The notes under the pieces: generated by a model | What the model was told of the DNA's origin: nothing | Databases searched by the model: none | What the model saw: the letters and a program-made list of their open reading frames with translations, nothing else | Source: Colwellia demingiae | GTDB taxonomy: Bacteria; Pseudomonadota; Gammaproteobacteria; Enterobacterales; Alteromonadaceae | Assembly (NCBI RefSeq): GCF_007954275.1 | Contig: NZ_VOLT01000005.1 | Location: 310,001-374,000, forward strand | Length of the DNA: 64,000 bases | Reading direction: 5' to 3' | Program-made: the position numbers and the translations under genes | Shown: positions 1-64,000 of the stretch, piece after piece | Layout: every line of letters starts with the position of its first letter | Position numbering within the stretch: the first letter of the stretch is position 1

Positions 1-419
1 CACCAATCAAGTGGCTCAGTTAATGTTAACGAGCTATCAAGCTCATGAGAAATAACATTAATAATTTTCAATGCCCCTTCACTGTCTAACACATGGTAAA
101 TCGCAGTAAAGTCAGCAAAGACTTGCCCCTGGCCATCGATAAAATCCCAATCTATGCACACTAAATATAACTGTTTACTGACTTGCTCGAAAGACGCTTT
201 CTTCGCAATAATATCACTCGTCTTCGCTTCTTTAAGTTGAGTGAAGATAGAACCAAATTCTTGGATACAATCAGATGGGCTTGAAAGTAAAATTATTTTA
301 TCAGGTGTATTTAGTGTGCATGGTAAGTGATAACAACGGCTTACTTCATTAATATCATAATGAATAAATGCATTTTGATAACGTTTAAAGAGTTCTTGTA
401 ACTTGATATCAATTCGCAT
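1..419 (-). CDS. NTF2-like hypothetical protein, C-terminal end outside window
   Basis: The minus-strand frame opens at an ATG at 419 and stays open to the window edge, giving 139 codons. The protein starts MRIDIKLQELFKRYQ and has a strand-rich second half (VCIDWDFIDG, then FADFTAIYHV, then KIINVISHEL). A helical start followed by this kind of curved sheet ending in a conserved H-E-L is the usual look of nuclear transport factor 2-like (SnoaL-type) proteins. No catalytic function can be assigned. The gene lies downstream of fklB in the same direction, separated from it by an intrinsic terminator, so it is probably transcribed on its own. The family call is by fold resemblance only. Confidence 0.6.
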   Translation of the reverse strand, partial: MRIDIKLQELFKRYQNAFIHYDINEVSRCYHLPCTLNTPDKIILLSSPSDCIQEFGSIFTQLKEAKTSDIIAKKASFEQVSKQLYLVCIDWDFIDGQGQVFADFTAIYHVLDSEGALKIINVISHELDSSLTLTEPLDW

Positions 420-486
420 AAAAAATTTACTCACCCTTGCTGGTTAAAATTAACCATAGCTGCGTTACATCAATTAGTTTTAGCTT

Positions 487-513
487 AAAAAAAAGCCCTC
501 AATTGAGGGCTTT
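487..513 (-). terminator. Intrinsic terminator of fklB
   Basis: AAAGCCCTC and GAGGGCTTT form a hairpin around AATT. The run of eight A on the plus strand gives the U tract for leftward transcription, just after the fklB stop codon. Confidence 0.85.
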
Positions 514-529
514 CATTATAATACGATAT

Positions 530-1141
530 TTATTTGATGCTTAATAATTCAACATCAAAAACTAACGTAGCATAAGGAGGTATAGCACCTTGAGAACCGC
601 GCTCGCCGTATGCTAAATCATAAGGGATAGTTAATTTCCACTTACTGCCTTCAGTCATTAACTGTAGTGCTTCAGTCCAACCAGCGATAACGCCGTTTAC
701 TGGGAATTCAGCTGGTTGGCCACGCTCAACAGAACTATCAAAAACATCACCGTTAGCAAAAGTACCGTGGTAATGAACACTTACAGTGCTTTCAGCTGAA
801 GGTTTTTCACCTTCACCTGTAGTAATTACTTCGTACTGTAAACCAGACTCAGTTACAGTAACTTCATCACGCTTAGCGTTATCAGCTAAGAATATTTCGC
901 CTTCAGCTGAAGCTTCTTTAGCGGCAGCTTGTTCTTGTTCTTGTAATTTTTTAGAAATTATAGAAAAAGCATCGTTTAAATCTTCATCTGAAACTTGGCT
1001 AGCCACATCAGCAAGAGCATCAGCAATACCAGCTTGTACAGCAGTGATATCAAACTCTTTAAAAGGGTTATTGCGAAGTTGGTCACCTAATTGACGACCT
1101 ACGCCATAACTAACACGTTGTTCAATAGTATCAAAACTCAT
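530..1141 (-). CDS. fklB: FKBP-type peptidyl-prolyl cis-trans isomerase (FklB/FKBP22)
   Basis: This is a 203-residue FKBP22-type prolyl isomerase that accelerates cis-trans isomerisation of X-Pro bonds during folding. Residues 1 to about 100 are the helical dimerisation arm (MSFDTIEQRVSYGVG...). The FKBP domain follows, with VHYHGTF, GDVFDSS, FPVNGVIAGW and LAYGERG, which carry the usual active-site aromatics and aspartate. An upstream in-frame start at 1171 would add ten residues but has no ribosome binding site. The ATG at 1141 has GGAG 11 bases upstream and matches the E. coli FklB start (MTTPTFDTIEAQASYG) well, so it is preferred. No signal peptide is seen, so the protein is probably cytoplasmic. 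Confidence 0.93.
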   Translation of the reverse strand: MSFDTIEQRVSYGVGRQLGDQLRNNPFKEFDITAVQAGIADALADVASQVSDEDLNDAFSIISKKLQEQEQAAAKEASAEGEIFLADNAKRDEVTVTESGLQYEVITTGEGEKPSAESTVSVHYHGTFANGDVFDSSVERGQPAEFPVNGVIAGWTEALQLMTEGSKWKLTIPYDLAYGERGSQGAIPPYATLVFDVELLSIK

Positions 1142-1357
1142 TGGTATATAAACTCCAGACTGTACTGTCATTTTATTGATTAGTTTTTTGTAAACTTTAC
1201 TTTTAAAGTTAACTAAATTAATCGAAGGTTTAAAATTATCGCGATTCTAGCATAAAAGCTTTAATGCGAACAACTTGAAATTACCACCTGACCCGAGTAA
1301 TTATCAGTAAACGTCACCAGACAATAAAAGCCTAAATAATGCTAGGTACATATAAAT

Positions 1358-1392
1358 AAAAAAGCTAATTACTTTAAGGCAACTAGCTTTTT
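1358..1392 (-). terminator. Intrinsic terminator of putP
   Basis: AAAAAGCTA pairs with TAGCTTTTT across a 16-base loop. The A-rich left side becomes the U tract for the leftward putP transcript. Confidence 0.65.
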
Positions 1393-1422
1393 AGACAAAC
1401 GATTTAATAGACTTGGTATATG

Positions 1423-2910
1423 TTATTTATGATGTTCTAACATTTCATCAAACTTAGCACTGATACTCTCTTCTACTTCAGGTGATAGTTTGCTTACGAT
1501 ATAAATCGCTAATGAACAAATAATAAAACCAGGAACTATTTCATACATAACAGCACTAAGCGCTTGTCCACCGATGGTGATAGTTGCATAAATCCAGATA
1601 AGTACTGTTACTGCGCCACTAATGATGACAGCTAAAGCGCCATTACGGGTCATACCTTTCCAATATAAACAACCAATAATGACAGGTCCGAAAGCGGCTC
1701 CAAATCCAGCCCAAGCATTACTTACTAAACTTAATATACTACTGTCACGATCGTACGCTAAATAAATAGCGACCAATGCAACAATCAATACTGAAATTCG
1801 GCCGACTAAAACTAATTGTTTTTCACTGGCATCTTTATGTAAAAAGGCTTGATAGAAGTCACCCGTAAGTGAACTTGAAGTCACTAGTAATTGAGATGAT
1901 ATAGTACTCATGATAGCCGCTAAAATTGCCGCCAGTAAAAACCCTGCTATTAATGGGCTAAATAATAGTTGGGATAGTACAATAAAAATAGTTTCTGCAT
2001 CATCAAGCTTCACGCCTGTTTTAGCCACATAAGCAATGCCCGCAAAACCAGTTGCCATCGCGCCAATAATAGAAACAATCATCCAACTCATACCTATACG
2101 GCGAGCGGTTGGCATGTCTTTTACACTTCTAATTGCCATGAAGCGCACGATAATATGAGGCTGGCCAAAATAACCTAAACCCCAAGCCATCGCTGAAATG
2201 ATACCAAGAGCGCTAACACCACTAAAAATATTCAATAGATCAGGGTTTATCATCTCGATACTACTTTGCATTTCGGCCAGACCACCTATTTCACTTATCG
2301 CGACAACAGGTACCAATACTAAGGCAATAAACATAATACAGCCTTGAACAAAGTCAGTTAAACTCACGGCTAAAAAACCACCAAACATAGTATAAGCTAC
2401 CACTACCCCAGCGGTAACATATAAACCAATCTCATAATTTAAGCCAAAAGAGCTTTCAAATAGTTTACCACCAGCCACAATACCACTAGAGGTATACAGG
2501 GTAAAAAACACTACAATAACGACTGATGAAACAATTCTTAATACACGTGATTTATCATTAAATCTATTTTCAAAAAAATCAGGTAGGGTTATCGAGTCAT
2601 TTGCTATTTCGGTATAGGTTCTAAGGCGTGGCGCAACGACTAGATAATTAAGAAATGCTCCAATCACTAATCCAATAGCAATCCAAACACTACTCATGCC
2701 AGTTATATACATAGCTCCTGGTAAACCCATCAGCATCCAACCACTCATGTCAGAAGCGCCGGCAGATAATGCAGCAACACTTGGCGATAAACTACGACCA
2801 CCCAACATATAACCTGCAACATCACTGGTTGATTTTCTGTAAGAATATAAACCAATTAATAGCATGGTTATAAAATAGAGAGTTAAAGAAATTAAGGTAC
2901 CGATAGCCAA
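1423..2910 (-). CDS. putP: Sodium/proline symporter PutP
   Basis: This 495-residue inner-membrane carrier belongs to the sodium:solute symporter family and imports proline with Na+. About 13 hydrophobic segments can be seen. Diagnostic elements are the YMLGGRSLSP motif near residues 34-43 and ASDMSGWMLMGLPGA from residue 52, with D54, S56 and G57 lining up with the Na+/proline site residues D55, S57 and G58 of E. coli PutP. Length equals the family norm (about 500). The gene is monocistronic, with its own terminator, and diverges from the EAL-HDOD gene. No putA lies in the window, so use of proline as nutrient versus osmolyte cannot be decided. Confidence 0.93.
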   Translation of the reverse strand: MAIGTLISLTLYFITMLLIGLYSYRKSTSDVAGYMLGGRSLSPSVAALSAGASDMSGWMLMGLPGAMYITGMSSVWIAIGLVIGAFLNYLVVAPRLRTYTEIANDSITLPDFFENRFNDKSRVLRIVSSVVIVVFFTLYTSSGIVAGGKLFESSFGLNYEIGLYVTAGVVVAYTMFGGFLAVSLTDFVQGCIMFIALVLVPVVAISEIGGLAEMQSSIEMINPDLLNIFSGVSALGIISAMAWGLGYFGQPHIIVRFMAIRSVKDMPTARRIGMSWMIVSIIGAMATGFAGIAYVAKTGVKLDDAETIFIVLSQLLFSPLIAGFLLAAILAAIMSTISSQLLVTSSSLTGDFYQAFLHKDASEKQLVLVGRISVLIVALVAIYLAYDRDSSILSLVSNAWAGFGAAFGPVIIGCLYWKGMTRNGALAVIISGAVTVLIWIYATITIGGQALSAVMYEIVPGFIICSLAIYIVSKLSPEVEESISAKFDEMLEHHK

Positions 2911-3157
2911 AGTAATTACCTGCTTATTATGTGGTAGAAATGTGTAAGGTCGCTAAACTAGCAAAATTGGTTAAAAAAAGAAACCTTAGATGAATAAGTT
3001 ACGCCCGTATTGATAACGAGAATGATAACAATATGCAACAACGGTGTATATATTGAATAAACTGCATACTTATTCAAAAAACTAATGCAATAAAAGCCGC
3101 TATACCATATATTCAATAGTAATTAATATTTCTAAGCTAAGCTAGATAACTACCTCT

Positions 3158-4378
3158 ATGAATTTTTACGCCGCAAGACAACCTATTTTAGATAAAAGTA
3201 AAAAACTTTTTGCATACGAGTTACTTTTCCGAGATAGCATAGATAATGTATTTCCTGATATTGATGGTGATGAAGCTACCAGCAAAATGATTGAAGCTAG
3301 CCAATTTAATATGGGCATCAGCGAGTTTACCGGTAACAAACCTGCCTTCATCAACTTTACCTTGGAGACATTGAAACAAGGCTATCCTGAAATGCTTACG
3401 CCTGATGAAGTGGTCGTTGAAATTCTTGAAACAATAAAACCAGGTAAACAACTATTAGCCCTCTGTAAAGACTTACATAAAAAAGGCTATACCCTCGCTT
3501 TAGATGATTACGAACACCAAAGTGTTTGGGCGCACTTCTACCCTTATATTAAAATCATTAAAATTGATATTCAAAAAAGCAGTATTGATGAAATTAAAGA
3601 AGTGCTTATTGCAACTAAAGATCATCCTCATATCAAAATGTTAGCTGAAAAAGTTGAAACATATGAAGAATATGATCAAATGCTGCAATTTGGTTTTGAT
3701 TACTTTCAGGGATACTTTTTTGCAAAACCTGAAATGATTAAAACAAAAAATTTATCTCCTTCTCAGATAGCGATGGCCGAGTTGCTTTATGAAACCTCTA
3801 AAACTGAGCTTGATTTAAATAATATCACCCATGTTTTTGAACGCGATGTATCGCTGTCTTATAAATTACTACGTTATGCTAATTCTGCTATATTCAAACG
3901 CCGCAATGAAATATCTACAATTAAGCAAGCACTCGTTATTTTAGGCTCAGGTGAGTTAAAACGATTTATTGGATTGATGTTTGCTATTACGGCCAACCCT
4001 AATAAACCCTCCGAATTAATTAACTTAGCCATGACGAGAGCTAAGTTTTGTGAGTTGGTCGCACACGATATCCATTCACAACTTGATGCTTCTATTGCCT
4101 TCTTAACTGGATTGTTATCAATGATAGATGCCATTTTGGATGAAGATATGGCTACGGTATTAGAAAAGCTTCCTCTTTCAGAAGAGATCAAAAAACCATT
4201 ACTAACAAAAAAAGGTATTATGGCTGCATTGATTAAATTAGTTGAATTTATCGAACAAGCTCAATGGGATAAAACGAGCTTGGTGATGGAGAAATTAAAG
4301 CTTGATAGAGATAAAGTAGTAGAACATTACAATCAAGCAGTTACATGGGCTGATGAGCAAACACAAGCTGTGGACTAA
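3158..4378 (+). CDS. EAL-HDOD signalling protein
   Basis: This 406-residue cytoplasmic protein has an N-terminal EAL domain (about 1-200) and a C-terminal HDOD domain (about 205-395), the YuxH/CdgJ architecture linked to cyclic-di-GMP control of motility and surface behaviour in Vibrio and Shewanella. The EAL signature reads ELL (E21). Residues expected for metal and ligand binding are still present: N66, E88, D116-D117, K135, E164 and Q184. The loop normally DDFGxG is DDYEHQ, which departs from active enzymes. Whether it hydrolyses c-di-GMP is therefore uncertain. The ATG at 3158 has only a weak ribosome binding site, but the protein start MNFYAARQPI is typical of the family. Confidence 0.88.
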   Translation: MNFYAARQPILDKSKKLFAYELLFRDSIDNVFPDIDGDEATSKMIEASQFNMGISEFTGNKPAFINFTLETLKQGYPEMLTPDEVVVEILETIKPGKQLLALCKDLHKKGYTLALDDYEHQSVWAHFYPYIKIIKIDIQKSSIDEIKEVLIATKDHPHIKMLAEKVETYEEYDQMLQFGFDYFQGYFFAKPEMIKTKNLSPSQIAMAELLYETSKTELDLNNITHVFERDVSLSYKLLRYANSAIFKRRNEISTIKQALVILGSGELKRFIGLMFAITANPNKPSELINLAMTRAKFCELVAHDIHSQLDASIAFLTGLLSMIDAILDEDMATVLEKLPLSEEIKKPLLTKKGIMAALIKLVEFIEQAQWDKTSLVMEKLKLDRDKVVEHYNQAVTWADEQTQAVD

Positions 4379-4444
4379 CTTTACGTTGAAAAGAAAATAA
4401 GTTTCAGCTTAGATTTTACATTCTTTTATTATTAATTTTACAAT

Positions 4445-4478
4445 AAAGGTCAGTTACTTAAGTAGTTGACCTTTTTTT
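4445..4478 (+). terminator. Intrinsic terminator of the EAL-HDOD gene
   Basis: AAAGGTCA pairs with TGACCTTT over a partly self-complementary loop and is followed by a run of T. Confidence 0.8.
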
Positions 4479-4586
4479 ATAGCCCTCTTTATACCATTAA
4501 TGCATTTAGCCATCTAAACATCTACATTGACAGTTAGGATTTTACTTTTATAATGCAGCAACGATATTGTTTTATGTAGCTGTGAT

Positions 4587-5918
4587 ATGACTGAAAAAAA
4601 TGCCCCCCAAGAAAACTTATTTGCCCTACTTCCTTTTGCCGTTTTTTTAGGGCTATTTCTCGGTACCGGTATAATTTTAACACTACAAGGCGTTGATTTT
4701 GCTTTTTATCAACTACCTGCAAGTATTGCTATTATTCCAGCTATCATCGTCTCGATTGGCTTAGGAAAGTACCTATCTAAAAGTACAATTGAAAAACAAG
4801 TAGAGCAATTTATCAGTGGTGCAGGTAATAGCAACATAACAACCATGTGTATTATTTATCTTCTTGCTGGTGCTTTTTCCGTGGTAGCAAAAGCGACCGG
4901 CAGTGTTGATGCGAGTGTACAGCTTGGCTTAGCTGTATTCCCTGATTACCTACTACTCCCTGGTTTATTTTTAGTGGCGGCGTTCTTATCTACCGCAATG
5001 GGAACATCTATGGGCACAATTGCTGCCATAGCACCTGTTGCACTAGGATTTATTGAATCAGCAAACTTAGATGCTGCGCTCGTCGCTGGTTGCTTGATTT
5101 CGGGTGCTATTTTTGGTGATAACTTATCAATTATTTCTGATACCACAATAGCTTCTACGCGCAGTCAGGGCGCGCAGATGAAAGATAAGTTTCGTGTTAA
5201 CTTTAAGTTTGCCGTTCCAGCGGCCCTTATTTGCTTGGTGATATTTACAATCTTAGGCGGTGAAGTGAGTCATGAATTGAGCAACGAATCTTCTCTTATT
5301 GGCTTAATTCCTTACGTGACTATTCTTGTACTGGCCTTGCTTGGTGTGAATGTTTTTGTCGTATTAACACTGGGTATCGTTCTAGCCGCGGCCATTGGTA
5401 TGATTAGTAATGGTTACCAGTTATCCGCTTGGTTAAAAGATATAACTGCCGGATTCTCTAGTATGCAAGACATCTTTCTATTATCCCTATTTATTGGTGG
5501 TTTGAGTGAACTAGTTCGTCAGCAAGGTGGTTTATCCGCTTTAACGCGTGTTATAGAAACACTTGCTAGAAAACTAACACCCAATAATAAGAGGCGCGCT
5601 GCGGGTTTAGGTATTGCCGGACTTGCCTTTATCTGTAACTTCTTTACTGCAAACAACACAGTCTCAATTATAGTTACGGGTGATACTGCTAAGAATCTTG
5701 CTACTGATGGCGAGTTATCCCCTGCTGAATCAGCCAGTTTACTCGATGTATTTGCCTGCATTAACCAAGGTATGTTGCCTTACGGCGCTCAAGTACTATT
5801 GCTTGGCGCTACTTTACATATTTCGCCCCTGTCAGTGGCAAGCCATTCTTTTTATCCTATGATATTATTTTTTGCAGCGGGTTTCTCATTTTGGCGATTA
5901 ACAAGTAATACTAAATAA
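4587..5918 (+). CDS. NhaC-family Na+/H+ antiporter
   Basis: This 443-residue polytopic membrane protein has roughly 11-12 hydrophobic segments. It carries the NhaC-family pattern MGTSMGTIAAIAPVALGF in the first half, followed by GAIFGDNLSIISDTTIAST, the signature of COG1757 carriers. Members exchange Na+ for H+, and some exchange amino or organic acids, so the exact substrate is open. It stands alone between its own promoter region and a shared terminator with ligA. Together with NhaD at 34.5 kb and PutP it fits a marine sodium cycle. Confidence 0.85.
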   Translation: MTEKNAPQENLFALLPFAVFLGLFLGTGIILTLQGVDFAFYQLPASIAIIPAIIVSIGLGKYLSKSTIEKQVEQFISGAGNSNITTMCIIYLLAGAFSVVAKATGSVDASVQLGLAVFPDYLLLPGLFLVAAFLSTAMGTSMGTIAAIAPVALGFIESANLDAALVAGCLISGAIFGDNLSIISDTTIASTRSQGAQMKDKFRVNFKFAVPAALICLVIFTILGGEVSHELSNESSLIGLIPYVTILVLALLGVNVFVVLTLGIVLAAAIGMISNGYQLSAWLKDITAGFSSMQDIFLLSLFIGGLSELVRQQGGLSALTRVIETLARKLTPNNKRRAAGLGIAGLAFICNFFTANNTVSIIVTGDTAKNLATDGELSPAESASLLDVFACINQGMLPYGAQVLLLGATLHISPLSVASHSFYPMILFFAAGFSFWRLTSNTK

Positions 5919-5948
5919 TTCTTTTGATATTTACTTTTTAAAGCACAC

Positions 5949-5976
5949 AAAAAAGGACGCTATCAAGCGTCCTTTT
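5949..5976. terminator. Bidirectional terminator between the NhaC-type gene and ligA
   Basis: AAAAGGACGC and GCGTCCTTTT form a perfect 10-base stem with A and T tracts on either side, placed between two convergent genes. Confidence 0.88.
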
Positions 5977-6013
5977 CTAATTCTCTTATTTACGATGAAA
6001 GATTAAGCATTAA

Positions 6014-8092
<2,079 letters not shown>

Positions 8093-8184
8093 TCACTAAA
8101 GTTTAATAATTTATATTAGGTCACCTCTGTTAGTTTTTAATAAGAAGGTGACACATATAGATGATTGGTAACAGGGTATAAAAT

Positions 8185-8208
8185 AGAAAAACGGGCTTAA
8201 AGCCCGTT
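8185..8208 (-). terminator. Intrinsic terminator of zipA
   Basis: ACGGGCTT/AAGCCCGT hairpin with a run of A on the left side (U tract for the leftward transcript), lying between zipA and ligA. Confidence 0.75.
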
Positions 8209-8241
8209 GTAACATTTAAGTATTGCAACAATTGTTACGGT

Positions 8242-9378
8242 TTATTCCACAAGCGCAATACGACTTTTGCGATCAAATTCTCGTATTTTACTTAGATAAT
8301 GTTGCTCAGTTTGTTTAGTCATTACATGGCGTTTATCATCAAGAACTTGTGCATTAAACTCTTGAGCTAATTGCTTCGCTGCATTAAGCATTTGTTCGAA
8401 CACATAAAAAGGATCACCTGCATTAGGTAAGGTCATAAATAAGCTGACACCGCGTGTTGCAAAATTTTCCATGCTATCTAAATCAAATGAGCCTGGGTTC
8501 ATGATGTTAGCTAAACTAAAAGTTACTTTACCTTTACCTGCATTATCTTCATGACGATGAAAAATATTCATTTCACCATACTTTAAGCCAAGTGTAAGCA
8601 AGCTAGGTAAGAGCGCTGCACCAAGCATTTGCTGACTAGCCGGCATTACTACTGATAAAATAATGACCTGTGGGTCTAATTGAGTTTTAATCTTTTCAGG
8701 TGCAGCAGTTTTTTCACTCACCTGGTTATCAAAATCAATTTCAATTTGATCTCGTTTGAGTGTAGCTGTTGATGGTGTTTTGTTAACTTTATTAATCGGC
8801 GTGCGAGCAGGTTTAGCTTGCGTAACAGGCTGTTCATACAAAGGTTCAATGTGAACTGCTTTTGGTTTTGAAGGTTTCTTGTTAACTTTTTCTGGGGCAG
8901 GAGTTAATTCGTCACCTAATTCATCTTTAGTAAATTGGCCACTATTGTCTTCTTTGAACCAGTCATCTTCAAGGCTGCTATCTAATTCTTGCACCAAACT
9001 ATTATCAAGTTCTTCCTGTTTAGCTTTCGAGGTCTGCCCCGCAAGATCGCCTAAGACATCATTTTTGATTATTATTTGGCTTTTAGATAGATCATCTGGC
9101 AGTTGAATACCTTCAGTTAAAAAGTGCTCAGTAACGGCCTCACTTTCAAGGTTTATATTGTCACTTTCTGCACTTGGTTTAACTTTTACTTGCCCAACAC
9201 CATCTTGATCAAAACCTTTTCGGTCAAAATCTCGTGTAATAGGGTCGGCTTTGTCTTTCGATGTTTTTAGTTTATAGGGATTTTTTTGTTTTCTTAATGT
9301 CCATAAGCCATGAATGAATATTGCGGTAATGACAATGGCACTGAGTATAATTAAGACGTTTCTGAAGTTATCTTCCAT
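8242..9378 (-). CDS. zipA: Cell division protein ZipA
   Basis: This 378-residue divisome protein anchors FtsZ filaments to the inner membrane. It has an N-terminal membrane anchor (about residues 7-27, VLIILSAIVITAIFIHGLW), a basic patch LRKQKNPYKL, a long acidic and proline-containing linker (about 40-225), and a C-terminal FtsZ-binding domain beginning near QVIILSVVMP with the G-x-M-N-I-F-H-R stretch. The neighbourhood cysZ-zipA-ligA is the conserved gammaproteobacterial arrangement and supports the call. Confidence 0.95.
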   Translation of the reverse strand: MEDNFRNVLIILSAIVITAIFIHGLWTLRKQKNPYKLKTSKDKADPITRDFDRKGFDQDGVGQVKVKPSAESDNINLESEAVTEHFLTEGIQLPDDLSKSQIIIKNDVLGDLAGQTSKAKQEELDNSLVQELDSSLEDDWFKEDNSGQFTKDELGDELTPAPEKVNKKPSKPKAVHIEPLYEQPVTQAKPARTPINKVNKTPSTATLKRDQIEIDFDNQVSEKTAAPEKIKTQLDPQVIILSVVMPASQQMLGAALLPSLLTLGLKYGEMNIFHRHEDNAGKGKVTFSLANIMNPGSFDLDSMENFATRGVSLFMTLPNAGDPFYVFEQMLNAAKQLAQEFNAQVLDDKRHVMTKQTEQHYLSKIREFDRKSRIALVE

Positions 9379-9509
9379 TTTCGAGCCTATTTACTTTCTT
9401 GATTACTGTTTTTCATACGATTCTTATCGCGATATGTTAACAGAAAACTTTATCAGAAATTAGAGATATTTGTAACAAGTTAATGTTGTAAACGTATGAA
9501 ATAAGCATT

Positions 9510-9822
9510 TATACCTGTTACTAATCAAGATATAGGTTTAAGAGTGCTTGAGCAATTTCAATTCAAGTCGCTCTGATGAGATAATGATTGTTCGGGAGAA
9601 TATGCTCCTGCATTCTCTAATAAGCTACACCCATGTCGCGCCATTATGAATCACAGCAATGATAAAGTGGTGTTGCTCAAGCGCTTCTTTGATGGGTTTA
9701 AAATGACTTTATTCAGCGTTAAAAAATCAAAGCATAGAAATGATTATTTTTAAATTATTCTCCTTACCTAAAGCCACTTTAATTCCTACTGAAACCCTGC
9801 ACTTTGAAGGGTAATGGGTATA
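9510..9822 (-). repeat. Palindromic-ended repeat, family A copy 1 (A1)
   Basis: This intergenic element has inverted ends: it opens TATACCTGTTACTAATCAAG and closes with a TTGAAGGGTAATGGGTATA-type end. Its reverse complement matches the copy at 23572-23836 almost throughout, including the internal GCTCAAGCGCTTCTT block. It carries about 45 extra bases in the middle. No coding potential is seen. It fills most of the gap between zipA and cysZ. Confidence 0.8.
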
Positions 9823-9866
9823 TACTCACGCGATGAATATCAGTCACTTAGGAATACTCTACGCTC

Positions 9867-10622
9867 ATGCAAGATTCAGCTAAAAAAACTAAATTTCCAT
9901 CCATTGATCACAGTGGCGCCAGCTACTTTTTTAAAGGGTTTAGTCTAATAAGACAAAAAGGTATACGCCGTTTTGTATTTATTCCTTTAGCAATCAATGC
10001 CCTATTATTCAGTTTTGCTTTTTATTTTGTCTACTCTGAATTGAATACCTACATGGAAAGCGTCATGGCTTGGTTACCAAGCTGGCTTGATTGGTTGAGT
10101 GTTATATTATGGCCTTTAGCTGTGATCACCATTTTAGTTATTTTTTCATTTCTTTTTAGCACGGTGGCTAATTGGCTAGCTGCTCCCTTTAATGGCTTAT
10201 TGTCCGAAAAAATGGAAGCGCTTTTGTCAGGCAATGAAGCACCCAAAGGCAGCATGCTTGATATTGTAAAAGATATACCAAGAACGCTGAGTAGAGAATG
10301 GCAAAAACTCGCTTATTACTTACCCCGTGCCATTGGTTTTTTTATTCTCATGTGGCTATTGCCGGTTGTAGGGCAAATAATTTGGTTTTTATTTATAGCT
10401 TGGATGATGGCAATACAATACAAAGATTACCCGTTTGATAATCACAAAGTTCCTTTTGCAAAAATGAAGCAAGTCTTAAAACAAAATCAAGGCGTTAGTT
10501 ATAGTTTTGGTGTTACTGTCGCAGTATTTTCTATGATTCCCATCATTAATCTTGTTGTTATGCCTGTTGCCATTTGTGGTGCGACAGCGTTATGGGTTGA
10601 TTATTATCAAGACAAAGTTTAA
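9867..10622 (+). CDS. cysZ: Sulfate transporter CysZ
   Basis: This 251-residue inner-membrane protein is of the CysZ family and supplies sulfate for cysteine synthesis. The start SGASYFFKGFSLIRQKGIRR, the following pairs of hydrophobic helices and the NWLAAPFNGLLSEKMEALL segment are characteristic. Length matches the family (about 250). It diverges from zipA, the same order as in E. coli. No CysB site could be recognised because the upstream gap is occupied by a repeat element. The start at 9867 lies close to the element border. Confidence 0.92.
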   Translation: MQDSAKKTKFPSIDHSGASYFFKGFSLIRQKGIRRFVFIPLAINALLFSFAFYFVYSELNTYMESVMAWLPSWLDWLSVILWPLAVITILVIFSFLFSTVANWLAAPFNGLLSEKMEALLSGNEAPKGSMLDIVKDIPRTLSREWQKLAYYLPRAIGFFILMWLLPVVGQIIWFLFIAWMMAIQYKDYPFDNHKVPFAKMKQVLKQNQGVSYSFGVTVAVFSMIPIINLVVMPVAICGATALWVDYYQDKV

Positions 10623-10784
10623 AACTTAATATCAAAGTTGAAGTACAACAATAAAACTTAGTACTGAGATACTATCTAACTAACGATTTTTTATGATATT
10701 TGTAAGGGTCTTATCGCGTTAGTGCTAAAAATCGTATATATTTAAAATTATATAAAAACATAAACTTGAACGGAAGTAACTTAG

Positions 10785-11231
10785 ATGAGAGTAAAACAAG
10801 CTGTTAAGCATTTTACATTACTTAGTATGATAGCAGTTGGCCTGAGTGCTTGCTCTTCGACGCAAGACATTGAAGAACAACCTACTCAAGTTCCTGTTGT
10901 TGTAGAGCCTGTTATTGAAGAGCTTGAAGAAGAAGAGGTAATCAGTACAGTAATCAATAATGGTGTTATTGATATTCCTGTATTAGATGATGCTCAAGTT
11001 TTTGCTGAATTTAGTGACTCATTACCTGCTGTCATTAACTACTTCACCCAATCAAGCGAAGCGAAAGTTATCGATTTTTATCAACAAGCGTTTGGGGAAG
11101 CATATTCACAAGATCGTAAACGCGGTAGATTAACCCTGCAATACCAAGAGGGTGAAGAAGCAATGCGTGTTGTTATTTCACAACAAAATAAGAAACGCCA
11201 AGTTGATGTTATTATCGAAAGCAAAAATTAA
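10785..11231 (+). CDS. Small lipoprotein of unknown function
   Basis: This 148-residue protein starts with a lipoprotein signal peptide. A basic start is followed by a hydrophobic stretch and the lipobox G-L-S-A-C, with C23 as the predicted acylated residue. A strongly acidic linker (EELEEEEV, about residues 45-52) follows, then a compact C-terminal part (about 65-148) with FYQQAFGEAYSQDRKRGRL that I do not recognise. Residue +2 after Cys is Ser, which points to outer-membrane sorting if Lol rules apply. It stands alone after cysZ and shares a terminator with the convergent M1 peptidase gene. Confidence 0.85.
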   Translation: MRVKQAVKHFTLLSMIAVGLSACSSTQDIEEQPTQVPVVVEPVIEELEEEEVISTVINNGVIDIPVLDDAQVFAEFSDSLPAVINYFTQSSEAKVIDFYQQAFGEAYSQDRKRGRLTLQYQEGEEAMRVVISQQNKKRQVDVIIESKN

Positions 11232-11335
11232 TATTAGTGAAAATGACCATAATTACCTAATGACCCAATAACTATCTAGCAGTTAACTGTTTCTATAATT
11301 ATTATTTTTTAGTTTACGGTAGTTAAAAGTTAAAT

Positions 11336-11372
11336 AAAAAGGGCTCAATGTTTTCACATTGAGCCCTTTTTA
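11336..11372. terminator. Bidirectional terminator
   Basis: A long stem AAAAAGGGCTCAATG / CATTGAGCCCTTTTT lies between the convergent lipoprotein and M1 peptidase genes. Confidence 0.92.
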
Positions 11373-11393
11373 TTGTTTCGTGATATTAGTGAA

Positions 11394-13298
11394 TTACTTC
11401 AAAACACCATCTACAGTACCTTGGGCTAAACCATGGTAACCAGGACGGGCTTGTTGATACACCTCAACTGCCCATGCTTTGCTATCTGCATTTTTAGCAA
11501 GCTCTTTGTACAAAGGAACTATCAACTTACGACGACCTATGCTTTTCAGATATTTAGCCATTGCAGGATAAACTTCTTTGTAACCAGCACGAACTGATAA
11601 CAAGTACCAAGCGTGTGCAATCTCTGCATTATTACTATTGGTTAAGTCAAAAGCTTTATCTAAACTCACCATACGTTCATGATTAATATCTAACGGTAAG
11701 TTATTAATAAAATGCAACCATTCGTGTAATGTCCACTGAGCGGTAGGTAATTGTGCTAGCGTTAACTCATTAGCAACTAATTGCTTAATTTGCTTATCAA
11801 TTACCTTAAAGGCATTCGAAGTAGGCTGTGGCGCATAACTAGGTAGACCTGCGTTGAAAATCCACTCGTTGATTTCGCTATCGCTAACAATATTTGGGTA
11901 CTTATCCGTTAAATTAGCTTTTAAGTATTTAACAAAATTGTCGGTACCTAGACTTTCGAAAGCATGGCTATCAAAATACTCTAAAACAAAGGCATCAAAA
12001 CGTTCGCGACCAAACTTCTCTTCAAGGTACATTAAAAATAACTGCCCTTTAACATAAGGTACACCAGAGAATGCATCATCTGGATCACGGCCTTTTAAAT
12101 CAATATAAAGCTGAGTATCACCCGCATCAAGTTCAAGTAATTCTGCATTTAAATCTTGTGCGCCAAGTGCTTGTTCCATTACCGCTCGTTCAGTACCAAA
12201 AACAGCTTCCATAATACGGTTTTCAACGTAACTGGTAAAACCTTCGTTTAACCATAAATCACGCCAGCTTTCATTAGTAACTAAGTTTCCTGACCAAGAG
12301 TGAGCTAGTTCATGAGCAATTAAGTTAACTAAACTTTTGTCACCTGCAACAACGGTTGGAGTGATAAATGAAAGACGTGGGTTTTCCATGCCGCCAAAAG
12401 GAAAGCTTGGTGGTAACATCAATAAGTCGTAACGACCCCAACGGTATTTTCCATACATTTCTTCAGCTTTATCAATCATCGCTTGTGTATCATCAAATTC
12501 AGCAACGGCTGCATCTAAAATATAAGATTCAGCATAAATACCAGTTTGATGGCTCATCGCTTTAAACTGAAGATCACCCACACCAATCGCAATTAAATAA
12601 GGAGGAATAGCTTGAGGCATTGAGAAGAAATAATCGCCATCACGCTCAGTACCTGGTTCATTATTAGCGCTCATTACCGCTAATAAATCTTTATCGGTAG
12701 TTATACGTGCAGTATAAGTTACACGAACACTGGGTGTATCTTGGATAGGGATCCAAGAACGAGCATGAATGGCTTGGTTTTGACTGAATAAAAAGGGTTT
12801 CTCTTTACCAGCAGTTTGTTCAGCGGATAACCACTGTAAGCCAGTAGCTTTTTCTGTTGAGTGATAATAAACACGGACTTTTTCAGCGTTAAATTGAGTG
12901 TTAATGGTTAACTTGCTACCTAAAACGTCATCGCGTTTAGCTAAATCATAGTTCACCTTTACCCACTGGCCTTGACTATTTTTTGCCATCACCCGGTGAA
13001 TAACAAGATCGCGTGTATCCAAAATTAATGGCGCTTTATTATCAGTAAGCCAATCGAGTGATAGTTCTGCAAAACCAGATAACGATTTTTTATCAAAATC
13101 TACATTAAGATCAAGGTAGACATGAGTTGCTTTAACTTGATCATAATTAGCATAAGTATATGCATCAGTTAATTTAGACACATTAACTTGTTTATGAGAG
13201 TCGTGTTGATGAGTGACACCCTCATGTGCCCATGTAACTGGTGCTATAGACACAGCAAAAGTGCTGAGTAATAAGCAAAATTTTGGAAAATGTTTCAT
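11394..13298 (-). CDS. M1 family zinc aminopeptidase, ColAP-like
   Basis: This 634-residue secreted or periplasmic peptidase has a signal peptide ending near ...VTWA (residue 24). The M1 signature is complete: the G-G-M-E-N exopeptidase motif at 302-306, and zinc ligands H329 and H333 within H-E-L-A-H plus E352 in the NEGF segment. The C-terminal helical part resembles the leukotriene A4 hydrolase subfamily. It removes N-terminal amino acids from peptides. A cold-active aminopeptidase with these features (ColAP) has been described from Colwellia psychrerythraea, and this gene is probably it or a close relative. That identity comes from memory, not comparison. A histidine-rich stretch follows the signal peptide. 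Confidence 0.92.
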
Positions 13299-13351
13299 GA
13301 AATTTTATACCTTAAAATTTAAAAGTCGTCCCCAAACAGGGCTCAGACAAA

Positions 13352-13389
13352 AACAGGCCTGTAGATTACTGCGAATCTACAGGCCTGTT
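13352..13389. terminator. Perfect 16-bp hairpin, probable terminator of motY
   Basis: AACAGGCCTGTAGATT and its exact complement flank a six-base loop. It lies about 100 bases past the motY stop and upstream of the M1 peptidase gene. The T tracts on both sides are short, so it may be a terminator or a leader structure of the peptidase mRNA. Confidence 0.6.
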
Positions 13390-13487
13390 CAATATTTTAC
13401 TTTATATTTTTTACGCGCTCTATTGAGATAGTAGCAAGTATTATTTACAGTACTTTAACAAAAACACCTCAAAATGACTTAGGTAAG

Positions 13488-14384
13488 TTATGGTTTTTGC
13501 ATTTGAATGACCACTCTACGGTTTTTCCCTCTCCCTAGCGTAGTGTCATTGGAAGATATATGGCGTTTTTCACCATAACCTTTTGCTTCTATTCGGCTAA
13601 CTTCAATACCATTTTCTACAAAATAATCTCTTATTTTGGCTGCACGTCGTTCAGATAATTTTAAATTAGACCAACGACCACCATAGCTATCAGAATAAGC
13701 ATCAATCAACACCAATTCTAACTCTGGATCTAAACTCAAATATTGACGGATCATTTCGATACGTCTTTGTGATGCTTTAGTAAATTTATCACTACTTGAT
13801 TGATAATTAAGAACGGTATAAGCGATATCATCAAAACTATAATTCAATAAATTACCAACACAACCAACAAAATCTCTATAAGCTTTTTTAAAGCGAGCTG
13901 TTGAAAGGCCAACAGATATTTTATCTTGTTCGCTATACCAGTCATTGTAATAAAAGGTAGGACTCATGCCCTGCTCTAGTTCACTTAACATAGTCCAAGC
14001 AACTTTTTTAGGCAGACTAGGGTTAAATTGTTTATGCAATTTCATATTCGCTAACGTACGAGAGCCAGTGCCTGGCTGCCAATTAGGCGCAACACTTCGA
14101 ACTTCAGCTAAAGAATAATTATCCGGTAACAACATCATGTCTAACTCAAATTCCATATTGAGCTTACGGCTGGCTTTTGCTGAAAATCGAGCTTCGCCAT
14201 AGCGAGGAATTTGGTGTGATAATGTGCATTGTAAGCGTGAATCGTCAGATAATTGCCATTTAGAAGTATGGATATCTGCGCTATATTGACGTATGCCGGC
14301 TTTTACATCACTGGCTAACAAACTAGTGACTAAACTAGCTATAACAAGAAAATAAGTACTCATTGATGCGACTATTTTTTTCAT
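13488..14384 (-). CDS. motY: Sodium-type flagellar motor protein MotY
   Basis: This 298-residue protein has a signal peptide (MKKIVASMSTYFLVIASLV...) and an OmpA-like peptidoglycan-binding C-terminal domain (about 195-298) with LVLIDAYSDSYGG, NLKLSERRAAKIRDYF and IEAKGYGE. The N-terminal part (ADIHTSKWQLS..., IPRYGEARF) fits MotY, the T-ring component of Na+-driven polar flagella. Gene order supports this: in Vibrio motY is linked to rnt, as here. An earlier TTG start at 14396 would add four residues ahead of the basic signal start; the ATG at 14384 is preferred. No other flagellar genes are in the window. Confidence 0.88.
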   Translation of the reverse strand: MKKIVASMSTYFLVIASLVTSLLASDVKAGIRQYSADIHTSKWQLSDDSRLQCTLSHQIPRYGEARFSAKASRKLNMEFELDMMLLPDNYSLAEVRSVAPNWQPGTGSRTLANMKLHKQFNPSLPKKVAWTMLSELEQGMSPTFYYNDWYSEQDKISVGLSTARFKKAYRDFVGCVGNLLNYSFDDIAYTVLNYQSSSDKFTKASQRRIEMIRQYLSLDPELELVLIDAYSDSYGGRWSNLKLSERRAAKIRDYFVENGIEVSRIEAKGYGEKRHISSNDTTLGRGKNRRVVIQMQKP

Positions 14385-14613
14385 AATTATGCACAATATC
14401 GATAGCGGTAACAGGACTATTCACTTTTTCCTGTATGGGATATATAGGGTATCGCCCTAAACTCAGATAACTTTAGCATTTTATCGGTAAAAAATCGCTT
14501 TACCGAGTAAAAAAATCGATTTAATGGCTTATAAGCCATCTTCATTGTCGTTTTTAAATAAACTTTCTGCGATAATAATCGGCATTATTTAAACCTATAA
14601 TACTTAGTGACTA

Positions 14614-15309
14614 ATGTCTGAATCAAGCTCTATAGATACCCAGCAAAAAAACAATCCTAATTCTGAAAAAGTAAAAAGCAAATTCTCTCAAAGATTTCGC
14701 GGCTACTTTCCCGTTGTTATTGATGTTGAAACAGCCGGTTTTAATGCCCAAACAGATGCATTACTTGAACTTGCGGCCTCAGTGTTACATTTAGATGAAG
14801 ACACGGGTGATTTCTCTATCGATGAAACAATACAATTTAACATTGAGCCATTTGAAGGTGCAAACCTAGAACCCAAAGCGTTGGAGTTTACAGGCATAGA
14901 CCCTACGAACCCGTTACGTGGTGCTGTTGATGAAGATGAAGCGCTTAAGGACCTTTTTAAATTGGTTCGAAAGAAAATGAAAGCTGAAGGTTGTCAACGA
15001 GCTATTATTGTTGCGCATAATGCAGCCTTTGATTTAGGCTTTTTAAATGCAGCTACCGAGCGCTGTAAGATTAAACGCAGCCCTTTTCATAGTTTTGTTA
15101 GTTTTGATACTACAACTCTTGCAGGTCTAGCTTTAGGGCAAACTGTTTTAGCAAAGGCTTGTATCGCTGCTAAAATAGATTTTAATAATAGCGAAGCGCA
15201 TAGTGCTTTATATGATACTGAAAAAACGGCTGAGCTATTTTGTCACATCGTTAATAAATGGCGTTCACTAGGTGGTTGGCCTTTAGCTGATGAAGAAACA
15301 GAGGCATAA
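14614..15309 (+). CDS. rnt: Ribonuclease T
   Basis: This 231-residue DEDDh exoribonuclease trims 3' ends of tRNA and other stable RNAs. The four acidic residues and histidine are all present: D37 and E39 in VIDVETAG, D141 in HNAAFDLGF, and H197 and D202 in [12 protein letters not shown]. An extra hydrophilic N-terminal arm of about 15 residues precedes the region aligned with E. coli RNase T. The gene diverges from motY. Confidence 0.96.
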
Positions 15310-15333
15310 CAGCTTCAATTAAAATTTAGATAT

Positions 15334-15360
15334 AAAAAAACCGCTTTCGCGGTTTTTTTG
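15334..15360. terminator. Bidirectional terminator between rnt and the peroxiredoxin gene
   Basis: AAAAAAACCGC TTTC GCGGTTTTTTT, with A and T tracts on both sides, between convergent genes. Confidence 0.92.
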
Positions 15361-15414
15361 TTTTTGCATGTTAGTTAATCAACTTAAGCAATTAACGTAA
15401 ACGGTAAGCAAAAA

Positions 15415-16020
15415 TTATAACTTATCTGCATTATCAGTAAGGTAAGAAGCAACACCTTCTGGAGAAGCAGTCATACCTTTATCACCTTTGTTCCAACCAG
15501 CAGGACAAACTTCGCCATGGTCTTGGTGGAATTGTAGTGCGTCAACCATACGTATCATTTCATCAACATCACGACCTAGTGGTAAATCGTTAACTACTTG
15601 GTGACGTACGTTGCCTTCTTCATCAATTAAGAAAGAACCACGGAATGCAACACCAGCTTCAGGATGTTCAACATCGTATGCTTTACAAATTTCATGTTTA
15701 GTATCAGCAACTAAAGTGTATTGTACTGGACCAATACCACCGTCATTTACTGGAGTGTTACGCCATGCGTTATGTGAAAATTGTGAATCGATAGAAACAC
15801 CAATAACTTCTACGCCACGGCTTTTGAATTCTTCCATACGGTGATCAAAAGCTAATAACTCTGATGGACAAACAAAAGTAAAATCTAATGGATAGAAAAA
15901 TACTACTGCTTTTTTACCGTTAATTGCTTCGCTTAATGTAAAGCTATCTACAATCTCACCGCTACCCAATACTGCTGCAGCAGTGAAGTCTGGTGCTTGA
16001 CGACCAACTAATACGCTCAT
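15415..16020 (-). CDS. Typical 2-Cys peroxiredoxin
   Basis: This 201-residue AhpC/TSA family thiol peroxidase reduces hydrogen peroxide and organic peroxides. The peroxidatic cysteine is C51 in FTFVCPSE and the resolving cysteine C172 in EVCPAGW. The C-terminal tail is long, as in the typical 2-Cys group (Prx1 type). An ATG 12 bases earlier overlaps the ribosome binding site; GGAG sits six bases before the ATG at 16020, which gives the expected start MSVLVGRQAPDF. It is grouped with grxD and sodB in an antioxidant cluster. No dedicated AhpF is next to it, so thioredoxin is the likely reductant (inference). Confidence 0.93.
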   Translation of the reverse strand: MSVLVGRQAPDFTAAAVLGSGEIVDSFTLSEAINGKKAVVFFYPLDFTFVCPSELLAFDHRMEEFKSRGVEVIGVSIDSQFSHNAWRNTPVNDGGIGPVQYTLVADTKHEICKAYDVEHPEAGVAFRGSFLIDEEGNVRHQVVNDLPLGRDVDEMIRMVDALQFHQDHGEVCPAGWNKGDKGMTASPEGVASYLTDNADKL

Positions 16021-16175
16021 TTTATGCTCCATTTATCTTTATGTTAAAAAAGTTTAATTTTTCTGCCTACAAATTGTGTGGCAGATAAATACTCGTTACC
16101 AATAAAAATGCATATTTAAAAGATGAATTTAAAATGGTAACAAGTATATAAAATCAATAAGTTAAGTAATATTTA

Positions 16176-16526
16176 TTATGCGTCTGCTGAACTATCTTCT
16201 GCTGGGGCATTTTTTGCCGCTGCAGCTTTCACTAAGGTTTGTAATTCACCTTGTTGAAACATTTCCATAATAATATCACAGCCACCTACTAACTCGCCCT
16301 CAACCCATAATTGCGGGAAAGTTGGCCAGTCTGCATATTTAGGCAATTCTGCACGAATATCAGGGTTCTGTAAAATATCAACATAAGCAAATTTTTCTTC
16401 ACAAGAAATTAATGCTTGTGATGCTTGTGATGAAAAGCCACAGTTTGGTAATTTAGGAGACCCTTTCATATATAGCAAGATCGTATTTTCGCTAATTTGT
16501 TCTTTAATGCGCTCAATTGTATCCAT
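16176..16526 (-). CDS. grxD: Monothiol glutaredoxin GrxD
   Basis: This 116-residue CGFS-type glutaredoxin has its active cysteine C29 in LPNCGFSSQA, plus the WPTFPQLWVEGELVGGCDI glutathione-binding region. Members carry or transfer [2Fe-2S] clusters rather than acting as general reductants. The ATG is preceded by AGAGGG. A short alanine-rich tail follows the domain. It is divergent from sodB and upstream of the peroxiredoxin gene, a 155-base gap apart. Confidence 0.95.
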   Translation of the reverse strand: MDTIERIKEQISENTILLYMKGSPKLPNCGFSSQASQALISCEEKFAYVDILQNPDIRAELPKYADWPTFPQLWVEGELVGGCDIIMEMFQQGELQTLVKAAAAKNAPAEDSSADA

Positions 16527-16798
16527 AATACCCTCTCTTAATTAATACTTATTCTATTCTTTTGCACTGAGATAACTTACATATGGAGATAAAAAACAAA
16601 TTATCAACTCTTTTCAATACAAGGTAATAGAATAAGTACTATTATAAAAATAGCTTAGCTATTGATTTTAAAATATATAGCCTTGAAAGTTGACTTCACA
16701 ATACCTATATATAAATAATACTTGAGTATTTTACTCAAGTTTATATAAAAACACACCCATTTTTAATGAAAAATTAGAATTACAATCAGGAGAGTATA

Positions 16799-17380
16799 AT
16801 GTCCATTGAATTACCTGCATTACCTTACGAGCAAAACGCATTAGAGCCACACATTTCAGCAGAAACCTTATCATTCCATTATGGAAAGCATCACAACACT
16901 TATGTTGTTAAGCTAAACGGTTTAATTGGCGGAACTGAATTTGAAAATAAAAGCTTAGAAGAGATAGTTAAAACGTCTTCGGCTGGAATTTTCAATAACG
17001 CGGCACAAATATGGAACCATACTTTTTATTGGAATAGCTTAAGTCCAAATGCTGGTGGTGAACCATCAGGTGATTTATTAGCTGCAATCATTAGTAATTT
17101 CGGTTCTTTTGCTGAGTTTAAAGCTAAGTTCACTGATAGTGCTATCAACAACTTTGGTTCAAGCTGGACTTGGTTAGTAAAAAATGCCGATGGCAGCTTA
17201 GCTATTGTTAATACCTCAAATGCAGCAACGCCATTAACTGACGAAGGTGTTACGCCACTTATTACTGTTGATTTATGGGAACATGCTTACTACATTGATT
17301 ACCGTAACGTAAGACCTGATTACCTTAACGGTTTTTGGGCATTAGCTAACTGGGATTTTGCTCAAGCTAACTTTAGCTAA
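16799..17380 (+). CDS. sodB: Iron superoxide dismutase SodB
   Basis: This 193-residue cytoplasmic superoxide dismutase has metal ligands H27, H74, D158 and H162 (in DLWEHAYY). The glutamine Q70 in NNAAQIWNHTF is the position that marks the iron-type enzyme. Length and sequence match E. coli SodB. A good ribosome binding site (AGGAGAG) precedes the ATG. It diverges from grxD over a 270-base AT-rich region that probably holds both promoters. Confidence 0.96.
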   Translation: MSIELPALPYEQNALEPHISAETLSFHYGKHHNTYVVKLNGLIGGTEFENKSLEEIVKTSSAGIFNNAAQIWNHTFYWNSLSPNAGGEPSGDLLAAIISNFGSFAEFKAKFTDSAINNFGSSWTWLVKNADGSLAIVNTSNAATPLTDEGVTPLITVDLWEHAYYIDYRNVRPDYLNGFWALANWDFAQANFS

Positions 17381-17402
17381 TAAAGACAAAATCTATGCAG
17401 AT

Positions 17403-17434
17403 CTAACAAAGGTTCCTGATCTTTGTTAGGTCTT
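17403..17434 (+). terminator. Probable terminator of sodB
   Basis: CTAACAAAG pairs with CTTTGTTAG around a nine-base loop. The following GTCTTCT is only a weak U tract. Confidence 0.55.
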
Positions 17435-18047
17435 CTATAAATTAAATATTCCACTTAACCGCAAAGTTACTCCTGCTACTATTACACTCGTAATATTCAA
17501 ACGTGCAAATGTACAAATCCAACAACATCACCAATTGGCTCAAACAGCCGAACTTAAAAATTAGCAAGCCAATAAATTCGCTAGGATCATTTTTTGATTT
17601 TTAGGGGGGAAATGGCACTTGTTATTTACATTAGATTTTCTGACTCTGCAAAATCAATCTAAAAGTATTTAATAGGTATAGCGAGGTAAATAGACTGAAT
17701 TAGATTTAAATAAAAATTAACTTACGCATAAAAATTCAGTCTAAAAGCCTATTAAACCTTGCTTAACAAAATAAAAAGAATAATTATTCACTTTATTAAC
17801 AAAGTAAGTCCGCGCCACCTTTCGCATTAGTTTTTATAATGCGAAAACTACATTTTTTTTAGTTTGTCCAAGTAAATAAAGACTATTATGATGACTTTGT
17901 TTTCTGAGTTAGCGCAATGATGTTTTTTTCTTACTCCTAAGGATACATCATTAACTATGATTACTCTGAAATGATAGCTTACTATCTTTTCTCTCTGACA
18001 TGTTTCTTGGAATGTAATTTCCTTATATCAACTTGATGTTATAGTTG
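17435..18047. other. Gene-free region with inverted repeats and a possible sRNA
   Basis: No convincing protein frame is seen. TTAGATT/AATCTAA (17631-17662) and a larger imperfect stem (AATAGG...TAGACTGAATT, 17671-17701, with AATTCAGTCTA...CCTATT, 17733-17753) suggest remnants of palindromic elements. From about 17890 on, an AATGATGT/ACATCATT stem (17916-17952) lies upstream of a strong plus-strand terminator. Confidence 0.5.
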
Positions 18048-18078
18048 GCCCGCACTTTGTTTGCGGGCTTTTTTTTGA
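17890..18078 (+). ncRNA. Candidate small RNA ending in an orphan terminator
   Basis: A strong terminator at 18048-18078 points right, although the nearest upstream gene on this strand ends 670 bases earlier at its own hairpin, and the next gene (lolE) is on the other strand. A TATTAT box lies at 17884-17889 but no good -35 element was found. An internal 8-base stem at 17916-17952 supports a structured RNA. Only very short reading frames occur (for example ATGATGACTTTG... ending after ten codons). The 5' end is a guess. Confidence 0.35.
18048..18078 (+). terminator. Strong orphan intrinsic terminator
   Basis: GCCCGCA / TGCGGGC stem followed by eight T. It could also serve the leftward lol operon poorly, but the T tract is on the rightward side and lies beyond lolE's stop. 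Confidence 0.8.
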
Positions 18079-18128
18079 GTTTTTTTTAGCAGATTAACAT
18101 TTTATTGAAGCAGGACAAATTTCGGTAT

Positions 18129-19397
18129 TTATAGCTGCCCTAACACTTGTGCAGGCTCGATTTTAGTAGCTCGCCACGCTGGGTATAACGTTGCCAATAG
18201 GCTCATAATAAGTGCAGTAATAATCGTTATATAAACATCACTAGCATGTAGCACACTGGGTAAGTAGTTAATAAAGTACACATCGCCAGACAAGAAGGTA
18301 ATCCCCATTAACTGCTCTAGCATGCTAATAATGTCAGTAAGATTTAAGGCTAAATAGACACCGCACATAGCACCTAATAAGCTTCCAACAACACCATTAA
18401 CCAGTCCTTGAGCAATAAAAGCCAGCATAATGGTACTTGAGCTTGCTCCCATGGTTTTTAAAATAGCGATATCGCCTTGTTTTTCATTAACCGCCATAAT
18501 TAGGGTTGAAACGATATTAAAACTAGCCACCCCTATAACCAACACTAAAACAATAAACATCACCATACGCACCAGTTGAATATCATTAAATAAATGTCCC
18601 TGGGTACGAGTCCAATTATTAATATATACATAGTGGTCAAAATTATAGGCAACCTGTCGGGCAATTTTAGGCGCAGAAAAAACATCAGTGACTTTTAAAC
18701 GTATACTTTGTGTTTCATTTTCTTTATATCCCATTACATTACTGGCTAGGCTTAGTGGGATATAAGCTAACGTTTCATCGACTGTGCCACCAAATTTAAA
18801 AATACCAACCACTTCTACCTGCCGGGTTATCGGTGCAGAAAACACTTGTTTTACATCATTACCTCCCCCTGGTGGTGGTAACAATAGCTGTATTTTATCA
18901 CCGAGTTCTACCGATAATTTTTTTGCCACACCACTACCAATAACAATGGTGTTTTCATTTAACTGATTAGTCATTAAGGCTTGCCACTCGCCGGCAATAA
19001 TATAATCATCAATACTTGATACTTGCCTTTCAAGGTTCGCATCTACGCCACGAACTTCTATGGCCTTGAGCTTTAAACCGTGTTGCAGCATCCCTGTCAT
19101 TTTAATAACTGGCGCCGCCGCAATGACTGATGACTCTGTTTGTACTTTTTCAATACTTTTTGGCCAATCTGTTATTGGTTCATTGACACTTACTAACTCA
19201 ACATGCGGTACTATCGAAAGAAGTTTTTCCGATAATTCTCGTTCAAAGCCATTCATCGCACTTAGCACGACAATGAGTACTGTTACGCCTAAAGCAATAC
19301 CAATAGTAGAAGAGGCGGAGATAAAAGCTGAAAAACCATTTCCGTGTCGACCTCGAACATAACGCCAGCCTAAAAATATACTTAACGGTTTAAACAT
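18129..19397 (-). CDS. lolE: Lipoprotein-releasing system permease LolE
   Basis: This 422-residue inner-membrane subunit belongs to the LolCDE ABC transporter that releases lipoproteins from the inner membrane to LolA. It has one N-terminal membrane helix, a large periplasmic domain, and three C-terminal helices (VLVIGVASFNIVSTLIM and following). The segment TDWPKSIEKVQ...IAAAPVIKMTG lines up with E. coli LolE rather than LolC. The reading frame extends 28 codons further upstream, but the ATG at 19397, overlapping the end of lolD by eight bases, gives the family start MFKPLSIFLGWRYVRGR. It is the last gene of lolC-lolD-lolE. Confidence 0.92.
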   Translation of the reverse strand: MFKPLSIFLGWRYVRGRHGNGFSAFISASSTIGIALGVTVLIVVLSAMNGFERELSEKLLSIVPHVELVSVNEPITDWPKSIEKVQTESSVIAAAPVIKMTGMLQHGLKLKAIEVRGVDANLERQVSSIDDYIIAGEWQALMTNQLNENTIVIGSGVAKKLSVELGDKIQLLLPPPGGGNDVKQVFSAPITRQVEVVGIFKFGGTVDETLAYIPLSLASNVMGYKENETQSIRLKVTDVFSAPKIARQVAYNFDHYVYINNWTRTQGHLFNDIQLVRMVMFIVLVLVIGVASFNIVSTLIMAVNEKQGDIAILKTMGASSSTIMLAFIAQGLVNGVVGSLLGAMCGVYLALNLTDIISMLEQLMGITFLSGDVYFINYLPSVLHASDVYITIITALIMSLLATLYPAWRATKIEPAQVLGQL

Positions 19398-20166
19398 GAC
19401 GTTCACTAAGCTGAGATTTATTATCTTTAATGCTACTAGCAGATTTTGTGGTAATTGAAGTAGGAGATAATGCTTGGTCACTTTTATCAGAAAGTGGTCT
19501 TAATTGTCCTTGAACTAATTTTACTTGTCTATCCATACGATTAGCTAATACCAGATCATGAGTTACGATAACAAAACTGGTTTTCGCGGTTTTATTTAAG
19601 CTACGAATTAATTGATAAATTTGTTCCGCTGTATCGCTATCTAAATTACCTGTAGGTTCATCAGCTAAAACGAGAGATGGCTTAGTCACTAATGCTCGAG
19701 CGATTGCCACACGTTGACGCTCGCCACCTGATAATTGTGACGGTCGATAATCAATCCGGTGAGATAAACCCACTTGGTCGAGCATTTCTTTAGCTGCTAA
19801 CAATGCTTTCTTTGGCTTTTCACCTCGGATCATTAAGGGCATCGCTACATTTTCTTGAGCATTAAACTCCATCATCAAATGATGAAATTGATAAATAAAG
19901 CCAATATGCTCATTTCTAAATTTTGCTCTTTCTTTATCAGATAACTGGTGGATATCAATATCATTAATAAGCACTTTTCCTGAACTTGGCGAATCTAAAG
20001 CACCAGCAAGGTGTAAAAAGGTACTTTTTCCGCAACCAGAACTGCCCACTACCGCGAGTAACACTCCTTTATCAACACTCAGTTCTAAGTTATTTAAGAC
20101 CTTAGTTTCAATGTCACCTTGTACATATGACTTAGATAGCTGACAACACTGTAATACTTTACTCAT
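19390..20166 (-). CDS. lolD: Lipoprotein-releasing system ATPase LolD
   Basis: This 258-residue ABC ATPase powers lipoprotein release. Walker A is G-S-S-G-C-G-K-S at 41-48, the signature LSGGERQRVAIARAL follows in the middle, and Walker B is LVLADEPTGN. Compared with E. coli LolD (233 residues) it has a hydrophilic C-terminal extension of about 25 residues that contains the overlap with lolE. It lies between lolC (12-base gap) and lolE. Confidence 0.95.
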   Translation of the reverse strand: MSKVLQCCQLSKSYVQGDIETKVLNNLELSVDKGVLLAVVGSSGCGKSTFLHLAGALDSPSSGKVLINDIDIHQLSDKERAKFRNEHIGFIYQFHHLMMEFNAQENVAMPLMIRGEKPKKALLAAKEMLDQVGLSHRIDYRPSQLSGGERQRVAIARALVTKPSLVLADEPTGNLDSDTAEQIYQLIRSLNKTAKTSFVIVTHDLVLANRMDRQVKLVQGQLRPLSDKSDQALSPTSITTKSASSIKDNKSQLSERHV

Positions 20167-20178
20167 TAATTTTTGGCC

Positions 20179-21447
20179 TTATTCATTTCGTAATACCTGA
20201 GCTGGCTGAGTAGTCGAGGCTTGGTATGCTGGATAAAGTGTGGCAAGAAAGCTCATTGCTAGTGCTGATAAAATAATGGTAAGCACATCAAACCACTCAA
20301 GTTTGATTGGTAAGTCTTGCATACCCAAACCAAATAAATTGGCACCTACCACTAACAGTATACTATTCAAATTAAGAGCCAATATCACGCCGAGAAGCCC
20401 TCCTAAGCTAACTCCCCAAAGGCCATTAACCATACCTTGAGTGATAAAAATTTTAATGACCTCTATGCGCGCTAAACCTAATGTTTGCAATATGCCTATT
20501 TCAGCTTGTTTTTCAACAACAACCATTACTAGCGCTGAGACTATATTAAATGCAGCCACAGCAACGATTAAACTTAACATTAACCACATCATATTTTTTT
20601 CCATTTTCACTGCTGAAAATAGTGCCCCTTGGCTCTCATCCCAAGTACTAAAATTAATAGAATCGAGTGTTTTGCTATGCTGTGTATTCTGTTGCTCCTG
20701 TTCAAGGTTTTTCACTACGGTTTTGGCATTAAACGCATCATCTAAATAAAGGCGTAATTTATCAATACCATCACCCGTTCGCCTGAGCAGTTTCGCACCA
20801 TAGCGACTATCAACATAAACCATGGCATCATCAACCTGTGAACCAATATGAAAAATCCCCGCAACAGTAAAAACGCGTTGTACTGGAATGCGTCCCATCG
20901 GAGTAAAAACACTTTTGTTAGGCAACACTAAGCGAACCTCATCGCCGAGAGCAACCTGTAATTTATTGGCTAAAGATTGTCCTAAGACTAAGGAGTAACT
21001 TTGTGTCGAGAGCATTTCCATACTGCCAGAAACCATATGAGTACTGACGATATTTTTTTGTTCAAATTTAGGCATAATACCTTGAACTAGAACACCTTGA
21101 AGCCCTTTAGCTGATTGGATCAAAGCTTCACTTTCAAGAAAAGGTGTTACTCGAAGCACATGGGGTTTAGTAAGTAACTCTTCTCGTAAGTTTTGCCAGG
21201 GTCGTTTTTGTTCAGCGCTGGTATCTATAGCACTGAAATCACTAACAATTACGTGGGGTACTATACCTAATATACGTTTCTTTAATTCGCCTTCAAAACC
21301 ATTCATCACAGAGACAACGGTTATAAGCGCAGCCACCCCTAATAAAATACCAACAGTGGAAAAGAAAGTAATAAAAGAAACAAAGCCAGTATGACTTTTA
21401 CTACGACTATAGCGTAGTCCGATGAAGATACTAATAGGTTGAAACAT
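20179..21447 (-). CDS. lolC: Lipoprotein-releasing system permease LolC
   Basis: This 422-residue LolC/E-family membrane subunit has the start MFQPISIFIGLRYSRSK and STVGILLGVAALITVVSVMNGFEGEL, matching E. coli LolC (MYQPVALFIGLRYMRG). It has a large periplasmic domain between helix 1 and the three C-terminal helices. LolC is the subunit that docks LolA. First gene of the operon; its promoter should lie in the short region before the repeat at 21566. Confidence 0.92.
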   Translation of the reverse strand: MFQPISIFIGLRYSRSKSHTGFVSFITFFSTVGILLGVAALITVVSVMNGFEGELKKRILGIVPHVIVSDFSAIDTSAEQKRPWQNLREELLTKPHVLRVTPFLESEALIQSAKGLQGVLVQGIMPKFEQKNIVSTHMVSGSMEMLSTQSYSLVLGQSLANKLQVALGDEVRLVLPNKSVFTPMGRIPVQRVFTVAGIFHIGSQVDDAMVYVDSRYGAKLLRRTGDGIDKLRLYLDDAFNAKTVVKNLEQEQQNTQHSKTLDSINFSTWDESQGALFSAVKMEKNMMWLMLSLIVAVAAFNIVSALVMVVVEKQAEIGILQTLGLARIEVIKIFITQGMVNGLWGVSLGGLLGVILALNLNSILLVVGANLFGLGMQDLPIKLEWFDVLTIILSALAMSFLATLYPAYQASTTQPAQVLRNE

Positions 21448-21565
21448 TGAGGTATTATTATTTTATCTGGTACTGATTTAGATTGTTCTGTAGCATAACA
21501 CAGTCACTATCATTGTCTGAGATAAATAGCCGCTGAGATATTGTTAGTTACAATTCTCTGCTATA

Positions 21566-21832
21566 TATACCCAAGCCACTTGAAGATGCGTGTTTCAGGA
21601 CGCTTGAGAAACTCATGATCAAGGCGCCTCATTTTATTAAGGGTTATTCCCTTAAAAAAGGAGGCAACGAAGAACATGGTTTGCTCAGACGTCCCCGCAG
21701 GGCTGGTTTAGAAACGCTTTATGCTGCGTTATTGATTTCGACAATAGAATTACTATTCTCTTCAATCAATGCTTTGCCTAAAGGCATTTCTAATTCCAGC
21801 TGAAACCTGCATCTTCAGGTAGTTTGGGTATA
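21566..21832 (+). repeat. Palindromic-ended repeat, family B copy 1 (B1)
   Basis: The element opens TATACCCAAGCCACTTGAAG and closes with CTTCAGGTAGTTTGGGTATA, nearly perfect inverted ends of about 35 bases. The middle contains a 62-codon open frame that is fortuitous. The end section recurs at 23446-23575. Confidence 0.8.
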
Positions 21833-21905
21833 TCCTGCTATTGCATTAATTAATATGCTTTTATCTATTTATGAAAGCACTGTCTTCTACATGGAAATAA
21901 ATAAC

Positions 21906-22508
21906 ATGAGCGATCTTTCCCTCGATCAAAAGTTAGCACAGTATGATGAGTTTTTTGCCATTGAACATGAGTTCTCGGTAAATATAATGGCTATTAGTAA
22001 TACTGACGACTGCAGTTTTGACAAATTTATTTCCAGTATGCCTATGCCTTTTAAACTCGCTACTGATATGAGTACAATAGATCAATCAGCTTTACGATCA
22101 TTGCAAGGCTTGGGTAACAGTGCCTCTCAGCTAGTTAGCTTTCTTAACCAACAATCAAAAAAAATTGACTTGCTTATTGGCTATATTCTCAGTCAGCAAG
22201 ATGAGTTGCAGCATAGATATCAAGGAATAAACTTTGGAGGGGGCGGTATTAAATTTGTCACACCAAAGGCTTTTATTGTCGGCCAATTACTTGAGCTTAA
22301 AATATTCTTGCTAGAAAGCCATTGCGCTATATATTGCTATGGTGAAGTAATCGAGGTTGAATCAGCTAACGAAATGTTTACCCACAAAGTTACTTTTCAT
22401 TTTATTCGAGAAGAAGACAGAGAAACCTTAGTGCGTAGCAGCTTACATGAACAATCTAAACAATTACAAAAGCTGGCTAAAATACGTAATCAAGAAAGAG
22501 AGCAGTAA
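21906..22508 (+). CDS. PilZ-like domain protein
   Basis: This 200-residue soluble protein has a helical N-terminal part (about 1-115) and a C-terminal part resembling a PilZ domain: YQGINFGGGGIKFVTPKAF, a strand LLELKIFLL, then CYGEVIEVE and HKVTFHFIREEDRETLVR. PilZ domains bind cyclic-di-GMP, but here the upstream RxxxR motif is not clear, so binding is uncertain. Two earlier in-frame starts exist (21855 and 21891); the ATG at 21906 has GGA at a sensible distance and avoids the repeat element upstream. The domain call rests on pattern alone. Confidence 0.65.
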   Translation: MSDLSLDQKLAQYDEFFAIEHEFSVNIMAISNTDDCSFDKFISSMPMPFKLATDMSTIDQSALRSLQGLGNSASQLVSFLNQQSKKIDLLIGYILSQQDELQHRYQGINFGGGGIKFVTPKAFIVGQLLELKIFLLESHCAIYCYGEVIEVESANEMFTHKVTFHFIREEDRETLVRSSLHEQSKQLQKLAKIRNQEREQ

Positions 22509-22663
22509 ACACCATTCATCTCATTAACATATGATGTCGCACTCCGTTGCGATAAAATACGACTACCAATGTGAGATGTTAAACGAGTAACCTTGTGAAA
22601 AGTTAACCAGTTACTTTTTTTGCGAGTACTTTAATCAAGATTATCAATAAGGATTATTAACCT

Positions 22664-22831
22664 ATGTCAATCACAGCCATAATAATTACAACCCTTGCTA
22701 TTGGTATTATAGTTGGAGGTATCTTGGTCATAAAAAAATCAGCTCACAAGTTCAATTTAACAGCAGAGCAATTAGCAAACATTAAGAAACGTAATGAAGA
22801 ACTAGAGAAAGAAGAGAAGGATCAGGAATAA
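22664..22831 (+). CDS. Small membrane protein, DUF2897-like
   Basis: A 55-residue frame begins ATGTCAATC, with AAGGAT nine bases upstream, and ends at TAA. It has one membrane helix (about residues 3-23, MSITAIIITTLAIGIIVGG...), then a basic spot and a highly charged tail (KKRNEELEKEEKDQE). Size and layout match the DUF2897 family of short gammaproteobacterial proteins of unknown function. It lies between the PilZ-like gene and a repeat. Confidence 0.72.
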   Translation: MSITAIIITTLAIGIIVGGILVIKKSAHKFNLTAEQLANIKKRNEELEKEEKDQE

Positions 22832-22859
22832 AAATAATAAATGATCTAACTAATTAACT

Positions 22860-23123
22860 TATACCCGTGACCATTCAAAATGCATGTTTCAGTGGGAGAA
22901 AAAAACGATTTAGACAAGGCATTGATTGCAGATAATGGTTGTTCCATTGACAAAATCAATAACGAAGTATAAATCGTTTTTATCCCCATCGTAGAAGTGC
23001 ATGAGCAAACCTATTTCATTGTTGCGTCAAATAAATAGGGAATGACCATGATTTAATTAACGCGCCTCAAACTAGATTTGCTCAAGCACTCTGAATCGAG
23101 CATTTTGAATGATTACGGGTATA
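22860..23123 (+). repeat. Palindromic-ended repeat, family A copy 2 (A2)
   Basis: It opens TATACCCGTGACCATTCAAA and closes with TTTTGAATGATTACGGGTATA-type bases, so the ends are inverted repeats. The interior (TGGGAG..., ATCGTAGAAGTGCATGAGCAA, TTGCTCAAGCACTCTGAA) follows the same plan as the copy at 23572. Confidence 0.8.
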
Positions 23124-23131
23124 GCTAGTTG

Positions 23132-23410
23132 TTAACTTCGGTATAAAGTTTTTATTAAATGGTAACCAAACTTTGTTTTTATAGGTCCATGAACTTTTAA
23201 TAAGGGCCTTTTGAAAACAACATCATCAAATGCTTTAACCATTTGCCCACGACGAAACTCCCCTAAATCACCACCTTTTTTCTTCGATGGGCAAAGTGAA
23301 TGCTTCTTTGCAAGCGCTCCAAAATTAGCACCTTTATCAAGTTGCACTTTTAATTCTACTGCTTGTTTTTCCGTTTTTACTAGAATATGCAGGGCACATG
23401 CACTCGCCAT
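23132..23410 (-). CDS. ppiC: Parvulin-type peptidyl-prolyl isomerase PpiC
   Basis: This 92-residue single-domain parvulin is the usual size of PpiC (93 in E. coli). Typical elements are [48 protein letters not shown] and [13 protein letters not shown]. It is cytoplasmic with no signal peptide. The gene is squeezed between two repeat elements, ending nine bases after A2. Confidence 0.95.
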
Positions 23411-23445
23411 AGCGTTTACCTATAAGATTATCATTGCCGTTATTA

Positions 23446-23575
23446 TACTATAGCCAAGCGGCTAGAAGATATGTGTTTAAGGGCGCCCTAGCGACTCATG
23501 TTCAAATGTCTCATTTGACTTAAAGGCATTTCTAATTCCAGCTGAAATCTGTCTCTTCATGTAGTTTGGGTACAT
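23446..23575 (+). repeat. Palindromic-ended repeat, family B copy 2 (B2), internally deleted
   Basis: It begins TATAGCCAAGCGGCTAGAAG and ends AAGGCATTTCTAATTCCAGC...TTTGGGTAC, which matches both ends of B1 while lacking about half of its interior. It abuts A3 directly. Confidence 0.72.
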
Positions 23576-23836
23576 ACCCGTTACCATTCAAAGTACAGGA
23601 TTTCAGTGGGAATTAAAATCACTTTAGGCAAGGTAAATAATTTAAGCATAATCATTCTATGGTTTGAGTATTTAACGCGGTATAAAGTGATTTTAAACCC
23701 ATCGAAGAAGCGCTTGAGCAACATCACTTCATCGTTGCTGTGATTTATAAGGGAATAACCATTATTTCATCACAGCGCCTTGAATTAAAATTGCTCAAGC
23801 ACTCTGAAACATGCATCTTGATTGGTAGTGGGTATA
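23572..23836 (+). repeat. Palindromic-ended repeat, family A copy 3 (A3)
   Basis: It opens CATACCCGTTACCATTCAAA and closes with CATGCATCTTGATTGGTAGT then GGGTATA. It is the best-preserved copy and aligns in reverse complement with the element at 9510-9822. Confidence 0.82.
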
Positions 23837-23926
23837 TAGATACTATCATTACAAATAATTACTTTTACTTACCTTTTCTATGACATAAAATGTCATCAAT
23901 TTAACTACTCAATGTGGACTTAACTT

Positions 23927-24526
23927 ATGACAAAAATCCAACACCTGTTTGATAATAATAAACAATGGGCAGAAAAAATCACTAAGGAAGATCCTAACTT
24001 CTTTAAAGCTCTATCTGAACAACAATCACCAAAGTATTTATGGATAGGTTGCTCAGACTCCCGCGTACCTGCAAACGCACTTCTAAACATGGATCCGGGA
24101 GAAGTTTTTGTACACCGTAACATTGCTAACCAAGTTATTCATACCGACTTAAATTGTTTATCTGTTATTCAATACGCTGTCGATGTATTGAAAGTACAGC
24201 ATATTATTGTTTGTGGTCACTACGGTTGTGGTGGTATCAGTGCAGCACTTGATAATAAGAGTCATGGCTTAATAGACAACTGGTTACGCCACATAGAAGA
24301 TGTTTACCGCTTCCATAAAGAAGAAATGGACCAGCTTACCGATGAAACAGAACGTATTAACTTATTATGTGAGCTTAATGTTATAGAGCAAGTCGCCAAT
24401 ATATGTAATACCACAACTCTGGTTAACGCATGGCAAAATGACCAAGATACAACCGTGCATGGCGTAGTGTACAACTTACACGATGGTATTTTAAAAGACT
24501 TAAACGTATCAGCTACGGGTAAATAA
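23927..24526 (+). CDS. can: Beta-class carbonic anhydrase
   Basis: This 199-residue enzyme interconverts CO2 and bicarbonate. Zinc ligands C42, H98 and C101 and the D44-R46 dyad (GCSDSRVPAN and CGHYGCGG) sit at the same positions as in E. coli Can. The short C-terminus ends soon after the domain. It is monocistronic with a terminator shared with hppD. Confidence 0.95.
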   Translation: MTKIQHLFDNNKQWAEKITKEDPNFFKALSEQQSPKYLWIGCSDSRVPANALLNMDPGEVFVHRNIANQVIHTDLNCLSVIQYAVDVLKVQHIIVCGHYGCGGISAALDNKSHGLIDNWLRHIEDVYRFHKEEMDQLTDETERINLLCELNVIEQVANICNTTTLVNAWQNDQDTTVHGVVYNLHDGILKDLNVSATGK

Positions 24527-24577
24527 GCGCTGACTTTCTAAATAATACTGACTTAAACAAACTTAGCTTCAAATAAT

Positions 24578-24615
24578 AAAAAGCCAACAAACTCACAGAG
24601 CTTGTTGGCTTTTTA
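24578..24615. terminator. Bidirectional terminator between can and hppD
   Basis: AAAAAGCCAACAA / TTGTTGGCTTTTT, a long stem with flanking A and T tracts between convergent genes. Confidence 0.92.
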
Positions 24616-24639
24616 ATTTAGGAAATTTTAGACGTTTAT

Positions 24640-25695
24640 TTATAAAACGCCACGTTCCATTTGATTTAACTCAATCGATTTAAATAAGGTTGAAAAGTTA
24701 CCCTCTCCAAAACCCTGGTCATCGACACGTTGAATCATTTCAATAAAAATTGGGCCAAATAAATTTTTAGTGAATATTTGCAGTAAATATGAGTCTTCAC
24801 TTTGGCTATCAACTAAAATTTGATGCTCTTTAATACGCTCTTTATCTTCTTTTACCCAAGGTACGCGGTCAAAAATTTCATCATAATACTCAGGAACGAT
24901 ATTAAGTGTATCAACAATTGATCGATCTAACTTATCAAGAGAGCCAACAAGATCATCTGTGATAAAAGCTAAATGTTGTACACCTGGACCATTATACTCG
25001 TTAAGGTATTCATCAATTTGATTATCTTTACTGCCCTTCCCTTCATTAATTGGAATGCAGAATTTTCCACAAGGTGATGCAAGTGCGTAAGAAATCAAAG
25101 CTGTTTTAACACCTTTAATATCAAAGTATCTAACTTCAGTAAAACCAAAGACATCTTTATAAAAATCAGCCCATTTATGCATAGTGCCTTGATAAACATT
25201 ATTGGTTAAATGATCTACCGCTAAAAAACCTTTATCTTCAACTAATACCGGCTCAGCAATATCTTCAAAGTCAGTATCATAGATCAAGCCTTTGTTAGCG
25301 CCAGTTTTTGCAAAGTTCTCAATGAAATAGATAAGGCTATCACCAATACCAAAGATAGCTGGATATGGAAGTTTGTTTGCTTCATTTTCAGCAGATTTTG
25401 CTCCACGCTTGACCGCTTCGTTAAAGGCAAAATTAGCGTCTTCTACACGCCAACCCATAGAGCAGATAGCAGGACCATGACTTTTAGCGAACTCTTTAGA
25501 GAAACCAGCTTTTTCTTTATTTAATAAAAAGTGGATATCATTCTGATTAAAATATTCAACATCACGTCCTTTCATTTTTTTAGTTTTTGAAAAACCAAAA
25601 CCATAAAAAGCTTTTTCCATAAAGTCTGAGTCTGGCGTGGCATATTCAGTAAATTCGATACCACACAATTTTAACGGGTTTTTATTATCGGTCAT
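24640..25695 (-). CDS. hppD: 4-hydroxyphenylpyruvate dioxygenase
   Basis: This 351-residue Fe(II) enzyme converts 4-hydroxyphenylpyruvate to homogentisate in tyrosine breakdown. The two-His-one-Glu facial triad is H162 (VDHLTNN), H241 (VQHLAFITDD) and E319 (FIEMIQR). The frame extends seven codons further to a TTG, but the ATG at 25695 has AGAGAG seven bases upstream and is preferred. No other homogentisate pathway genes are adjacent. It could feed pyomelanin formation if homogentisate accumulates (inference). Confidence 0.95.
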   Translation of the reverse strand: MTDNKNPLKLCGIEFTEYATPDSDFMEKAFYGFGFSKTKKMKGRDVEYFNQNDIHFLLNKEKAGFSKEFAKSHGPAICSMGWRVEDANFAFNEAVKRGAKSAENEANKLPYPAIFGIGDSLIYFIENFAKTGANKGLIYDTDFEDIAEPVLVEDKGFLAVDHLTNNVYQGTMHKWADFYKDVFGFTEVRYFDIKGVKTALISYALASPCGKFCIPINEGKGSKDNQIDEYLNEYNGPGVQHLAFITDDLVGSLDKLDRSIVDTLNIVPEYYDEIFDRVPWVKEDKERIKEHQILVDSQSEDSYLLQIFTKNLFGPIFIEMIQRVDDQGFGEGNFSTLFKSIELNQMERGVL

Positions 25696-26204
25696 TGTTA
25701 TCTCTCTTTCATTCAATGTCTGTCTTAAAGCTATTATCTAGGGCAAATGATTAAAGCGAAAGTCCTCTAGTAACAAGGCTTAAAAGACGGTTGTAACAGA
25801 AGTTGTACGTGTATTTGTCCAAAAAGATAACTGACTGCTAACAAGCCTATACTATGGCTCGCAGCTTAGTGTAAAGAAATATAAACAGCCTGTTAATTGA
25901 CTGCAGAAATAATCAGTATTTGCTCATATATAATTTAATATCTGCAGATAAAGTTTCTAACTTCCTACTGGTAAAGCCAATACGCACTAAATCACCTTTG
26001 ATTAATTAGAAATTAGCAAGTTGACTTAATGTGGATTTTTCATACTAGTTACAATTTAATTACTAATTTCCTTAGCAAAATCAGCCAGAACAACTAACCT
26101 TAAAATATAGCAAGTGCTTTTTACCTTACCTTTACAAGCTGTTAAGTGCTGGCTTTTACTATTTTTATCTTAGTGGATAGCATTGTATTCTTTTGGAGGT
26201 AGTT
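25696..26204. other. Divergent intergenic region hppD/prkA
   Basis: 509 bases without a gene. It must contain the promoters of hppD and of the prkA operon. Apart from the TyrR-like box and the GGAGGT ribosome binding site of prkA, I see no repeat, terminator or coding frame. Confidence 0.6.
25870..25887. promoter_or_regulatory. Possible TyrR-type operator upstream of hppD
   Basis: TGTAAA-GAAATA-TAAACA agrees with the TyrR/PhhR box (TGTAAA-N6-TTTACA) at 10 of 12 positions, including the invariant G and C 15 bases apart. It lies about 175 bases upstream of hppD. A single box at this distance is weak evidence. Confidence 0.25.
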
Positions 26205-28139
26205 ATGAGTATTTTTCAACATTATCAAACGCGCTATGAGCAAGCTCAACAAGAAGAGTTTGGTTTACAAGAATTCTTAACTATTTGTAAAGAGGATAAT
26301 CTAGCCTATGCTAGTGCATCAGAACGTTTACTTACGGCCATTGGTGAGGCTGAAATGGTCGACACCGCGACAGACCCCAGGCTAAGTAGAATATTTTCCA
26401 ACAGAGTTATTAAACGCTATCCTGCTTTTACTGATTTCTATGGTATGGAAGAAGCCATTGAGCAAATAGTGTCTTATTTAAAACATGCTTCACAGGGATT
26501 AGAAGAGCATAAACAAATTTTATATTTATTAGGCCCTGTTGGCGGAGGGAAATCTTCTTTAGCAGAAAAGTTAAAGTCTTTGATGCAGCAAGAACCCATT
26601 TATGTTCTAAGCGCAAATGGTGTGCGTAGCCCCGTTAATGATCATCCTTTTTGCTTATTTGATGCTCATTCAGACGGAAAGATTCTTAAAGAAGAATACA
26701 ATATTCCTGGAAGGTATTTAAACAATATTATCTCTCCTTGGGCTGCAAAACGCTTACATGAATTTAAAGGTGATATTGCCCAATTTAAAGTAGTAAAAGT
26801 TTACCCGTCTATTTTAGATCAAATTGCGATAGCTAAAACCGAACCTGGTGATGACAACAATCAAGATATCTCAGCACTCGTTGGTAAAGTTGATATTAGA
26901 CAGCTTGAACATTTTGCTCAAAATGATGCCGACGCTTATAGTTATTCAGGTGCTTTATGTCGTGCAAATCAGGGGTTAATGGAATTTGTTGAAATGTTCA
27001 AAGCGCCTATTAAAGTGTTGCATCCATTACTAACAGCCACTCAAGAAGGTAACTATAATCCTACTGAAGGTCTTTCAGCGTTACCTTTCAACGGCATTTT
27101 ACTCGCCCATTCAAATGAATCAGAATGGCAGACTTTCAGAAATAACAAAAACAACGAAGCATTTTTAGACCGAGTCTATATTGTTAAAGTGCCTTATTGC
27201 ATGCGCGTTTCTGAAGAAGTTAACATTTATAAGAAGTTACTTGAGCACAGTGAATTAAAAACTGCGCAGTGTGCACCCGATACCTTAGATATTCTTGCAC
27301 AATTCTCAGTATTATCTCGTTTAAAAGATCCAGTAAATTCAAGTATATATTCGAAAATGCGTGTTTATGACGGTGAAACGCTTAAAGACACCGATCCAAA
27401 AGCAAAATCCTATCAAGAGTATCGTGATTATGCTGGCATTGATGAGGGTATGTCAGGACTATCTACTCGCTTTGCTTTTAAAATTTTATCACGGGTATTT
27501 AACTTCGATAGCGTTGAAGTAGCGGCAAACCCAGTTCACTTATTTTATGTGTTAGAGCAGCAAGTTGAACGAGAACAATTGCCTAAAGAAATTGCAGAAC
27601 GCTATTTAGAATTTATTAAAGACTATTTAACACCGGAATATATAGCATTCATTGGGAAAGAAATTCAAACCGCCTATTTAGAGTCTTACTCCGAATATGG
27701 GCAAAATATTTTCGACCGTTATGTTACTTATGCAGATTTCTGGATTCAAGATCAAGAATATAGAGATGCTGAAACAGGTCAATTATTCGATCGACAATCA
27801 CTGAATGATGAATTAGAAAAAATTGAAAAACCTGCTGGCATTAGCAACCCTAAAGATTTTCGTAATGAAATTGTGAATTTTGTACTGCGAGCAAAAGCCA
27901 ATAACAATGGTAAGAATCCTGCTTGGACTAGTTATGAAAAGCTTAGAACTGTTATTGAGAAAAAAATGTTTTCCAATACTGAAGATTTACTACCCGTAAT
28001 TTCTTTTAATGCCAAAACATCAACAGATGACCAACAAAAGCACGATGACTTTGTTAAGCGAATGATGACAAAAGGCTATACCCGAAAGCAAGTGCGTTTG
28101 TTGTCTGAATGGTATTTACGAGTAAGAAAGTCCTCTTAA
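26205..28139 (+). CDS. yeaG: PrkA family serine protein kinase (YeaG)
   Basis: This 644-residue protein is the same length as E. coli YeaG. It has an AAA-like domain with Walker A G-P-V-G-G-G-K-S at 110-117 and the C-terminal PrkA kinase region. YeaG phosphorylates itself and takes part in stationary-phase and nitrogen-starvation responses. A TTG 12 bases earlier lies inside the ribosome binding site; the ATG at 26205, eight bases after GGAGGT, is the true start. First gene of prkA-yeaH-spoVR, a conserved trio; the gap to yeaH holds a repeat element. Confidence 0.95.
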   Translation: MSIFQHYQTRYEQAQQEEFGLQEFLTICKEDNLAYASASERLLTAIGEAEMVDTATDPRLSRIFSNRVIKRYPAFTDFYGMEEAIEQIVSYLKHASQGLEEHKQILYLLGPVGGGKSSLAEKLKSLMQQEPIYVLSANGVRSPVNDHPFCLFDAHSDGKILKEEYNIPGRYLNNIISPWAAKRLHEFKGDIAQFKVVKVYPSILDQIAIAKTEPGDDNNQDISALVGKVDIRQLEHFAQNDADAYSYSGALCRANQGLMEFVEMFKAPIKVLHPLLTATQEGNYNPTEGLSALPFNGILLAHSNESEWQTFRNNKNNEAFLDRVYIVKVPYCMRVSEEVNIYKKLLEHSELKTAQCAPDTLDILAQFSVLSRLKDPVNSSIYSKMRVYDGETLKDTDPKAKSYQEYRDYAGIDEGMSGLSTRFAFKILSRVFNFDSVEVAANPVHLFYVLEQQVEREQLPKEIAERYLEFIKDYLTPEYIAFIGKEIQTAYLESYSEYGQNIFDRYVTYADFWIQDQEYRDAETGQLFDRQSLNDELEKIEKPAGISNPKDFRNEIVNFVLRAKANNNGKNPAWTSYEKLRTVIEKKMFSNTEDLLPVISFNAKTSTDDQQKHDDFVKRMMTKGYTRKQVRLLSEWYLRVRKSS

Positions 28140-28164
28140 GTTGTATCTCTAACAAAAAAGGATA

Positions 28165-28311
28165 TATAGCCGTTACCGACCAAGATGCATGTTTCAAAGT
28201 TTGAGAGCCTTTTCAGTTTTTTAGAAGCAGTAATGAAATAGGATTAATCACAACCTTCTATGATGAGTTGTAAATAACTATTCTCCACATTTTGAATGGT
28301 ATCGGGTATGT
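28165..28311 (+). repeat. Palindromic-ended repeat, family A copy 4 (A4), shortened
   Basis: It opens TATAGCCGTTACCGACCAAG ATGCATGTTTCA and ends ATTTTGAATGGTATCGGGTA. Only the ends resemble other family A copies, and the middle is shorter. It sits inside the prkA-yeaH-spoVR operon. Confidence 0.68.
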
Positions 28312-28336
28312 ACAGTAAAAGAGATAAGGAGAACGT

Positions 28337-29614
28337 ATGACCAACTTTATTGATAGACGTCTTAATAGTAAAAATAAAAGTACGGTTAATCGCCAACGCT
28401 TTTTAAGACGCTATAAAAACCAAATTAAAAAGTCTGTTTCTGAGGCCATAAATCAACGTGGTGTGACAGACATTGATTCTGGTGAAAGCATAGTCATTCC
28501 AAGCAGAGATCTATCTGAACCTACCTTTCACCAAGGTGATGGTGGTGTAAAAGATAGAGTTCATCCTGGGAATGATCAGTTTTCTACTGGTGATAGAATT
28601 CCTCGCCCGCCACAACAGCAAGGTCAAGGTGCGGGACAAGGGGATGCCAGTGACAGTGGTGAAGGTGAAGACGACTTTACTTTTTCAATTTCTAAAGAAG
28701 AGTACTTAAATCTTCTATTTGAAGATTTAGAGTTGCCTAATCTTGAAAGAAATCAATTAGACAAGTTAATTGAGTATAAAACAGTTCGTAGCGGTTTTTG
28801 TGCTGAAGGTGTTGCCTCAAATATAGATATTGTCAAATCGTTACAAGGCTCCATTGCCCGTCGTATAGCGATGACATCTTCAAAGCGCAAACAGATAAAA
28901 GCACTTGAACTGGAGTTACGGGCTCTAAATAATGATAAACACGACAATATTCAACGAAAACGAGACTTAATCGCTGAAATTGAGACCTTAAAAGGGAAGA
29001 TAGCCAAGGTTCCCTTTATTGATACTTTCGACTTAAGGTTTCGTAATTATGCCAAGCAAGCTGTCCCTACTTCAAAAGCCGTTATGTTTTGCTTAATGGA
29101 TGTATCTGGCTCCATGGATCAAGCAACTAAAGAAATGGCTAAACGTTTTTATATTTTACTTTATTTATTTCTTAGCCGTACGTATAAGAATATTGATGTC
29201 GTTTATATTAGACATCATACGCAAGCTAAAGAGGTTGATGAGCATGAGTTCTTTTATTCTCAAGAAACGGGCGGAACAATTGCATCAAGTGCTCTCGAGC
29301 TGATGAATGACATAATCAGTGAACGTTATAATGACAACCAGTGGAATATTTATGGTGCCCAAGCATCAGATGGTGATAACTGGGCAGATGACTCTCCCCG
29401 ATGTCAGGCAATTTTAGAGAAGCAAATATTGCCTAAAAGTCGATATTTTAGTTATATCGAAATAACCCAACGAGCCCACCAGACACTTTGGAAGCACTAT
29501 CAACAAGTGGAGGAGTCTCATACTAACTTTGCCATGCAGCACATTAAATCAGTTGCTGATATTTATCCTGTGTTTAGAGAGCTTTTCAAAAAAAACACAC
29601 AGAGTGCCGCTTAA
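28337..29614 (+). CDS. yeaH: YeaH, DUF444/VWA-like protein
   Basis: This 425-residue protein of the UPF0229 family has a basic N-terminus, a glycine/glutamine-rich middle (about 85-108) and a von Willebrand A-like C-terminal part with a metal-site motif D-V-S-G-S-M in [11 protein letters not shown]. It is the usual partner of PrkA and SpoVR in proteobacteria; the biochemical role is unknown. The ATG is preceded by AAGGAG. Confidence 0.93.
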
Positions 29615-29646
29615 CAGAATCTCTTAACAAAATAAGGGGGTGATTG

Positions 29647-31185
29647 ATGACAAATTCTCAAAATGAAACAATTCAGAAAGCTAATGTAACGCCATTAGAT
29701 GATACACCTGATTGGACTTTTGACTTACTTGGGCAATACCAGCATGAAATTGCCCGAGTTGCAGACTTTTATCGCCTTGATACTTACACCAATCAAATTG
29801 AAGTAATCACTGCAGAACAAATGATGGATGCCTATGCTAGCGTGGGTATGCCCATTGGTTATAGTCATTGGACCTTTGGTAAAAAATTCATCCAAACAGA
29901 ACAAAACTACAAACGTGGTCAAATGGGCTTAGCCTATGAAATAGTCATAAATTCAAGTCCTTGCATATCCTATTTAATGGAAGAAAATACGCTTACTATG
30001 CAGGCTCTCGTCATGGCACATGCTTGTTATGGCCATAACTCGTTTTTTAAAGGCAATTATTTATTTAAGTCATGGACTGATGCTAGCTCTATTATCGATT
30101 ATTTATTATTCGCAAAAAATTATATCGCTCAATGTGAGAAAAAATATGGTATTAGTGAGGTAGAGTCCACGTTAGACGCTTGTCATGCTTTAATGAGCCA
30201 TGGGGTCGATCGATATAAAAGACCACAAAAAATATCGTTAGATGAAGAGCTTAAAAGACAATCAGAACGTGCTGAATATTTACAATCACAAGTAAATGCA
30301 CTCTGGCGGACGGTTCCTAAAAAAGAGCAGCAAGAAAATGAAAAGCAATATAAATTTCCAAAAGAGCCTCAAGAAAACATTCTGTATTTCATTGAAAAAA
30401 ATGCGCCTCTATTACAACCTTGGCAAAGAGAAATTGTCAGAATTGTAAGAAAAATATCCCAGTATTTTTATCCTCAAAAACAGACTCAAGTAATGAATGA
30501 GGGATGGGCGTGTTTTTGGCATTACACTATTTTAAACCACTTATACGATGAAGGATTAGTCACTGACAAGTTTATGCTGGAGTTTTTACACAGCCATACT
30601 AATGTTGTTGCACAGCCTGAATACAATAGTAAATATTATTCAGGTATAAACCCTTATGCACTAGGTTTTAATATGTTCATTGATATTAGACGTATATGCG
30701 AACATCCTACAGAAGAAGATAAAGAGTATTTTCCTGAAATTGCAGGGAGTAACTGGGTAGACACTTTACATTTTGCCATGGAAAACTTTAAAGATGAAAG
30801 CTTTATCAGTCAGTATTTATCGCCAAAATTAATACGTGATTTTAAACTATTTCACATCCATGATGATAGTGATAATAATTATGTTGAAATTGGCGCTATT
30901 CATAATGAGCAAGGATATAAAAAAGTACGTCACAATCTGGCCAATCAGTATAACCTCAGTAATATTGAGGTAAATATCCAAATAGTTGATGCAAATATTG
31001 ACGGTGACAGAGCGTTAACACTAAGGTATACGCCACATAACGGAGTTAAACTAGGTAATTCTAAAGACGAGGTATTAAAACACCTGCATTACTTATGGCA
31101 CTTTGACGTTAAGATTATCCAAGAAGATATGTCAGGTGAAGATAAAGTAATTGCTAGCTGCCCACAAAAAAAAGAAGACGATTAA
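29647..31185 (+). CDS. ycgB: SpoVR family protein (YcgB)
   Basis: This 512-residue cytoplasmic protein is typical of the SpoVR family: PDWTFDLLGQYQHEIARVA near the start, MNEGWACFWHYTILNHLYDEG, and the C-terminal LTLRYTPHNGVKLG. Length agrees with E. coli YcgB (510). Function is unknown; it is co-regulated with YeaG/YeaH in stationary phase. The ATG at 29647 has an AGGGGG ribosome binding site; a TTG one codon earlier is less likely. The stop codon lies within the terminator hairpin. Confidence 0.94.
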   Translation: MTNSQNETIQKANVTPLDDTPDWTFDLLGQYQHEIARVADFYRLDTYTNQIEVITAEQMMDAYASVGMPIGYSHWTFGKKFIQTEQNYKRGQMGLAYEIVINSSPCISYLMEENTLTMQALVMAHACYGHNSFFKGNYLFKSWTDASSIIDYLLFAKNYIAQCEKKYGISEVESTLDACHALMSHGVDRYKRPQKISLDEELKRQSERAEYLQSQVNALWRTVPKKEQQENEKQYKFPKEPQENILYFIEKNAPLLQPWQREIVRIVRKISQYFYPQKQTQVMNEGWACFWHYTILNHLYDEGLVTDKFMLEFLHSHTNVVAQPEYNSKYYSGINPYALGFNMFIDIRRICEHPTEEDKEYFPEIAGSNWVDTLHFAMENFKDESFISQYLSPKLIRDFKLFHIHDDSDNNYVEIGAIHNEQGYKKVRHNLANQYNLSNIEVNIQIVDANIDGDRALTLRYTPHNGVKLGNSKDEVLKHLHYLWHFDVKIIQEDMSGEDKVIASCPQKKEDD

Positions 31186-31202
31186 ATCGTCTTCTTTTTT
31201 TA
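31170..31202. terminator. Bidirectional terminator overlapping the ycgB stop
   Basis: AAAGAAGACGATT / AATCGTCTTCTTT stem with A and T tracts on either side. It includes the last codons and stop of ycgB and also serves the convergent fadR gene. Confidence 0.9.
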
Positions 31203-31222
31203 GATTTTGTATAAATTAAACG

Positions 31223-31936
31223 TTAGTCTTCATAGAGCTCTTTTAATACTTCATCCTTGAGATCACTCCAAAGTAGACCGGAATCAATACCATTTTGACG
31301 AACAGCAAAAATTGCTTCATCAAATTTTTCTGCTTTAGCCAACTCGATTAACTTTTTATAATAATTTATCGATATTTCACGGCCCTTAGGGTGAGCGAAA
31401 TATAAGTTACCTATGCGAGAATATAAACCGCTTAAACCATTTAATATTAATAAATAGATTGAATTACCTGAAGCGATAACTAAATCTTTATTTAGTTGAT
31501 AATCAAATTGTGCAAAAGCCTCGGCAGAGTCTTCAACATCAATGTAGGCTTCTAATGATTCGATAGCTTTTTTAGGATTATTCTTTAATGCAGCGCGAAT
31601 ATAAATAGCACTTATATTTGTGCGCGCTGATAATAAATTATCAACTAAATCTGGTATTCCATCCTGATCTAATTGCACCAACGTTTCCAGAATATTTAAA
31701 CTAGATGTTTCCCAGAAGTCATTTACTTTAGTTGGTTTACCATGCTGAATAGTTAACCAACCATCTCTGGCTAATCGTTGCAATACTTCTCTTAGCGTAG
31801 TTCGAGTTACCCCGATAAGTTCAGAAAGTTCGCGTTCAGCTGGCAATATAGATCCAGGAGGAAAACCACCATTCCAAATAGACTCAACGATGTATTGTTC
31901 CGCAAATCCTGCTGGGCTTTTAGCTTTTATGACCAT
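31223..31936 (-). CDS. fadR: Fatty acid metabolism regulator FadR
   Basis: This 237-residue GntR-family regulator has an N-terminal winged helix (about 10-75; [31 protein letters not shown]), with the recognition pattern of FadR, and the all-helical acyl-CoA-binding C-terminal domain. FadR represses beta-oxidation genes and activates unsaturated fatty acid synthesis, releasing DNA upon binding long-chain acyl-CoA. In E. coli it is next to nhaB and dsbB; here nhaD and dsbB lie 2.6 kb away across a gene-poor stretch. Confidence 0.95.
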
Positions 31937-32127
31937 TGATGATAATTACCTAATGATATATATGAATAGAGGAGATTATTTCAACTGATTGTACCAGAAG
32001 TACATTTATGCACAAGCATACAAAAGTTGTAAATCTGATCACTGCCATTCAGATTGAGAATTCACGGCAGCCTGAGAATTAGTAAAATACATCCTATCAA
32101 AGAATTCATAACACTTCAGAAGTTTTA

Positions 32128-32175
32128 ATCATCATTAATGAGTTTTGTCTTACTCTTTTGATGATGTTTTTTTTT
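32128..32175 (+). terminator. Orphan intrinsic terminator
   Basis: ATCATCA / TGATGAT outer stem with a GAGT/ACTC inner stem, followed by nine T. No plus-strand gene is upstream: fadR is on the minus strand. It may end a short RNA starting in the fadR promoter region. Confidence 0.65.
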
Positions 32176-32261
32176 GATATGTATTGATGCGAGATACATC
32201 ACTCGAAAAGAGAATGTCTTTCATGGGGAGTTACTATGCGAGAAAGGGCTAACCGTCACTA

Positions 32262-32315
32262 TTGGCTAACTGTTGACCTAAAGAATGACCGATAGCTAAC
32301 GTCGTCAATGCGCAC
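32262..32315 (+). repeat. Direct repeat flanking the PEP-CTERM gene, copy 1
   Basis: The 39 bases 32262-32300 are identical to 33827-33865, and the next 15 differ at three places. Both copies can be read as the peptide end WLTVDLKNDR followed by TAG. Confidence 0.85.
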
Positions 32316-32715
32316 CAAGGGAACATTAGCACTAACAAATGTTAGTGCCAAAAATGAGATCTTTTGAGGATTTGCTTTAATCGTCACTAATGCCACAAAG
32401 CCGACCTAGTTCATCGGATTAAATCATTTAACCTAATGATCACTTAGATACGAAAGCAGACGTTCCCCACAGATATAAATATGCATTGTTTGACTATAAA
32501 TATTGCCAATTAATCGGATAGCATGACTGGCAAAAATGCCACCAACACTCGGTAGGAATAATTTTGGGGTTGAAACGAATAATTATGCTCAAGTAGTGCT
32601 AATAGTTTATCGATATTAGCCAGAAACCTTTATTTATCATAATTAGCAAAGGACACATAATCCTACGGTGGTGGCGTACTGATGAAACTACCTAAGTAAT
32701 CAATCACCAGAAACA

Positions 32716-32747
32716 AAAAAACACCAATCATAACAATTGATGTTTTC
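32716..32747 (-). terminator. Probable terminator of the PEP-CTERM gene
   Basis: Imperfect stem AAAACACCAAT / ATTGATGTTTT with a six-base loop. The A run on its left is the U tract for leftward transcription. Confidence 0.6.
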
Positions 32748-32771
32748 TAGAGTTTAATATTAAAATCAATA

Positions 32772-33335
32772 CTAAGATTGTTTCTTAAACCGACGTGCTG
32801 CTAAACCCATAATACCTAATGCGAATATAGCAAGGGTTGAAGGCTCTGGTACAGGTGTTGAATTATAAGAAAGAGACCAAGAAACAAAATCATCGTCCCA
32901 ATAAGTGCTAACACCAGAACTTAATGCAAGTTTAAGACTAAAAGTATTATCACTTAATATGGATGTTAACGTACTTTCATCAATAGCGATTGTATGATTC
33001 CATGCTGCCCATGTATAGCCATCCTTTGATCCTGAGGTTCCAGAAAAATAATCTACATCATCTCCATTTCCGTCTAATAACGTTGCAAAAAGATTATTGC
33101 TTTCAATAAAAATACTCATAAACTCATGCGAGCCTTCAAAATCACCTTCACCTGATAAGTATAGGGTACCACCACCAACGTTATTAATAACAGGTGTAAA
33201 ACTCCAAGTTTCTTCTTGTCCTGATGTTTCAGTTATGTCCATCAAACCATCGATAACAATAAGTCCAGCATTTGCAAAACCACTCACAGATAAAACCAAA
33301 CCAGCTAAAGCTGCTTTTAACATTTTTATATTCAT
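32772..33335 (-). CDS. PEP-CTERM sorting domain protein
   Basis: This 187-residue exported protein has a signal peptide (MNIKMLKAALAGLVLSVSGFANA, cleavage near residue 23) and an acidic, strand-rich, low-lysine body. The C-terminal sorting signal is V-P-E-P-S-T, a hydrophobic helix (LAIFALGIMGLAA) and the basic tail RRFKKQS. Such proteins are processed by exosortase and often linked to exopolysaccharide or biofilm. No exosortase or EPS genes are in the window, so this is an orphan substrate. The body was not recognised. Confidence 0.9.
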   Translation of the reverse strand: MNIKMLKAALAGLVLSVSGFANAGLIVIDGLMDITETSGQEETWSFTPVINNVGGGTLYLSGEGDFEGSHEFMSIFIESNNLFATLLDGNGDDVDYFSGTSGSKDGYTWAAWNHTIAIDESTLTSILSDNTFSLKLALSSGVSTYWDDDFVSWSLSYNSTPVPEPSTLAIFALGIMGLAARRFKKQS

Positions 33336-34539
33336 TCTTAATTCCTTTTAATACCTTTCCACTAAATTTTGGTAGGTAATCATTAAAATAGTAATTTATG
33401 AAGCTTTAATACAAAAACCATACCAAAAATAAAAAAAACAACAATTTCAGCCTATTGAAGATTTTAGGATTTAAATATATTACATACTGTAAAATAACCT
33501 GACAACAAGTGACTCATCAATCAGTTGGTTTTGTTGAGTTATTTAAGATTTCATGAATTTATATAAGTTTTGAGCAATAAGTGAAATAAGACAGCTAAAT
33601 TTATAAGGTTTGACATATAAAGTCCTTAAATTTTGGATAATAATATATAGTAAAAACAGCCTTTATGCAGATAAATGAGTTAGCACTCATCTTATTGGCT
33701 TGGGTTATCTAAAACTAGAACTCCACAGTCGCCTATGAGCTTACACCAGTCCCTCACACGTATAGTGATTTCTGGTTAAAATTATACCTAATATGTTTAT
33801 GATTTTACAAAAGCTAATGTAGGATTTTGGCTAACTGTTGACCTAAAGAATGACCGATAGCTAACATCTTCAATACGCACAAAGTGATCCTATTACTATG
33901 ACGTGATATGCCCCAGAGCGTGATGAAGTTATTAAACTTTAATACAGGAAGTTAACCCCAAAGTGGACAAAAATCAAAATATAAAGTGTCTCGGAAACGT
34001 TGCTAAAAGGGCTAAAGCAGATACTTAATAGATGTAATGCTAAAATTTCAGAGCTATTACCCTTACCCCTCTATAATCTTCGCCCATTGGTACATCTCCG
34101 CAAATATAATGAGTAAATAATGACTATCCATTTCGAATTAATATTTATGGTAAATGCCGTAAATTTCATCAAAGTGTAGAGGCACTCACTTTTCATACTG
34201 GAGTGCTAAATTAAGCTTGGGGATTATAAATCTCAAGATGAGTGCCAAAATGAGCAGAAACCTCAACTTAAATGGCAACCTTTTATGTTGGCTATTTTCT
34301 AAAGTATTGATTTCGAAGAAAGGCAAATGCCTGAGATTCTCAAGTTAAATGGCAATGTTCAAAATAAAATGAATAGCCTAACCGTAAGCTTGTTATAAAT
34401 CAAATTGATAGCCATTATCAACAAAATTAAGAGATTTCAACGGCTTTTTTGTGTCATTAAGTACAAAATTTGTTAGACTTCACGCCGAATAATAATCGCT
34501 AAATCAGCATATAACTTCACAGTCCATTTAGAGAGTAAC
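33336..34539. other. Gene-poor stretch between the PEP-CTERM gene and nhaD
   Basis: 1.2 kb without a convincing gene. It holds direct repeat copy 2 (33827-33880), an ATGAGT/ACTCAT hairpin near 33675, a GGCACTCA/TGAGTGCC inverted repeat (34181-34246), and two near-identical TTAAATGGCAA motifs (34265-34278 and 34342-34355). These look like pieces of mobile or regulatory elements, but no known insertion sequence could be named. The nhaD promoter should be at the right end. Confidence 0.55.
33827..33880 (+). repeat. Direct repeat flanking the PEP-CTERM gene, copy 2
   Basis: Same orientation as the copy at 32262, spaced 1565 bases from it; 39 identical bases at the start and partial identity after that. 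Confidence 0.85.
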
Positions 34540-35943
34540 ATGAAACCACTTGTATACGTTTTACTGGCGTTATCAGCAGTGCTTTTTCCAAGCATGGCTT
34601 TTGCTTCAGAGGCAGCACATCAGAGTATTGATTTAACTAGTCATTGGATTGGCTATACCGCTATTGCTATTTTTGTTCTAGCTTATACGCTGGTGATTTT
34701 AGAAGAGCAGTTACATTTAAGAAAATCAAAACCCGTATTACTTGCTGCTGGTCTTATTTGGATTCTAATCGCTGCTTATTATGGCTCTAATGGTATGCCT
34801 CACGCTGCCGAAGTTGCAATTCGCCATAATTTTCTTGAATATGCTGAGCTATTCTTCTTCTTATTAGTTGCCATGACTTATATCAACGCCCTTTTAGAGC
34901 GCAATGTATTTGATGCGCTTCGTGATGTATTAATACAAAAAGGTTATAGCTATAAAGCTTTATTCTGGATCACAGGTATTTTAGCTTTTTTTATCTCTCC
35001 AATTGCAGATAACTTAACAACGGCATTAATCATGTGTGCTGTGGTATTAGCCGTAGGCAAAGATGAGCCCAAGTTTATCGCAATGAGCTGTATAAACATT
35101 GTGGTAGGCGCAAACGCTGGTGGTGCATTTAGTCCATTTGGCGATATCACTACGTTAATGGTATGGCAAAAAGGTATGGTTCAGTTCTCTGAATTCTTCC
35201 ACTTATTCTTACCATCAGTTGTGAACTTTGTTATTCCTGCATTTATTATGCAGTTCTTTATACCTGCAGGTAACCCAAGTTCAGAGACAAGTGACATAAC
35301 TCCTATCAAAAAAGGTGGTTTAACTATCGTTGGTTTATTTATTTTAACTATTCTTACTGCCGTATCTTTCCATAACTTCCTGCATTTACCACCGGTATTT
35401 GGCATGATGTTAGGTCTAGCCTATTTAAAATTCTTTGGTTATTACATTAAGAAATCAGGACAAGGTAAACTGAACACCTCTGATGTTCCTGCGGGTCGTA
35501 CAAGGTCAGACGATTTTGATATCTTTGATAAAATAGCTAAAGCCGAGTGGGATACCTTATTTTTCTTCTACGGTGTAATCTTAGCAGTTGGCGGTTTAGG
35601 CTTTATGGGCTATCTAGGTATGGCATCAGAGTTTATGTACGGTGAATTAGGTGCTACTAATGCCAACATTTTAGTCGGTCTATTATCAGCCATTGTTGAT
35701 AACATCCCGGTCATGTTTGCAGTACTAACAATGAACCCTGATATGAATCATACGCAATGGTTATTAGTAACACTTACCGCTGGTGTTGGTGGTAGTCTAT
35801 TATCAGTAGGCTCTGCCGCTGGTGTTGCCTTAATGGGACAAGCAAGAGGTTATTATACCTTCTTCAGTCACCTTAAATGGACTCCAGTGATTGCACTAGG
35901 TTACGCAGCTAGTATTTATGTACACTTATTAATAAATTCATAG
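34540..35943 (+). CDS. nhaD: Na+/H+ antiporter NhaD
   Basis: This 467-residue membrane protein has an N-terminal signal-like segment (MKPLVYVLLALSAVLFPSMAFA) and about 12 hydrophobic segments. FISPIADNLTTALIMCAVVLAVG, AGGAFSPFGDITTLMVWQKG and IVDNIPVMFAVL are hallmarks of NhaD, the IT-superfamily antiporter of marine and halophilic bacteria that pumps out Na+ at alkaline pH. It sits where E. coli has nhaB, just upstream of dsbB. Confidence 0.94.
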   Translation: MKPLVYVLLALSAVLFPSMAFASEAAHQSIDLTSHWIGYTAIAIFVLAYTLVILEEQLHLRKSKPVLLAAGLIWILIAAYYGSNGMPHAAEVAIRHNFLEYAELFFFLLVAMTYINALLERNVFDALRDVLIQKGYSYKALFWITGILAFFISPIADNLTTALIMCAVVLAVGKDEPKFIAMSCINIVVGANAGGAFSPFGDITTLMVWQKGMVQFSEFFHLFLPSVVNFVIPAFIMQFFIPAGNPSSETSDITPIKKGGLTIVGLFILTILTAVSFHNFLHLPPVFGMMLGLAYLKFFGYYIKKSGQGKLNTSDVPAGRTRSDDFDIFDKIAKAEWDTLFFFYGVILAVGGLGFMGYLGMASEFMYGELGATNANILVGLLSAIVDNIPVMFAVLTMNPDMNHTQWLLVTLTAGVGGSLLSVGSAAGVALMGQARGYYTFFSHLKWTPVIALGYAASIYVHLLINS

Positions 35944-36022
35944 CTTGTATCAATTGCTTACATTAATAATGTAAGCTTAAAGCAAAGAAATACTTAATCT
36001 ATAATTTCTTCATGCTACCCTT

Positions 36023-36053
36023 AAAAAGCTTCTAGTTTGCTAGAGGCTTTTTT
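36023..36053 (+). terminator. Intrinsic terminator of nhaD
   Basis: AAAAAGCTTCTAG / CTAGAGGCTTTTTT stem followed by a T tract, 80 bases after nhaD and just before dsbB. Confidence 0.85.
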
Positions 36054-36077
36054 ATTGAACATTTTTAAGGATTTTTT

Positions 36078-36596
36078 GTGAATTACTTAAGTAATATAAC
36101 CACCAGCCAAAGGCCATGGTTACTACTGGCACTCGCCGCGTTAGGCTTAGAGCTTTCAGCTTTATATTTCCAATACGTGCTCGATTTAGCGCCTTGTATC
36201 ATGTGTGTGTATCAACGGCTTGCTATTTTGGCTATATTTTCCGCTGGTGCTATTGGTACTATCGGACATCAGAATATCTTTGCCCGAATTTTGGCTTATG
36301 TTTTGTGGGGAGTTGGCGCAATTTGGGGACTTATCATTGCGTTAGAACATGTTGAAATGCAGAAAAATAGCGGATCACTCTTCTTTAGTTGTGAATTCAT
36401 ACCTAACTTTCCTACTTGGGCTCCTTTGCATGAATGGATACCCTTCTTATTTGAGGCGACGGGAGATTGTGGTGAAATAAGTTGGCGTTTCTTCAATTAC
36501 AGCATGCCACAGTGGATGGTCGTTGTTTATGCTTTATTTTCAATAGTGTTCACCATTGTAGTTATTAATCGCTTATTTTGTGCAAAGAAACCATAA
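36078..36596 (+). CDS. dsbB: Disulfide bond formation protein DsbB
   Basis: This 172-residue inner-membrane protein with four membrane helices reoxidises DsbA using quinone. The two redox cysteine pairs are C40-C43 ([10 protein letters not shown]) and C105-C131 ([14 protein letters not shown]), matching C41/C44 and C104/C130 of E. coli. The start is the GTG at 36078, preceded by AAGGAT. It follows nhaD but is separated by a terminator. Confidence 0.94.
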
Positions 36597-36621
36597 CGGC
36601 TAGGAAACAATCGACCTGAGC

Positions 36622-36657
36622 AGAGACATACTATTCTTAATAGCGTGTCTCTTCTTC
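36622..36657 (+). terminator. Probable terminator of dsbB
   Basis: AGAGACA / TGTCTCT outer stem with a CTATT/AATAG inner stem, followed by TCTTCT, a weak U tract. Confidence 0.6.
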
Positions 36658-36804
36658 TACTGCGACGTTTGGAACTAAGCAACATTTACTTAACACCCTC
36701 TCCTTTTTACTTGTATCTTTACTACTTTCTCTGCTAATACTAAATCAGCCACAAGTAACTCAGTTCAAGTAAAGAGTAAAGAGTAAATCATTAAAAAGAC
36801 CTTA

Positions 36805-37701
36805 CTAGCGTCTTCCCTTACTCACTGACCATGTTTCGAAAATAGCAGCACTAACTACCAGTAGGCCCCCGATTATAGTTAATATGTCAGGACGTTCATG
36901 TAATAGAACAATAGCTAATATACTACCGTACAAAGGCTGTAAACAAGAAATGAGCCCTGCTGTTGTGGCTGACAAAGAACGTAGACTTGAGGCAAATAAA
37001 GCGTGCGGGGTAGCGGTAAAAACAACTCCAACTAATAAAAGTAATAACCAATCGTTTTCTGTTACTTGCATTGGTGGTACCTCTACAAAAAGGCACAGCA
37101 TCAAACAGGCTACCAAGGTTTGATATAACATGGTATGTGGGCCAGAATAATGAGAAAAGTAATTTTTATGCAGAATGTTTCGTAATGCAAAAAATACCGC
37201 AGAAATAATTCCGGTTACAATGCCTAAAGTAATTTGATTACCAAAACTAATTTCAGGAATTAACAGCACAATACCAATAATAACCACGAAAGCTGTGATC
37301 ATATCTTTCATTTTAGGTACAGTTTTATTAAAAAAAGGCTCAATAAAGACGGTTATTACCGGGTAAGTAAAAAAAGCTATCATGCCGACAGTAACCCCTG
37401 CCATTTGCATGCCTGTAAAATAAGTGACCCAATGTAAACCTACCACACAGCCTAATAAAATGGCGATACCGTAATCTTTCATACTTGATAAAGTTAATTG
37501 TTTTTTTTGCAACGTTAGCAAAATAAACAATGCTAAGGCAGCAATACCCGTTCGATAAACGGTTATATCAAGAGCAGATAAACCAATGAGTTTAGAAAAT
37601 AGCGCAGTGCCGCCGAAAAGGAAAACTGCTATATGTAAGTAAAGCAAGCTTTGCTGTTCAGCTTTTATTATAGAGGACGTGTGGGGATTACTTTTCGTCA
37701 T
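36805..37701 (-). CDS. EamA/DMT family transporter
   Basis: This 298-residue inner-membrane protein has ten predicted hydrophobic helices arranged as two EamA repeats (ALDITVYRTGIAALALFIL in the first half, ATTAGLISCLQPLYGSILA in the second). Members of the drug/metabolite transporter superfamily export amino acids, nucleobases or other metabolites. The substrate cannot be predicted. It is the last gene of a leftward group that starts with rnd; the 25-base gap to ycgN suggests cotranscription. Confidence 0.88.
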   Translation of the reverse strand: MTKSNPHTSSIIKAEQQSLLYLHIAVFLFGGTALFSKLIGLSALDITVYRTGIAALALFILLTLQKKQLTLSSMKDYGIAILLGCVVGLHWVTYFTGMQMAGVTVGMIAFFTYPVITVFIEPFFNKTVPKMKDMITAFVVIIGIVLLIPEISFGNQITLGIVTGIISAVFFALRNILHKNYFSHYSGPHTMLYQTLVACLMLCLFVEVPPMQVTENDWLLLLLVGVVFTATPHALFASSLRSLSATTAGLISCLQPLYGSILAIVLLHERPDILTIIGGLLVVSAAIFETWSVSKGRR

Positions 37702-37726
37702 GAACGATACAACAGTTGAATGTTAG

Positions 37727-38248
37727 TTAATCAATATCATTCAGTGGCCAGATGACAATGTGATCTTCAAAGTTATCAATACTCACTTCATTATCCTTAA
37801 CTATTTTCCCTCTTACCGACATACCTGCTTTATGCATAGCAGACTTTTTACCTTTGTGAAGTAAAGGATGCCATGATGGCATACCTCGTCCTTCTTGAAG
37901 ACGGCGGTAAGTGCAGCTCGGAGGCATAAAAAATACCGCATCAATATTCTCTTGTGTTAAACGAACACAGTCAGGTACTAATTTAGTACGCTGCTCATAT
38001 TTAGAACACTGACAAGATTTTTCATTAAGTAAGTGACAAGCAATATTAGAGTAAAATATTTGCTCACCTTCATTTATATGATCGGTTGGTAAAAGCTCCG
38101 AAGCCTCATCCGTATGTTCATCATCAATAAACTTGTTTAAGCAACATTTAGCACAGCCATCGCACAATGACTCCCATTCAGGGCGAGTCATTTCCGCTAA
38201 GCTTTTAGTTTGCCAAAATGGATTTTCTTGTGTGTTTTTATCGTTCAT
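37727..38248 (-). CDS. ycgN: YcgN/UPF0260 family protein
   Basis: This 173-residue soluble protein has a cysteine cluster CDGCAKCCLNKF near residue 30 and further cysteines (ACHLL, CQCSKY, PDCVRL, SCTYR), the pattern of the UPF0260/YkgJ-like proteins proposed to bind metal or an iron-sulfur cluster. Ends IWPLNDID. In E. coli ycgN is linked to ycgL, and here ycgL is two genes away. Function unknown. Confidence 0.92.
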   Translation of the reverse strand: MNDKNTQENPFWQTKSLAEMTRPEWESLCDGCAKCCLNKFIDDEHTDEASELLPTDHINEGEQIFYSNIACHLLNEKSCQCSKYEQRTKLVPDCVRLTQENIDAVFFMPPSCTYRRLQEGRGMPSWHPLLHKGKKSAMHKAGMSVRGKIVKDNEVSIDNFEDHIVIWPLNDID

Positions 38249-38310
38249 TTACTACTACTTAATTGACGAATAGATTTACTCATAATTTACCTAATAAACT
38301 TCTAAGTAAA

Positions 38311-39288
38311 TCACTGAATAGGGGGAAACTTAATACGATCAGATAAATGGCCAACTGAACTGACAAAATAATAAGATAAGTTCCAATGCATTAAACTCTT
38401 ATAGTTATCATAAGCAAGGTATGCTCGGCCATTTTCATCATCTGGAAAAACTAACGCGGCTTTGATATCAACATTAGGTAAATTCGTACCATCAGAACGT
38501 CTCACGCCTAGTGTTTGCCATTGAGCAAGCGTTTTTTCAGTTTTAGACCACGCCTTTAACCAGTTTTTTCGACTGCCGGTATTTTTTGGAATAGCTAAGG
38601 TATAGTCAAAGTTTTTTGGTAACTTCACTTGACGACCCCAAGTCAGTTCATCATTCCAGCCTTCTTTTTGTAAGTAATTTGCCATAGATGAAAAAATATC
38701 AGCTTGATTTTGCCAGATATCCTTCTTACCATCACCATCACCATCAACAGCGTAGCTTAAAAAAGACGTTGGCATAAATTGATTTTGTCCCATTGCCCCT
38801 GCCCATGAGCCCTTCATATTTTTATTAGTAATATGACCTTCATCTAATATAGTTAATGCTGCCATTAATTGTTTTTTAAAGAACACTTCTCGTCGTCCTT
38901 CATAAGCCAATGTTGCTAAAGCAGAAATAACATTATATCCACCGGTAAACTTACCAAAGTTAGTTTCAAGGCCCCATAAAGCAACAATAAAACGAGGTTG
39001 AACCTGATACTTTTCACCTATCTGGTTTAACAAGACTTGATGCTCTTTATACAAGATCCTGGCTTTATCCACTTTCCACTTTGGCACTCGCTTAGGTAGA
39101 TAAGTATCAAGTGTTTCGATATTTTCAGGTTGGCTTCTATCCGCTTTTACTGCACGTTTGTGAAATTTTACTTCTGCAAAACTTTCATCAATCAGTGCTT
39201 GGCTAAACCCCTGCGCTAATGCTTCTGCCTTTAGTTTAATAACATACTCAGCAAAACCTTCCTCTGTAAGCTCTGTTTTAGCGGCCAT
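38311..39288 (-). CDS. MltB-family lytic murein transglycosylase, signal peptide interrupted
   Basis: The 325-residue frame encodes a soluble lytic transglycosylase of family GH103 that cleaves peptidoglycan glycan strands. The catalytic glutamate is E108 in WGLETNFG, followed by GSWAGAMGQNQFMPTSF and DGDGDGKKDIW. The frame upstream is informative: the ATG at 39354, which overlaps the ycgL stop (TAATG) and has an AAGGAG site, encodes MNLTIKTIILSTLLIIGMMN, then TAA, then continues in the same frame into SMAAKTEL. Codon 21 of what looks like a normal signal peptide is therefore a stop. From the internal ATG at 39288 the product would be cytoplasmic. It may be a disabled gene, or one using reinitiation. 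Confidence 0.85.
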   Translation of the reverse strand: MAAKTELTEEGFAEYVIKLKAEALAQGFSQALIDESFAEVKFHKRAVKADRSQPENIETLDTYLPKRVPKWKVDKARILYKEHQVLLNQIGEKYQVQPRFIVALWGLETNFGKFTGGYNVISALATLAYEGRREVFFKKQLMAALTILDEGHITNKNMKGSWAGAMGQNQFMPTSFLSYAVDGDGDGKKDIWQNQADIFSSMANYLQKEGWNDELTWGRQVKLPKNFDYTLAIPKNTGSRKNWLKAWSKTEKTLAQWQTLGVRRSDGTNLPNVDIKAALVFPDDENGRAYLAYDNYKSLMHWNLSYYFVSSVGHLSDRIKFPPIQ

Positions 39289-39354
39289 TGATTAGTTCAT
39301 CATGCCAATAATAAGAAGCGTCGATAGAATGATGGTTTTTATAGTCAAATTCAT
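39289..39354 (-). pseudogene. Detached signal-peptide segment of the lytic transglycosylase
   Basis: Twenty codons plus TAA in the same frame as the downstream MltB-like gene. It has a basic start, a hydrophobic core and a small-residue stretch after the stop (S-M-A-A), i.e. a whole secretion signal cut by one nonsense codon at 39292-39294. Its ribosome binding site and overlap with ycgL mark it as the original gene start. Confidence 0.75.
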
Positions 39355-39647
39355 TAAAGCTCTCCTTGCTCTTTGCTAGCTACCATAGCCGCTTTATGTT
39401 CTTTCAATAAATCTTCTTGCGGTGGTGGTAACTGTAAATAAAACCCTTTTTCTACTAAGTTTTTTTTAACTTTTTCTAAATCAGCCATTGCTAATTTATC
39501 TTTGGTGGCTAAATTAATTAACGTGACTAAATTTGGCGTACCAAACGTTTTCATCAACCCTTCAGGAACTGACGAAAAGTCATCGCGTTTATTAACAAAA
39601 AGATAAGTTTGTGCCTTTCTAGCACTTTTATAAATTGCACATAGCAT
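39354..39647 (-). CDS. ycgL: YcgL domain protein
   Basis: This 97-residue protein begins MLCAIYKSARKAQTYLFV and contains FGTPNLVTLINLATKDKLAMADLEKVKKNL and GFYLQLPPP, which define the YcgL family (UPF0745), a small alpha/beta fold of unknown function. Its TAA overlaps the ATG of the transglycosylase signal segment, so the two are translationally coupled. Confidence 0.94.
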   Translation of the reverse strand: MLCAIYKSARKAQTYLFVNKRDDFSSVPEGLMKTFGTPNLVTLINLATKDKLAMADLEKVKKNLVEKGFYLQLPPPQEDLLKEHKAAMVASKEQGEL

Positions 39648-39799
39648 AATGGAGACCTATAGATAATTGAGAAATACAATGTTGAATATTCAATATATCA
39701 TGAGCCATGGGCGAACCCCATAGTGACTCAATGAAATATTGTTAACAAAAGTGTAAATTTAGAGGGTGCCTTACATAGAAAACGAAGGCTATTAAATGG

Positions 39800-40939
39800 T
39801 TATTCGAAACCTTGCTGAGCAAAATCTAATAAGGTTTGACCAAACAACTCATAACGCCAACCTGTTATGAGATCAACCTTAGCCAAACTATTACGTGCGT
39901 CATTAAGATTAAACTGCCAAGTTAAAAATTGATTGATTTGCTTCTTTGATGCAACATTTTCAATAGCTAAGCCTTGCTGCTCACTTGCTGTAATTAAGAA
40001 AGTTTTCATCTTTTTAAAAGTCTGTTTGTAGCCGGGATATTCATCTAATCTATCGATTTTCTCTGGATAACTACTGACTTCAGCCTGATCGGCTTGGCTT
40101 AAGACCGCCAACATAGCTTTACCTTTATGGCGCACATCAAGTGTTTCAACTCCTTCAAGCGTAAGCATGGTGTTTACACTATCCGGATTGCTTTGTGCTA
40201 ATGCCATTAACGTATGATCTTTTGCAACAAAACCAATAGGCAAATCACGTTTTTGTGCTTGTTGAAAACGCCAAGTTGCTAGGTACTTTAATAAATTTAA
40301 CTGCTTAGGATTCAAACGCCAGTTCATCTTAATATTAAGGTACATTTCATTTTCAATGATAGGCGTAAATTTTTTCTCTATCATGCTCTGTGTTTCTTGC
40401 TGAGCATAAGCTAAAAAACCGGCTTGAGTAATTTCAGCTAATAATTTAGGGTAAATATCAAACAAATGGTCAACATCGGCACTGGCATAGTCCAATTGTT
40501 TTTCTGTTAATGGCCTTTTTGTCCAATCTGTACGTGATTCCGACTTATCTAATTCTATATCAGTAAAATGCTTTACCATGGCTGCATAACCGAGAGATAA
40601 ACCATGCCCTAAAAATGACATCATGATTTGACTGTCAATTAAATTCACCGGTTTACAATTCCCAGCGGTTAAGAAGACTTCTAAGTCTTCTGAACAAGCA
40701 TGCAGCACTTTCGTGATATTTTCATTAGTGAGTAGCGCCCAAAAGGGCGATAAATCATCAATTGCAAGAGGATCAATAAGTGCTAATTGCTCTCCATCGC
40801 ATACCTGAAGTAATCCTAACTTAGCATACAGAGTACGTGTACGAACAAACTCAGTATCTATGGCTAACACTTTAGCTTTAACTAGTTGATCACATAAATT
40901 ATTTAAGCTGTTCTGATCTTCAATTAATTGATAATGCAT
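39800..40939 (-). CDS. rnd: Ribonuclease D
   Basis: This 379-residue DEDDy 3'-exoribonuclease matures tRNA and other small RNAs. D28 and E30 (AIDTEFVRTRT) match the first catalytic pair. The remaining exonuclease motifs (LHACSEDLEVF, LDYASADVDHLFDIYP) follow, then an HRDC domain (about 210-290) and a second helical region. Length equals E. coli RNase D (375). First gene of the leftward rnd-ycgL-mltB-ycgN group. Confidence 0.96.
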   Translation of the reverse strand: MHYQLIEDQNSLNNLCDQLVKAKVLAIDTEFVRTRTLYAKLGLLQVCDGEQLALIDPLAIDDLSPFWALLTNENITKVLHACSEDLEVFLTAGNCKPVNLIDSQIMMSFLGHGLSLGYAAMVKHFTDIELDKSESRTDWTKRPLTEKQLDYASADVDHLFDIYPKLLAEITQAGFLAYAQQETQSMIEKKFTPIIENEMYLNIKMNWRLNPKQLNLLKYLATWRFQQAQKRDLPIGFVAKDHTLMALAQSNPDSVNTMLTLEGVETLDVRHKGKAMLAVLSQADQAEVSSYPEKIDRLDEYPGYKQTFKKMKTFLITASEQQGLAIENVASKKQINQFLTWQFNLNDARNSLAKVDLITGWRYELFGQTLLDFAQQGFE

Positions 40940-40959
40940 AATTTTAATTTCTACTACGG

Positions 40960-42027
40960 CTACTTATGACGGCTACGAGTACTTTGCTGATGACGTTGCT
41001 GATGCTTTTTAACTGAACGACGAATTCGACGACTTTTAGCATTGTCCATTGCCTTCTCATCAACTTTAACTTTACTTTCGGCTTCAGGTGTCAAGTTAAC
41101 TAATTGACGATAATAGTTCACTTCTTTTAAAGCCAACTCGCGCCAACCACCCATAGGTAATTGTCGCTGCATTTCCATATCACCGTAACGCACTCGAATA
41201 AGACGACTTACTTGTACATCTTGGCTTTCCCATAAACGACGAACTTCTCGGTTACGTCCTTCAGATAATACAACATGGAACCAATGGTTTCGTCCTTCTC
41301 CGCCACGGTAAGTTATTTTTTGAAAACGTGCCATACCGTCTTCTAATTTAACACCTGCACGCAAGGTTTGTAACATAGCTTCGTTGATTTCACCAAAGAC
41401 GCGAACTGCATATTCACGCTCAACTTTTTGTGATGGATGCATTAATCGGTTAGCTAATTCACCATCAGTGGTAAACAACAACATACCGGAAGTATTTATA
41501 TCCAAACGACCAACAGCAACCCAACGACCAGCATCAAGAGGAGGAAGACGATCAAAAACGGTTGGTCTTCCTTCAGGATCTTTACGTGTACACATTTCAC
41601 CTTCTGGCTTGTTATACACAAGTACACGACAGATATCTTCATCTTGGGCAGTGAGTTTAACGTGATGTCCATCAAGACGAATTTGTTCTGTACCTGTGAT
41701 TCTATCACCTAAAAAAGCGACTTTACCGTCAATACTGACACGACCTTCACTGATCATGGTTTCCATTTCACGGCGAGAGCCTTTACCAGCACGAGCTAAT
41801 ACTTTCTGTACTTTCTCTGAATCTGAATGAGTCGCTTTTTGAAACTCAACCTTTTCTACCTTTTCAGGCTCTTTTTTATGCTGGCCTTTTTTACCTGCGC
41901 CCTTCTTGGCAACATCTTGCTTGGTCATGCCTTTTTTAGCAGTTCCTTTTTTCTCAGTACCACGCGTGCCATATTTTTTATCTAAGGCGTCGTCTTTTCT
42001 CGCTTGTTTTTTCTTGTCAACCGTCAT
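40960..42027 (-). CDS. rluB: 23S rRNA pseudouridine synthase RluB
   Basis: This 355-residue enzyme makes pseudouridine 2605 of 23S rRNA. It has a lysine-rich N-terminal extension (about 1-75, repeated KKG units), an S4 domain ([20 protein letters not shown]), the RsuA/RluB catalytic domain with the aspartate in [14 protein letters not shown], and a basic C-terminal tail. Family order and the neighbouring yciO and trp operon match E. coli. The basic tails are longer than in E. coli and probably bind rRNA. Confidence 0.94.
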
Positions 42028-42138
42028 TATCTTTTACTCTGTTACGTCAGTAGCAGCTCCCTTGAAGCTAACTTCTGGCTCATTGTTCAGGTTCAATTAC
42101 CTTGTAAAGTGCATTATTCACTTGCACTTAACTTCAGG

Positions 42139-42759
42139 TTACTGAAATGGAGAAGGGTCACCCTCTCCCACGCGTACTATCTCAATACTGTCATTAGAAA
42201 AATCAATTACAGTGGTAGGGTGTTCCCCTAAATACCCACCGTTGACGATAAGGTCAACTTGATGCTCTAACAAATCTCGAATTTGTTCAGGATCATACTC
42301 AGCCATTTCTTGGCCAGGCATAATTAAACTGGTAGACATTATAGGCTCTGCAAGTTCAGTCAACAAGGCTTGTGCGATAGTATTATCTGGTACTCTTATG
42401 CCTATTGTTTTCTTTTTAGGGTTTAATAGTCGCTTAGGGACTTCTTTACTACCTTTGAAGATAAAAGTGTAAGCGCCAGGAGTATTACTTTTTAGTAACC
42501 GATAGGCGGTGTTATCTACCCGTGTGTATTCTGATATTTGTGATAGATCTTGACAAACTAAAGTAAAGTTATGATCTTTATCTATGTCTCTAATTCGGCA
42601 GATACGCTCTAATGCTTTTTTATCACCTAAGTGACAACCTAATGCATAGCCTGAATCTGTAGGGTAAACAATTACCCCACCTTGCTTAATAATATCTGCC
42701 GCTTGTTTCATTAAGCGACCTTGAGGATTATCAGGGTGTACATAAAAAAACTGACTCAT
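42139..42759 (-). CDS. yciO: YciO, Sua5/YrdC family protein
   Basis: This 206-residue protein has the YrdC fold: GGVIVYPTDSGYALGCHLGDKKA, CRIRDIDKDHNFTLVCQDL, PGAYTFIFKG and STSLIMPG. The true YrdC (TsaC) makes threonylcarbamoyl-adenylate for tRNA modification; YciO is a paralogue with related but apparently weaker activity. It lies in the conserved yciV-yciO-rluB block next to trp. Confidence 0.93.
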   Translation of the reverse strand: MSQFFYVHPDNPQGRLMKQAADIIKQGGVIVYPTDSGYALGCHLGDKKALERICRIRDIDKDHNFTLVCQDLSQISEYTRVDNTAYRLLKSNTPGAYTFIFKGSKEVPKRLLNPKKKTIGIRVPDNTIAQALLTELAEPIMSTSLIMPGQEMAEYDPEQIRDLLEHQVDLIVNGGYLGEHPTTVIDFSNDSIEIVRVGEGDPSPFQ

Positions 42760-42849
42760 GAGACTTTCCTTTTCTTTAAAATTTTTTTGATTGTTTTTTG
42801 TCAGTTGAAACGGTTAATTAGTCTATTGAAATATATTCTATCGTTCGCT

Positions 42850-43755
42850 TTATTGCCATTGAGCCCAAATAGGTTTAGCACCAACAGGCATAGTCAGGTT
42901 ACGACCTAAATCACTCCATTTATTTGGGTAATGAAAATCTGATCCCATAGAAGCATATAAATTGTATTCTTGGCAATAAGCCAACATCTTTTGTCTTTGA
43001 TCTGGGCTCATTTGTGGTAATACAACTTCTAAGCCATCACCTGAGACTTCACTAAAGTGAACAATCAAACGTCGTAACCACTTAGCAGAAAGATCATATC
43101 TGATTGGATGAGCCATCACTGCACTTCCGCCAGCTTGGTGTATAGCCACAATAGCTTCTTCAATATTACACCAGTTAGGTTTTACATAAGCCCGTTGCCC
43201 TTTTGAACCTTTTTTGCCAATATATTTATCAAAGGCCTGTTGCATAGTACTAACATGTCCTTGTTGATAAAGTACTTTAGCAAAATGAGCTCGGGTAATA
43301 GAGCCATCACCAGCCATAGCTTTAGCATCGGTATAAATAGTTGGGAAACCACACTTTGTTAGTTTCTCACCCATTGAAATAGCGCGCTGTTCTCTCGCTT
43401 CTTGCTGTTGCTCTATAAGTGATTTTAATTGTGAATTATTCTTATCAATATTTAAACCAACAATATGAATCTCAAATCCTTGCCAAGCAGTAGATATTTC
43501 AATGCCATCAATCAATTTAAGTGGAATATTTTTATCTTCAATATGCTTTTGCGCTATATCAAGCCCAGCGACAGTATCATGATCTGTGATAGCTAAAACA
43601 TCAATTTGAAAGTTAGCAGCCCTATCTATCAAGGTTTGTGGCGACAAGCCACCATCAGAGCAATTTGTATGGCTGTGAAGGTCGATACGTTTGTGTGCAA
43701 AACCTTCGGTTTTTACTATCTGATGCGGGAAATCAGTGGTTGACAGCAACGCCAT
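42850..43755 (-). CDS. rnm: RNase AM (PHP domain; YciV/TrpH)
   Basis: This 301-residue PHP-family phosphoesterase has metal-binding motifs IDLHSHTNCSDGG, ITDHDTVAG, AHPIRYD and GSDFHYP. The E. coli homologue (YciV, renamed RNase AM) is a 5'-3' exonuclease that trims rRNA 5' ends and degrades 3',5'-bisphosphate nucleotides. It diverges from the trp operon, as in E. coli. Confidence 0.94.
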   Translation of the reverse strand: MALLSTTDFPHQIVKTEGFAHKRIDLHSHTNCSDGGLSPQTLIDRAANFQIDVLAITDHDTVAGLDIAQKHIEDKNIPLKLIDGIEISTAWQGFEIHIVGLNIDKNNSQLKSLIEQQQEAREQRAISMGEKLTKCGFPTIYTDAKAMAGDGSITRAHFAKVLYQQGHVSTMQQAFDKYIGKKGSKGQRAYVKPNWCNIEEAIVAIHQAGGSAVMAHPIRYDLSAKWLRRLIVHFSEVSGDGLEVVLPQMSPDQRQKMLAYCQEYNLYASMGSDFHYPNKWSDLGRNLTMPVGAKPIWAQWQ

Positions 43756-43796
43756 AATAAGGTCTTCTATAGGGGTAAAACTTAGTCTTATGATAA

Positions 43797-43817
43797 GTTT
43801 ACTGATAACGAGTAAAC
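43797..43817. promoter_or_regulatory. Candidate trp operator
   Basis: GTTTACT, a seven-base spacer, and AGTAAAC form an inverted repeat about 70 bases before the first leader peptide. It does not match the E. coli TrpR box (CTAG core) closely, so the binding protein is inferred from position only. Confidence 0.3.
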
Positions 43818-43886
43818 AATGATACTTTTTCCTTTATTATTAATCGAAAAGTAAGTAAGACAATACATTTTAAAGGCACGTAAATA

Positions 43887-43943
43887 ATGAATACAGCAAA
43901 AACAAACATAACATTAATTTGGTGGTGGCATAGCTCGACATAA
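43887..43943 (+). CDS. trpL: trp operon leader peptide 1
   Basis: Eighteen codons: MNTAKTNITLIWWWHSST, with three consecutive TGG codons at positions 12-14. It is followed at once by a segment (GGGTT, 43946-43950) that can pair with the AACCC of the terminator stem, and then by the attenuator hairpin. This is the classical leader arrangement: a ribosome stalled at the Trp codons favours the antiterminator. Confidence 0.9.
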   Translation: MNTAKTNITLIWWWHSST

Positions 43944-43996
43944 TTGGGTTGTGATAATTGCGTGTATCTTAAAAAAGATTAAACAAATTTCAAAAA

Positions 43997-44022
43997 AACC
44001 CGCTCCTATCAGCGGGTTTTTC
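43997..44022 (+). terminator. trp attenuator terminator
   Basis: AACCCGCT / AGCGGGTT stem with a six-base loop followed by TTT, 53 bases after the stop of leader peptide 1. The AACCC side can alternatively pair with GGGTT of the leader. Confidence 0.88.
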
Positions 44023-44062
44023 TCGTTAAAGCGTACGAGAGTTAGATAATAAGGGATGTAAA

Positions 44063-44119
44063 ATGAACAGAACAAAAACATGGTTTATTTGGTGGCTGTT
44101 GCCTATTTACGCAGGCTGA
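44063..44119 (+). CDS. Second tryptophan-rich leader peptide
   Basis: Eighteen codons: MNRTKTWFIWWLLPIYAG, with TGG at positions 7, 10 and 11 and an AAGGGATG ribosome binding site five bases upstream. It lies after the attenuator and 38 bases before trpE. Its tail encodes a GCCT/AGGC hairpin followed by ATTGTTCTTT, at most a weak terminator. The resemblance of its start to leader 1 (MNTAKT) suggests duplication of the leader. It probably adds a second Trp-sensing step or controls trpE translation. Confidence 0.75.
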   Translation: MNRTKTWFIWWLLPIYAG

Positions 44120-44157
44120 CAATTGTTCTTTAAATAAACTCTATAGAAGTATTCAAT

Positions 44158-45801
44158 ATGACTCAAAATTTACCAAGCAAAACCAAGGGTGAAGTAATCA
44201 CCATACAAGATAGTACTTACTATCAAAATGATCCGTTAAGTGTTTACCAATTATTATGTCACCAACAGCAACATAATATATTACTAGAATCTGCCGAGAT
44301 TGATAAAAAGCATTTATTAAAAAGCCTATTATTAACTGACGCAGCAGTAAAAATTGTATGTAATGGCAATACTGTCACTTTTTCTGCACTATCCTTAAAT
44401 GGTGAGAGTGCTATCGATTTCGCCGCGGCTCAACTAGAGTCACATGCTCAAGTAAACTTTTCTGATGATGGAAAATCATTTCAAGCAACATTTGCTGAAG
44501 TTGCTAAAGATCTTGATGAAAAAGCTCGTTTAAGTGCAACCAATCAATTTCACAGTCTACGATTATTCAATCAACTTACCAATGAAAATAGTCACCCCTT
44601 CTCCGTATTCCTAGGGGGTGTTTTTGCTTTTGATCTTATGGCAATAGCAGAGGAATTACCCACAGTTGCTCAGGGTGATAATACTTGTCCTGATTTTGTT
44701 TATTACTTAGCTGAAACGCTAGTTATTATTGACCACGAATTACAAAGCACCGAAATTATAGGTAATATTTTCAACTGCAATGATTCTGAAAAAACCAAAC
44801 AGAGCCAATTAGTTATTTCTAAGCGTGTTAGTCAGATTAAAGAAACACTTGCTAAGTCTATTGATGCCGAACAGGTATTACAATTAAGCCCTTCATTTAC
44901 TGATATTGCCGATAAAGATAAACTTAATGAACAATTGCAAGTCGATATTAGTGATGAGCGCTTTTGTGACATCGTAGATCAATTAAAAGAAAATATTCGT
45001 GCAGGTGATATTTTTCAAGTGGTACCATCACGTACCTTCAGCTTACCTTGTTTTGATTCTATTGCAGCTTATAAAGCACTCAAGATTAGTAACCCTAGTC
45101 CTTATATGTTTTATCTTAAAGATAGTGATTTCTGCATTTTTGGTGCATCACCAGAATCGTCATTAAAATATCAAGCCAGCAATCGACATGTTGAGATTTA
45201 CCCAATAGCTGGGACTCGCCCTCGCGGTTTCGATCAACAGGGAAATATCTCTCTAGACTTAGATAGTCGTATTGAATTAGAGCTAAGGCAAGATAAAAAA
45301 GAATCTGCCGAACATATCATGCTGGTTGATTTAGCACGAAATGATGTTGCTAGAGTTTCACAACCCGGTACTCGCTATGTTGCCGATTTACTCAAAGTTG
45401 ATCGATACTCCCACGTGATGCACTTAGTTTCACGTGTATGCGGTACGTTACAAACCGATTTAGATGCGTTGCACGCCTATCAGGCTTGCATGAATATGGG
45501 CACTCTTTCTGGTGCCCCTAAAGTAAAAGCAACAACGCTTATTAGAGCCGTTGAAGGTAAAAGACGTGGTAGTTACGGCGGTGCGGTTGGTTACTTAACT
45601 GGCACGGGTGAAATGGATACTTGTATTGTTATACGCTCTGCCTTTGTTAAAGATAATATTGCTCAAGTGCAAGCGGGTGCTGGTGTTGTCTATGATTCAG
45701 ACCCAATAAGTGAAGCAAATGAAACAAGGCAAAAAGCCCAAGCGGTTATTAGTGCCATTATCACTGCTAATACGTCTGCAAAGGAGCAAGCCAATGACTA
45801 A
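44158..45801 (+). CDS. trpE: Anthranilate synthase component I
   Basis: This 547-residue enzyme makes anthranilate from chorismate and glutamine-derived ammonia. The feedback-inhibition motif LLES is at 42-45 (HNILLESAEID). The chorismate-binding core includes FQVVPSRTFSLP, PSPYMFYL, IAGTRPRG, DLARNDVARV and GTLSGAPKVKA. It shares its last eight bases with trpG. First structural gene of a complete trp operon controlled by the leaders upstream. Confidence 0.97.
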   Translation: MTQNLPSKTKGEVITIQDSTYYQNDPLSVYQLLCHQQQHNILLESAEIDKKHLLKSLLLTDAAVKIVCNGNTVTFSALSLNGESAIDFAAAQLESHAQVNFSDDGKSFQATFAEVAKDLDEKARLSATNQFHSLRLFNQLTNENSHPFSVFLGGVFAFDLMAIAEELPTVAQGDNTCPDFVYYLAETLVIIDHELQSTEIIGNIFNCNDSEKTKQSQLVISKRVSQIKETLAKSIDAEQVLQLSPSFTDIADKDKLNEQLQVDISDERFCDIVDQLKENIRAGDIFQVVPSRTFSLPCFDSIAAYKALKISNPSPYMFYLKDSDFCIFGASPESSLKYQASNRHVEIYPIAGTRPRGFDQQGNISLDLDSRIELELRQDKKESAEHIMLVDLARNDVARVSQPGTRYVADLLKVDRYSHVMHLVSRVCGTLQTDLDALHAYQACMNMGTLSGAPKVKATTLIRAVEGKRRGSYGGAVGYLTGTGEMDTCIVIRSAFVKDNIAQVQAGAGVVYDSDPISEANETRQKAQAVISAIITANTSAKEQAND

Positions 45802-46423
45802 ATTATTTATGCTCGATAACCTAGATTCTTTTACTTATAACTTGGTCGATGAGTTTCAATGTTTAGGATTTGAGCCCAGTGTTTATCGAAATACACTCAG
45901 TGCTGATTTTATTTTTAATAAAATGCTTGAGCATACCCAAAGAACGTCAGAGCCAGTATTACTCGTTTTATCCCCAGGTCCAGGTGAGCCAAATAAAGCC
46001 GGTTGCTTAATGGCATTGATCCAACTGTGTGCTGGGCGTATTCCAATGCTAGGTATTTGTTTGGGACATCAAGCATTAATTGAGCACTATGGTGGTCGAG
46101 TAGACCGAGCTGCAGAAATTGTTCACGGTAAAGCATCAAGTATTACTCATAGTGGCTCTGGTGCATTTAAAAACATTCAAAATCCTTTACCCGTTGCTCG
46201 TTATCATTCGTTGATAGGCAAAGACATACCAAAATCCTTAGACGTTATAGCTGAGTATAACGGTATGTGTATGGCCATTAGTAAAGAAGAAGATGCTGTT
46301 TTAGCCTTTCAATTTCATCCTGAATCAATATTAACGACATTTGGTTCCACCTTGTTAGCGCAGAGCATTCAATATTTACTTACCCTGGCACCATCGCTTA
46401 ATAATAAAGTTATTGGAGAGTAA
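45794..46423 (+). CDS. trpG: Anthranilate synthase glutaminase component
   Basis: This 209-residue class I glutamine amidotransferase has nucleophile C89 in MLGICLGHQAL and the catalytic His-Glu in FQFHPESILT. The reading frame is open further upstream inside trpE, but the ATG at 45794 overlaps the trpE end and follows AAGGAG. Unlike E. coli, trpG here is separate from trpD. Confidence 0.96.
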   Translation: MTKLFMLDNLDSFTYNLVDEFQCLGFEPSVYRNTLSADFIFNKMLEHTQRTSEPVLLVLSPGPGEPNKAGCLMALIQLCAGRIPMLGICLGHQALIEHYGGRVDRAAEIVHGKASSITHSGSGAFKNIQNPLPVARYHSLIGKDIPKSLDVIAEYNGMCMAISKEEDAVLAFQFHPESILTTFGSTLLAQSIQYLLTLAPSLNNKVIGE

Positions 46424-46424
46424 A

Positions 46425-47543
46425 ATGACTAATCCACAAAATACTAATTCCGAAGGTATAGGTTCAAATGATATAAGCTCCGAAGATATCAATACTATTT
46501 TGCCTGTATTAGTCGATGGCCTTGATTTAAACCAAAAACAAAGCCATGACTTTTTTCAGCAAGTACTCCAAGGCAATATCGAACCAGCTTTAATGGCAAG
46601 TGTATTAACAGCACTAAAGATTAAAGGTGAAACACCGGAAGAAATCGCAGGTGCAGCAATAGCTATCCGCGCTGCTGCGACGCCCTTTCCTGCACGTAAT
46701 AATCAAGAAGATATCGTTGCCGATTGCGTAGGTACTGGCGGTGATGGTGCTAATACCATTAACATTTCAACTACTGCCGCTATTCTAGCAGCCGCTTGTG
46801 GCTTAAAAATGGCAAAACATGGTAACAGAAGTGTTTCAAGTATGTCTGGCTCTGCTGATTTACTCGAAGCGTTTGGGGTCAATTTATCCATGTCACCTGA
46901 AACAGCAAATCATTGTTTAGCACAAACAAATTTATGCTTTTTGTATGCTCCTGCTTATCACACCGGTTTTAAACATGCCGCACCAGTGCGAAAAGCAATG
47001 GGCATTCGTACCTTATTTAATATTTTAGGGCCGTTAGTTAATCCCGCTAAACCCAATATAATGTTGCTTGGAGTATATACACCTGAGTTATTAATGCCTA
47101 TAGCTCAAGCATTACAACTTACCGGTGTTAAACGCGCTTTTGTGGTTCATGGCAGTGGACTAGATGAAATTGCTTTACATGGTAATACTCAAATCGTTGA
47201 AATTAACGAGGGTGAATTAATTGAACGTACTATGAAACCACAAGACTTTGGTTTAAAAAGTTACTCTCTTGAGGATATTAAGGGTGGTACGCCGACAGAG
47301 AATGCCAATATCATTAGGGATATATTATCGGGTCAAGGAAAGGATGCACACAATGCAGCAGTGATCATTAACTGTGCTGCACTACTGTATTTACACAATA
47401 AGGCCGACTCTCTTACTCAAGCTGCGCAACTTGCAAGCGAGGTACTTGCCTCAGGTAAAGGCTTAACCACTTTATTAACATTGGTTAAACTTTCAAACCA
47501 AGATGTATCATCGACTCAAACTGAAATAAAGGCTGAAAAATAA
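46425..47543 (+). CDS. trpD: Anthranilate phosphoribosyltransferase
   Basis: This 372-residue enzyme transfers phosphoribose from PRPP to anthranilate. The PRPP-binding GTGGDGANTINIST, KHGNRSVSS and NILGPLVNP motifs are present. The first 25 or so residues are a poorly conserved hydrophilic extension. The ATG at 46425 is one base after the trpG stop and has GGAG upstream; an earlier TTG start is less likely. Confidence 0.96.
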   Translation: MTNPQNTNSEGIGSNDISSEDINTILPVLVDGLDLNQKQSHDFFQQVLQGNIEPALMASVLTALKIKGETPEEIAGAAIAIRAAATPFPARNNQEDIVADCVGTGGDGANTINISTTAAILAAACGLKMAKHGNRSVSSMSGSADLLEAFGVNLSMSPETANHCLAQTNLCFLYAPAYHTGFKHAAPVRKAMGIRTLFNILGPLVNPAKPNIMLLGVYTPELLMPIAQALQLTGVKRAFVVHGSGLDEIALHGNTQIVEINEGELIERTMKPQDFGLKSYSLEDIKGGTPTENANIIRDILSGQGKDAHNAAVIINCAALLYLHNKADSLTQAAQLASEVLASGKGLTTLLTLVKLSNQDVSSTQTEIKAEK

Positions 47544-47544
47544 T

Positions 47545-48987
47545 ATGAATACCGACACTAACACTTCAGCAGAAAAAAATATTTTAGAAAAGATAGTTGA
47601 CAATAAACGCATTGAAATTGATGCTTTAAAAGTAAGCAAACCTTTAGCAAGCTTCATTGATGAACTCGTTCCGACAACTAAAGATATGTATGCTGCATTA
47701 ACAAGAACTAAAGATAAGCCCTATGCTGGTTTTATTCTTGAATGTAAAAAAGCATCTCCTTCTAAAGGGCTTATCCGCCCAGATTTCGATGTTAAAGCCA
47801 TTTGCCAAGTTTATGATAAATATGCCGCTGCGATTTCAGTATTAACGGATGAAAAATATTTCCAAGGTAACTTTGATTACCTAAAAACAGTAACCCAATC
47901 AGTAAACTGTCCAGTACTTAATAAAGACTTCTTTGTTGATAGCTATCAAGTATACCTAGCAAGATATTACGGTGCTGACGCAATTTTATTGATGCTCAGT
48001 GTATTATCAGATGAAGAGTACCTTGAGTTATCGGCAGTTGCCGAACAATATAACTTATCAATACTCACAGAAATATCTACTGAAGATGAGCGCGATAGAG
48101 CGATAAAGCTCAATGCAAAAATGATCGGTATCAATAATCGCAACCTACGTGATCTAAGTACTGATATTTCACGTACATTCGACTTTGCACCAACGATACC
48201 GGACGATAGAATCATTATTTCTGAATCAGGCATTTATTCTCACTCTCAAGTGAGAGAATTAGCCCCTGCTGTTGATGGATTTTTAGTGGGTAGTTCATTA
48301 ATGGATCCCAAAAACAATCCTTATCAAGATATAGATTTAGCGTGTCGCAAGCTCATTTACGGTAATAATAAAGTCTGCGGATTAACAGATATAAAATATG
48401 CTAGCGCAGCCGCTGATGAAGGTGCACGTTTTGGGGGACTTATTTTTGCAGAGAAATCCCCTCGCTATGTTACTAAGAAACAAGCACAGGCTATTATCAA
48501 AGCAGAGCCCAAGTTAGAGTATGTCGGCGTTTTTGTGAATGAAGATCGTGATGAGATTATTGAATTAGTGAAAGCACTACACTTAAGTGCCGTGCAGCTT
48601 CATGGGAGTGAAGATATCCAGTATATTGAGGCTTTAAGCACTGAACTCTCCCAGAATGACTGTGGCTTTTGTCAAGTATGGCAAGCTAGCCCTGTAGCAC
48701 AAAGTGTACCTTCACTTAACCCAAATGTCAGCCATCATGTACTTGATGGCCAAAGCCCTGGCAGTGGCAAAACCTTCGATTGGCAAGTGTTAGCTTTGAG
48801 TGAGCAAAACTTATCAAACAGCTTTTTAGCTGGAGGCTTAAACAATGGAAATATTGGCAAAGCCCTCGAGCAGTTAACCCATGTGGATTTATTTGGTCTA
48901 GACCTCAACTCCGGTGTAGAAGATAGCCCAGGTATAAAATCAAGCGACAAGCTAGCACAAGTATTTTCGAAAATTAGGAATTATTAA
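47545..48987 (+). CDS. trpCF: Bifunctional indole-3-glycerol phosphate synthase / phosphoribosylanthranilate isomerase
   Basis: This 480-residue fusion carries TrpC first (about 10-270; [47 protein letters not shown]) and TrpF second (about 275-480; [46 protein letters not shown]). Fusion of the two is normal in enterobacteria and relatives. It starts one base after trpD. Confidence 0.96.
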
Positions 48988-48988
48988 G

Positions 48989-50251
48989 ATGTCAGATATT
49001 AATCAGAATACTCAAGAAAAAGAATTAAATAAAACCCGCTTACCTGCTTATTTTGGTGAATTTGGTGGTATGTATGTTGGGGAATTGTTAGTCCCAGCAC
49101 TTGAACAATTAGAACAAGCTTTTATCGAGTCTCAAACCGATGAAGCCTTTTTAACCGAGTTCAATAATTTATTAACAAAATATGCAGGCCGACCTACGCC
49201 ATTAACTTGTTGTCGTAACATTGTAAAAAATCCACTGGCTAAAATTTACTTAAAACGTGAGGATCTATTACACGGTGGAGCACATAAAACTAACCAAGTT
49301 TTAGGTCAAGCTCTGCTAGCAAAGCGCATGGGTAAAACTGAAATAATTGCTGAAACGGGTGCTGGACAACATGGAGTGGCAACAGCTATTGCCTGTTCAT
49401 TACTTGGTTTGAAATGTAAAGTTTACATGGGCGCAGTAGATTGTGAACGACAACAACCTAATGTTTTTCGTATGAAATTAATGGGCGCAGAAGTTATTCC
49501 GGTAACCGCTGGCTCAGGAACATTAAAAGACGCCGTTAATGAGGCACTAAGAGATTGGTCTGCAAATTATGAAAATGCGCACTATTTATTAGGCACGGCT
49601 GCAGGACCTCACCCATTCCCGACTATAGTTCGTGAATTTCAAAAAATGATTGGTGAAGAAGCCAAAGCACAGTTTTATGAAGAGGAAGGTCGTTTACCGG
49701 ACTATGTTATCGCCTGTGTTGGCGGTGGTTCAAATGCTATAGGTATATTCCACGATTTCATTAAAGAAGAAGGTGTTAAACTTATTGGTGTTGAAGCAGG
49801 TGGGAAAGGTATTGATACTAAACACCATGGTGCAACACTTGTTGCAGGCACAAAAGGCATGTTGCATGGAAACTACACCTATATAATGCAAGATAAATCA
49901 GGTCAAATTGAAGAATCTTACTCAGTTTCGGCTGGCCTTGATTACCCTGCCGTTGGTCCACAGCATGCATTTTTGAAAGATACTGGGCGGGCACAATATG
50001 TTCCTATTAATGATGATGAAGCATTAGCGGCATTTCAAGCTTTAGCTATGAATGAAGGTATTATTCCTGCACTTGAGTCATCTCACGCCCTTGCACATGC
50101 ATTGAAAATGGCAGAAGCAGCCACTGAAGAAACAATTTATTTGGTAAACCTTTCTGGTCGTGGTGATAAAGATTTAGCACATGTACATTCCATTCTTTCA
50201 CCTGATGAAGCTTCAACAGCGAAAACAGTTAAACATAGAGGAGAAGCATAA
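48989..50251 (+). CDS. trpB: Tryptophan synthase beta chain
   Basis: This 420-residue PLP enzyme joins indole and serine. The PLP lysine is K100 in [25 protein letters not shown] and LSGRGDKD complete the family set. The C-terminal tail (about 15 residues) is slightly longer than in E. coli. Its stop shares one base with the trpA start (TAATG). Confidence 0.97.
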
Positions 50252-51099
50252 TGACACACTCAAATATTCAACAAGCGGGTGCTCGTTATCAAACCTCGTT
50301 CGCCGCATTGAAAGAGAAAAATGAACAAGCTTTCATCCCTTTTGTTATGATTGGCGATCCTAATGCAGAACAGTCATTTGCAGTAATCAAAAGTTTAATT
50401 GATGCTGGGGCAGATGCTTTAGAGTTAGGTATTCCGTTTTCAGACCCAAGTGCTGATGGTTTAACTATTCAAAATGCAGCACTTCGCGCTTTAGGTGCGG
50501 GCATTAACACCGATACATGTATTGATATATTAAAACAAGTTCGAGAATACGCTCCACAAATACCCATTGGCTTATTGCTTTATGGCAACTTAGTTTTTGC
50601 TCGCGGTATTGACAACTTTTATCGAGATATGAGTGAAGCTGGTGTTGATTCAGTATTAATTGCTGACGTCCCTATTAGAGAGAGTGAACCCTTTCGAGAA
50701 GCAGCATTAAAATACGGAATTGCGCCTATTTTTATTGCTCCCCCTAACGCCAGCGATGAAATATTACGTGCAGTATCCTCATACTCTCGTGGTTATACTT
50801 ATGTATTAAGTCGCGCGGGCGTGACAGGCGTAGACACTGCAGAAAGCCCAAAGAACACGGTAACTACTACAGCAAACAAGTTAATTGACAGTTTAGTAAA
50901 ATATCATGCTGCTCCTCCAATACTAGGATTTGGCATCTCAACACCGCAGCAAGTTAAAGATGCCCTTAGCGCAGGAGCACTAGGCGCAATTAGTGGTTCG
51001 GCAGTAGTTAAAATTATTGAAGATAACTTAGCCGACAATAATAAAATGCTCATTGGTTTAGCTAATTTTGTTAGTGAAATGAAAGCAGCAACGAGATAA
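50251..51099 (+). CDS. trpA: Tryptophan synthase alpha chain
   Basis: This 282-residue TIM barrel cleaves indole-3-glycerol phosphate and channels indole to TrpB. Catalytic residues E58 and D69 lie in [14 protein letters not shown], and GVTG and [10 protein letters not shown] mark the phosphate site. Last gene of the operon, followed by a terminator. Confidence 0.97.
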
Positions 51100-51153
51100 T
51101 AAACGTCTACAAAAGTTATGCTTTTCAAACGAAAAGATAGCAGAGCACATAAT

Positions 51154-51180
51154 AAAGGAGCTATTTTTAGCTCCTTTTTA
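51154..51180. terminator. Terminator of the trp operon
   Basis: AAAGGAGCTA / TAGCTCCTTT stem with A and T tracts, between trpA and a convergent gene. Confidence 0.88.
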
Positions 51181-51192
51181 TATTGCTTTTGT

Positions 51193-51549
51193 TTAAATTC
51201 TGAACATGCGTAGTGATAAAAAAATTATCACTAATGTTAAACCGATAAAGAGCAATGCTAAAAAATGATATAAACTTCGTTGCACTTTAATTTTAGCGCG
51301 TATAAATATCCCTTTTGAGCCTTCGTCGTTCCTTGGGATATTATGAAAAAGAGAAAGTAATATATTAAATAGTAGTAACCATATCAAGCCAACAAAACTT
51401 AACATAGCATAAGGGTTGGTCGACTGCGTTGGCAAAGATGCTTGCAGCACCTGGGTAACAATAATTGCAACAAGGAGTGCTGCCACTATGTAAGTCAACT
51501 TACGAAATGGTTGCAACTTTGAAGATAGCTTTTCTAATATTTCCAACAT
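51193..51549 (-). CDS. Small membrane protein of unknown function
   Basis: This 118-residue protein has three predicted membrane helices (about 18-37, 47-66 and 94-115) separated by a polar stretch with charges (NIPRNDEGSKGIFIRAKIKVQRS). I do not recognise the family. A TTG two codons earlier is in frame, but the ATG at 51549 is preferred; both have weak ribosome binding sites. It lies between trpA and the CsrB-like RNAs, convergent with trp and sharing its terminator. Confidence 0.78.
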   Translation of the reverse strand: MLEILEKLSSKLQPFRKLTYIVAALLVAIIVTQVLQASLPTQSTNPYAMLSFVGLIWLLLFNILLSLFHNIPRNDEGSKGIFIRAKIKVQRSLYHFLALLFIGLTLVIIFLSLRMFRI

Positions 51550-51677
51550 GTACAACCCAACTCTGAAATGACTCTATGATTCACGAAGAAGTGATGTTCA
51601 AGACTTACCATACTGACTGATAATACTTTGCCTTAGTAAATTATAGCGATAAACGAACAAATATTATAATCTAAACA

Positions 51678-51704
51678 GAAAAAATGCGACTCAATGAGTC
51701 GCAT
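51678..51704 (-). terminator. Terminator of CsrB-like RNA copy 1
   Basis: ATGCGACTCA / TGAGTCGCAT stem, single-base loop region, with six A on the left giving the U tract of the leftward RNA. Confidence 0.88.
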
Positions 51705-52326
51705 TTTTATAACTAGCTTATACGGTGCGTCCTGCACACATATTAATGATCTCATTTCTTCCTTGAACAACTATCCTTAGTATATCCTTTATGAATCCAT
51801 TCATATCCATGTTGGGTAACGATTACGTTCCCTATTCAATCATCCATAATTAGTGTCTTCCTGACGCTATTTCCTTTAAAGCTTACAATTCAACAAGTCC
51901 GTGTTTTTTCCTTTAGTTAACCTTCCTTAATTAACATTCCTTGGTAATAGTCTTCCATTACTACTGTCTTCCTGACCTTGGTTATCCTCACCAAGTCACA
52001 TCCTTGTTCATATCATCCATAGTGGCATCCTACCACTAGACTTCGTCCTTAAAGCCTCCTTGTTAAACCCTATTAAAAATAACACTAACGTGTAATTCCT
52101 AATTAAAGCATCCTGCTTTAGGTTTTCCTTTTATCTTATACAAGCATCCTTACTCACATCTTCCTTGAATTGCATCCATTGCATCCTATCTATTCAACTC
52201 TATCCCTGAGTTATGCTACCGTCCTCGGTAAGTCCTTAAGTTACTAGATTCCATCTTAGTAACGGCATCTTCCTTAATCGCATTACAAGTAACGCCGAAG
52301 CCCCCTGCTCCTTGTCTTCCTGACAT
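51678..52326 (-). ncRNA. csrB: CsrB-like regulatory RNA, copy 1
   Basis: Read on the minus strand, this 650-base stretch contains about 36 GGA triplets, many as AAGGATG, AAGGAAG or CAGGAAGAC, the CsrA-binding pattern of CsrB/RsmY-type sRNAs, which soak up the translational regulator CsrA. It ends in a perfect terminator (51684-51704) with a U tract and has no convincing open frame. The likely start is just after a TATTAT box at 52332-52337; a GacA/UvrY-type site lies about 160 bases further upstream. A second copy with the same 5' and 3' sequences follows. Both transcript ends are predictions. Confidence 0.87.
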
Positions 52327-52331
52327 GATTG

Positions 52332-52390
52332 ATAATACTCCTAAATATAGTTTATCGAAGCGGGTTAATAACAAAGATCCAAATGTAAAA
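52332..52390 (-). promoter_or_regulatory. Core promoter region of CsrB-like RNA copy 1
   Basis: On the minus strand CGCTTCGA, TATTTAGG and TATTAT are arranged as in the copy 2 region (53164-53220), while the surrounding bases differ. Conservation outside the RNA suggests a shared promoter. TATTAT is the best -10 candidate. Confidence 0.5.
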
Positions 52391-52491
52391 ACAATGTAAC
52401 AATAGGTTTTTTGAATTTATCTTTATTAATCAGCACTATATATTTTATTTTTTTATGTTTTAGCGAGAATTGCCAACATATCTCACGCTGA

Positions 52492-52509
52492 TGTAGGATA
52501 TGTCTTACA
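52492..52509. promoter_or_regulatory. GacA/UvrY-type upstream site, copy 1
   Basis: TGTAGG-ATATGT-CTTACA fits the palindrome TGTAAG-N6-CTTACA known upstream of Gac-controlled sRNA genes, with one mismatch. It lies about 165 bases before the predicted RNA start and is preceded by bases (TTGCCAAcATATCTCAC) conserved at copy 2. Confidence 0.72.
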
Positions 52510-52624
52510 AAGAATATAGAGGTTTGTCAGTACTATTTTTTGTCTGGGAATGTACCAAAATAAATTTGGTTCAAAATGGGGATTATCGAATAAATTTTTA
52601 TAACTGTATAATTTATTAAAACCT

Positions 52625-52652
52625 ATAAAAAATGCGACTCGTTGAGTCGCAT
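52625..52652 (-). terminator. Terminator of CsrB-like RNA copy 2
   Basis: ATGCGACTC / GAGTCGCAT stem, the same as copy 1 except for the loop, with six A to its left. Confidence 0.87.
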
Positions 52653-53157
52653 CTTTATAACTAGCTTATATGGTGCGTCCTGCACACATATTTAATGATC
52701 TCATTTCTTCCTTGAACAACTATCCTTAGCATATCCTCTATGAGTCCACTCATATCCATTTAGAGAAACAATTAAGTTTCCCATTTAATCATCCATAATT
52801 TTCGTCTTCCTGACATTGGCTATTATCACTAAGCCACATCCTTCATTCCTTTGTGGTTTCCTACCACTTGACTCTATCCTTAAAGTCTCCTTATCAAACC
52901 CTATCCTGAATAACACAAAAATATTATTTAGAATTAAAGCGTCCTGCTTTAGGTTTTCCTTTTATCTGACACAAGCATCCTTACTTATATCTTCCTTGAA
53001 TAGCATCCATTGCATCCAATTTTCTCAACTCAATCCTTAAGTTATAGTTACCGTCCTCGGTAGTCCTTAAGTCACTAGATTCCATCTCAGTAACTTGCAT
53101 CTTCCTTAATTGCATTACAAGTAATGCTGAAGCCCCCTGCTTCTTGTCTTCCTGACA
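52625..53157 (-). ncRNA. csrB: CsrB-like regulatory RNA, copy 2
   Basis: A paralogue of the downstream copy, about 530 bases on the minus strand with about 27 GGA triplets by eye. The first 60 or so bases (TGTCAGGAAGACAAG, AGGGGGCTTC), an AAAGCAGGA block and the last 100 bases (GTGTGCAGGACGCACCATAT..., terminator) are nearly the same as in copy 1. The middle is shorter by about 120 bases. It should sequester CsrA like copy 1. An open frame on the plus strand at 52816-53040 is a by-product of the base composition. Confidence 0.86.
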
Positions 53158-53323
53158 GGAATAATAATACCCTAAATATCACTGCTCGAAGCGAGTTAAC
53201 AAATAAGATCCAAATACAGAAATAACATTACGATAAATAACAACATTTAACACTTAACAATCAACATGTTATATTAATAGTTCAAATGAAGCAGCAGAAA
53301 TTGCCAATATATCTCACAGTGAC

Positions 53324-53339
53324 GTAAGACATGTCTTAC
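53324..53339. promoter_or_regulatory. GacA/UvrY-type upstream site, copy 2
   Basis: GTAAGACATGTCTTAC is a perfect 16-base palindrome matching the core TGTAAG-N6-CTTACA motif, about 170 bases before the predicted start of copy 2. The bases TTGCCAATATATCTCAC next to it are shared with copy 1. Confidence 0.8.
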
Positions 53340-53342
53340 AAA

Positions 53343-53372
53343 AAAAATAGCACTTGTTCAGTGCTATTTTTT
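53343..53372 (-). terminator. Terminator of the GNAT gene
   Basis: AAAAATAGCACT / AGTGCTATTTTT stem with A and T tracts. It isolates the CsrB-like locus from the leftward GNAT gene. Confidence 0.85.
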
Positions 53373-53437
53373 ATTGGGGAATGAAATTAGGGTAAAAGAG
53401 ACTAAGAGTAGCCTCAATAAAAGCAAAGAAATAACAT

Positions 53438-54109
53438 TTATTCTTCTTTATCTCGATAATGAACCATCACAGAGCCACAGACATTACCTACTGTGACCTC
53501 TTTTACCGTGTGATAATCAACCTGTTTGAAGAACTCTTTAAATTTTCCTGATGTAGCATACACTGCGACACCCTCGCTATCAGGGTGTTCATCAAGAACT
53601 GTATTTACAGCAGCCATTAAATAATGACCAAAACCATGCTGCTGATGCAGAGGATGAACTGCAATAAAGGATAAAAAGTGAAATATTTTTAAAGGTACAG
53701 CAGCCAATACGGTTTGCTCTTTTTGCATCATTTGTTTGGTACTAAAGTAACCGGCATTCAACAGCATCTTTAAACGCCAATGCCAAAAACGATCACTTGC
53801 CAATGTTTCATCAGGGCTATTAATACAAGCAACACCAACCATAGCCTCACCTAGATACAAACCAATCATAGGCTGTTTAGCTTGCCAGAAAGCATTAAGT
53901 TCTTCTCTGATAGCACCACGAAGACGTTGTTCATAATCTTCTTTATCGCTTTTAAAAATATCTAAAAAAACGGGATCATCATGATAGGCTTGATATAAAA
54001 GTGACGCGGCTAATTTCAATTCATGAGCACCCAAATAAGTCGCTCGAATATTAACGTCTTGATTTATATTACTATCAACACTACTTTCTACCGATACTGT
54101 CTCACTCAT
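53438..54109 (-). CDS. GNAT family N-acetyltransferase
   Basis: This 223-residue protein has the acetyl-CoA-binding motif of GNAT enzymes: FLSFIAVHPLHQQHGFGHYLM, with Q-x-x-G-x-G in the pyrophosphate loop, and a C-terminal strand GVAVYATSGKFKEFFKQVDYHTV. The first 25 residues are polar and probably disordered. The acceptor substrate cannot be predicted. It is a single-gene unit upstream of the regulatory RNA locus. Confidence 0.85.
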   Translation of the reverse strand: MSETVSVESSVDSNINQDVNIRATYLGAHELKLAASLLYQAYHDDPVFLDIFKSDKEDYEQRLRGAIREELNAFWQAKQPMIGLYLGEAMVGVACINSPDETLASDRFWHWRLKMLLNAGYFSTKQMMQKEQTVLAAVPLKIFHFLSFIAVHPLHQQHGFGHYLMAAVNTVLDEHPDSEGVAVYATSGKFKEFFKQVDYHTVKEVTVGNVCGSVMVHYRDKEE

Positions 54110-54227
54110 TATTATCCCTACTCTGACGGTGGATTATCTTTAATTTAACAACCCACCATACCAGTATAATTTCAAATAGGTCAAATTTAATAAGTTTATA
54201 CAAATTGTTACTATAGATGTGGGGTTA

Positions 54228-54257
54228 AAAAAATACCCCGCAATGCGAGGTATTTAA
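54228..54257 (-). terminator. Terminator of the DUF3192 lipoprotein gene
   Basis: AAATACC-C-CGC / GCG-A-GGTATTT stem with one mismatch and a run of A on the left. Confidence 0.72.
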
Positions 54258-54276
54258 AAGCTAACAAAACCAATAA

Positions 54277-54669
54277 TTAATTTACTATAACCTTATCAAT
54301 TTTTGAATAATCTCCACCATTTCCAGTTTCCACTAGTTGACCATTAATAAATTGGAGGAAAGTACATTCATCTTTTGTCGTTAAACCATCTTTATGTTTG
54401 CGTTGGGTACGATAATATAGAACGCGTACTGTGTTATCGCCATCGGCATAAGTCTCAGAAAAATCAGAAACGCCTAACTGTTCTTGTATATCCATAAACG
54501 AAGTGCCTAATTGTATTTTGGCAATTTTCTTACGATTTTTATAAGTTCGGTCTTCGTTATCTCCAACAAAACCATGATCCATTCCATCATCATTTATTTT
54601 AATAACACAGCCAGATAATGTCATAGCTAGTGGTACTGCAATCAGTAAAGCTATTATTGATTTTTTCAT
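54277..54669 (-). CDS. DUF3192 lipoprotein
   Basis: This 130-residue protein has a lipoprotein signal peptide with lipobox L-S-G-C (C21 or so). The following domain (KIQLGTSFMDIQEQLG, VLYYRTQRKHKDGLTTKDECTFLQFING) is DUF3192, a BamE/OmlA-like small fold. The frame extends upstream to 54744, but the ATG at 54669 starts the signal peptide and has AGGAAA at the right distance. A paralogue without a lipobox is at 62890. Function unknown. Confidence 0.88.
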   Translation of the reverse strand: MKKSIIALLIAVPLAMTLSGCVIKINDDGMDHGFVGDNEDRTYKNRKKIAKIQLGTSFMDIQEQLGVSDFSETYADGDNTVRVLYYRTQRKHKDGLTTKDECTFLQFINGQLVETGNGGDYSKIDKVIVN

Positions 54670-54862
54670 GTCTATATTTCCTAAGGTATTTTTAATATTT
54701 ATTATAATGCTCAAATGTATTAAAGCAAAAAACAAGCCAAACACCTAAGTAATTGAATTTAAATAATTTTAAAAATTAAAGAAATGTAAGCCAAGACATC
54801 TTTAGCTATATTGGCTAAAATATAGTTAAATTAATTAATCATATTCAAAATCAGTAAGTAAA

Positions 54863-55234
54863 ATGACAATTATCGATGAAATTTTAATCTGCGCGAATCA
54901 ATTAGCTAACGCAGGAAAAAAGCCGACTGTTGCTTTAATAAAATCAAAGCTCAGTCAACGTGCTCCATTAGCCACGGTAATAACTACTCTGAAAGGTTGG
55001 CAGCATCAACCCGATTTCATTGCCCCGACAATTGATGAAGAACAACAAGTGAATAACGATTCATCGACAAAAAACACGTCTGAATTACTTGAATCCTTAC
55101 TTGAAAATGGCGTAATAAAAAAAGTGATTCAACAATCATTAGCTCTGGAATTAACTGAAATGAAAAAGGAGCTATCTGAGATGAAGTTGCTCATCAAAAA
55201 TTTAAGTGAGCAACTGACTAAAAAATTGGATTGA
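54863..55234 (+). CDS. Possible KfrA-like DNA-binding protein
   Basis: This 123-residue protein has an N-terminal part (about 1-48; IDEILICANQLANAGKKPTVALIKSKLSQRAPLATVITTLKGW) with the look of the KfrA N-terminal helix-turn-helix, an acidic linker, and a C-terminal coiled coil (about 85-123; heptads of L/M/I with K and E). KfrA-type proteins bind DNA; chromosomal short forms are not characterised. It is convergent with syd, 18 bases apart. The family call is tentative. Confidence 0.6.
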   Translation: MTIIDEILICANQLANAGKKPTVALIKSKLSQRAPLATVITTLKGWQHQPDFIAPTIDEEQQVNNDSSTKNTSELLESLLENGVIKKVIQQSLALELTEMKKELSEMKLLIKNLSEQLTKKLD

Positions 55235-55252
55235 TTTTAACCTTTATTCCTA

Positions 55253-55852
55253 TTATTTTTCACTCACTAAACTTTTATGAGTTAACTGATTTATAAATTC
55301 AGCTAATGAGTCGCTGAGTTTTTTATGCGGCTTACAACCAACTTGTTCGACCCAGACTTCTCCACTACTATTATCTACAGAAATAATCATATCGTCCTCA
55401 TCGGTAACAGCGAAGAAAATAGTTTCACCTTGCTTTAATCTTTGCTTCATTAAAATATGACCGATGATGTTTTCTTGTAACCGTTCAAAGTCTTCTTTGT
55501 TCCAAGCAAAGAGAAGAGATAATTCACCTTCATCACACAGCGCTTCAATATCGCCACTATAAAAAGTGGTGAAATATATTTTAATATCTGGATGTAATTC
55601 AATGTTTAATGCTGACTCGACATTTACAAAAGAGAGTGCTTCTTCTTTTTTATCAGTTGATTGCTCACTTTCCATTGCAACGGCTTGCCAGTAATGGCGA
55701 CTAGTATCATGTGAACCTAGCTCACAAGGTGATGGCCATAGTTCATCATGTTCTACTGTAGGAAGATGCCCAAATTGCTCGATGTGTTGTTTACTATAGT
55801 TTTTACTGAAGTTCAAAAGCGCTTGCGTTAAAGTTTTATTTGTAGATGTCAT
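55253..55852 (-). CDS. syd: SecY-interacting protein Syd
   Basis: This 199-residue cytosolic protein binds SecY and may check translocon assembly. PSPCELG, FYTTFYSGDIEA-like FTTFYSGDIEAL, LSLLFAWNKEDFERLQENIIGHIL and the C-terminal LAEFINQL match E. coli Syd. The frame is open to 55915 and would overlap queF, but the ATG at 55852 gives the family start (MTSTNKTLTQALLNF) and has AAAGGA upstream. It diverges from queF as in E. coli. Confidence 0.94.
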   Translation of the reverse strand: MTSTNKTLTQALLNFSKNYSKQHIEQFGHLPTVEHDELWPSPCELGSHDTSRHYWQAVAMESEQSTDKKEEALSFVNVESALNIELHPDIKIYFTTFYSGDIEALCDEGELSLLFAWNKEDFERLQENIIGHILMKQRLKQGETIFFAVTDEDDMIISVDNSSGEVWVEQVGCKPHKKLSDSLAEFINQLTHKSLVSEK

Positions 55853-55907
55853 ATAAAGAAAAGATCCTTTAAAATAGCGAGATACTAGCTCACTACTGAA
55901 AAATTTT

Positions 55908-56768
55908 ATGGCCAATTATCAAAATGCAACGGAACTCAGCAAATTAACACTGGGAAAAAGTACACAATATTGCAGCGAATATACCGCAGATTTGCTACAA
56001 GGAGTACCTAGAAGTTTAAATAGGGATGACTTAGCACTAAATCAAAGCAATTTACCTTTTGTGGGTGAGGATGTTTGGTATGGATATGAACTATCATGGC
56101 TAAATGAAAAAGGTAAGCCCGTTGTCGCTGTTGCTGAATTTCGCTTTGCTTGCACCAGTGCCAATATTGTTGAGTCAAAGTCGTTTAAGCTTTATTTAAA
56201 TAGCTTTAATCAAACACGGTTTGCCAGTGTTAAAGACGTTGAGCAAGTATTAACTAAAGATCTATCAAAAATAGCAGGCTCTGAGGCAAACGTAAATTTG
56301 TTTGGTGTTGATCACTGTCCTGCCTTAGATATTGCCAAAAAAGCAGATAAATGTATTTGTATCGATGGGGAAGATATCAGCATAGATAACTATCAATATG
56401 ACGCACAATTGCTAGCTACAGCACAAGATGAAACAACAGGTACTCAAATTGAAGAGCATTTAGTTAGCCATCTATTAAAATCTAATTGTTTAATAACCAA
56501 TCAACCAGATTGGGCAAGCATCTATATCCATTACCGTGGTAAAGCTATAGATCACTCAGCACTGTTAAAGTATTTAATATCTTTTCGCCAACACAATGAA
56601 TTTCATGAACAATGCGTCGAAAGAATCTACTGTGATTTACAGCAATTTTGTCAACTTGATGAGTTAACCATTTTCGCACGCTATACTAGGCGGGGGGGAT
56701 TAGATATTAACCCGTTCAGAAGTAGTCATACTGACCAAGCTCCTTTTGCCAGAACATTACGCCAATAA
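55908..56768 (+). CDS. queF: NADPH-dependent 7-cyano-7-deazaguanine reductase QueF
   Basis: This 286-residue long-form QueF makes preQ1 from preQ0 in queuosine synthesis. The catalytic cysteine is in LLKSNCLITNQPDWASI; the substrate-binding E and ESKSFKLYLNSFNQTRF motif is in the N-terminal T-fold half. Long-form QueF (about 280) is typical of gammaproteobacteria. It is in the conserved syd-queF-(...)-ppnN-xni neighbourhood. Confidence 0.96.
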   Translation: MANYQNATELSKLTLGKSTQYCSEYTADLLQGVPRSLNRDDLALNQSNLPFVGEDVWYGYELSWLNEKGKPVVAVAEFRFACTSANIVESKSFKLYLNSFNQTRFASVKDVEQVLTKDLSKIAGSEANVNLFGVDHCPALDIAKKADKCICIDGEDISIDNYQYDAQLLATAQDETTGTQIEEHLVSHLLKSNCLITNQPDWASIYIHYRGKAIDHSALLKYLISFRQHNEFHEQCVERIYCDLQQFCQLDELTIFARYTRRGGLDINPFRSSHTDQAPFARTLRQ

Positions 56769-56783
56769 TAGATATCATTTCTA

Positions 56784-56822
56784 AAGCATAAAGCGACATA
56801 AATGCACGCTTTATGCTTTCAT
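56784..56822. terminator. Bidirectional terminator queF/M61 peptidase
   Basis: A perfect 13-base stem AAAGCATAAAGCG / CGCTTTATGCTTT with an 11-base loop between convergent genes. Confidence 0.75.
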
Positions 56823-56826
56823 ATAG

Positions 56827-58659
56827 CTATTTCTTTTCTGGAAAGTCTACACCCGTCCATGCTTTAAAAAATGCTTTTTGTTCAACACTTGCCTTTGCAA
56901 TAGGAATGATTTTTAACTTATTTTTAGGTATCGCAGCCAGTTTAAGGCGACTAGTTGTTAATTTATCTCTTCGAAAATATGTAACCGTAATAGTTTGCTC
57001 AGGTTTAAAGTCTTTTATACGATTATCAAGTTCATTATCGAGCATGCGCAATCCATCAATAGCAACAATGACATCTTCTGTAGTAAGTCCCGCATGCCAT
57101 GCTGGACTATTTTTTTCTACCGATGAAACAATTAAATTATGATTATCTTGCTTAGCTTTAAGACCAGTCCATGCTTTAGATTGCTCACTCGATTTATCTT
57201 TAATACTTTTAGCATAACTCATCTTGAGACCAGCTTTAGCTAATAAAAGGGTAAAATCAATTTTTGTTGTACCTTGAATATTTTCTTGCCACCAAACTTG
57301 ATAGTCGTCACCTGTTATTTGCTCTAATATACTTAAAACATCTTGTTCATTATAGCCTTTTGGTAGGCGATGTTGTTGGTATAGTTGATTGTGAGCATTA
57401 CGATAACTTTTTGATAATCTAGTTTTAGTGAGTATATCAAAATCAAGTAACCAAGAGGCTAAGAAGCCTTCTGAATAGATGTTCACGCTATGGTTATTAC
57501 CATAATCCCCTCCCTCACTTATCCAAGCATCAAAGCTTGCTTGTGCCACATTCTGACTTTCTTTTCCGGCTTTATGATCATGAGCTGTAATACGTTTAGC
57601 TAACGCAGTGAAGAATTCATCTGTCGTCATTAAATTACCACGTAATAAAAGCTGGTATTGCAAATAACTGGTTGACCCCTCTACTAACCATAACAAGTTA
57701 GAATAATTTTCTTGTTGATAATCATAAGGCACAATACCTTTCGGGCGATACTGCTTTACATTCCATGTATGAACAAACTCATGAGCAGCAACGGCAATAA
57801 AGCTGAGGTAATCTTTTCGAGTGGAAAATTTAAAACGTGAACGCTGAATGATGGTTGAATTTACATGCTCTGTTGCACCGCGAGCACCACTCGTTGCATG
57901 CACCATAAAGACATAGCGCTTAAAAGGATATCCCTGCCAAATGTGCTTGCTTTGCTTTACCAATATTTGTAAATCTTTCACCATTTTCGCACTGTCGTAA
58001 TTACCTTCTCCCCATATGACCAGTTCATACTGTCGATTATCAACGCTAAACTGATGGTGTTCATTAAGACCACTTTCAATGGGAGAATCGACTAGTTGAT
58101 CATAATTATGGGCAATAAATTGATGGCTATTTTTACCGGACTCAAGACCAGAAAAGCTTTGCCATAATTTAGGTACTGAAAGCTGTACGATATGTTCTGA
58201 ACTTCTACTCGCCTTACTGTACATAACAACGGCAGAGCTATCTAAAAAAGCATGACTATCATCAATATGGCGAGTTCTTTTCGCCAATTCGTTTGCATAG
58301 ATTTGGTAAGTTAAAGTGATTTTTTTATTTTTAGCATCATTCACCTGCCAAGTGTTTTTATTTATTTTATGCCAGCTAAGCACATTATCTTGGCTATCTT
58401 TAGCAATGAATTCTCGAATTCCATTGGCTAAGTTCAGCGTCTCGTAGCGACCGGTACGCCAAGTAGGAAGATAAAAATTGACCTTGTTCTCATTTATTTG
58501 CTCAAATTTAAGTTCGACGGTAGCTAAATGGTGTTCTGGTTGCTCTAAGTTAATGTTAACTTCTACACTCGCATTAGCTGGTATTAGCTGTGTAAAAAAT
58601 ATAGATATCGCTATTATTAATTTAATTTTATAGTTAAATACGTGCGTAAATTGTCTCAT
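56827..58659 (-). CDS. M61 family glycyl aminopeptidase-like protease with PDZ domain
   Basis: This 610-residue exported protease has a signal peptide ending near ...LIPANA (residue 30), an N-terminal beta domain, the zinc motif H-E-F-V-H at 293-297 with W-N following, the downstream acid in LLWLVEGSTSYLQY, and a C-terminal PDZ domain (about 500-575; GLKAKQDNHNLIVSSVEKNSPAWHAGL). M61 enzymes of marine and soil bacteria cleave small N-terminal residues. It is monocistronic. Cell location is periplasmic or secreted. Confidence 0.92.
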   Translation of the reverse strand: MRQFTHVFNYKIKLIIAISIFFTQLIPANASVEVNINLEQPEHHLATVELKFEQINENKVNFYLPTWRTGRYETLNLANGIREFIAKDSQDNVLSWHKINKNTWQVNDAKNKKITLTYQIYANELAKRTRHIDDSHAFLDSSAVVMYSKASRSSEHIVQLSVPKLWQSFSGLESGKNSHQFIAHNYDQLVDSPIESGLNEHHQFSVDNRQYELVIWGEGNYDSAKMVKDLQILVKQSKHIWQGYPFKRYVFMVHATSGARGATEHVNSTIIQRSRFKFSTRKDYLSFIAVAAHEFVHTWNVKQYRPKGIVPYDYQQENYSNLLWLVEGSTSYLQYQLLLRGNLMTTDEFFTALAKRITAHDHKAGKESQNVAQASFDAWISEGGDYGNNHSVNIYSEGFLASWLLDFDILTKTRLSKSYRNAHNQLYQQHRLPKGYNEQDVLSILEQITGDDYQVWWQENIQGTTKIDFTLLLAKAGLKMSYAKSIKDKSSEQSKAWTGLKAKQDNHNLIVSSVEKNSPAWHAGLTTEDVIVAIDGLRMLDNELDNRIKDFKPEQTITVTYFRRDKLTTSRLKLAAIPKNKLKIIPIAKASVEQKAFFKAWTGVDFPEKK

Positions 58660-58940
58660 TATTAGTACACAAAATTGTTGCTTTAAGATGGCAGTATTTT
58701 ACCAATGAAAAATTGCTTAATACTATTAAAATTTAATATGGAACAATGAAAGTGATTTTTTTTCACTCACATACTGATAAATAACATTTTTATGGTATAA
58801 ACTGTCTTATAATAAGAACAAAGTAATAGTCTAGTATTAAAGTATTTATCAAGATAAATAACAGCTAAGATAACGTTAATCATCTTGTTTAGACTATATT
58901 ACGCACTAACTATTCCTCTGCATTAGGATTTATTGGTTTT

Positions 58941-60551
58941 ATGAATGACAGTTCTGTTGCCCAAAAGCAGCTAGTTGCACTAAAAAGAAAACTTGATACT
59001 GCAATCGAGTCTCGTAGTTTACTAGAAGATGATTTTAATCTGCAATCTAATCTGCTTATTCAGTTTATTGGTAAACTAACGCTGGTTTCCAAAGGTATTG
59101 ATCTTGAACTAGATAATCGCCTAGCGCAATTAAGAACCCTATTTACCAAGTCAGCTCCAATCTCTGAAATTGAAGAAAAAATTTCAGTTATTTCAAAATT
59201 GTTGCAACAACACAGCATAGCCAATAGAAAAAATATTGCTCATGTGCATGAGCAGTTTAATCAAGCAGGTGAAAGCTTACAAAAAATAAATGGCTTACCA
59301 GGCGATTTACGTAGAGATCTGCGTACGTTGTTAACAGAAACTAAAGACGGTAAAGATTCTTTAATCCAGTACATTCCTCTATTAAGTCAATTATTGACAT
59401 TTTATGACCATTCTCTAAAAGCCAAGAGTGGTATGGTTAACCAAGGTATTTTGCAGGCTCCTCCAGTTACATTACCCGAGAGTAAAAACGCTATAATAAG
59501 TGGCTCTGTAGTCCTCGATGCTCAATTCCTTGAAAAGATTTCAATTTCACTCAGTGCTTTGTCATTATCTAAAGCACACACTAATGATTTATTAGCCATT
59601 AAGAAAAAGCTTTTGGCTAATAAATCCAGCGATAAAATACTTCAAAATTTCATTGATATTTTTGATGTTATTGTCGCCGACTTTAAAGATGAACAAAGAA
59701 GTGCTAAGAATTTTTTAACCAGCCTAAGTGCAACGTTAACAACGGTGCAAAGCGCAGTCAAAGAGACGATTGTTACGCAGAAAACCTCTCAAAAAACCAA
59801 TGATATGATCAACTTGAAGTTGCAAAGCCAACTACTGGATATGACTGGGGCCGTAGAGAAAGCGTTAACATTGAGTCAAGTAAAAGAAGATATTAATGAA
59901 AAACTACAAATAATTGCTAATACGTTAGAACAAAAATCAAAATTTGAACAACTGAATCATCAACAATTAGCTGATAAGCTTAATGACATGTCGGCAAAAG
60001 TTGAACAACTTGAACAACAGAGCGAGATGTTTGAAGAAAAGCTTGCCGAACAGCAAAGAAAAAGCATGCAAGATGCTCTTACTAAACTCGCTAACAGAGC
60101 TGCTTTTGATGATTTTTTTGCAAAAGCCATGATCCGTTTTCATCGTAAATCGTTTCCACTTGCCTTAGTCGTTATTGATATTGATGACTTTAAAAAGATA
60201 AACGATACTTATGGTCACACGGCCGGTGATAAAACACTGCAAGTCATTGCCAATTCAATTGTAAAAAATGTGAGTAAAGGAGTTTTTGTTGGTCGTTATG
60301 GTGGCGAAGAGTTTGTGCTCATTTATTCTAAAATCCAAGAAGAAGCATTATTCGCAGAACTCAATGCTTTGAATAACTTCGTAGCTCGCCTACCTTTTAA
60401 GTTTAAAGCGAATAAAGTAAGCATTACCCTTTCAATTGGCGCAACGCATATAAAACCTGACGATAATATCCATATTGCTTTTGAACGCGCAGACCAAGCG
60501 ATGTATAAAGCGAAAAAAGAAGGTAAGAACCAAGTTATTTACGTTAAGTAG
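58941..60551 (+). CDS. Diguanylate cyclase (GGDEF protein)
   Basis: This 536-residue soluble protein has a long helical N-terminal part (about 1-365) with coiled-coil stretches (NHQQLADKLNDMSAKVEQLEQQ...), and a C-terminal GGDEF domain opening at DALTKLANRAAFDDFF. The active-site motif is G-G-E-E-F at 454-458. The RxxD inhibitory site expected a few residues earlier reads S-K-G-V, so product inhibition there is unlikely. No membrane helices are seen. It makes cyclic-di-GMP; the input signal is unknown. Confidence 0.92.
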   Translation: MNDSSVAQKQLVALKRKLDTAIESRSLLEDDFNLQSNLLIQFIGKLTLVSKGIDLELDNRLAQLRTLFTKSAPISEIEEKISVISKLLQQHSIANRKNIAHVHEQFNQAGESLQKINGLPGDLRRDLRTLLTETKDGKDSLIQYIPLLSQLLTFYDHSLKAKSGMVNQGILQAPPVTLPESKNAIISGSVVLDAQFLEKISISLSALSLSKAHTNDLLAIKKKLLANKSSDKILQNFIDIFDVIVADFKDEQRSAKNFLTSLSATLTTVQSAVKETIVTQKTSQKTNDMINLKLQSQLLDMTGAVEKALTLSQVKEDINEKLQIIANTLEQKSKFEQLNHQQLADKLNDMSAKVEQLEQQSEMFEEKLAEQQRKSMQDALTKLANRAAFDDFFAKAMIRFHRKSFPLALVVIDIDDFKKINDTYGHTAGDKTLQVIANSIVKNVSKGVFVGRYGGEEFVLIYSKIQEEALFAELNALNNFVARLPFKFKANKVSITLSIGATHIKPDDNIHIAFERADQAMYKAKKEGKNQVIYVK

Positions 60552-60643
60552 CGATATAAAGACACGGCTTAATCGCAGCCTTCAACATCTCACCAAGAAC
60601 AGCTGTATTTTATCATAAGTGATTAGCATAAAAGGAGTGAGCT

Positions 60644-61990
60644 ATGCATACTCAAATTAATCCGGTTGGAAATATGAATTTGCTTTCGCAAGCAGAAGTT
60701 GACCAACTGCAACAATCAGTTAGTAGTACCTTATACACACTTTATCGAAACTGTTACCTTGCTGTACTCAACGCAGGTTCAAATACTGATGATGCCGAAG
60801 AGATTTATCAAAAATACCTTTCATTCGAAATACAGGTATTAAGACGAGAACGTGGCGTCAAAATAGATTTAAAGAACCCACCGACTCACGCTTTTGTTGA
60901 CGACAAAATAATCCGAGGCATTAGAGAACACCTATCGGCAGTATTACGCGATATTCTTTTCCTCCATAGTAGCTACAAAAAAGTGCCCTGCTCGTCGGAA
61001 AGTATTACCGATGCAATTTTTGATATCTTAAGAAATGCCGATGTAATATTGCCAGAAACCGAAGCGAACTTAGTTACTTGCTGGGGTGGTCACTCAATCA
61101 AACATAACGAATATAAATATACTAAAGATGTCGGTTACCAACTTGGTTTACGCGCATTTAATATATGTACCGGTTGTGGTCCTGGCGCTATGAAGGGTCC
61201 TATGAAAGGCGCAACAATTGGCCACGCTAAGCAACGTATCAAAGAAGGACGTTATATAGGTTTAACCGAACCAAGCATTATTGCCGCAGAGCCACCAAAC
61301 GCAATAGTAAATGAATTGGTAATCATGCCCGATATTGAAAAACGCTTAGAAGCGTTTGTTCGCATGTCGCATGGCATTATTATATTTCCTGGAGGAGCTG
61401 GAACTGCCGAAGAGTTGCTCTATATTTTGGGCATTATGCTTAATGAAAATAATTCGCAGCAACAGTTACCTATTATTCTTACGGGCCCTGCAAGTTCTAT
61501 TGAATATTTCAATGAAATAGATCTTTTTATTGGTGCCACTCTCGGTAAAAAAGCACAGTCGTTATACCAAATAATAGTTGATGATGCCGTTAAAGTAGCC
61601 CAAGTAATGAAGCAAGGTTTAGATAAAGTACTTGCACATAGAAAAGCAACAGGTGATGCCTTTCATTTTAATTGGTCACTTACGATTGCCGATGACTTTC
61701 AACACCCTTTTGAGCCTACGCATGAGAATATGGCAAATCTAAACATTAGTAATGAACTCCCTACGGCAGAACTCGCCGCTAATTTACGTCGCGCCTTTTC
61801 AGGGATAGTTGCAGGTAACGTAAAATCAGGAGGCATCAAAGCAATTAGAGAGTTTGGTCCTTTTGAAATATCTGGAGATAAAAAGATCATGGCACTTATG
61901 GATAAATTACTTGCCTCGTTTGTAAAACAACAACGTATGAAGCTACCTGGTAGTGAGTATATTCCCTGTTATAAAGTTATTGAGGGTTAA
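60644..61990 (+). CDS. ppnN: Pyrimidine/purine nucleotide 5'-monophosphate nucleosidase PpnN (YgdH)
   Basis: This 448-residue enzyme of the LOG-like Rossmann family hydrolyses nucleoside monophosphates to base and ribose-5-phosphate, and in E. coli is stimulated by (p)ppGpp. Motifs: [39 protein letters not shown] and [15 protein letters not shown]. Length fits E. coli YgdH (454). A good AAGGAG site precedes the ATG. The short gap to xni (two bases) indicates an operon. Confidence 0.95.
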
Positions 61991-61992
61991 TA

Positions 61993-62823
61993 TTGTCCGC
62001 TCACTTAATACTTATTGATGCTCTAAATTTAATCCGTCGTGTGTACGCAGTGCAAGAGCGTCCTTTTATCCAAATAAAACAGGATCACGACGATGAGCTA
62101 TCTGCTAGTACCTTAAAACAAGTACTATTTAACACGCAAAATACCTGTGTAAACGCTTTAATAAAAATTATCGACCAACATCAGCCGACGCACGCATTGG
62201 CAGTATTTGATAGTCAAGAGCCCTGCTGGCGGTATCAGTTATTTGAGGGCTATAAAAAAGGCAGAAAAAAAATGCCTGATCATCTTGCAAACAAATTAAT
62301 CGATATTCAAGATGCTTTTATGGAGCAAGGTGTTGATTCATTGACATCCGATGAAGATGAAGCTGATGACCTTATTGCTACTTTAGCGGTAAAGATGGCA
62401 CTTCACGGTCAAAAAGTTACTATTATTTCTACTGATAAAGGTTTCCTACCTTTACTTAGCCCTAACATACATATTTATGACTACTTTAATCGTCGTTATT
62501 TGGATGAAGAACATGTTCAAAGTAAGTTTAGTGTTAAGACTTCTCAATTGATAGATTTTTGGACGCTGACTGGCGACAATACCAATAAAATTGAAGGTGT
62601 TAGTGGCATTGGTCAAGTTAATGCGGCAAAGTTACTCAACCAATATGGTTCATTGAAAGCAATACTTGAAGCCTCTGATTTAAAAGACTCACTTGCAGAG
62701 AAGTTAGCACAAAGCCTCGAACAGATGGATTTGGCAAGAAAGCTACTAACCTTGAAACAAGATATTCCTTTAGGCTTTAATTTAAAAGATATCCGCTTAA
62801 CAACCTCTTCATCTGCCTCCTAA
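61993..62823 (+). CDS. xni: Flap endonuclease Xni (ExoIX)
   Basis: This 276-residue protein of the 5'-3' exonuclease/FEN fold has HLILIDALNLIRRVYAVQ, LAVFDSQ, EDEADDLIATLAVK, ISTDKGFLPLLSP and the helix-hairpin-helix GVSGIGQVNAAKLL. Its start is a TTG codon at 61993, with GAGGG eight bases upstream; the sequence before it is ppnN. The protein start MSAHLILIDALNL agrees with E. coli Xni (MAVHLLIVDALNL), which supports the unusual start. Confidence 0.93.
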   Translation: MSAHLILIDALNLIRRVYAVQERPFIQIKQDHDDELSASTLKQVLFNTQNTCVNALIKIIDQHQPTHALAVFDSQEPCWRYQLFEGYKKGRKKMPDHLANKLIDIQDAFMEQGVDSLTSDEDEADDLIATLAVKMALHGQKVTIISTDKGFLPLLSPNIHIYDYFNRRYLDEEHVQSKFSVKTSQLIDFWTLTGDNTNKIEGVSGIGQVNAAKLLNQYGSLKAILEASDLKDSLAEKLAQSLEQMDLARKLLTLKQDIPLGFNLKDIRLTTSSSAS

Positions 62824-62889
62824 ATTAATGGTAATATAACGCTAACTAATGATGATAAAAGCTAATAATAGAAAGAAAGATAAATAACT

Positions 62890-63321
62890 ATGAATAAAAA
62901 AATAATCGGTCGAATCTTACTTGCCCTGGCGGTTTATGGCATTTTTGTTGCCCTTGTTATGACTTTTTATGATGACAGCCCTGATCAGATGAAATGGAAA
63001 GACAGGGAAGCGTATAATCGTCAATTCATTGCAAAAGTCACGTTAGACAACTTTACTTTTGAGCAAGCATTAACTCAATTAGGAAGCCCTGACATCACTG
63101 AAGCGAGAATGATTGATGAAGTAAACTACCAAGTTATGTTTTATCGTACTCAGCACGTAAAATCAGATGGTATCACTACGCAAGATGAATGCACCTTTCT
63201 ACTATTTGTTAATGGAGCACTTAAAGAAGTTGGCCTAGGGAATAATTACCCTGAGCAATGGGGAATAGTTAAAAACCATGTAAGTGTAAAGGTAAGTAAA
63301 AATCGACCAATTATAGACTAA
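62890..63321 (+). CDS. DUF3192 protein with membrane anchor
   Basis: This 143-residue protein has an N-terminal membrane segment (about 5-27; IIGRILLALAVYGIFVALVMTF) without a lipobox, then a DUF3192 domain (TFEQALTQLGSP, VMFYRTQHVKSDGITTQDECTFLLFVNG). It resembles the lipoprotein at 54277 over the domain and probably faces the periplasm. Function unknown. It stands downstream of xni, 66 bases away, and could be cotranscribed. Confidence 0.85.
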   Translation: MNKKIIGRILLALAVYGIFVALVMTFYDDSPDQMKWKDREAYNRQFIAKVTLDNFTFEQALTQLGSPDITEARMIDEVNYQVMFYRTQHVKSDGITTQDECTFLLFVNGALKEVGLGNNYPEQWGIVKNHVSVKVSKNRPIID

Positions 63322-63589
63322 AGTCAGATTGCCACTAGTTACGTAACCCTCTACTATCATTTGTTAAGTTACTAGGCCGTTAAAACAGCAAGTCTTTGTC
63401 GGTATCAGTAAAAGCTTTCAAGCTCGCTTACATAGCATTTCCATGATATAAAATGCCCTAATAAAAGTACTGAGCTGACCTTTAAATATATCAGCTATGC
63501 ATTACGCAATTAATTAAATGTATGTTGTCGCTTATTACAAATTAAGAGACGACATATAACCCCCGAAGTATTATGACAAGGTGAACTTA

Positions 63590-64000
63590 ATGACTAAACA
63601 AACCATCACGGTAATTCCTGGCGACGGTATCGGTCCAAGCATTATAGATGCTACGATTAAAATATTAGATAAAGCAGGCTGTGGTTTTGATTACGAATTC
63701 GCAGATGCGGGTTTAACCGCCTTAGAAAAGCATGGTGAATTAGTACCAGAAGAAACTATCAACCTTATCGAAAAAAATAAAATAACTTTAAAGGGGCCAT
63801 TAACGACTCCTGTAGGTGAAGGTTTTACTTCAATTAACGTCACCTTACGTAAGCAATTTAAATTATACGCAAACCTTCGTCCTGTATTATCATTTAAGGG
63901 CACAAAGGCACGTTATGAAAATATTGATATTCTAACTGTCCGTGAAAATACTCAAGGCATGTATTCAGGTGCTGGCCAAGTTACTTCTGAAGACGGTACT
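63590..64000 (+). CDS. Isocitrate dehydrogenase, NAD-type, 5' part
   Basis: 137 codons are visible before the window ends. MTKQTITVIPGDGIGPSIIDATIKIL, TLKGPLTTPVGEGFTSINVTLRKQFKLYANLRPV and VRENTQGMYSGAGQ are the beta-decarboxylating dehydrogenase motifs of the group that includes NAD-dependent isocitrate dehydrogenase of the mitochondrial IDH3 kind, rather than E. coli Icd. The serine in FTSINVTLR is the substrate-binding one. AAGGTG precedes the ATG. Distinguishing it from a related isopropylmalate or homoisocitrate dehydrogenase is reasonably but not wholly secure with half the gene. Confidence 0.85.
   Translation, partial: MTKQTITVIPGDGIGPSIIDATIKILDKAGCGFDYEFADAGLTALEKHGELVPEETINLIEKNKITLKGPLTTPVGEGFTSINVTLRKQFKLYANLRPVLSFKGTKARYENIDILTVRENTQGMYSGAGQVTSEDGT

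Follow-up and report, generated by a model that had tools for sequence, protein, structure and literature searches.

Two tandem CsrB-like RNA genes in Colwellia demingiae and the variable length and number of their counterparts in the genus

Two paralogous, non-coding and GGA-rich RNA genes are located on the minus strand of Colwellia demingiae at positions 51678-53157 of the window, by which we mean the whole stretch of 64,000 nucleotides that was analysed, and judged from sequence comparisons both very probably encode CsrA sponges of the CsrB type. This assignment follows from observations that are all independent of the number of GGA motifs, namely the spacing of a GacA/UvrY-type box, the synteny with syd and queF, the recurrence of this neighborhood or promoter at many hits of the Rfam CsrB model within the family, structural covariation, and the presence of CsrA, UvrY and BarA homologues in the genome. 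Box distance, synteny, covariation and regulator homologues also lend support to the initial annotation, in which the genes were taken for CsrB/RsmY-type RNAs that would titrate CsrA. As a whole, the data are with high probability explained by two CsrB-type RNAs that titrate CsrA, are most likely switched on by BarA-UvrY and descend from a local duplication. It is well supported that a known kind of regulator is found here at its expected place; its size is unusual, and the way in which its length has changed is of interest.

The two RNA genes

Copy 1, the upstream one, comprises ~531 nt with 27 GGA motifs (52626-53157, minus strand, through the T-run of the terminator) and copy 2, downstream of it, ~648 nt with 36 GGA (51678-52325, minus strand). 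Two paralogous minus-strand RNAs of about 530 and 650 bases, with some 27 and 36 GGA counted by eye, had been proposed initially, and the recount gave the same numbers. These are far above the values of 1000 dinucleotide shuffles (15.2 expected for copy 1, sd 2.6, maximum 23; 19.1 for copy 2, sd 2.9, maximum 29), and elsewhere in the 64 kb the richest 540-nt segment, searched on both strands in steps of 50 nt, holds 13 GGA. The G+C content of the RNA genes (0.37-0.38) is close to that of the window (0.37).

The 5′ ends of both copies, which were placed by a conserved TATTAT and GTCAGGAAGAC, have GTCAGGAAGACAAG-AGCAGGGGGCTTC in common, as expected from their description as near-identical. Each gene ends in an intrinsic terminator with a 13-pair stem and a T-run (52626-52656 for copy 1 and 51678-51708 for copy 2, both minus strand); the terminators had been described as the same, and the stem is indeed shared, with differences in the loop and in one outer stem base. 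Over their alignment the two copies have a mean column identity of 85%. The divergent middle that had been pointed out exists, and can be narrowed down mainly to one block of ~111 nt (51866-51976, minus strand) that is present in copy 2 only and is flanked by direct repeats of GTCAGGAAGAC. In C. marinimaniae and strain TT2012 the corresponding region forms repeated units of 147 nt.

No protein frame shared by the relatives was found among the four longest frames of each of 19 copies, and a protein-coding reading, for which such a conserved frame had been named as the decisive sign, was rejected on these grounds. A 74-aa frame opposite copy 1 corresponds to frames of 32, 35 and 76 aa at the like place in genomes G009, G012 and G011, respectively, and its counterpart is absent from the four longest frames of G018 and G035. 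A plus-strand reading was likewise rejected, because the long-stem terminators, TATTAT and the 5′ motif fit the minus strand only; the plus strand also holds two short-stem terminator-like sites, and the box, being a palindrome, gives no direction.

Predicted structure and covariation

When folded singly, both RNAs were more stable than their shuffled versions (copy 1, -136.1 vs. -106.8 in 40 shuffles, sd 5.2; copy 2, -161.5 vs. -128.6 in 40 shuffles, sd 4.4). In these single-sequence folds 21 of the 27 GGA of copy 1 and 21 of the 36 of copy 2 are fully unpaired (6 and 15 are not), and 11 and 14, respectively, lie wholly within hairpin loops. Across eight singly folded copies the mean unpaired probability of GGA was 0.74-0.83 compared to 0.54-0.66 in shuffles, and the consensus structure of 23 selected copies leaves 707 of their 740 GGA unpaired, with 338 placed in hairpin loops. 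A location of GGA mostly in paired stems, which the initial annotation had named as speaking against its reading, is thus not what the predicted structure gives.

In the alignment of the same 23 copies, 30 of 114 pairs have changed on both sides and 97.6% of the cells can pair. None of 500 shuffles, which ignore relatedness, reached the observed values, and slid partners, a control that keeps relatedness but is biased towards a structure obtained from that very alignment, gave 34-43% pairing. The covariation holds for the long-RNA group only, since all 23 copies, out of 51, stem from that group, with giant, divergent, cut and short copies left out. That the region represents a repeat-rich spacer or the remnant of a protein gene rather than a regulatory RNA, as its internal repeats and low G+C content (0.37-0.38) might suggest, is extremely improbable in view of the covariation, the terminators, the conserved box and 5′ end, the matches in all 39 genomes of the genus and the lack of a shared frame.

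Promoter region and regulatory circuit

A GacA/UvrY-type box, conserved in an alignment of 39 of the 51 copies, is located 184 nt before copy 1 (TGTAAGACATGTCTTACG, 53323-53340, minus strand) and 185 nt before copy 2 (TGTAAGACATATCCTACA, 52492-52509, minus strand), both of the type TGTAAG-N6-CTTACA with one mismatch each. In the 42 of 51 copies with a hit of the search motif, the distance from the start of the box to the conserved 5′ motif is 177-188 nt. Genome-wide, box-like sites are barely more numerous than those of a reversed-pattern control (16 vs. 12), a tally that we consider uninformative, and the box is therefore evidential only by its place and conservation. The box of E. coli csrB (TGTGAGAGATCTCTTACA) is found at -191, and its 18 letters are identical to those of the box in genome G028. 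The presumed -10 elements (TATTAT, consensus GTATTATTAATCATGTCAGGAAGAC) are located at 53164-53169 for copy 1 and 52332-52337 for copy 2 (both minus strand), with no matching -35 in the scan; promoter-like sites listed by the sigma-70 scan do not coincide with the start of either RNA, and their overall number shows no excess (9 vs. 8.8 in shuffles).

A sequence-only promoter model reaching from the box to +30, which is not wholly independent of the RNA as it includes 30 nt of it and which is blind to a copy with a very different promoter, matched 38 of 39 genomes of the genus and 78 of 98 genomes of the family. Although built without the Rfam CsrB hits of other genera, it ends between -400 and +80 nt of the start in 22 of 31 such hits (raw count); in the other nine it is not found nearby. 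Upstream of copy 1, TAACATGTTGATT (53259-53271) resembles CAAAATGTTGATT before E. coli csrB (L111), and we take it to fit the IHF consensus.

The genome contains one CsrA match (65 aa, matching solved CsrA chains with a best E of 1.8e-30). Homologues of UvrY and BarA are also encoded, the former with 64% identity across 215 residues and the latter with 44% across ~907 residues, nearly full length. We infer that both genes are transcribed, each from its own promoter region and up to its own terminator, and that a BarA-UvrY-type two-component system would most likely activate both of them, with UvrY binding the box ~185 nt upstream. The GGA motifs in the hairpin loops and single-stranded linkers of each RNA would then bind many CsrA dimers, and sequestration of CsrA by both RNAs would release the mRNAs to which it is bound.

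The initial annotation had suggested dosage or differential sensing for the duplication, and either may apply. In the latter case the two RNAs would be specialised, with diverged promoters feeding different inputs into the same CsrA-binding body. The copies are 0.68 identical in the promoter, compared to 0.85-0.89 in the body, and according to the available text the csrB genes of S. oneidensis differ in growth-phase behaviour (PMC3171408) and csrB1 of Vibrio tasmaniensis is VarS/VarA-independent (PMC6262261). However, both promoters retain the box, the next element and their spacing, orthologous promoters drift as well (0.83-0.85 between G000, the genome of the window, and G009), and UvrY is the sole input identified; differential sensing therefore appears possible but not probable.

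Genomic neighborhood and relation to E. coli csrB

The pair is located beyond trpA, in agreement with the trp neighborhood given in the initial annotation; copy 2 and trpA are separated by a 120-aa frame (51193-51555, minus strand) that is 52-84% identical in 15 genomes of the long-RNA group and has no Pfam match. On the other side follow two conserved neighbors, a GNAT-type acetyltransferase (53438-54109, minus strand) and a DUF3192 protein (54277-54744, minus strand), then a 123-aa frame, syd (55253-55915, minus strand) and queF (55908-56768, plus strand). E. coli K-12 has the order yqcC, csrB, syd, queF, in which queF is read opposite to csrB and syd, and the relative orientation is the same here. 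Judged from this arrangement, the locus represents the positional orthologue of E. coli csrB.

E. coli CsrB forms hairpins and ends in a terminator. It resembles the RNAs described here in being GGA-rich, in its UvrY-type box and in adjoining syd and queF in the same orientation, but it is encoded by one gene of 369 nt with 22 GGA, whereas two genes of 531 and 648 nt with 27 and 36 GGA are found here, so that the expectation of longer and GGA-richer RNAs holds. Unlike in E. coli, the GNAT and DUF3192 genes and the 123-aa frame are situated between csrB and syd.

In 18 of the 39 genomes of the genus a delimited csrB was found to be accompanied by syd and queF (tblastn at 1e-8, ~4 kb on each side or up to the contig end), and species with short RNAs have mostly other or unrecognised neighbors. 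From the 31 Rfam CsrB hits in other genera of the family 20 loci were opened; in 10 of them GNAT, syd and queF are arranged and oriented as in the window (L117, L122, L123, L125, L126, L128, L130, L131, L132, L136), and 10 are without this neighborhood; a box with at most two mismatches is present within 400 nt upstream in 18 of the 20 (raw count).

Rfam models

At the gathering threshold, no Rfam family was found in the window or in 15 loci of the genus, and the CsrB and CsrC models, which had been suggested earlier as a test, yielded sub-threshold matches only. The best of these belong to the unrelated families RmaA (29.7 bits) and STnc250 (28.5 bits) at the terminators, and we take them as chance matches of a permissive sub-threshold search; CsrC scored 27.5 bits against a threshold of 61, with an E of 6.9e-6 that applies to this short search, and CsrB reached 19.9 bits (threshold 71). 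E. coli CsrB scores 380 bits with RF00018. At E up to 0.001 the CsrB model matched in 27 of 98 genomes of the family, none of them above threshold, and in none of the three genomes of the genus within that sample. As RF00018 exceeds its threshold in 0 of these 98 genomes, even at loci with the same neighbors and box, the reach of the model seems to be limited.

Neither RNA attains the gathering threshold of RF00018 or RF00084, and they are not filed as members of these families. They share with the CsrB class GGA motifs that are mostly in loops or single strands of the predicted structure, a non-coding sequence with a terminator, a GacA/UvrY box ~190 nt upstream and a host genome with CsrA, UvrY/GacA and BarA/GacS, and with E. 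coli csrB the csrB-syd-queF neighborhood in the same orientations. From these comparisons we conclude that the pair can be regarded as csrB by position and promoter and as CsrB-like by predicted structure, below the Rfam threshold.

Copy number and length in Colwellia

A DNA similarity match at E 0.001 or better was found in 39 of 39 genomes of the genus, that of the window included. The comparison of copy numbers that had been proposed was carried out with the promoter model and gave two copies in 14 genomes, among them that of the window, and one in 24; the second copy is thus real, and the tandem duplication claimed at the outset stands. A third match in G011 is a contig-edge piece, and G029, the only genome of the genus without a match, is 87% complete with a DNA hit that ends at a contig end. 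An assembly artefact is disfavoured because the pair is present in the one-contig genome G009, which we take to be Colwellia strain 34H. The 51 copies delimited by script come from 37 of 39 genomes (those of G023 and G029 are cut at contig ends) and range from 307 to 1185 nt and from 15 to 68 GGA, the values for the cut copy G011_c2 being too low.

In a tree of promoter and 5′ end, from which G011_c2 was left out, copy 1 of the window's genome clusters with its counterparts in G009 and G011, and copy 2 with those in G009, G035 and G012 (ND2E), both with high support. Like copies thus group across genomes, which indicates that the pair is older than the split between G000 and G009; a local duplication in the ancestor of this Colwellia group would have given rise to the two copies. 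Between these two genomes copy 1 is 97% identical over the first 300 nt and 94% over the 3′ part, and copy 2 is 91 and 96% identical, respectively. Gene conversion left no clear sign in G000 and G009, where the orthologous copy is nearest in all three segments, or in G035 and G012, where the nearest sequence is the orthologous copy of some species. In G018, G038 and G022 at least one segment is nearest to the genome's own other copy, and gene conversion between the copies is possible there; the copies of G038 also group with each other in the tree.

It could be argued that only one CsrB works and that the other copy is a decaying duplicate, as single-copy relatives (G005, G007, G014, G008) are found within or beside the group and copy lengths vary, the shorter one being upstream or downstream. 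The box, TATTAT, terminator and hairpins are nevertheless kept in both copies, and the 91-97% identity and well-supported clustering of like copies of G000 and G009 imply that both have been kept since before the split, which makes decay very unlikely.

The longer RNA is upstream in some species and downstream in others, and the copies are ~10 kb apart in G012 and ~33 kb in G017. In G038 a twin pair (L044:5474-6942) is found in a stretch of 7 kb in which a search for ten flanking proteins gave no match, and may have either moved or been mis-assembled. Second csrB-like copies without the usual neighbors in the fetched stretch also occur in G033 (L049:1131-1437, minus strand) and G027 (L058:3464-3893, plus strand).

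Large single copies and GGA totals

The longest RNAs are encoded by single genes. In C. marinimaniae MTCD1 (G005) the 147-nt unit is present 4.6 times in one csrB of ~1185 nt that contains 68 GGA (L050:4549-5733, minus strand), and the hadal strain TT2012 (G014) has one of ~1028 nt with 53 GGA and 3.3 copies of the unit (L052:4163-5190, minus strand). Recombination between internal GTCAGGAAGAC repeats may have altered RNA length and site number.

Per genome, there are 46-80 GGA in the 14 two-copy genomes (51-80 without G027). Among the single-copy genomes, TT2012 has 53, C. marinimaniae 68, C. piezophila (G007) 36 and G008 27, and the other 19 that were counted have 15-28. In a tree of flanking proteins (23 of 39 genomes, each with at least three of six proteins) C. 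marinimaniae and TT2012 are sisters next to the two-copy genome G022 (92/88) and the single-copy genome G007 (C. piezophila; 93/90), with two-copy G010 (GAB14E) outside (98/97). Both a late loss in the hadal strains and an earlier loss with re-duplication in G022 fit this tree.

It is tempting to speculate that the number of CsrA sites per genome is what is selected, evolving interchangeably by duplication or by recombination of whole blocks at the GTCAGGAAGAC hairpins. In the hadal strains one csrB would have been lost and the other grown to 1.0-1.2 kb and 53-68 GGA, bringing the total back into the two-copy range, perhaps as part of an adaptation to cold and pressure. We consider this rather doubtful: its likelihood is lowered as the tree also allows re-duplication in G022, and strict compensation of GGA is disfavoured because C. 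piezophila and G008 miss the two-copy total. According to the available part of PMC7542103, MTCD1, TT2012 and C. piezophila are piezophilic and 34H, GAB14E and ND2E piezosensitive; among these six strains one copy coincides with piezophily and two copies with piezosensitivity. Piezophilic and piezosensitive strains are thus a place to ask if sponge size has changed with lifestyle.

Comparison with known Csr RNAs

Twin csrB genes, GacA boxes and multiple copies are already published, and the study of Kulkarni et al. (2006), which is reported to predict Csr RNAs, may already list some of the genes described here. In the open-licence literature searched, we found no account of a Colwellia csrB, of a single csrB of 1.0-1.2 kb with 53-68 GGA and 147-nt repeats, or of any Csr RNA in which internal repeats have been amplified. 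In the available part of PMC5471319, predictions of small RNAs are compared to the genome of 34H.

A parallel is given by Shewanella, where, according to excerpts of PMC3171408, CsrB1 and CsrB2 are encoded by two neighboring genes, which adjoin each other in S. putrefaciens CN-32. Both genes have a GacA box, and both are UvrY-dependent in S. oneidensis; they differ from those of Colwellia in their length (420 and 421 bp) and, in MR-1, by a transposase gene between them. Csr RNAs of a cold-marine relative are also described for Pseudoalteromonas fuliginea in the accessible text of PMC11882849 and PMC9927453: Pf1 has 25 GGA (21 according to the older of the two papers) and a GacA-type sequence (CGTGAGACATCTCTTACA), Pf2 has 21 GGA and Pf3 has 9, and Pf2 and Pf3 were gel-shifted with CsrA. 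In contrast to the pair described here they contain fewer GGA, and Pf2 and Pf3 are located in separate intergenic regions; per that text, Pf1 and Pf2 have no significant matches outside the genus. Vibrio csrB1-4 likewise represent several copies that arose by duplication, but these have been relocated in the genome and form no tandem pair, as far as the available part of PMC6262261 goes.

Colwellia serves as a model for life at low temperature and in the deep sea, and its predicted Csr circuit is brought into view here though Rfam misses it. The genus offers a natural series of sponge RNAs, from ~310 to 1190 nt and from 15 to 68 GGA in one or two copies, with which one could measure how regulation depends on the number of CsrA sites in each RNA and in each genome.

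In other genera, 12 of 15 opened loci, which were picked largely for two promoter matches and give no frequency, have two GGA tracts on one strand, with GNAT beside 9 of the 12. Twin csrB genes may thus be recurrent or old in this family, in line with Shewanella (PMC3171408, available text). In 10 of 11 loci of this set (within L143-L156, e.g. L152:5541-7691) the two tracts are separated by a frame of 153-388 aa that is read in the opposite direction.
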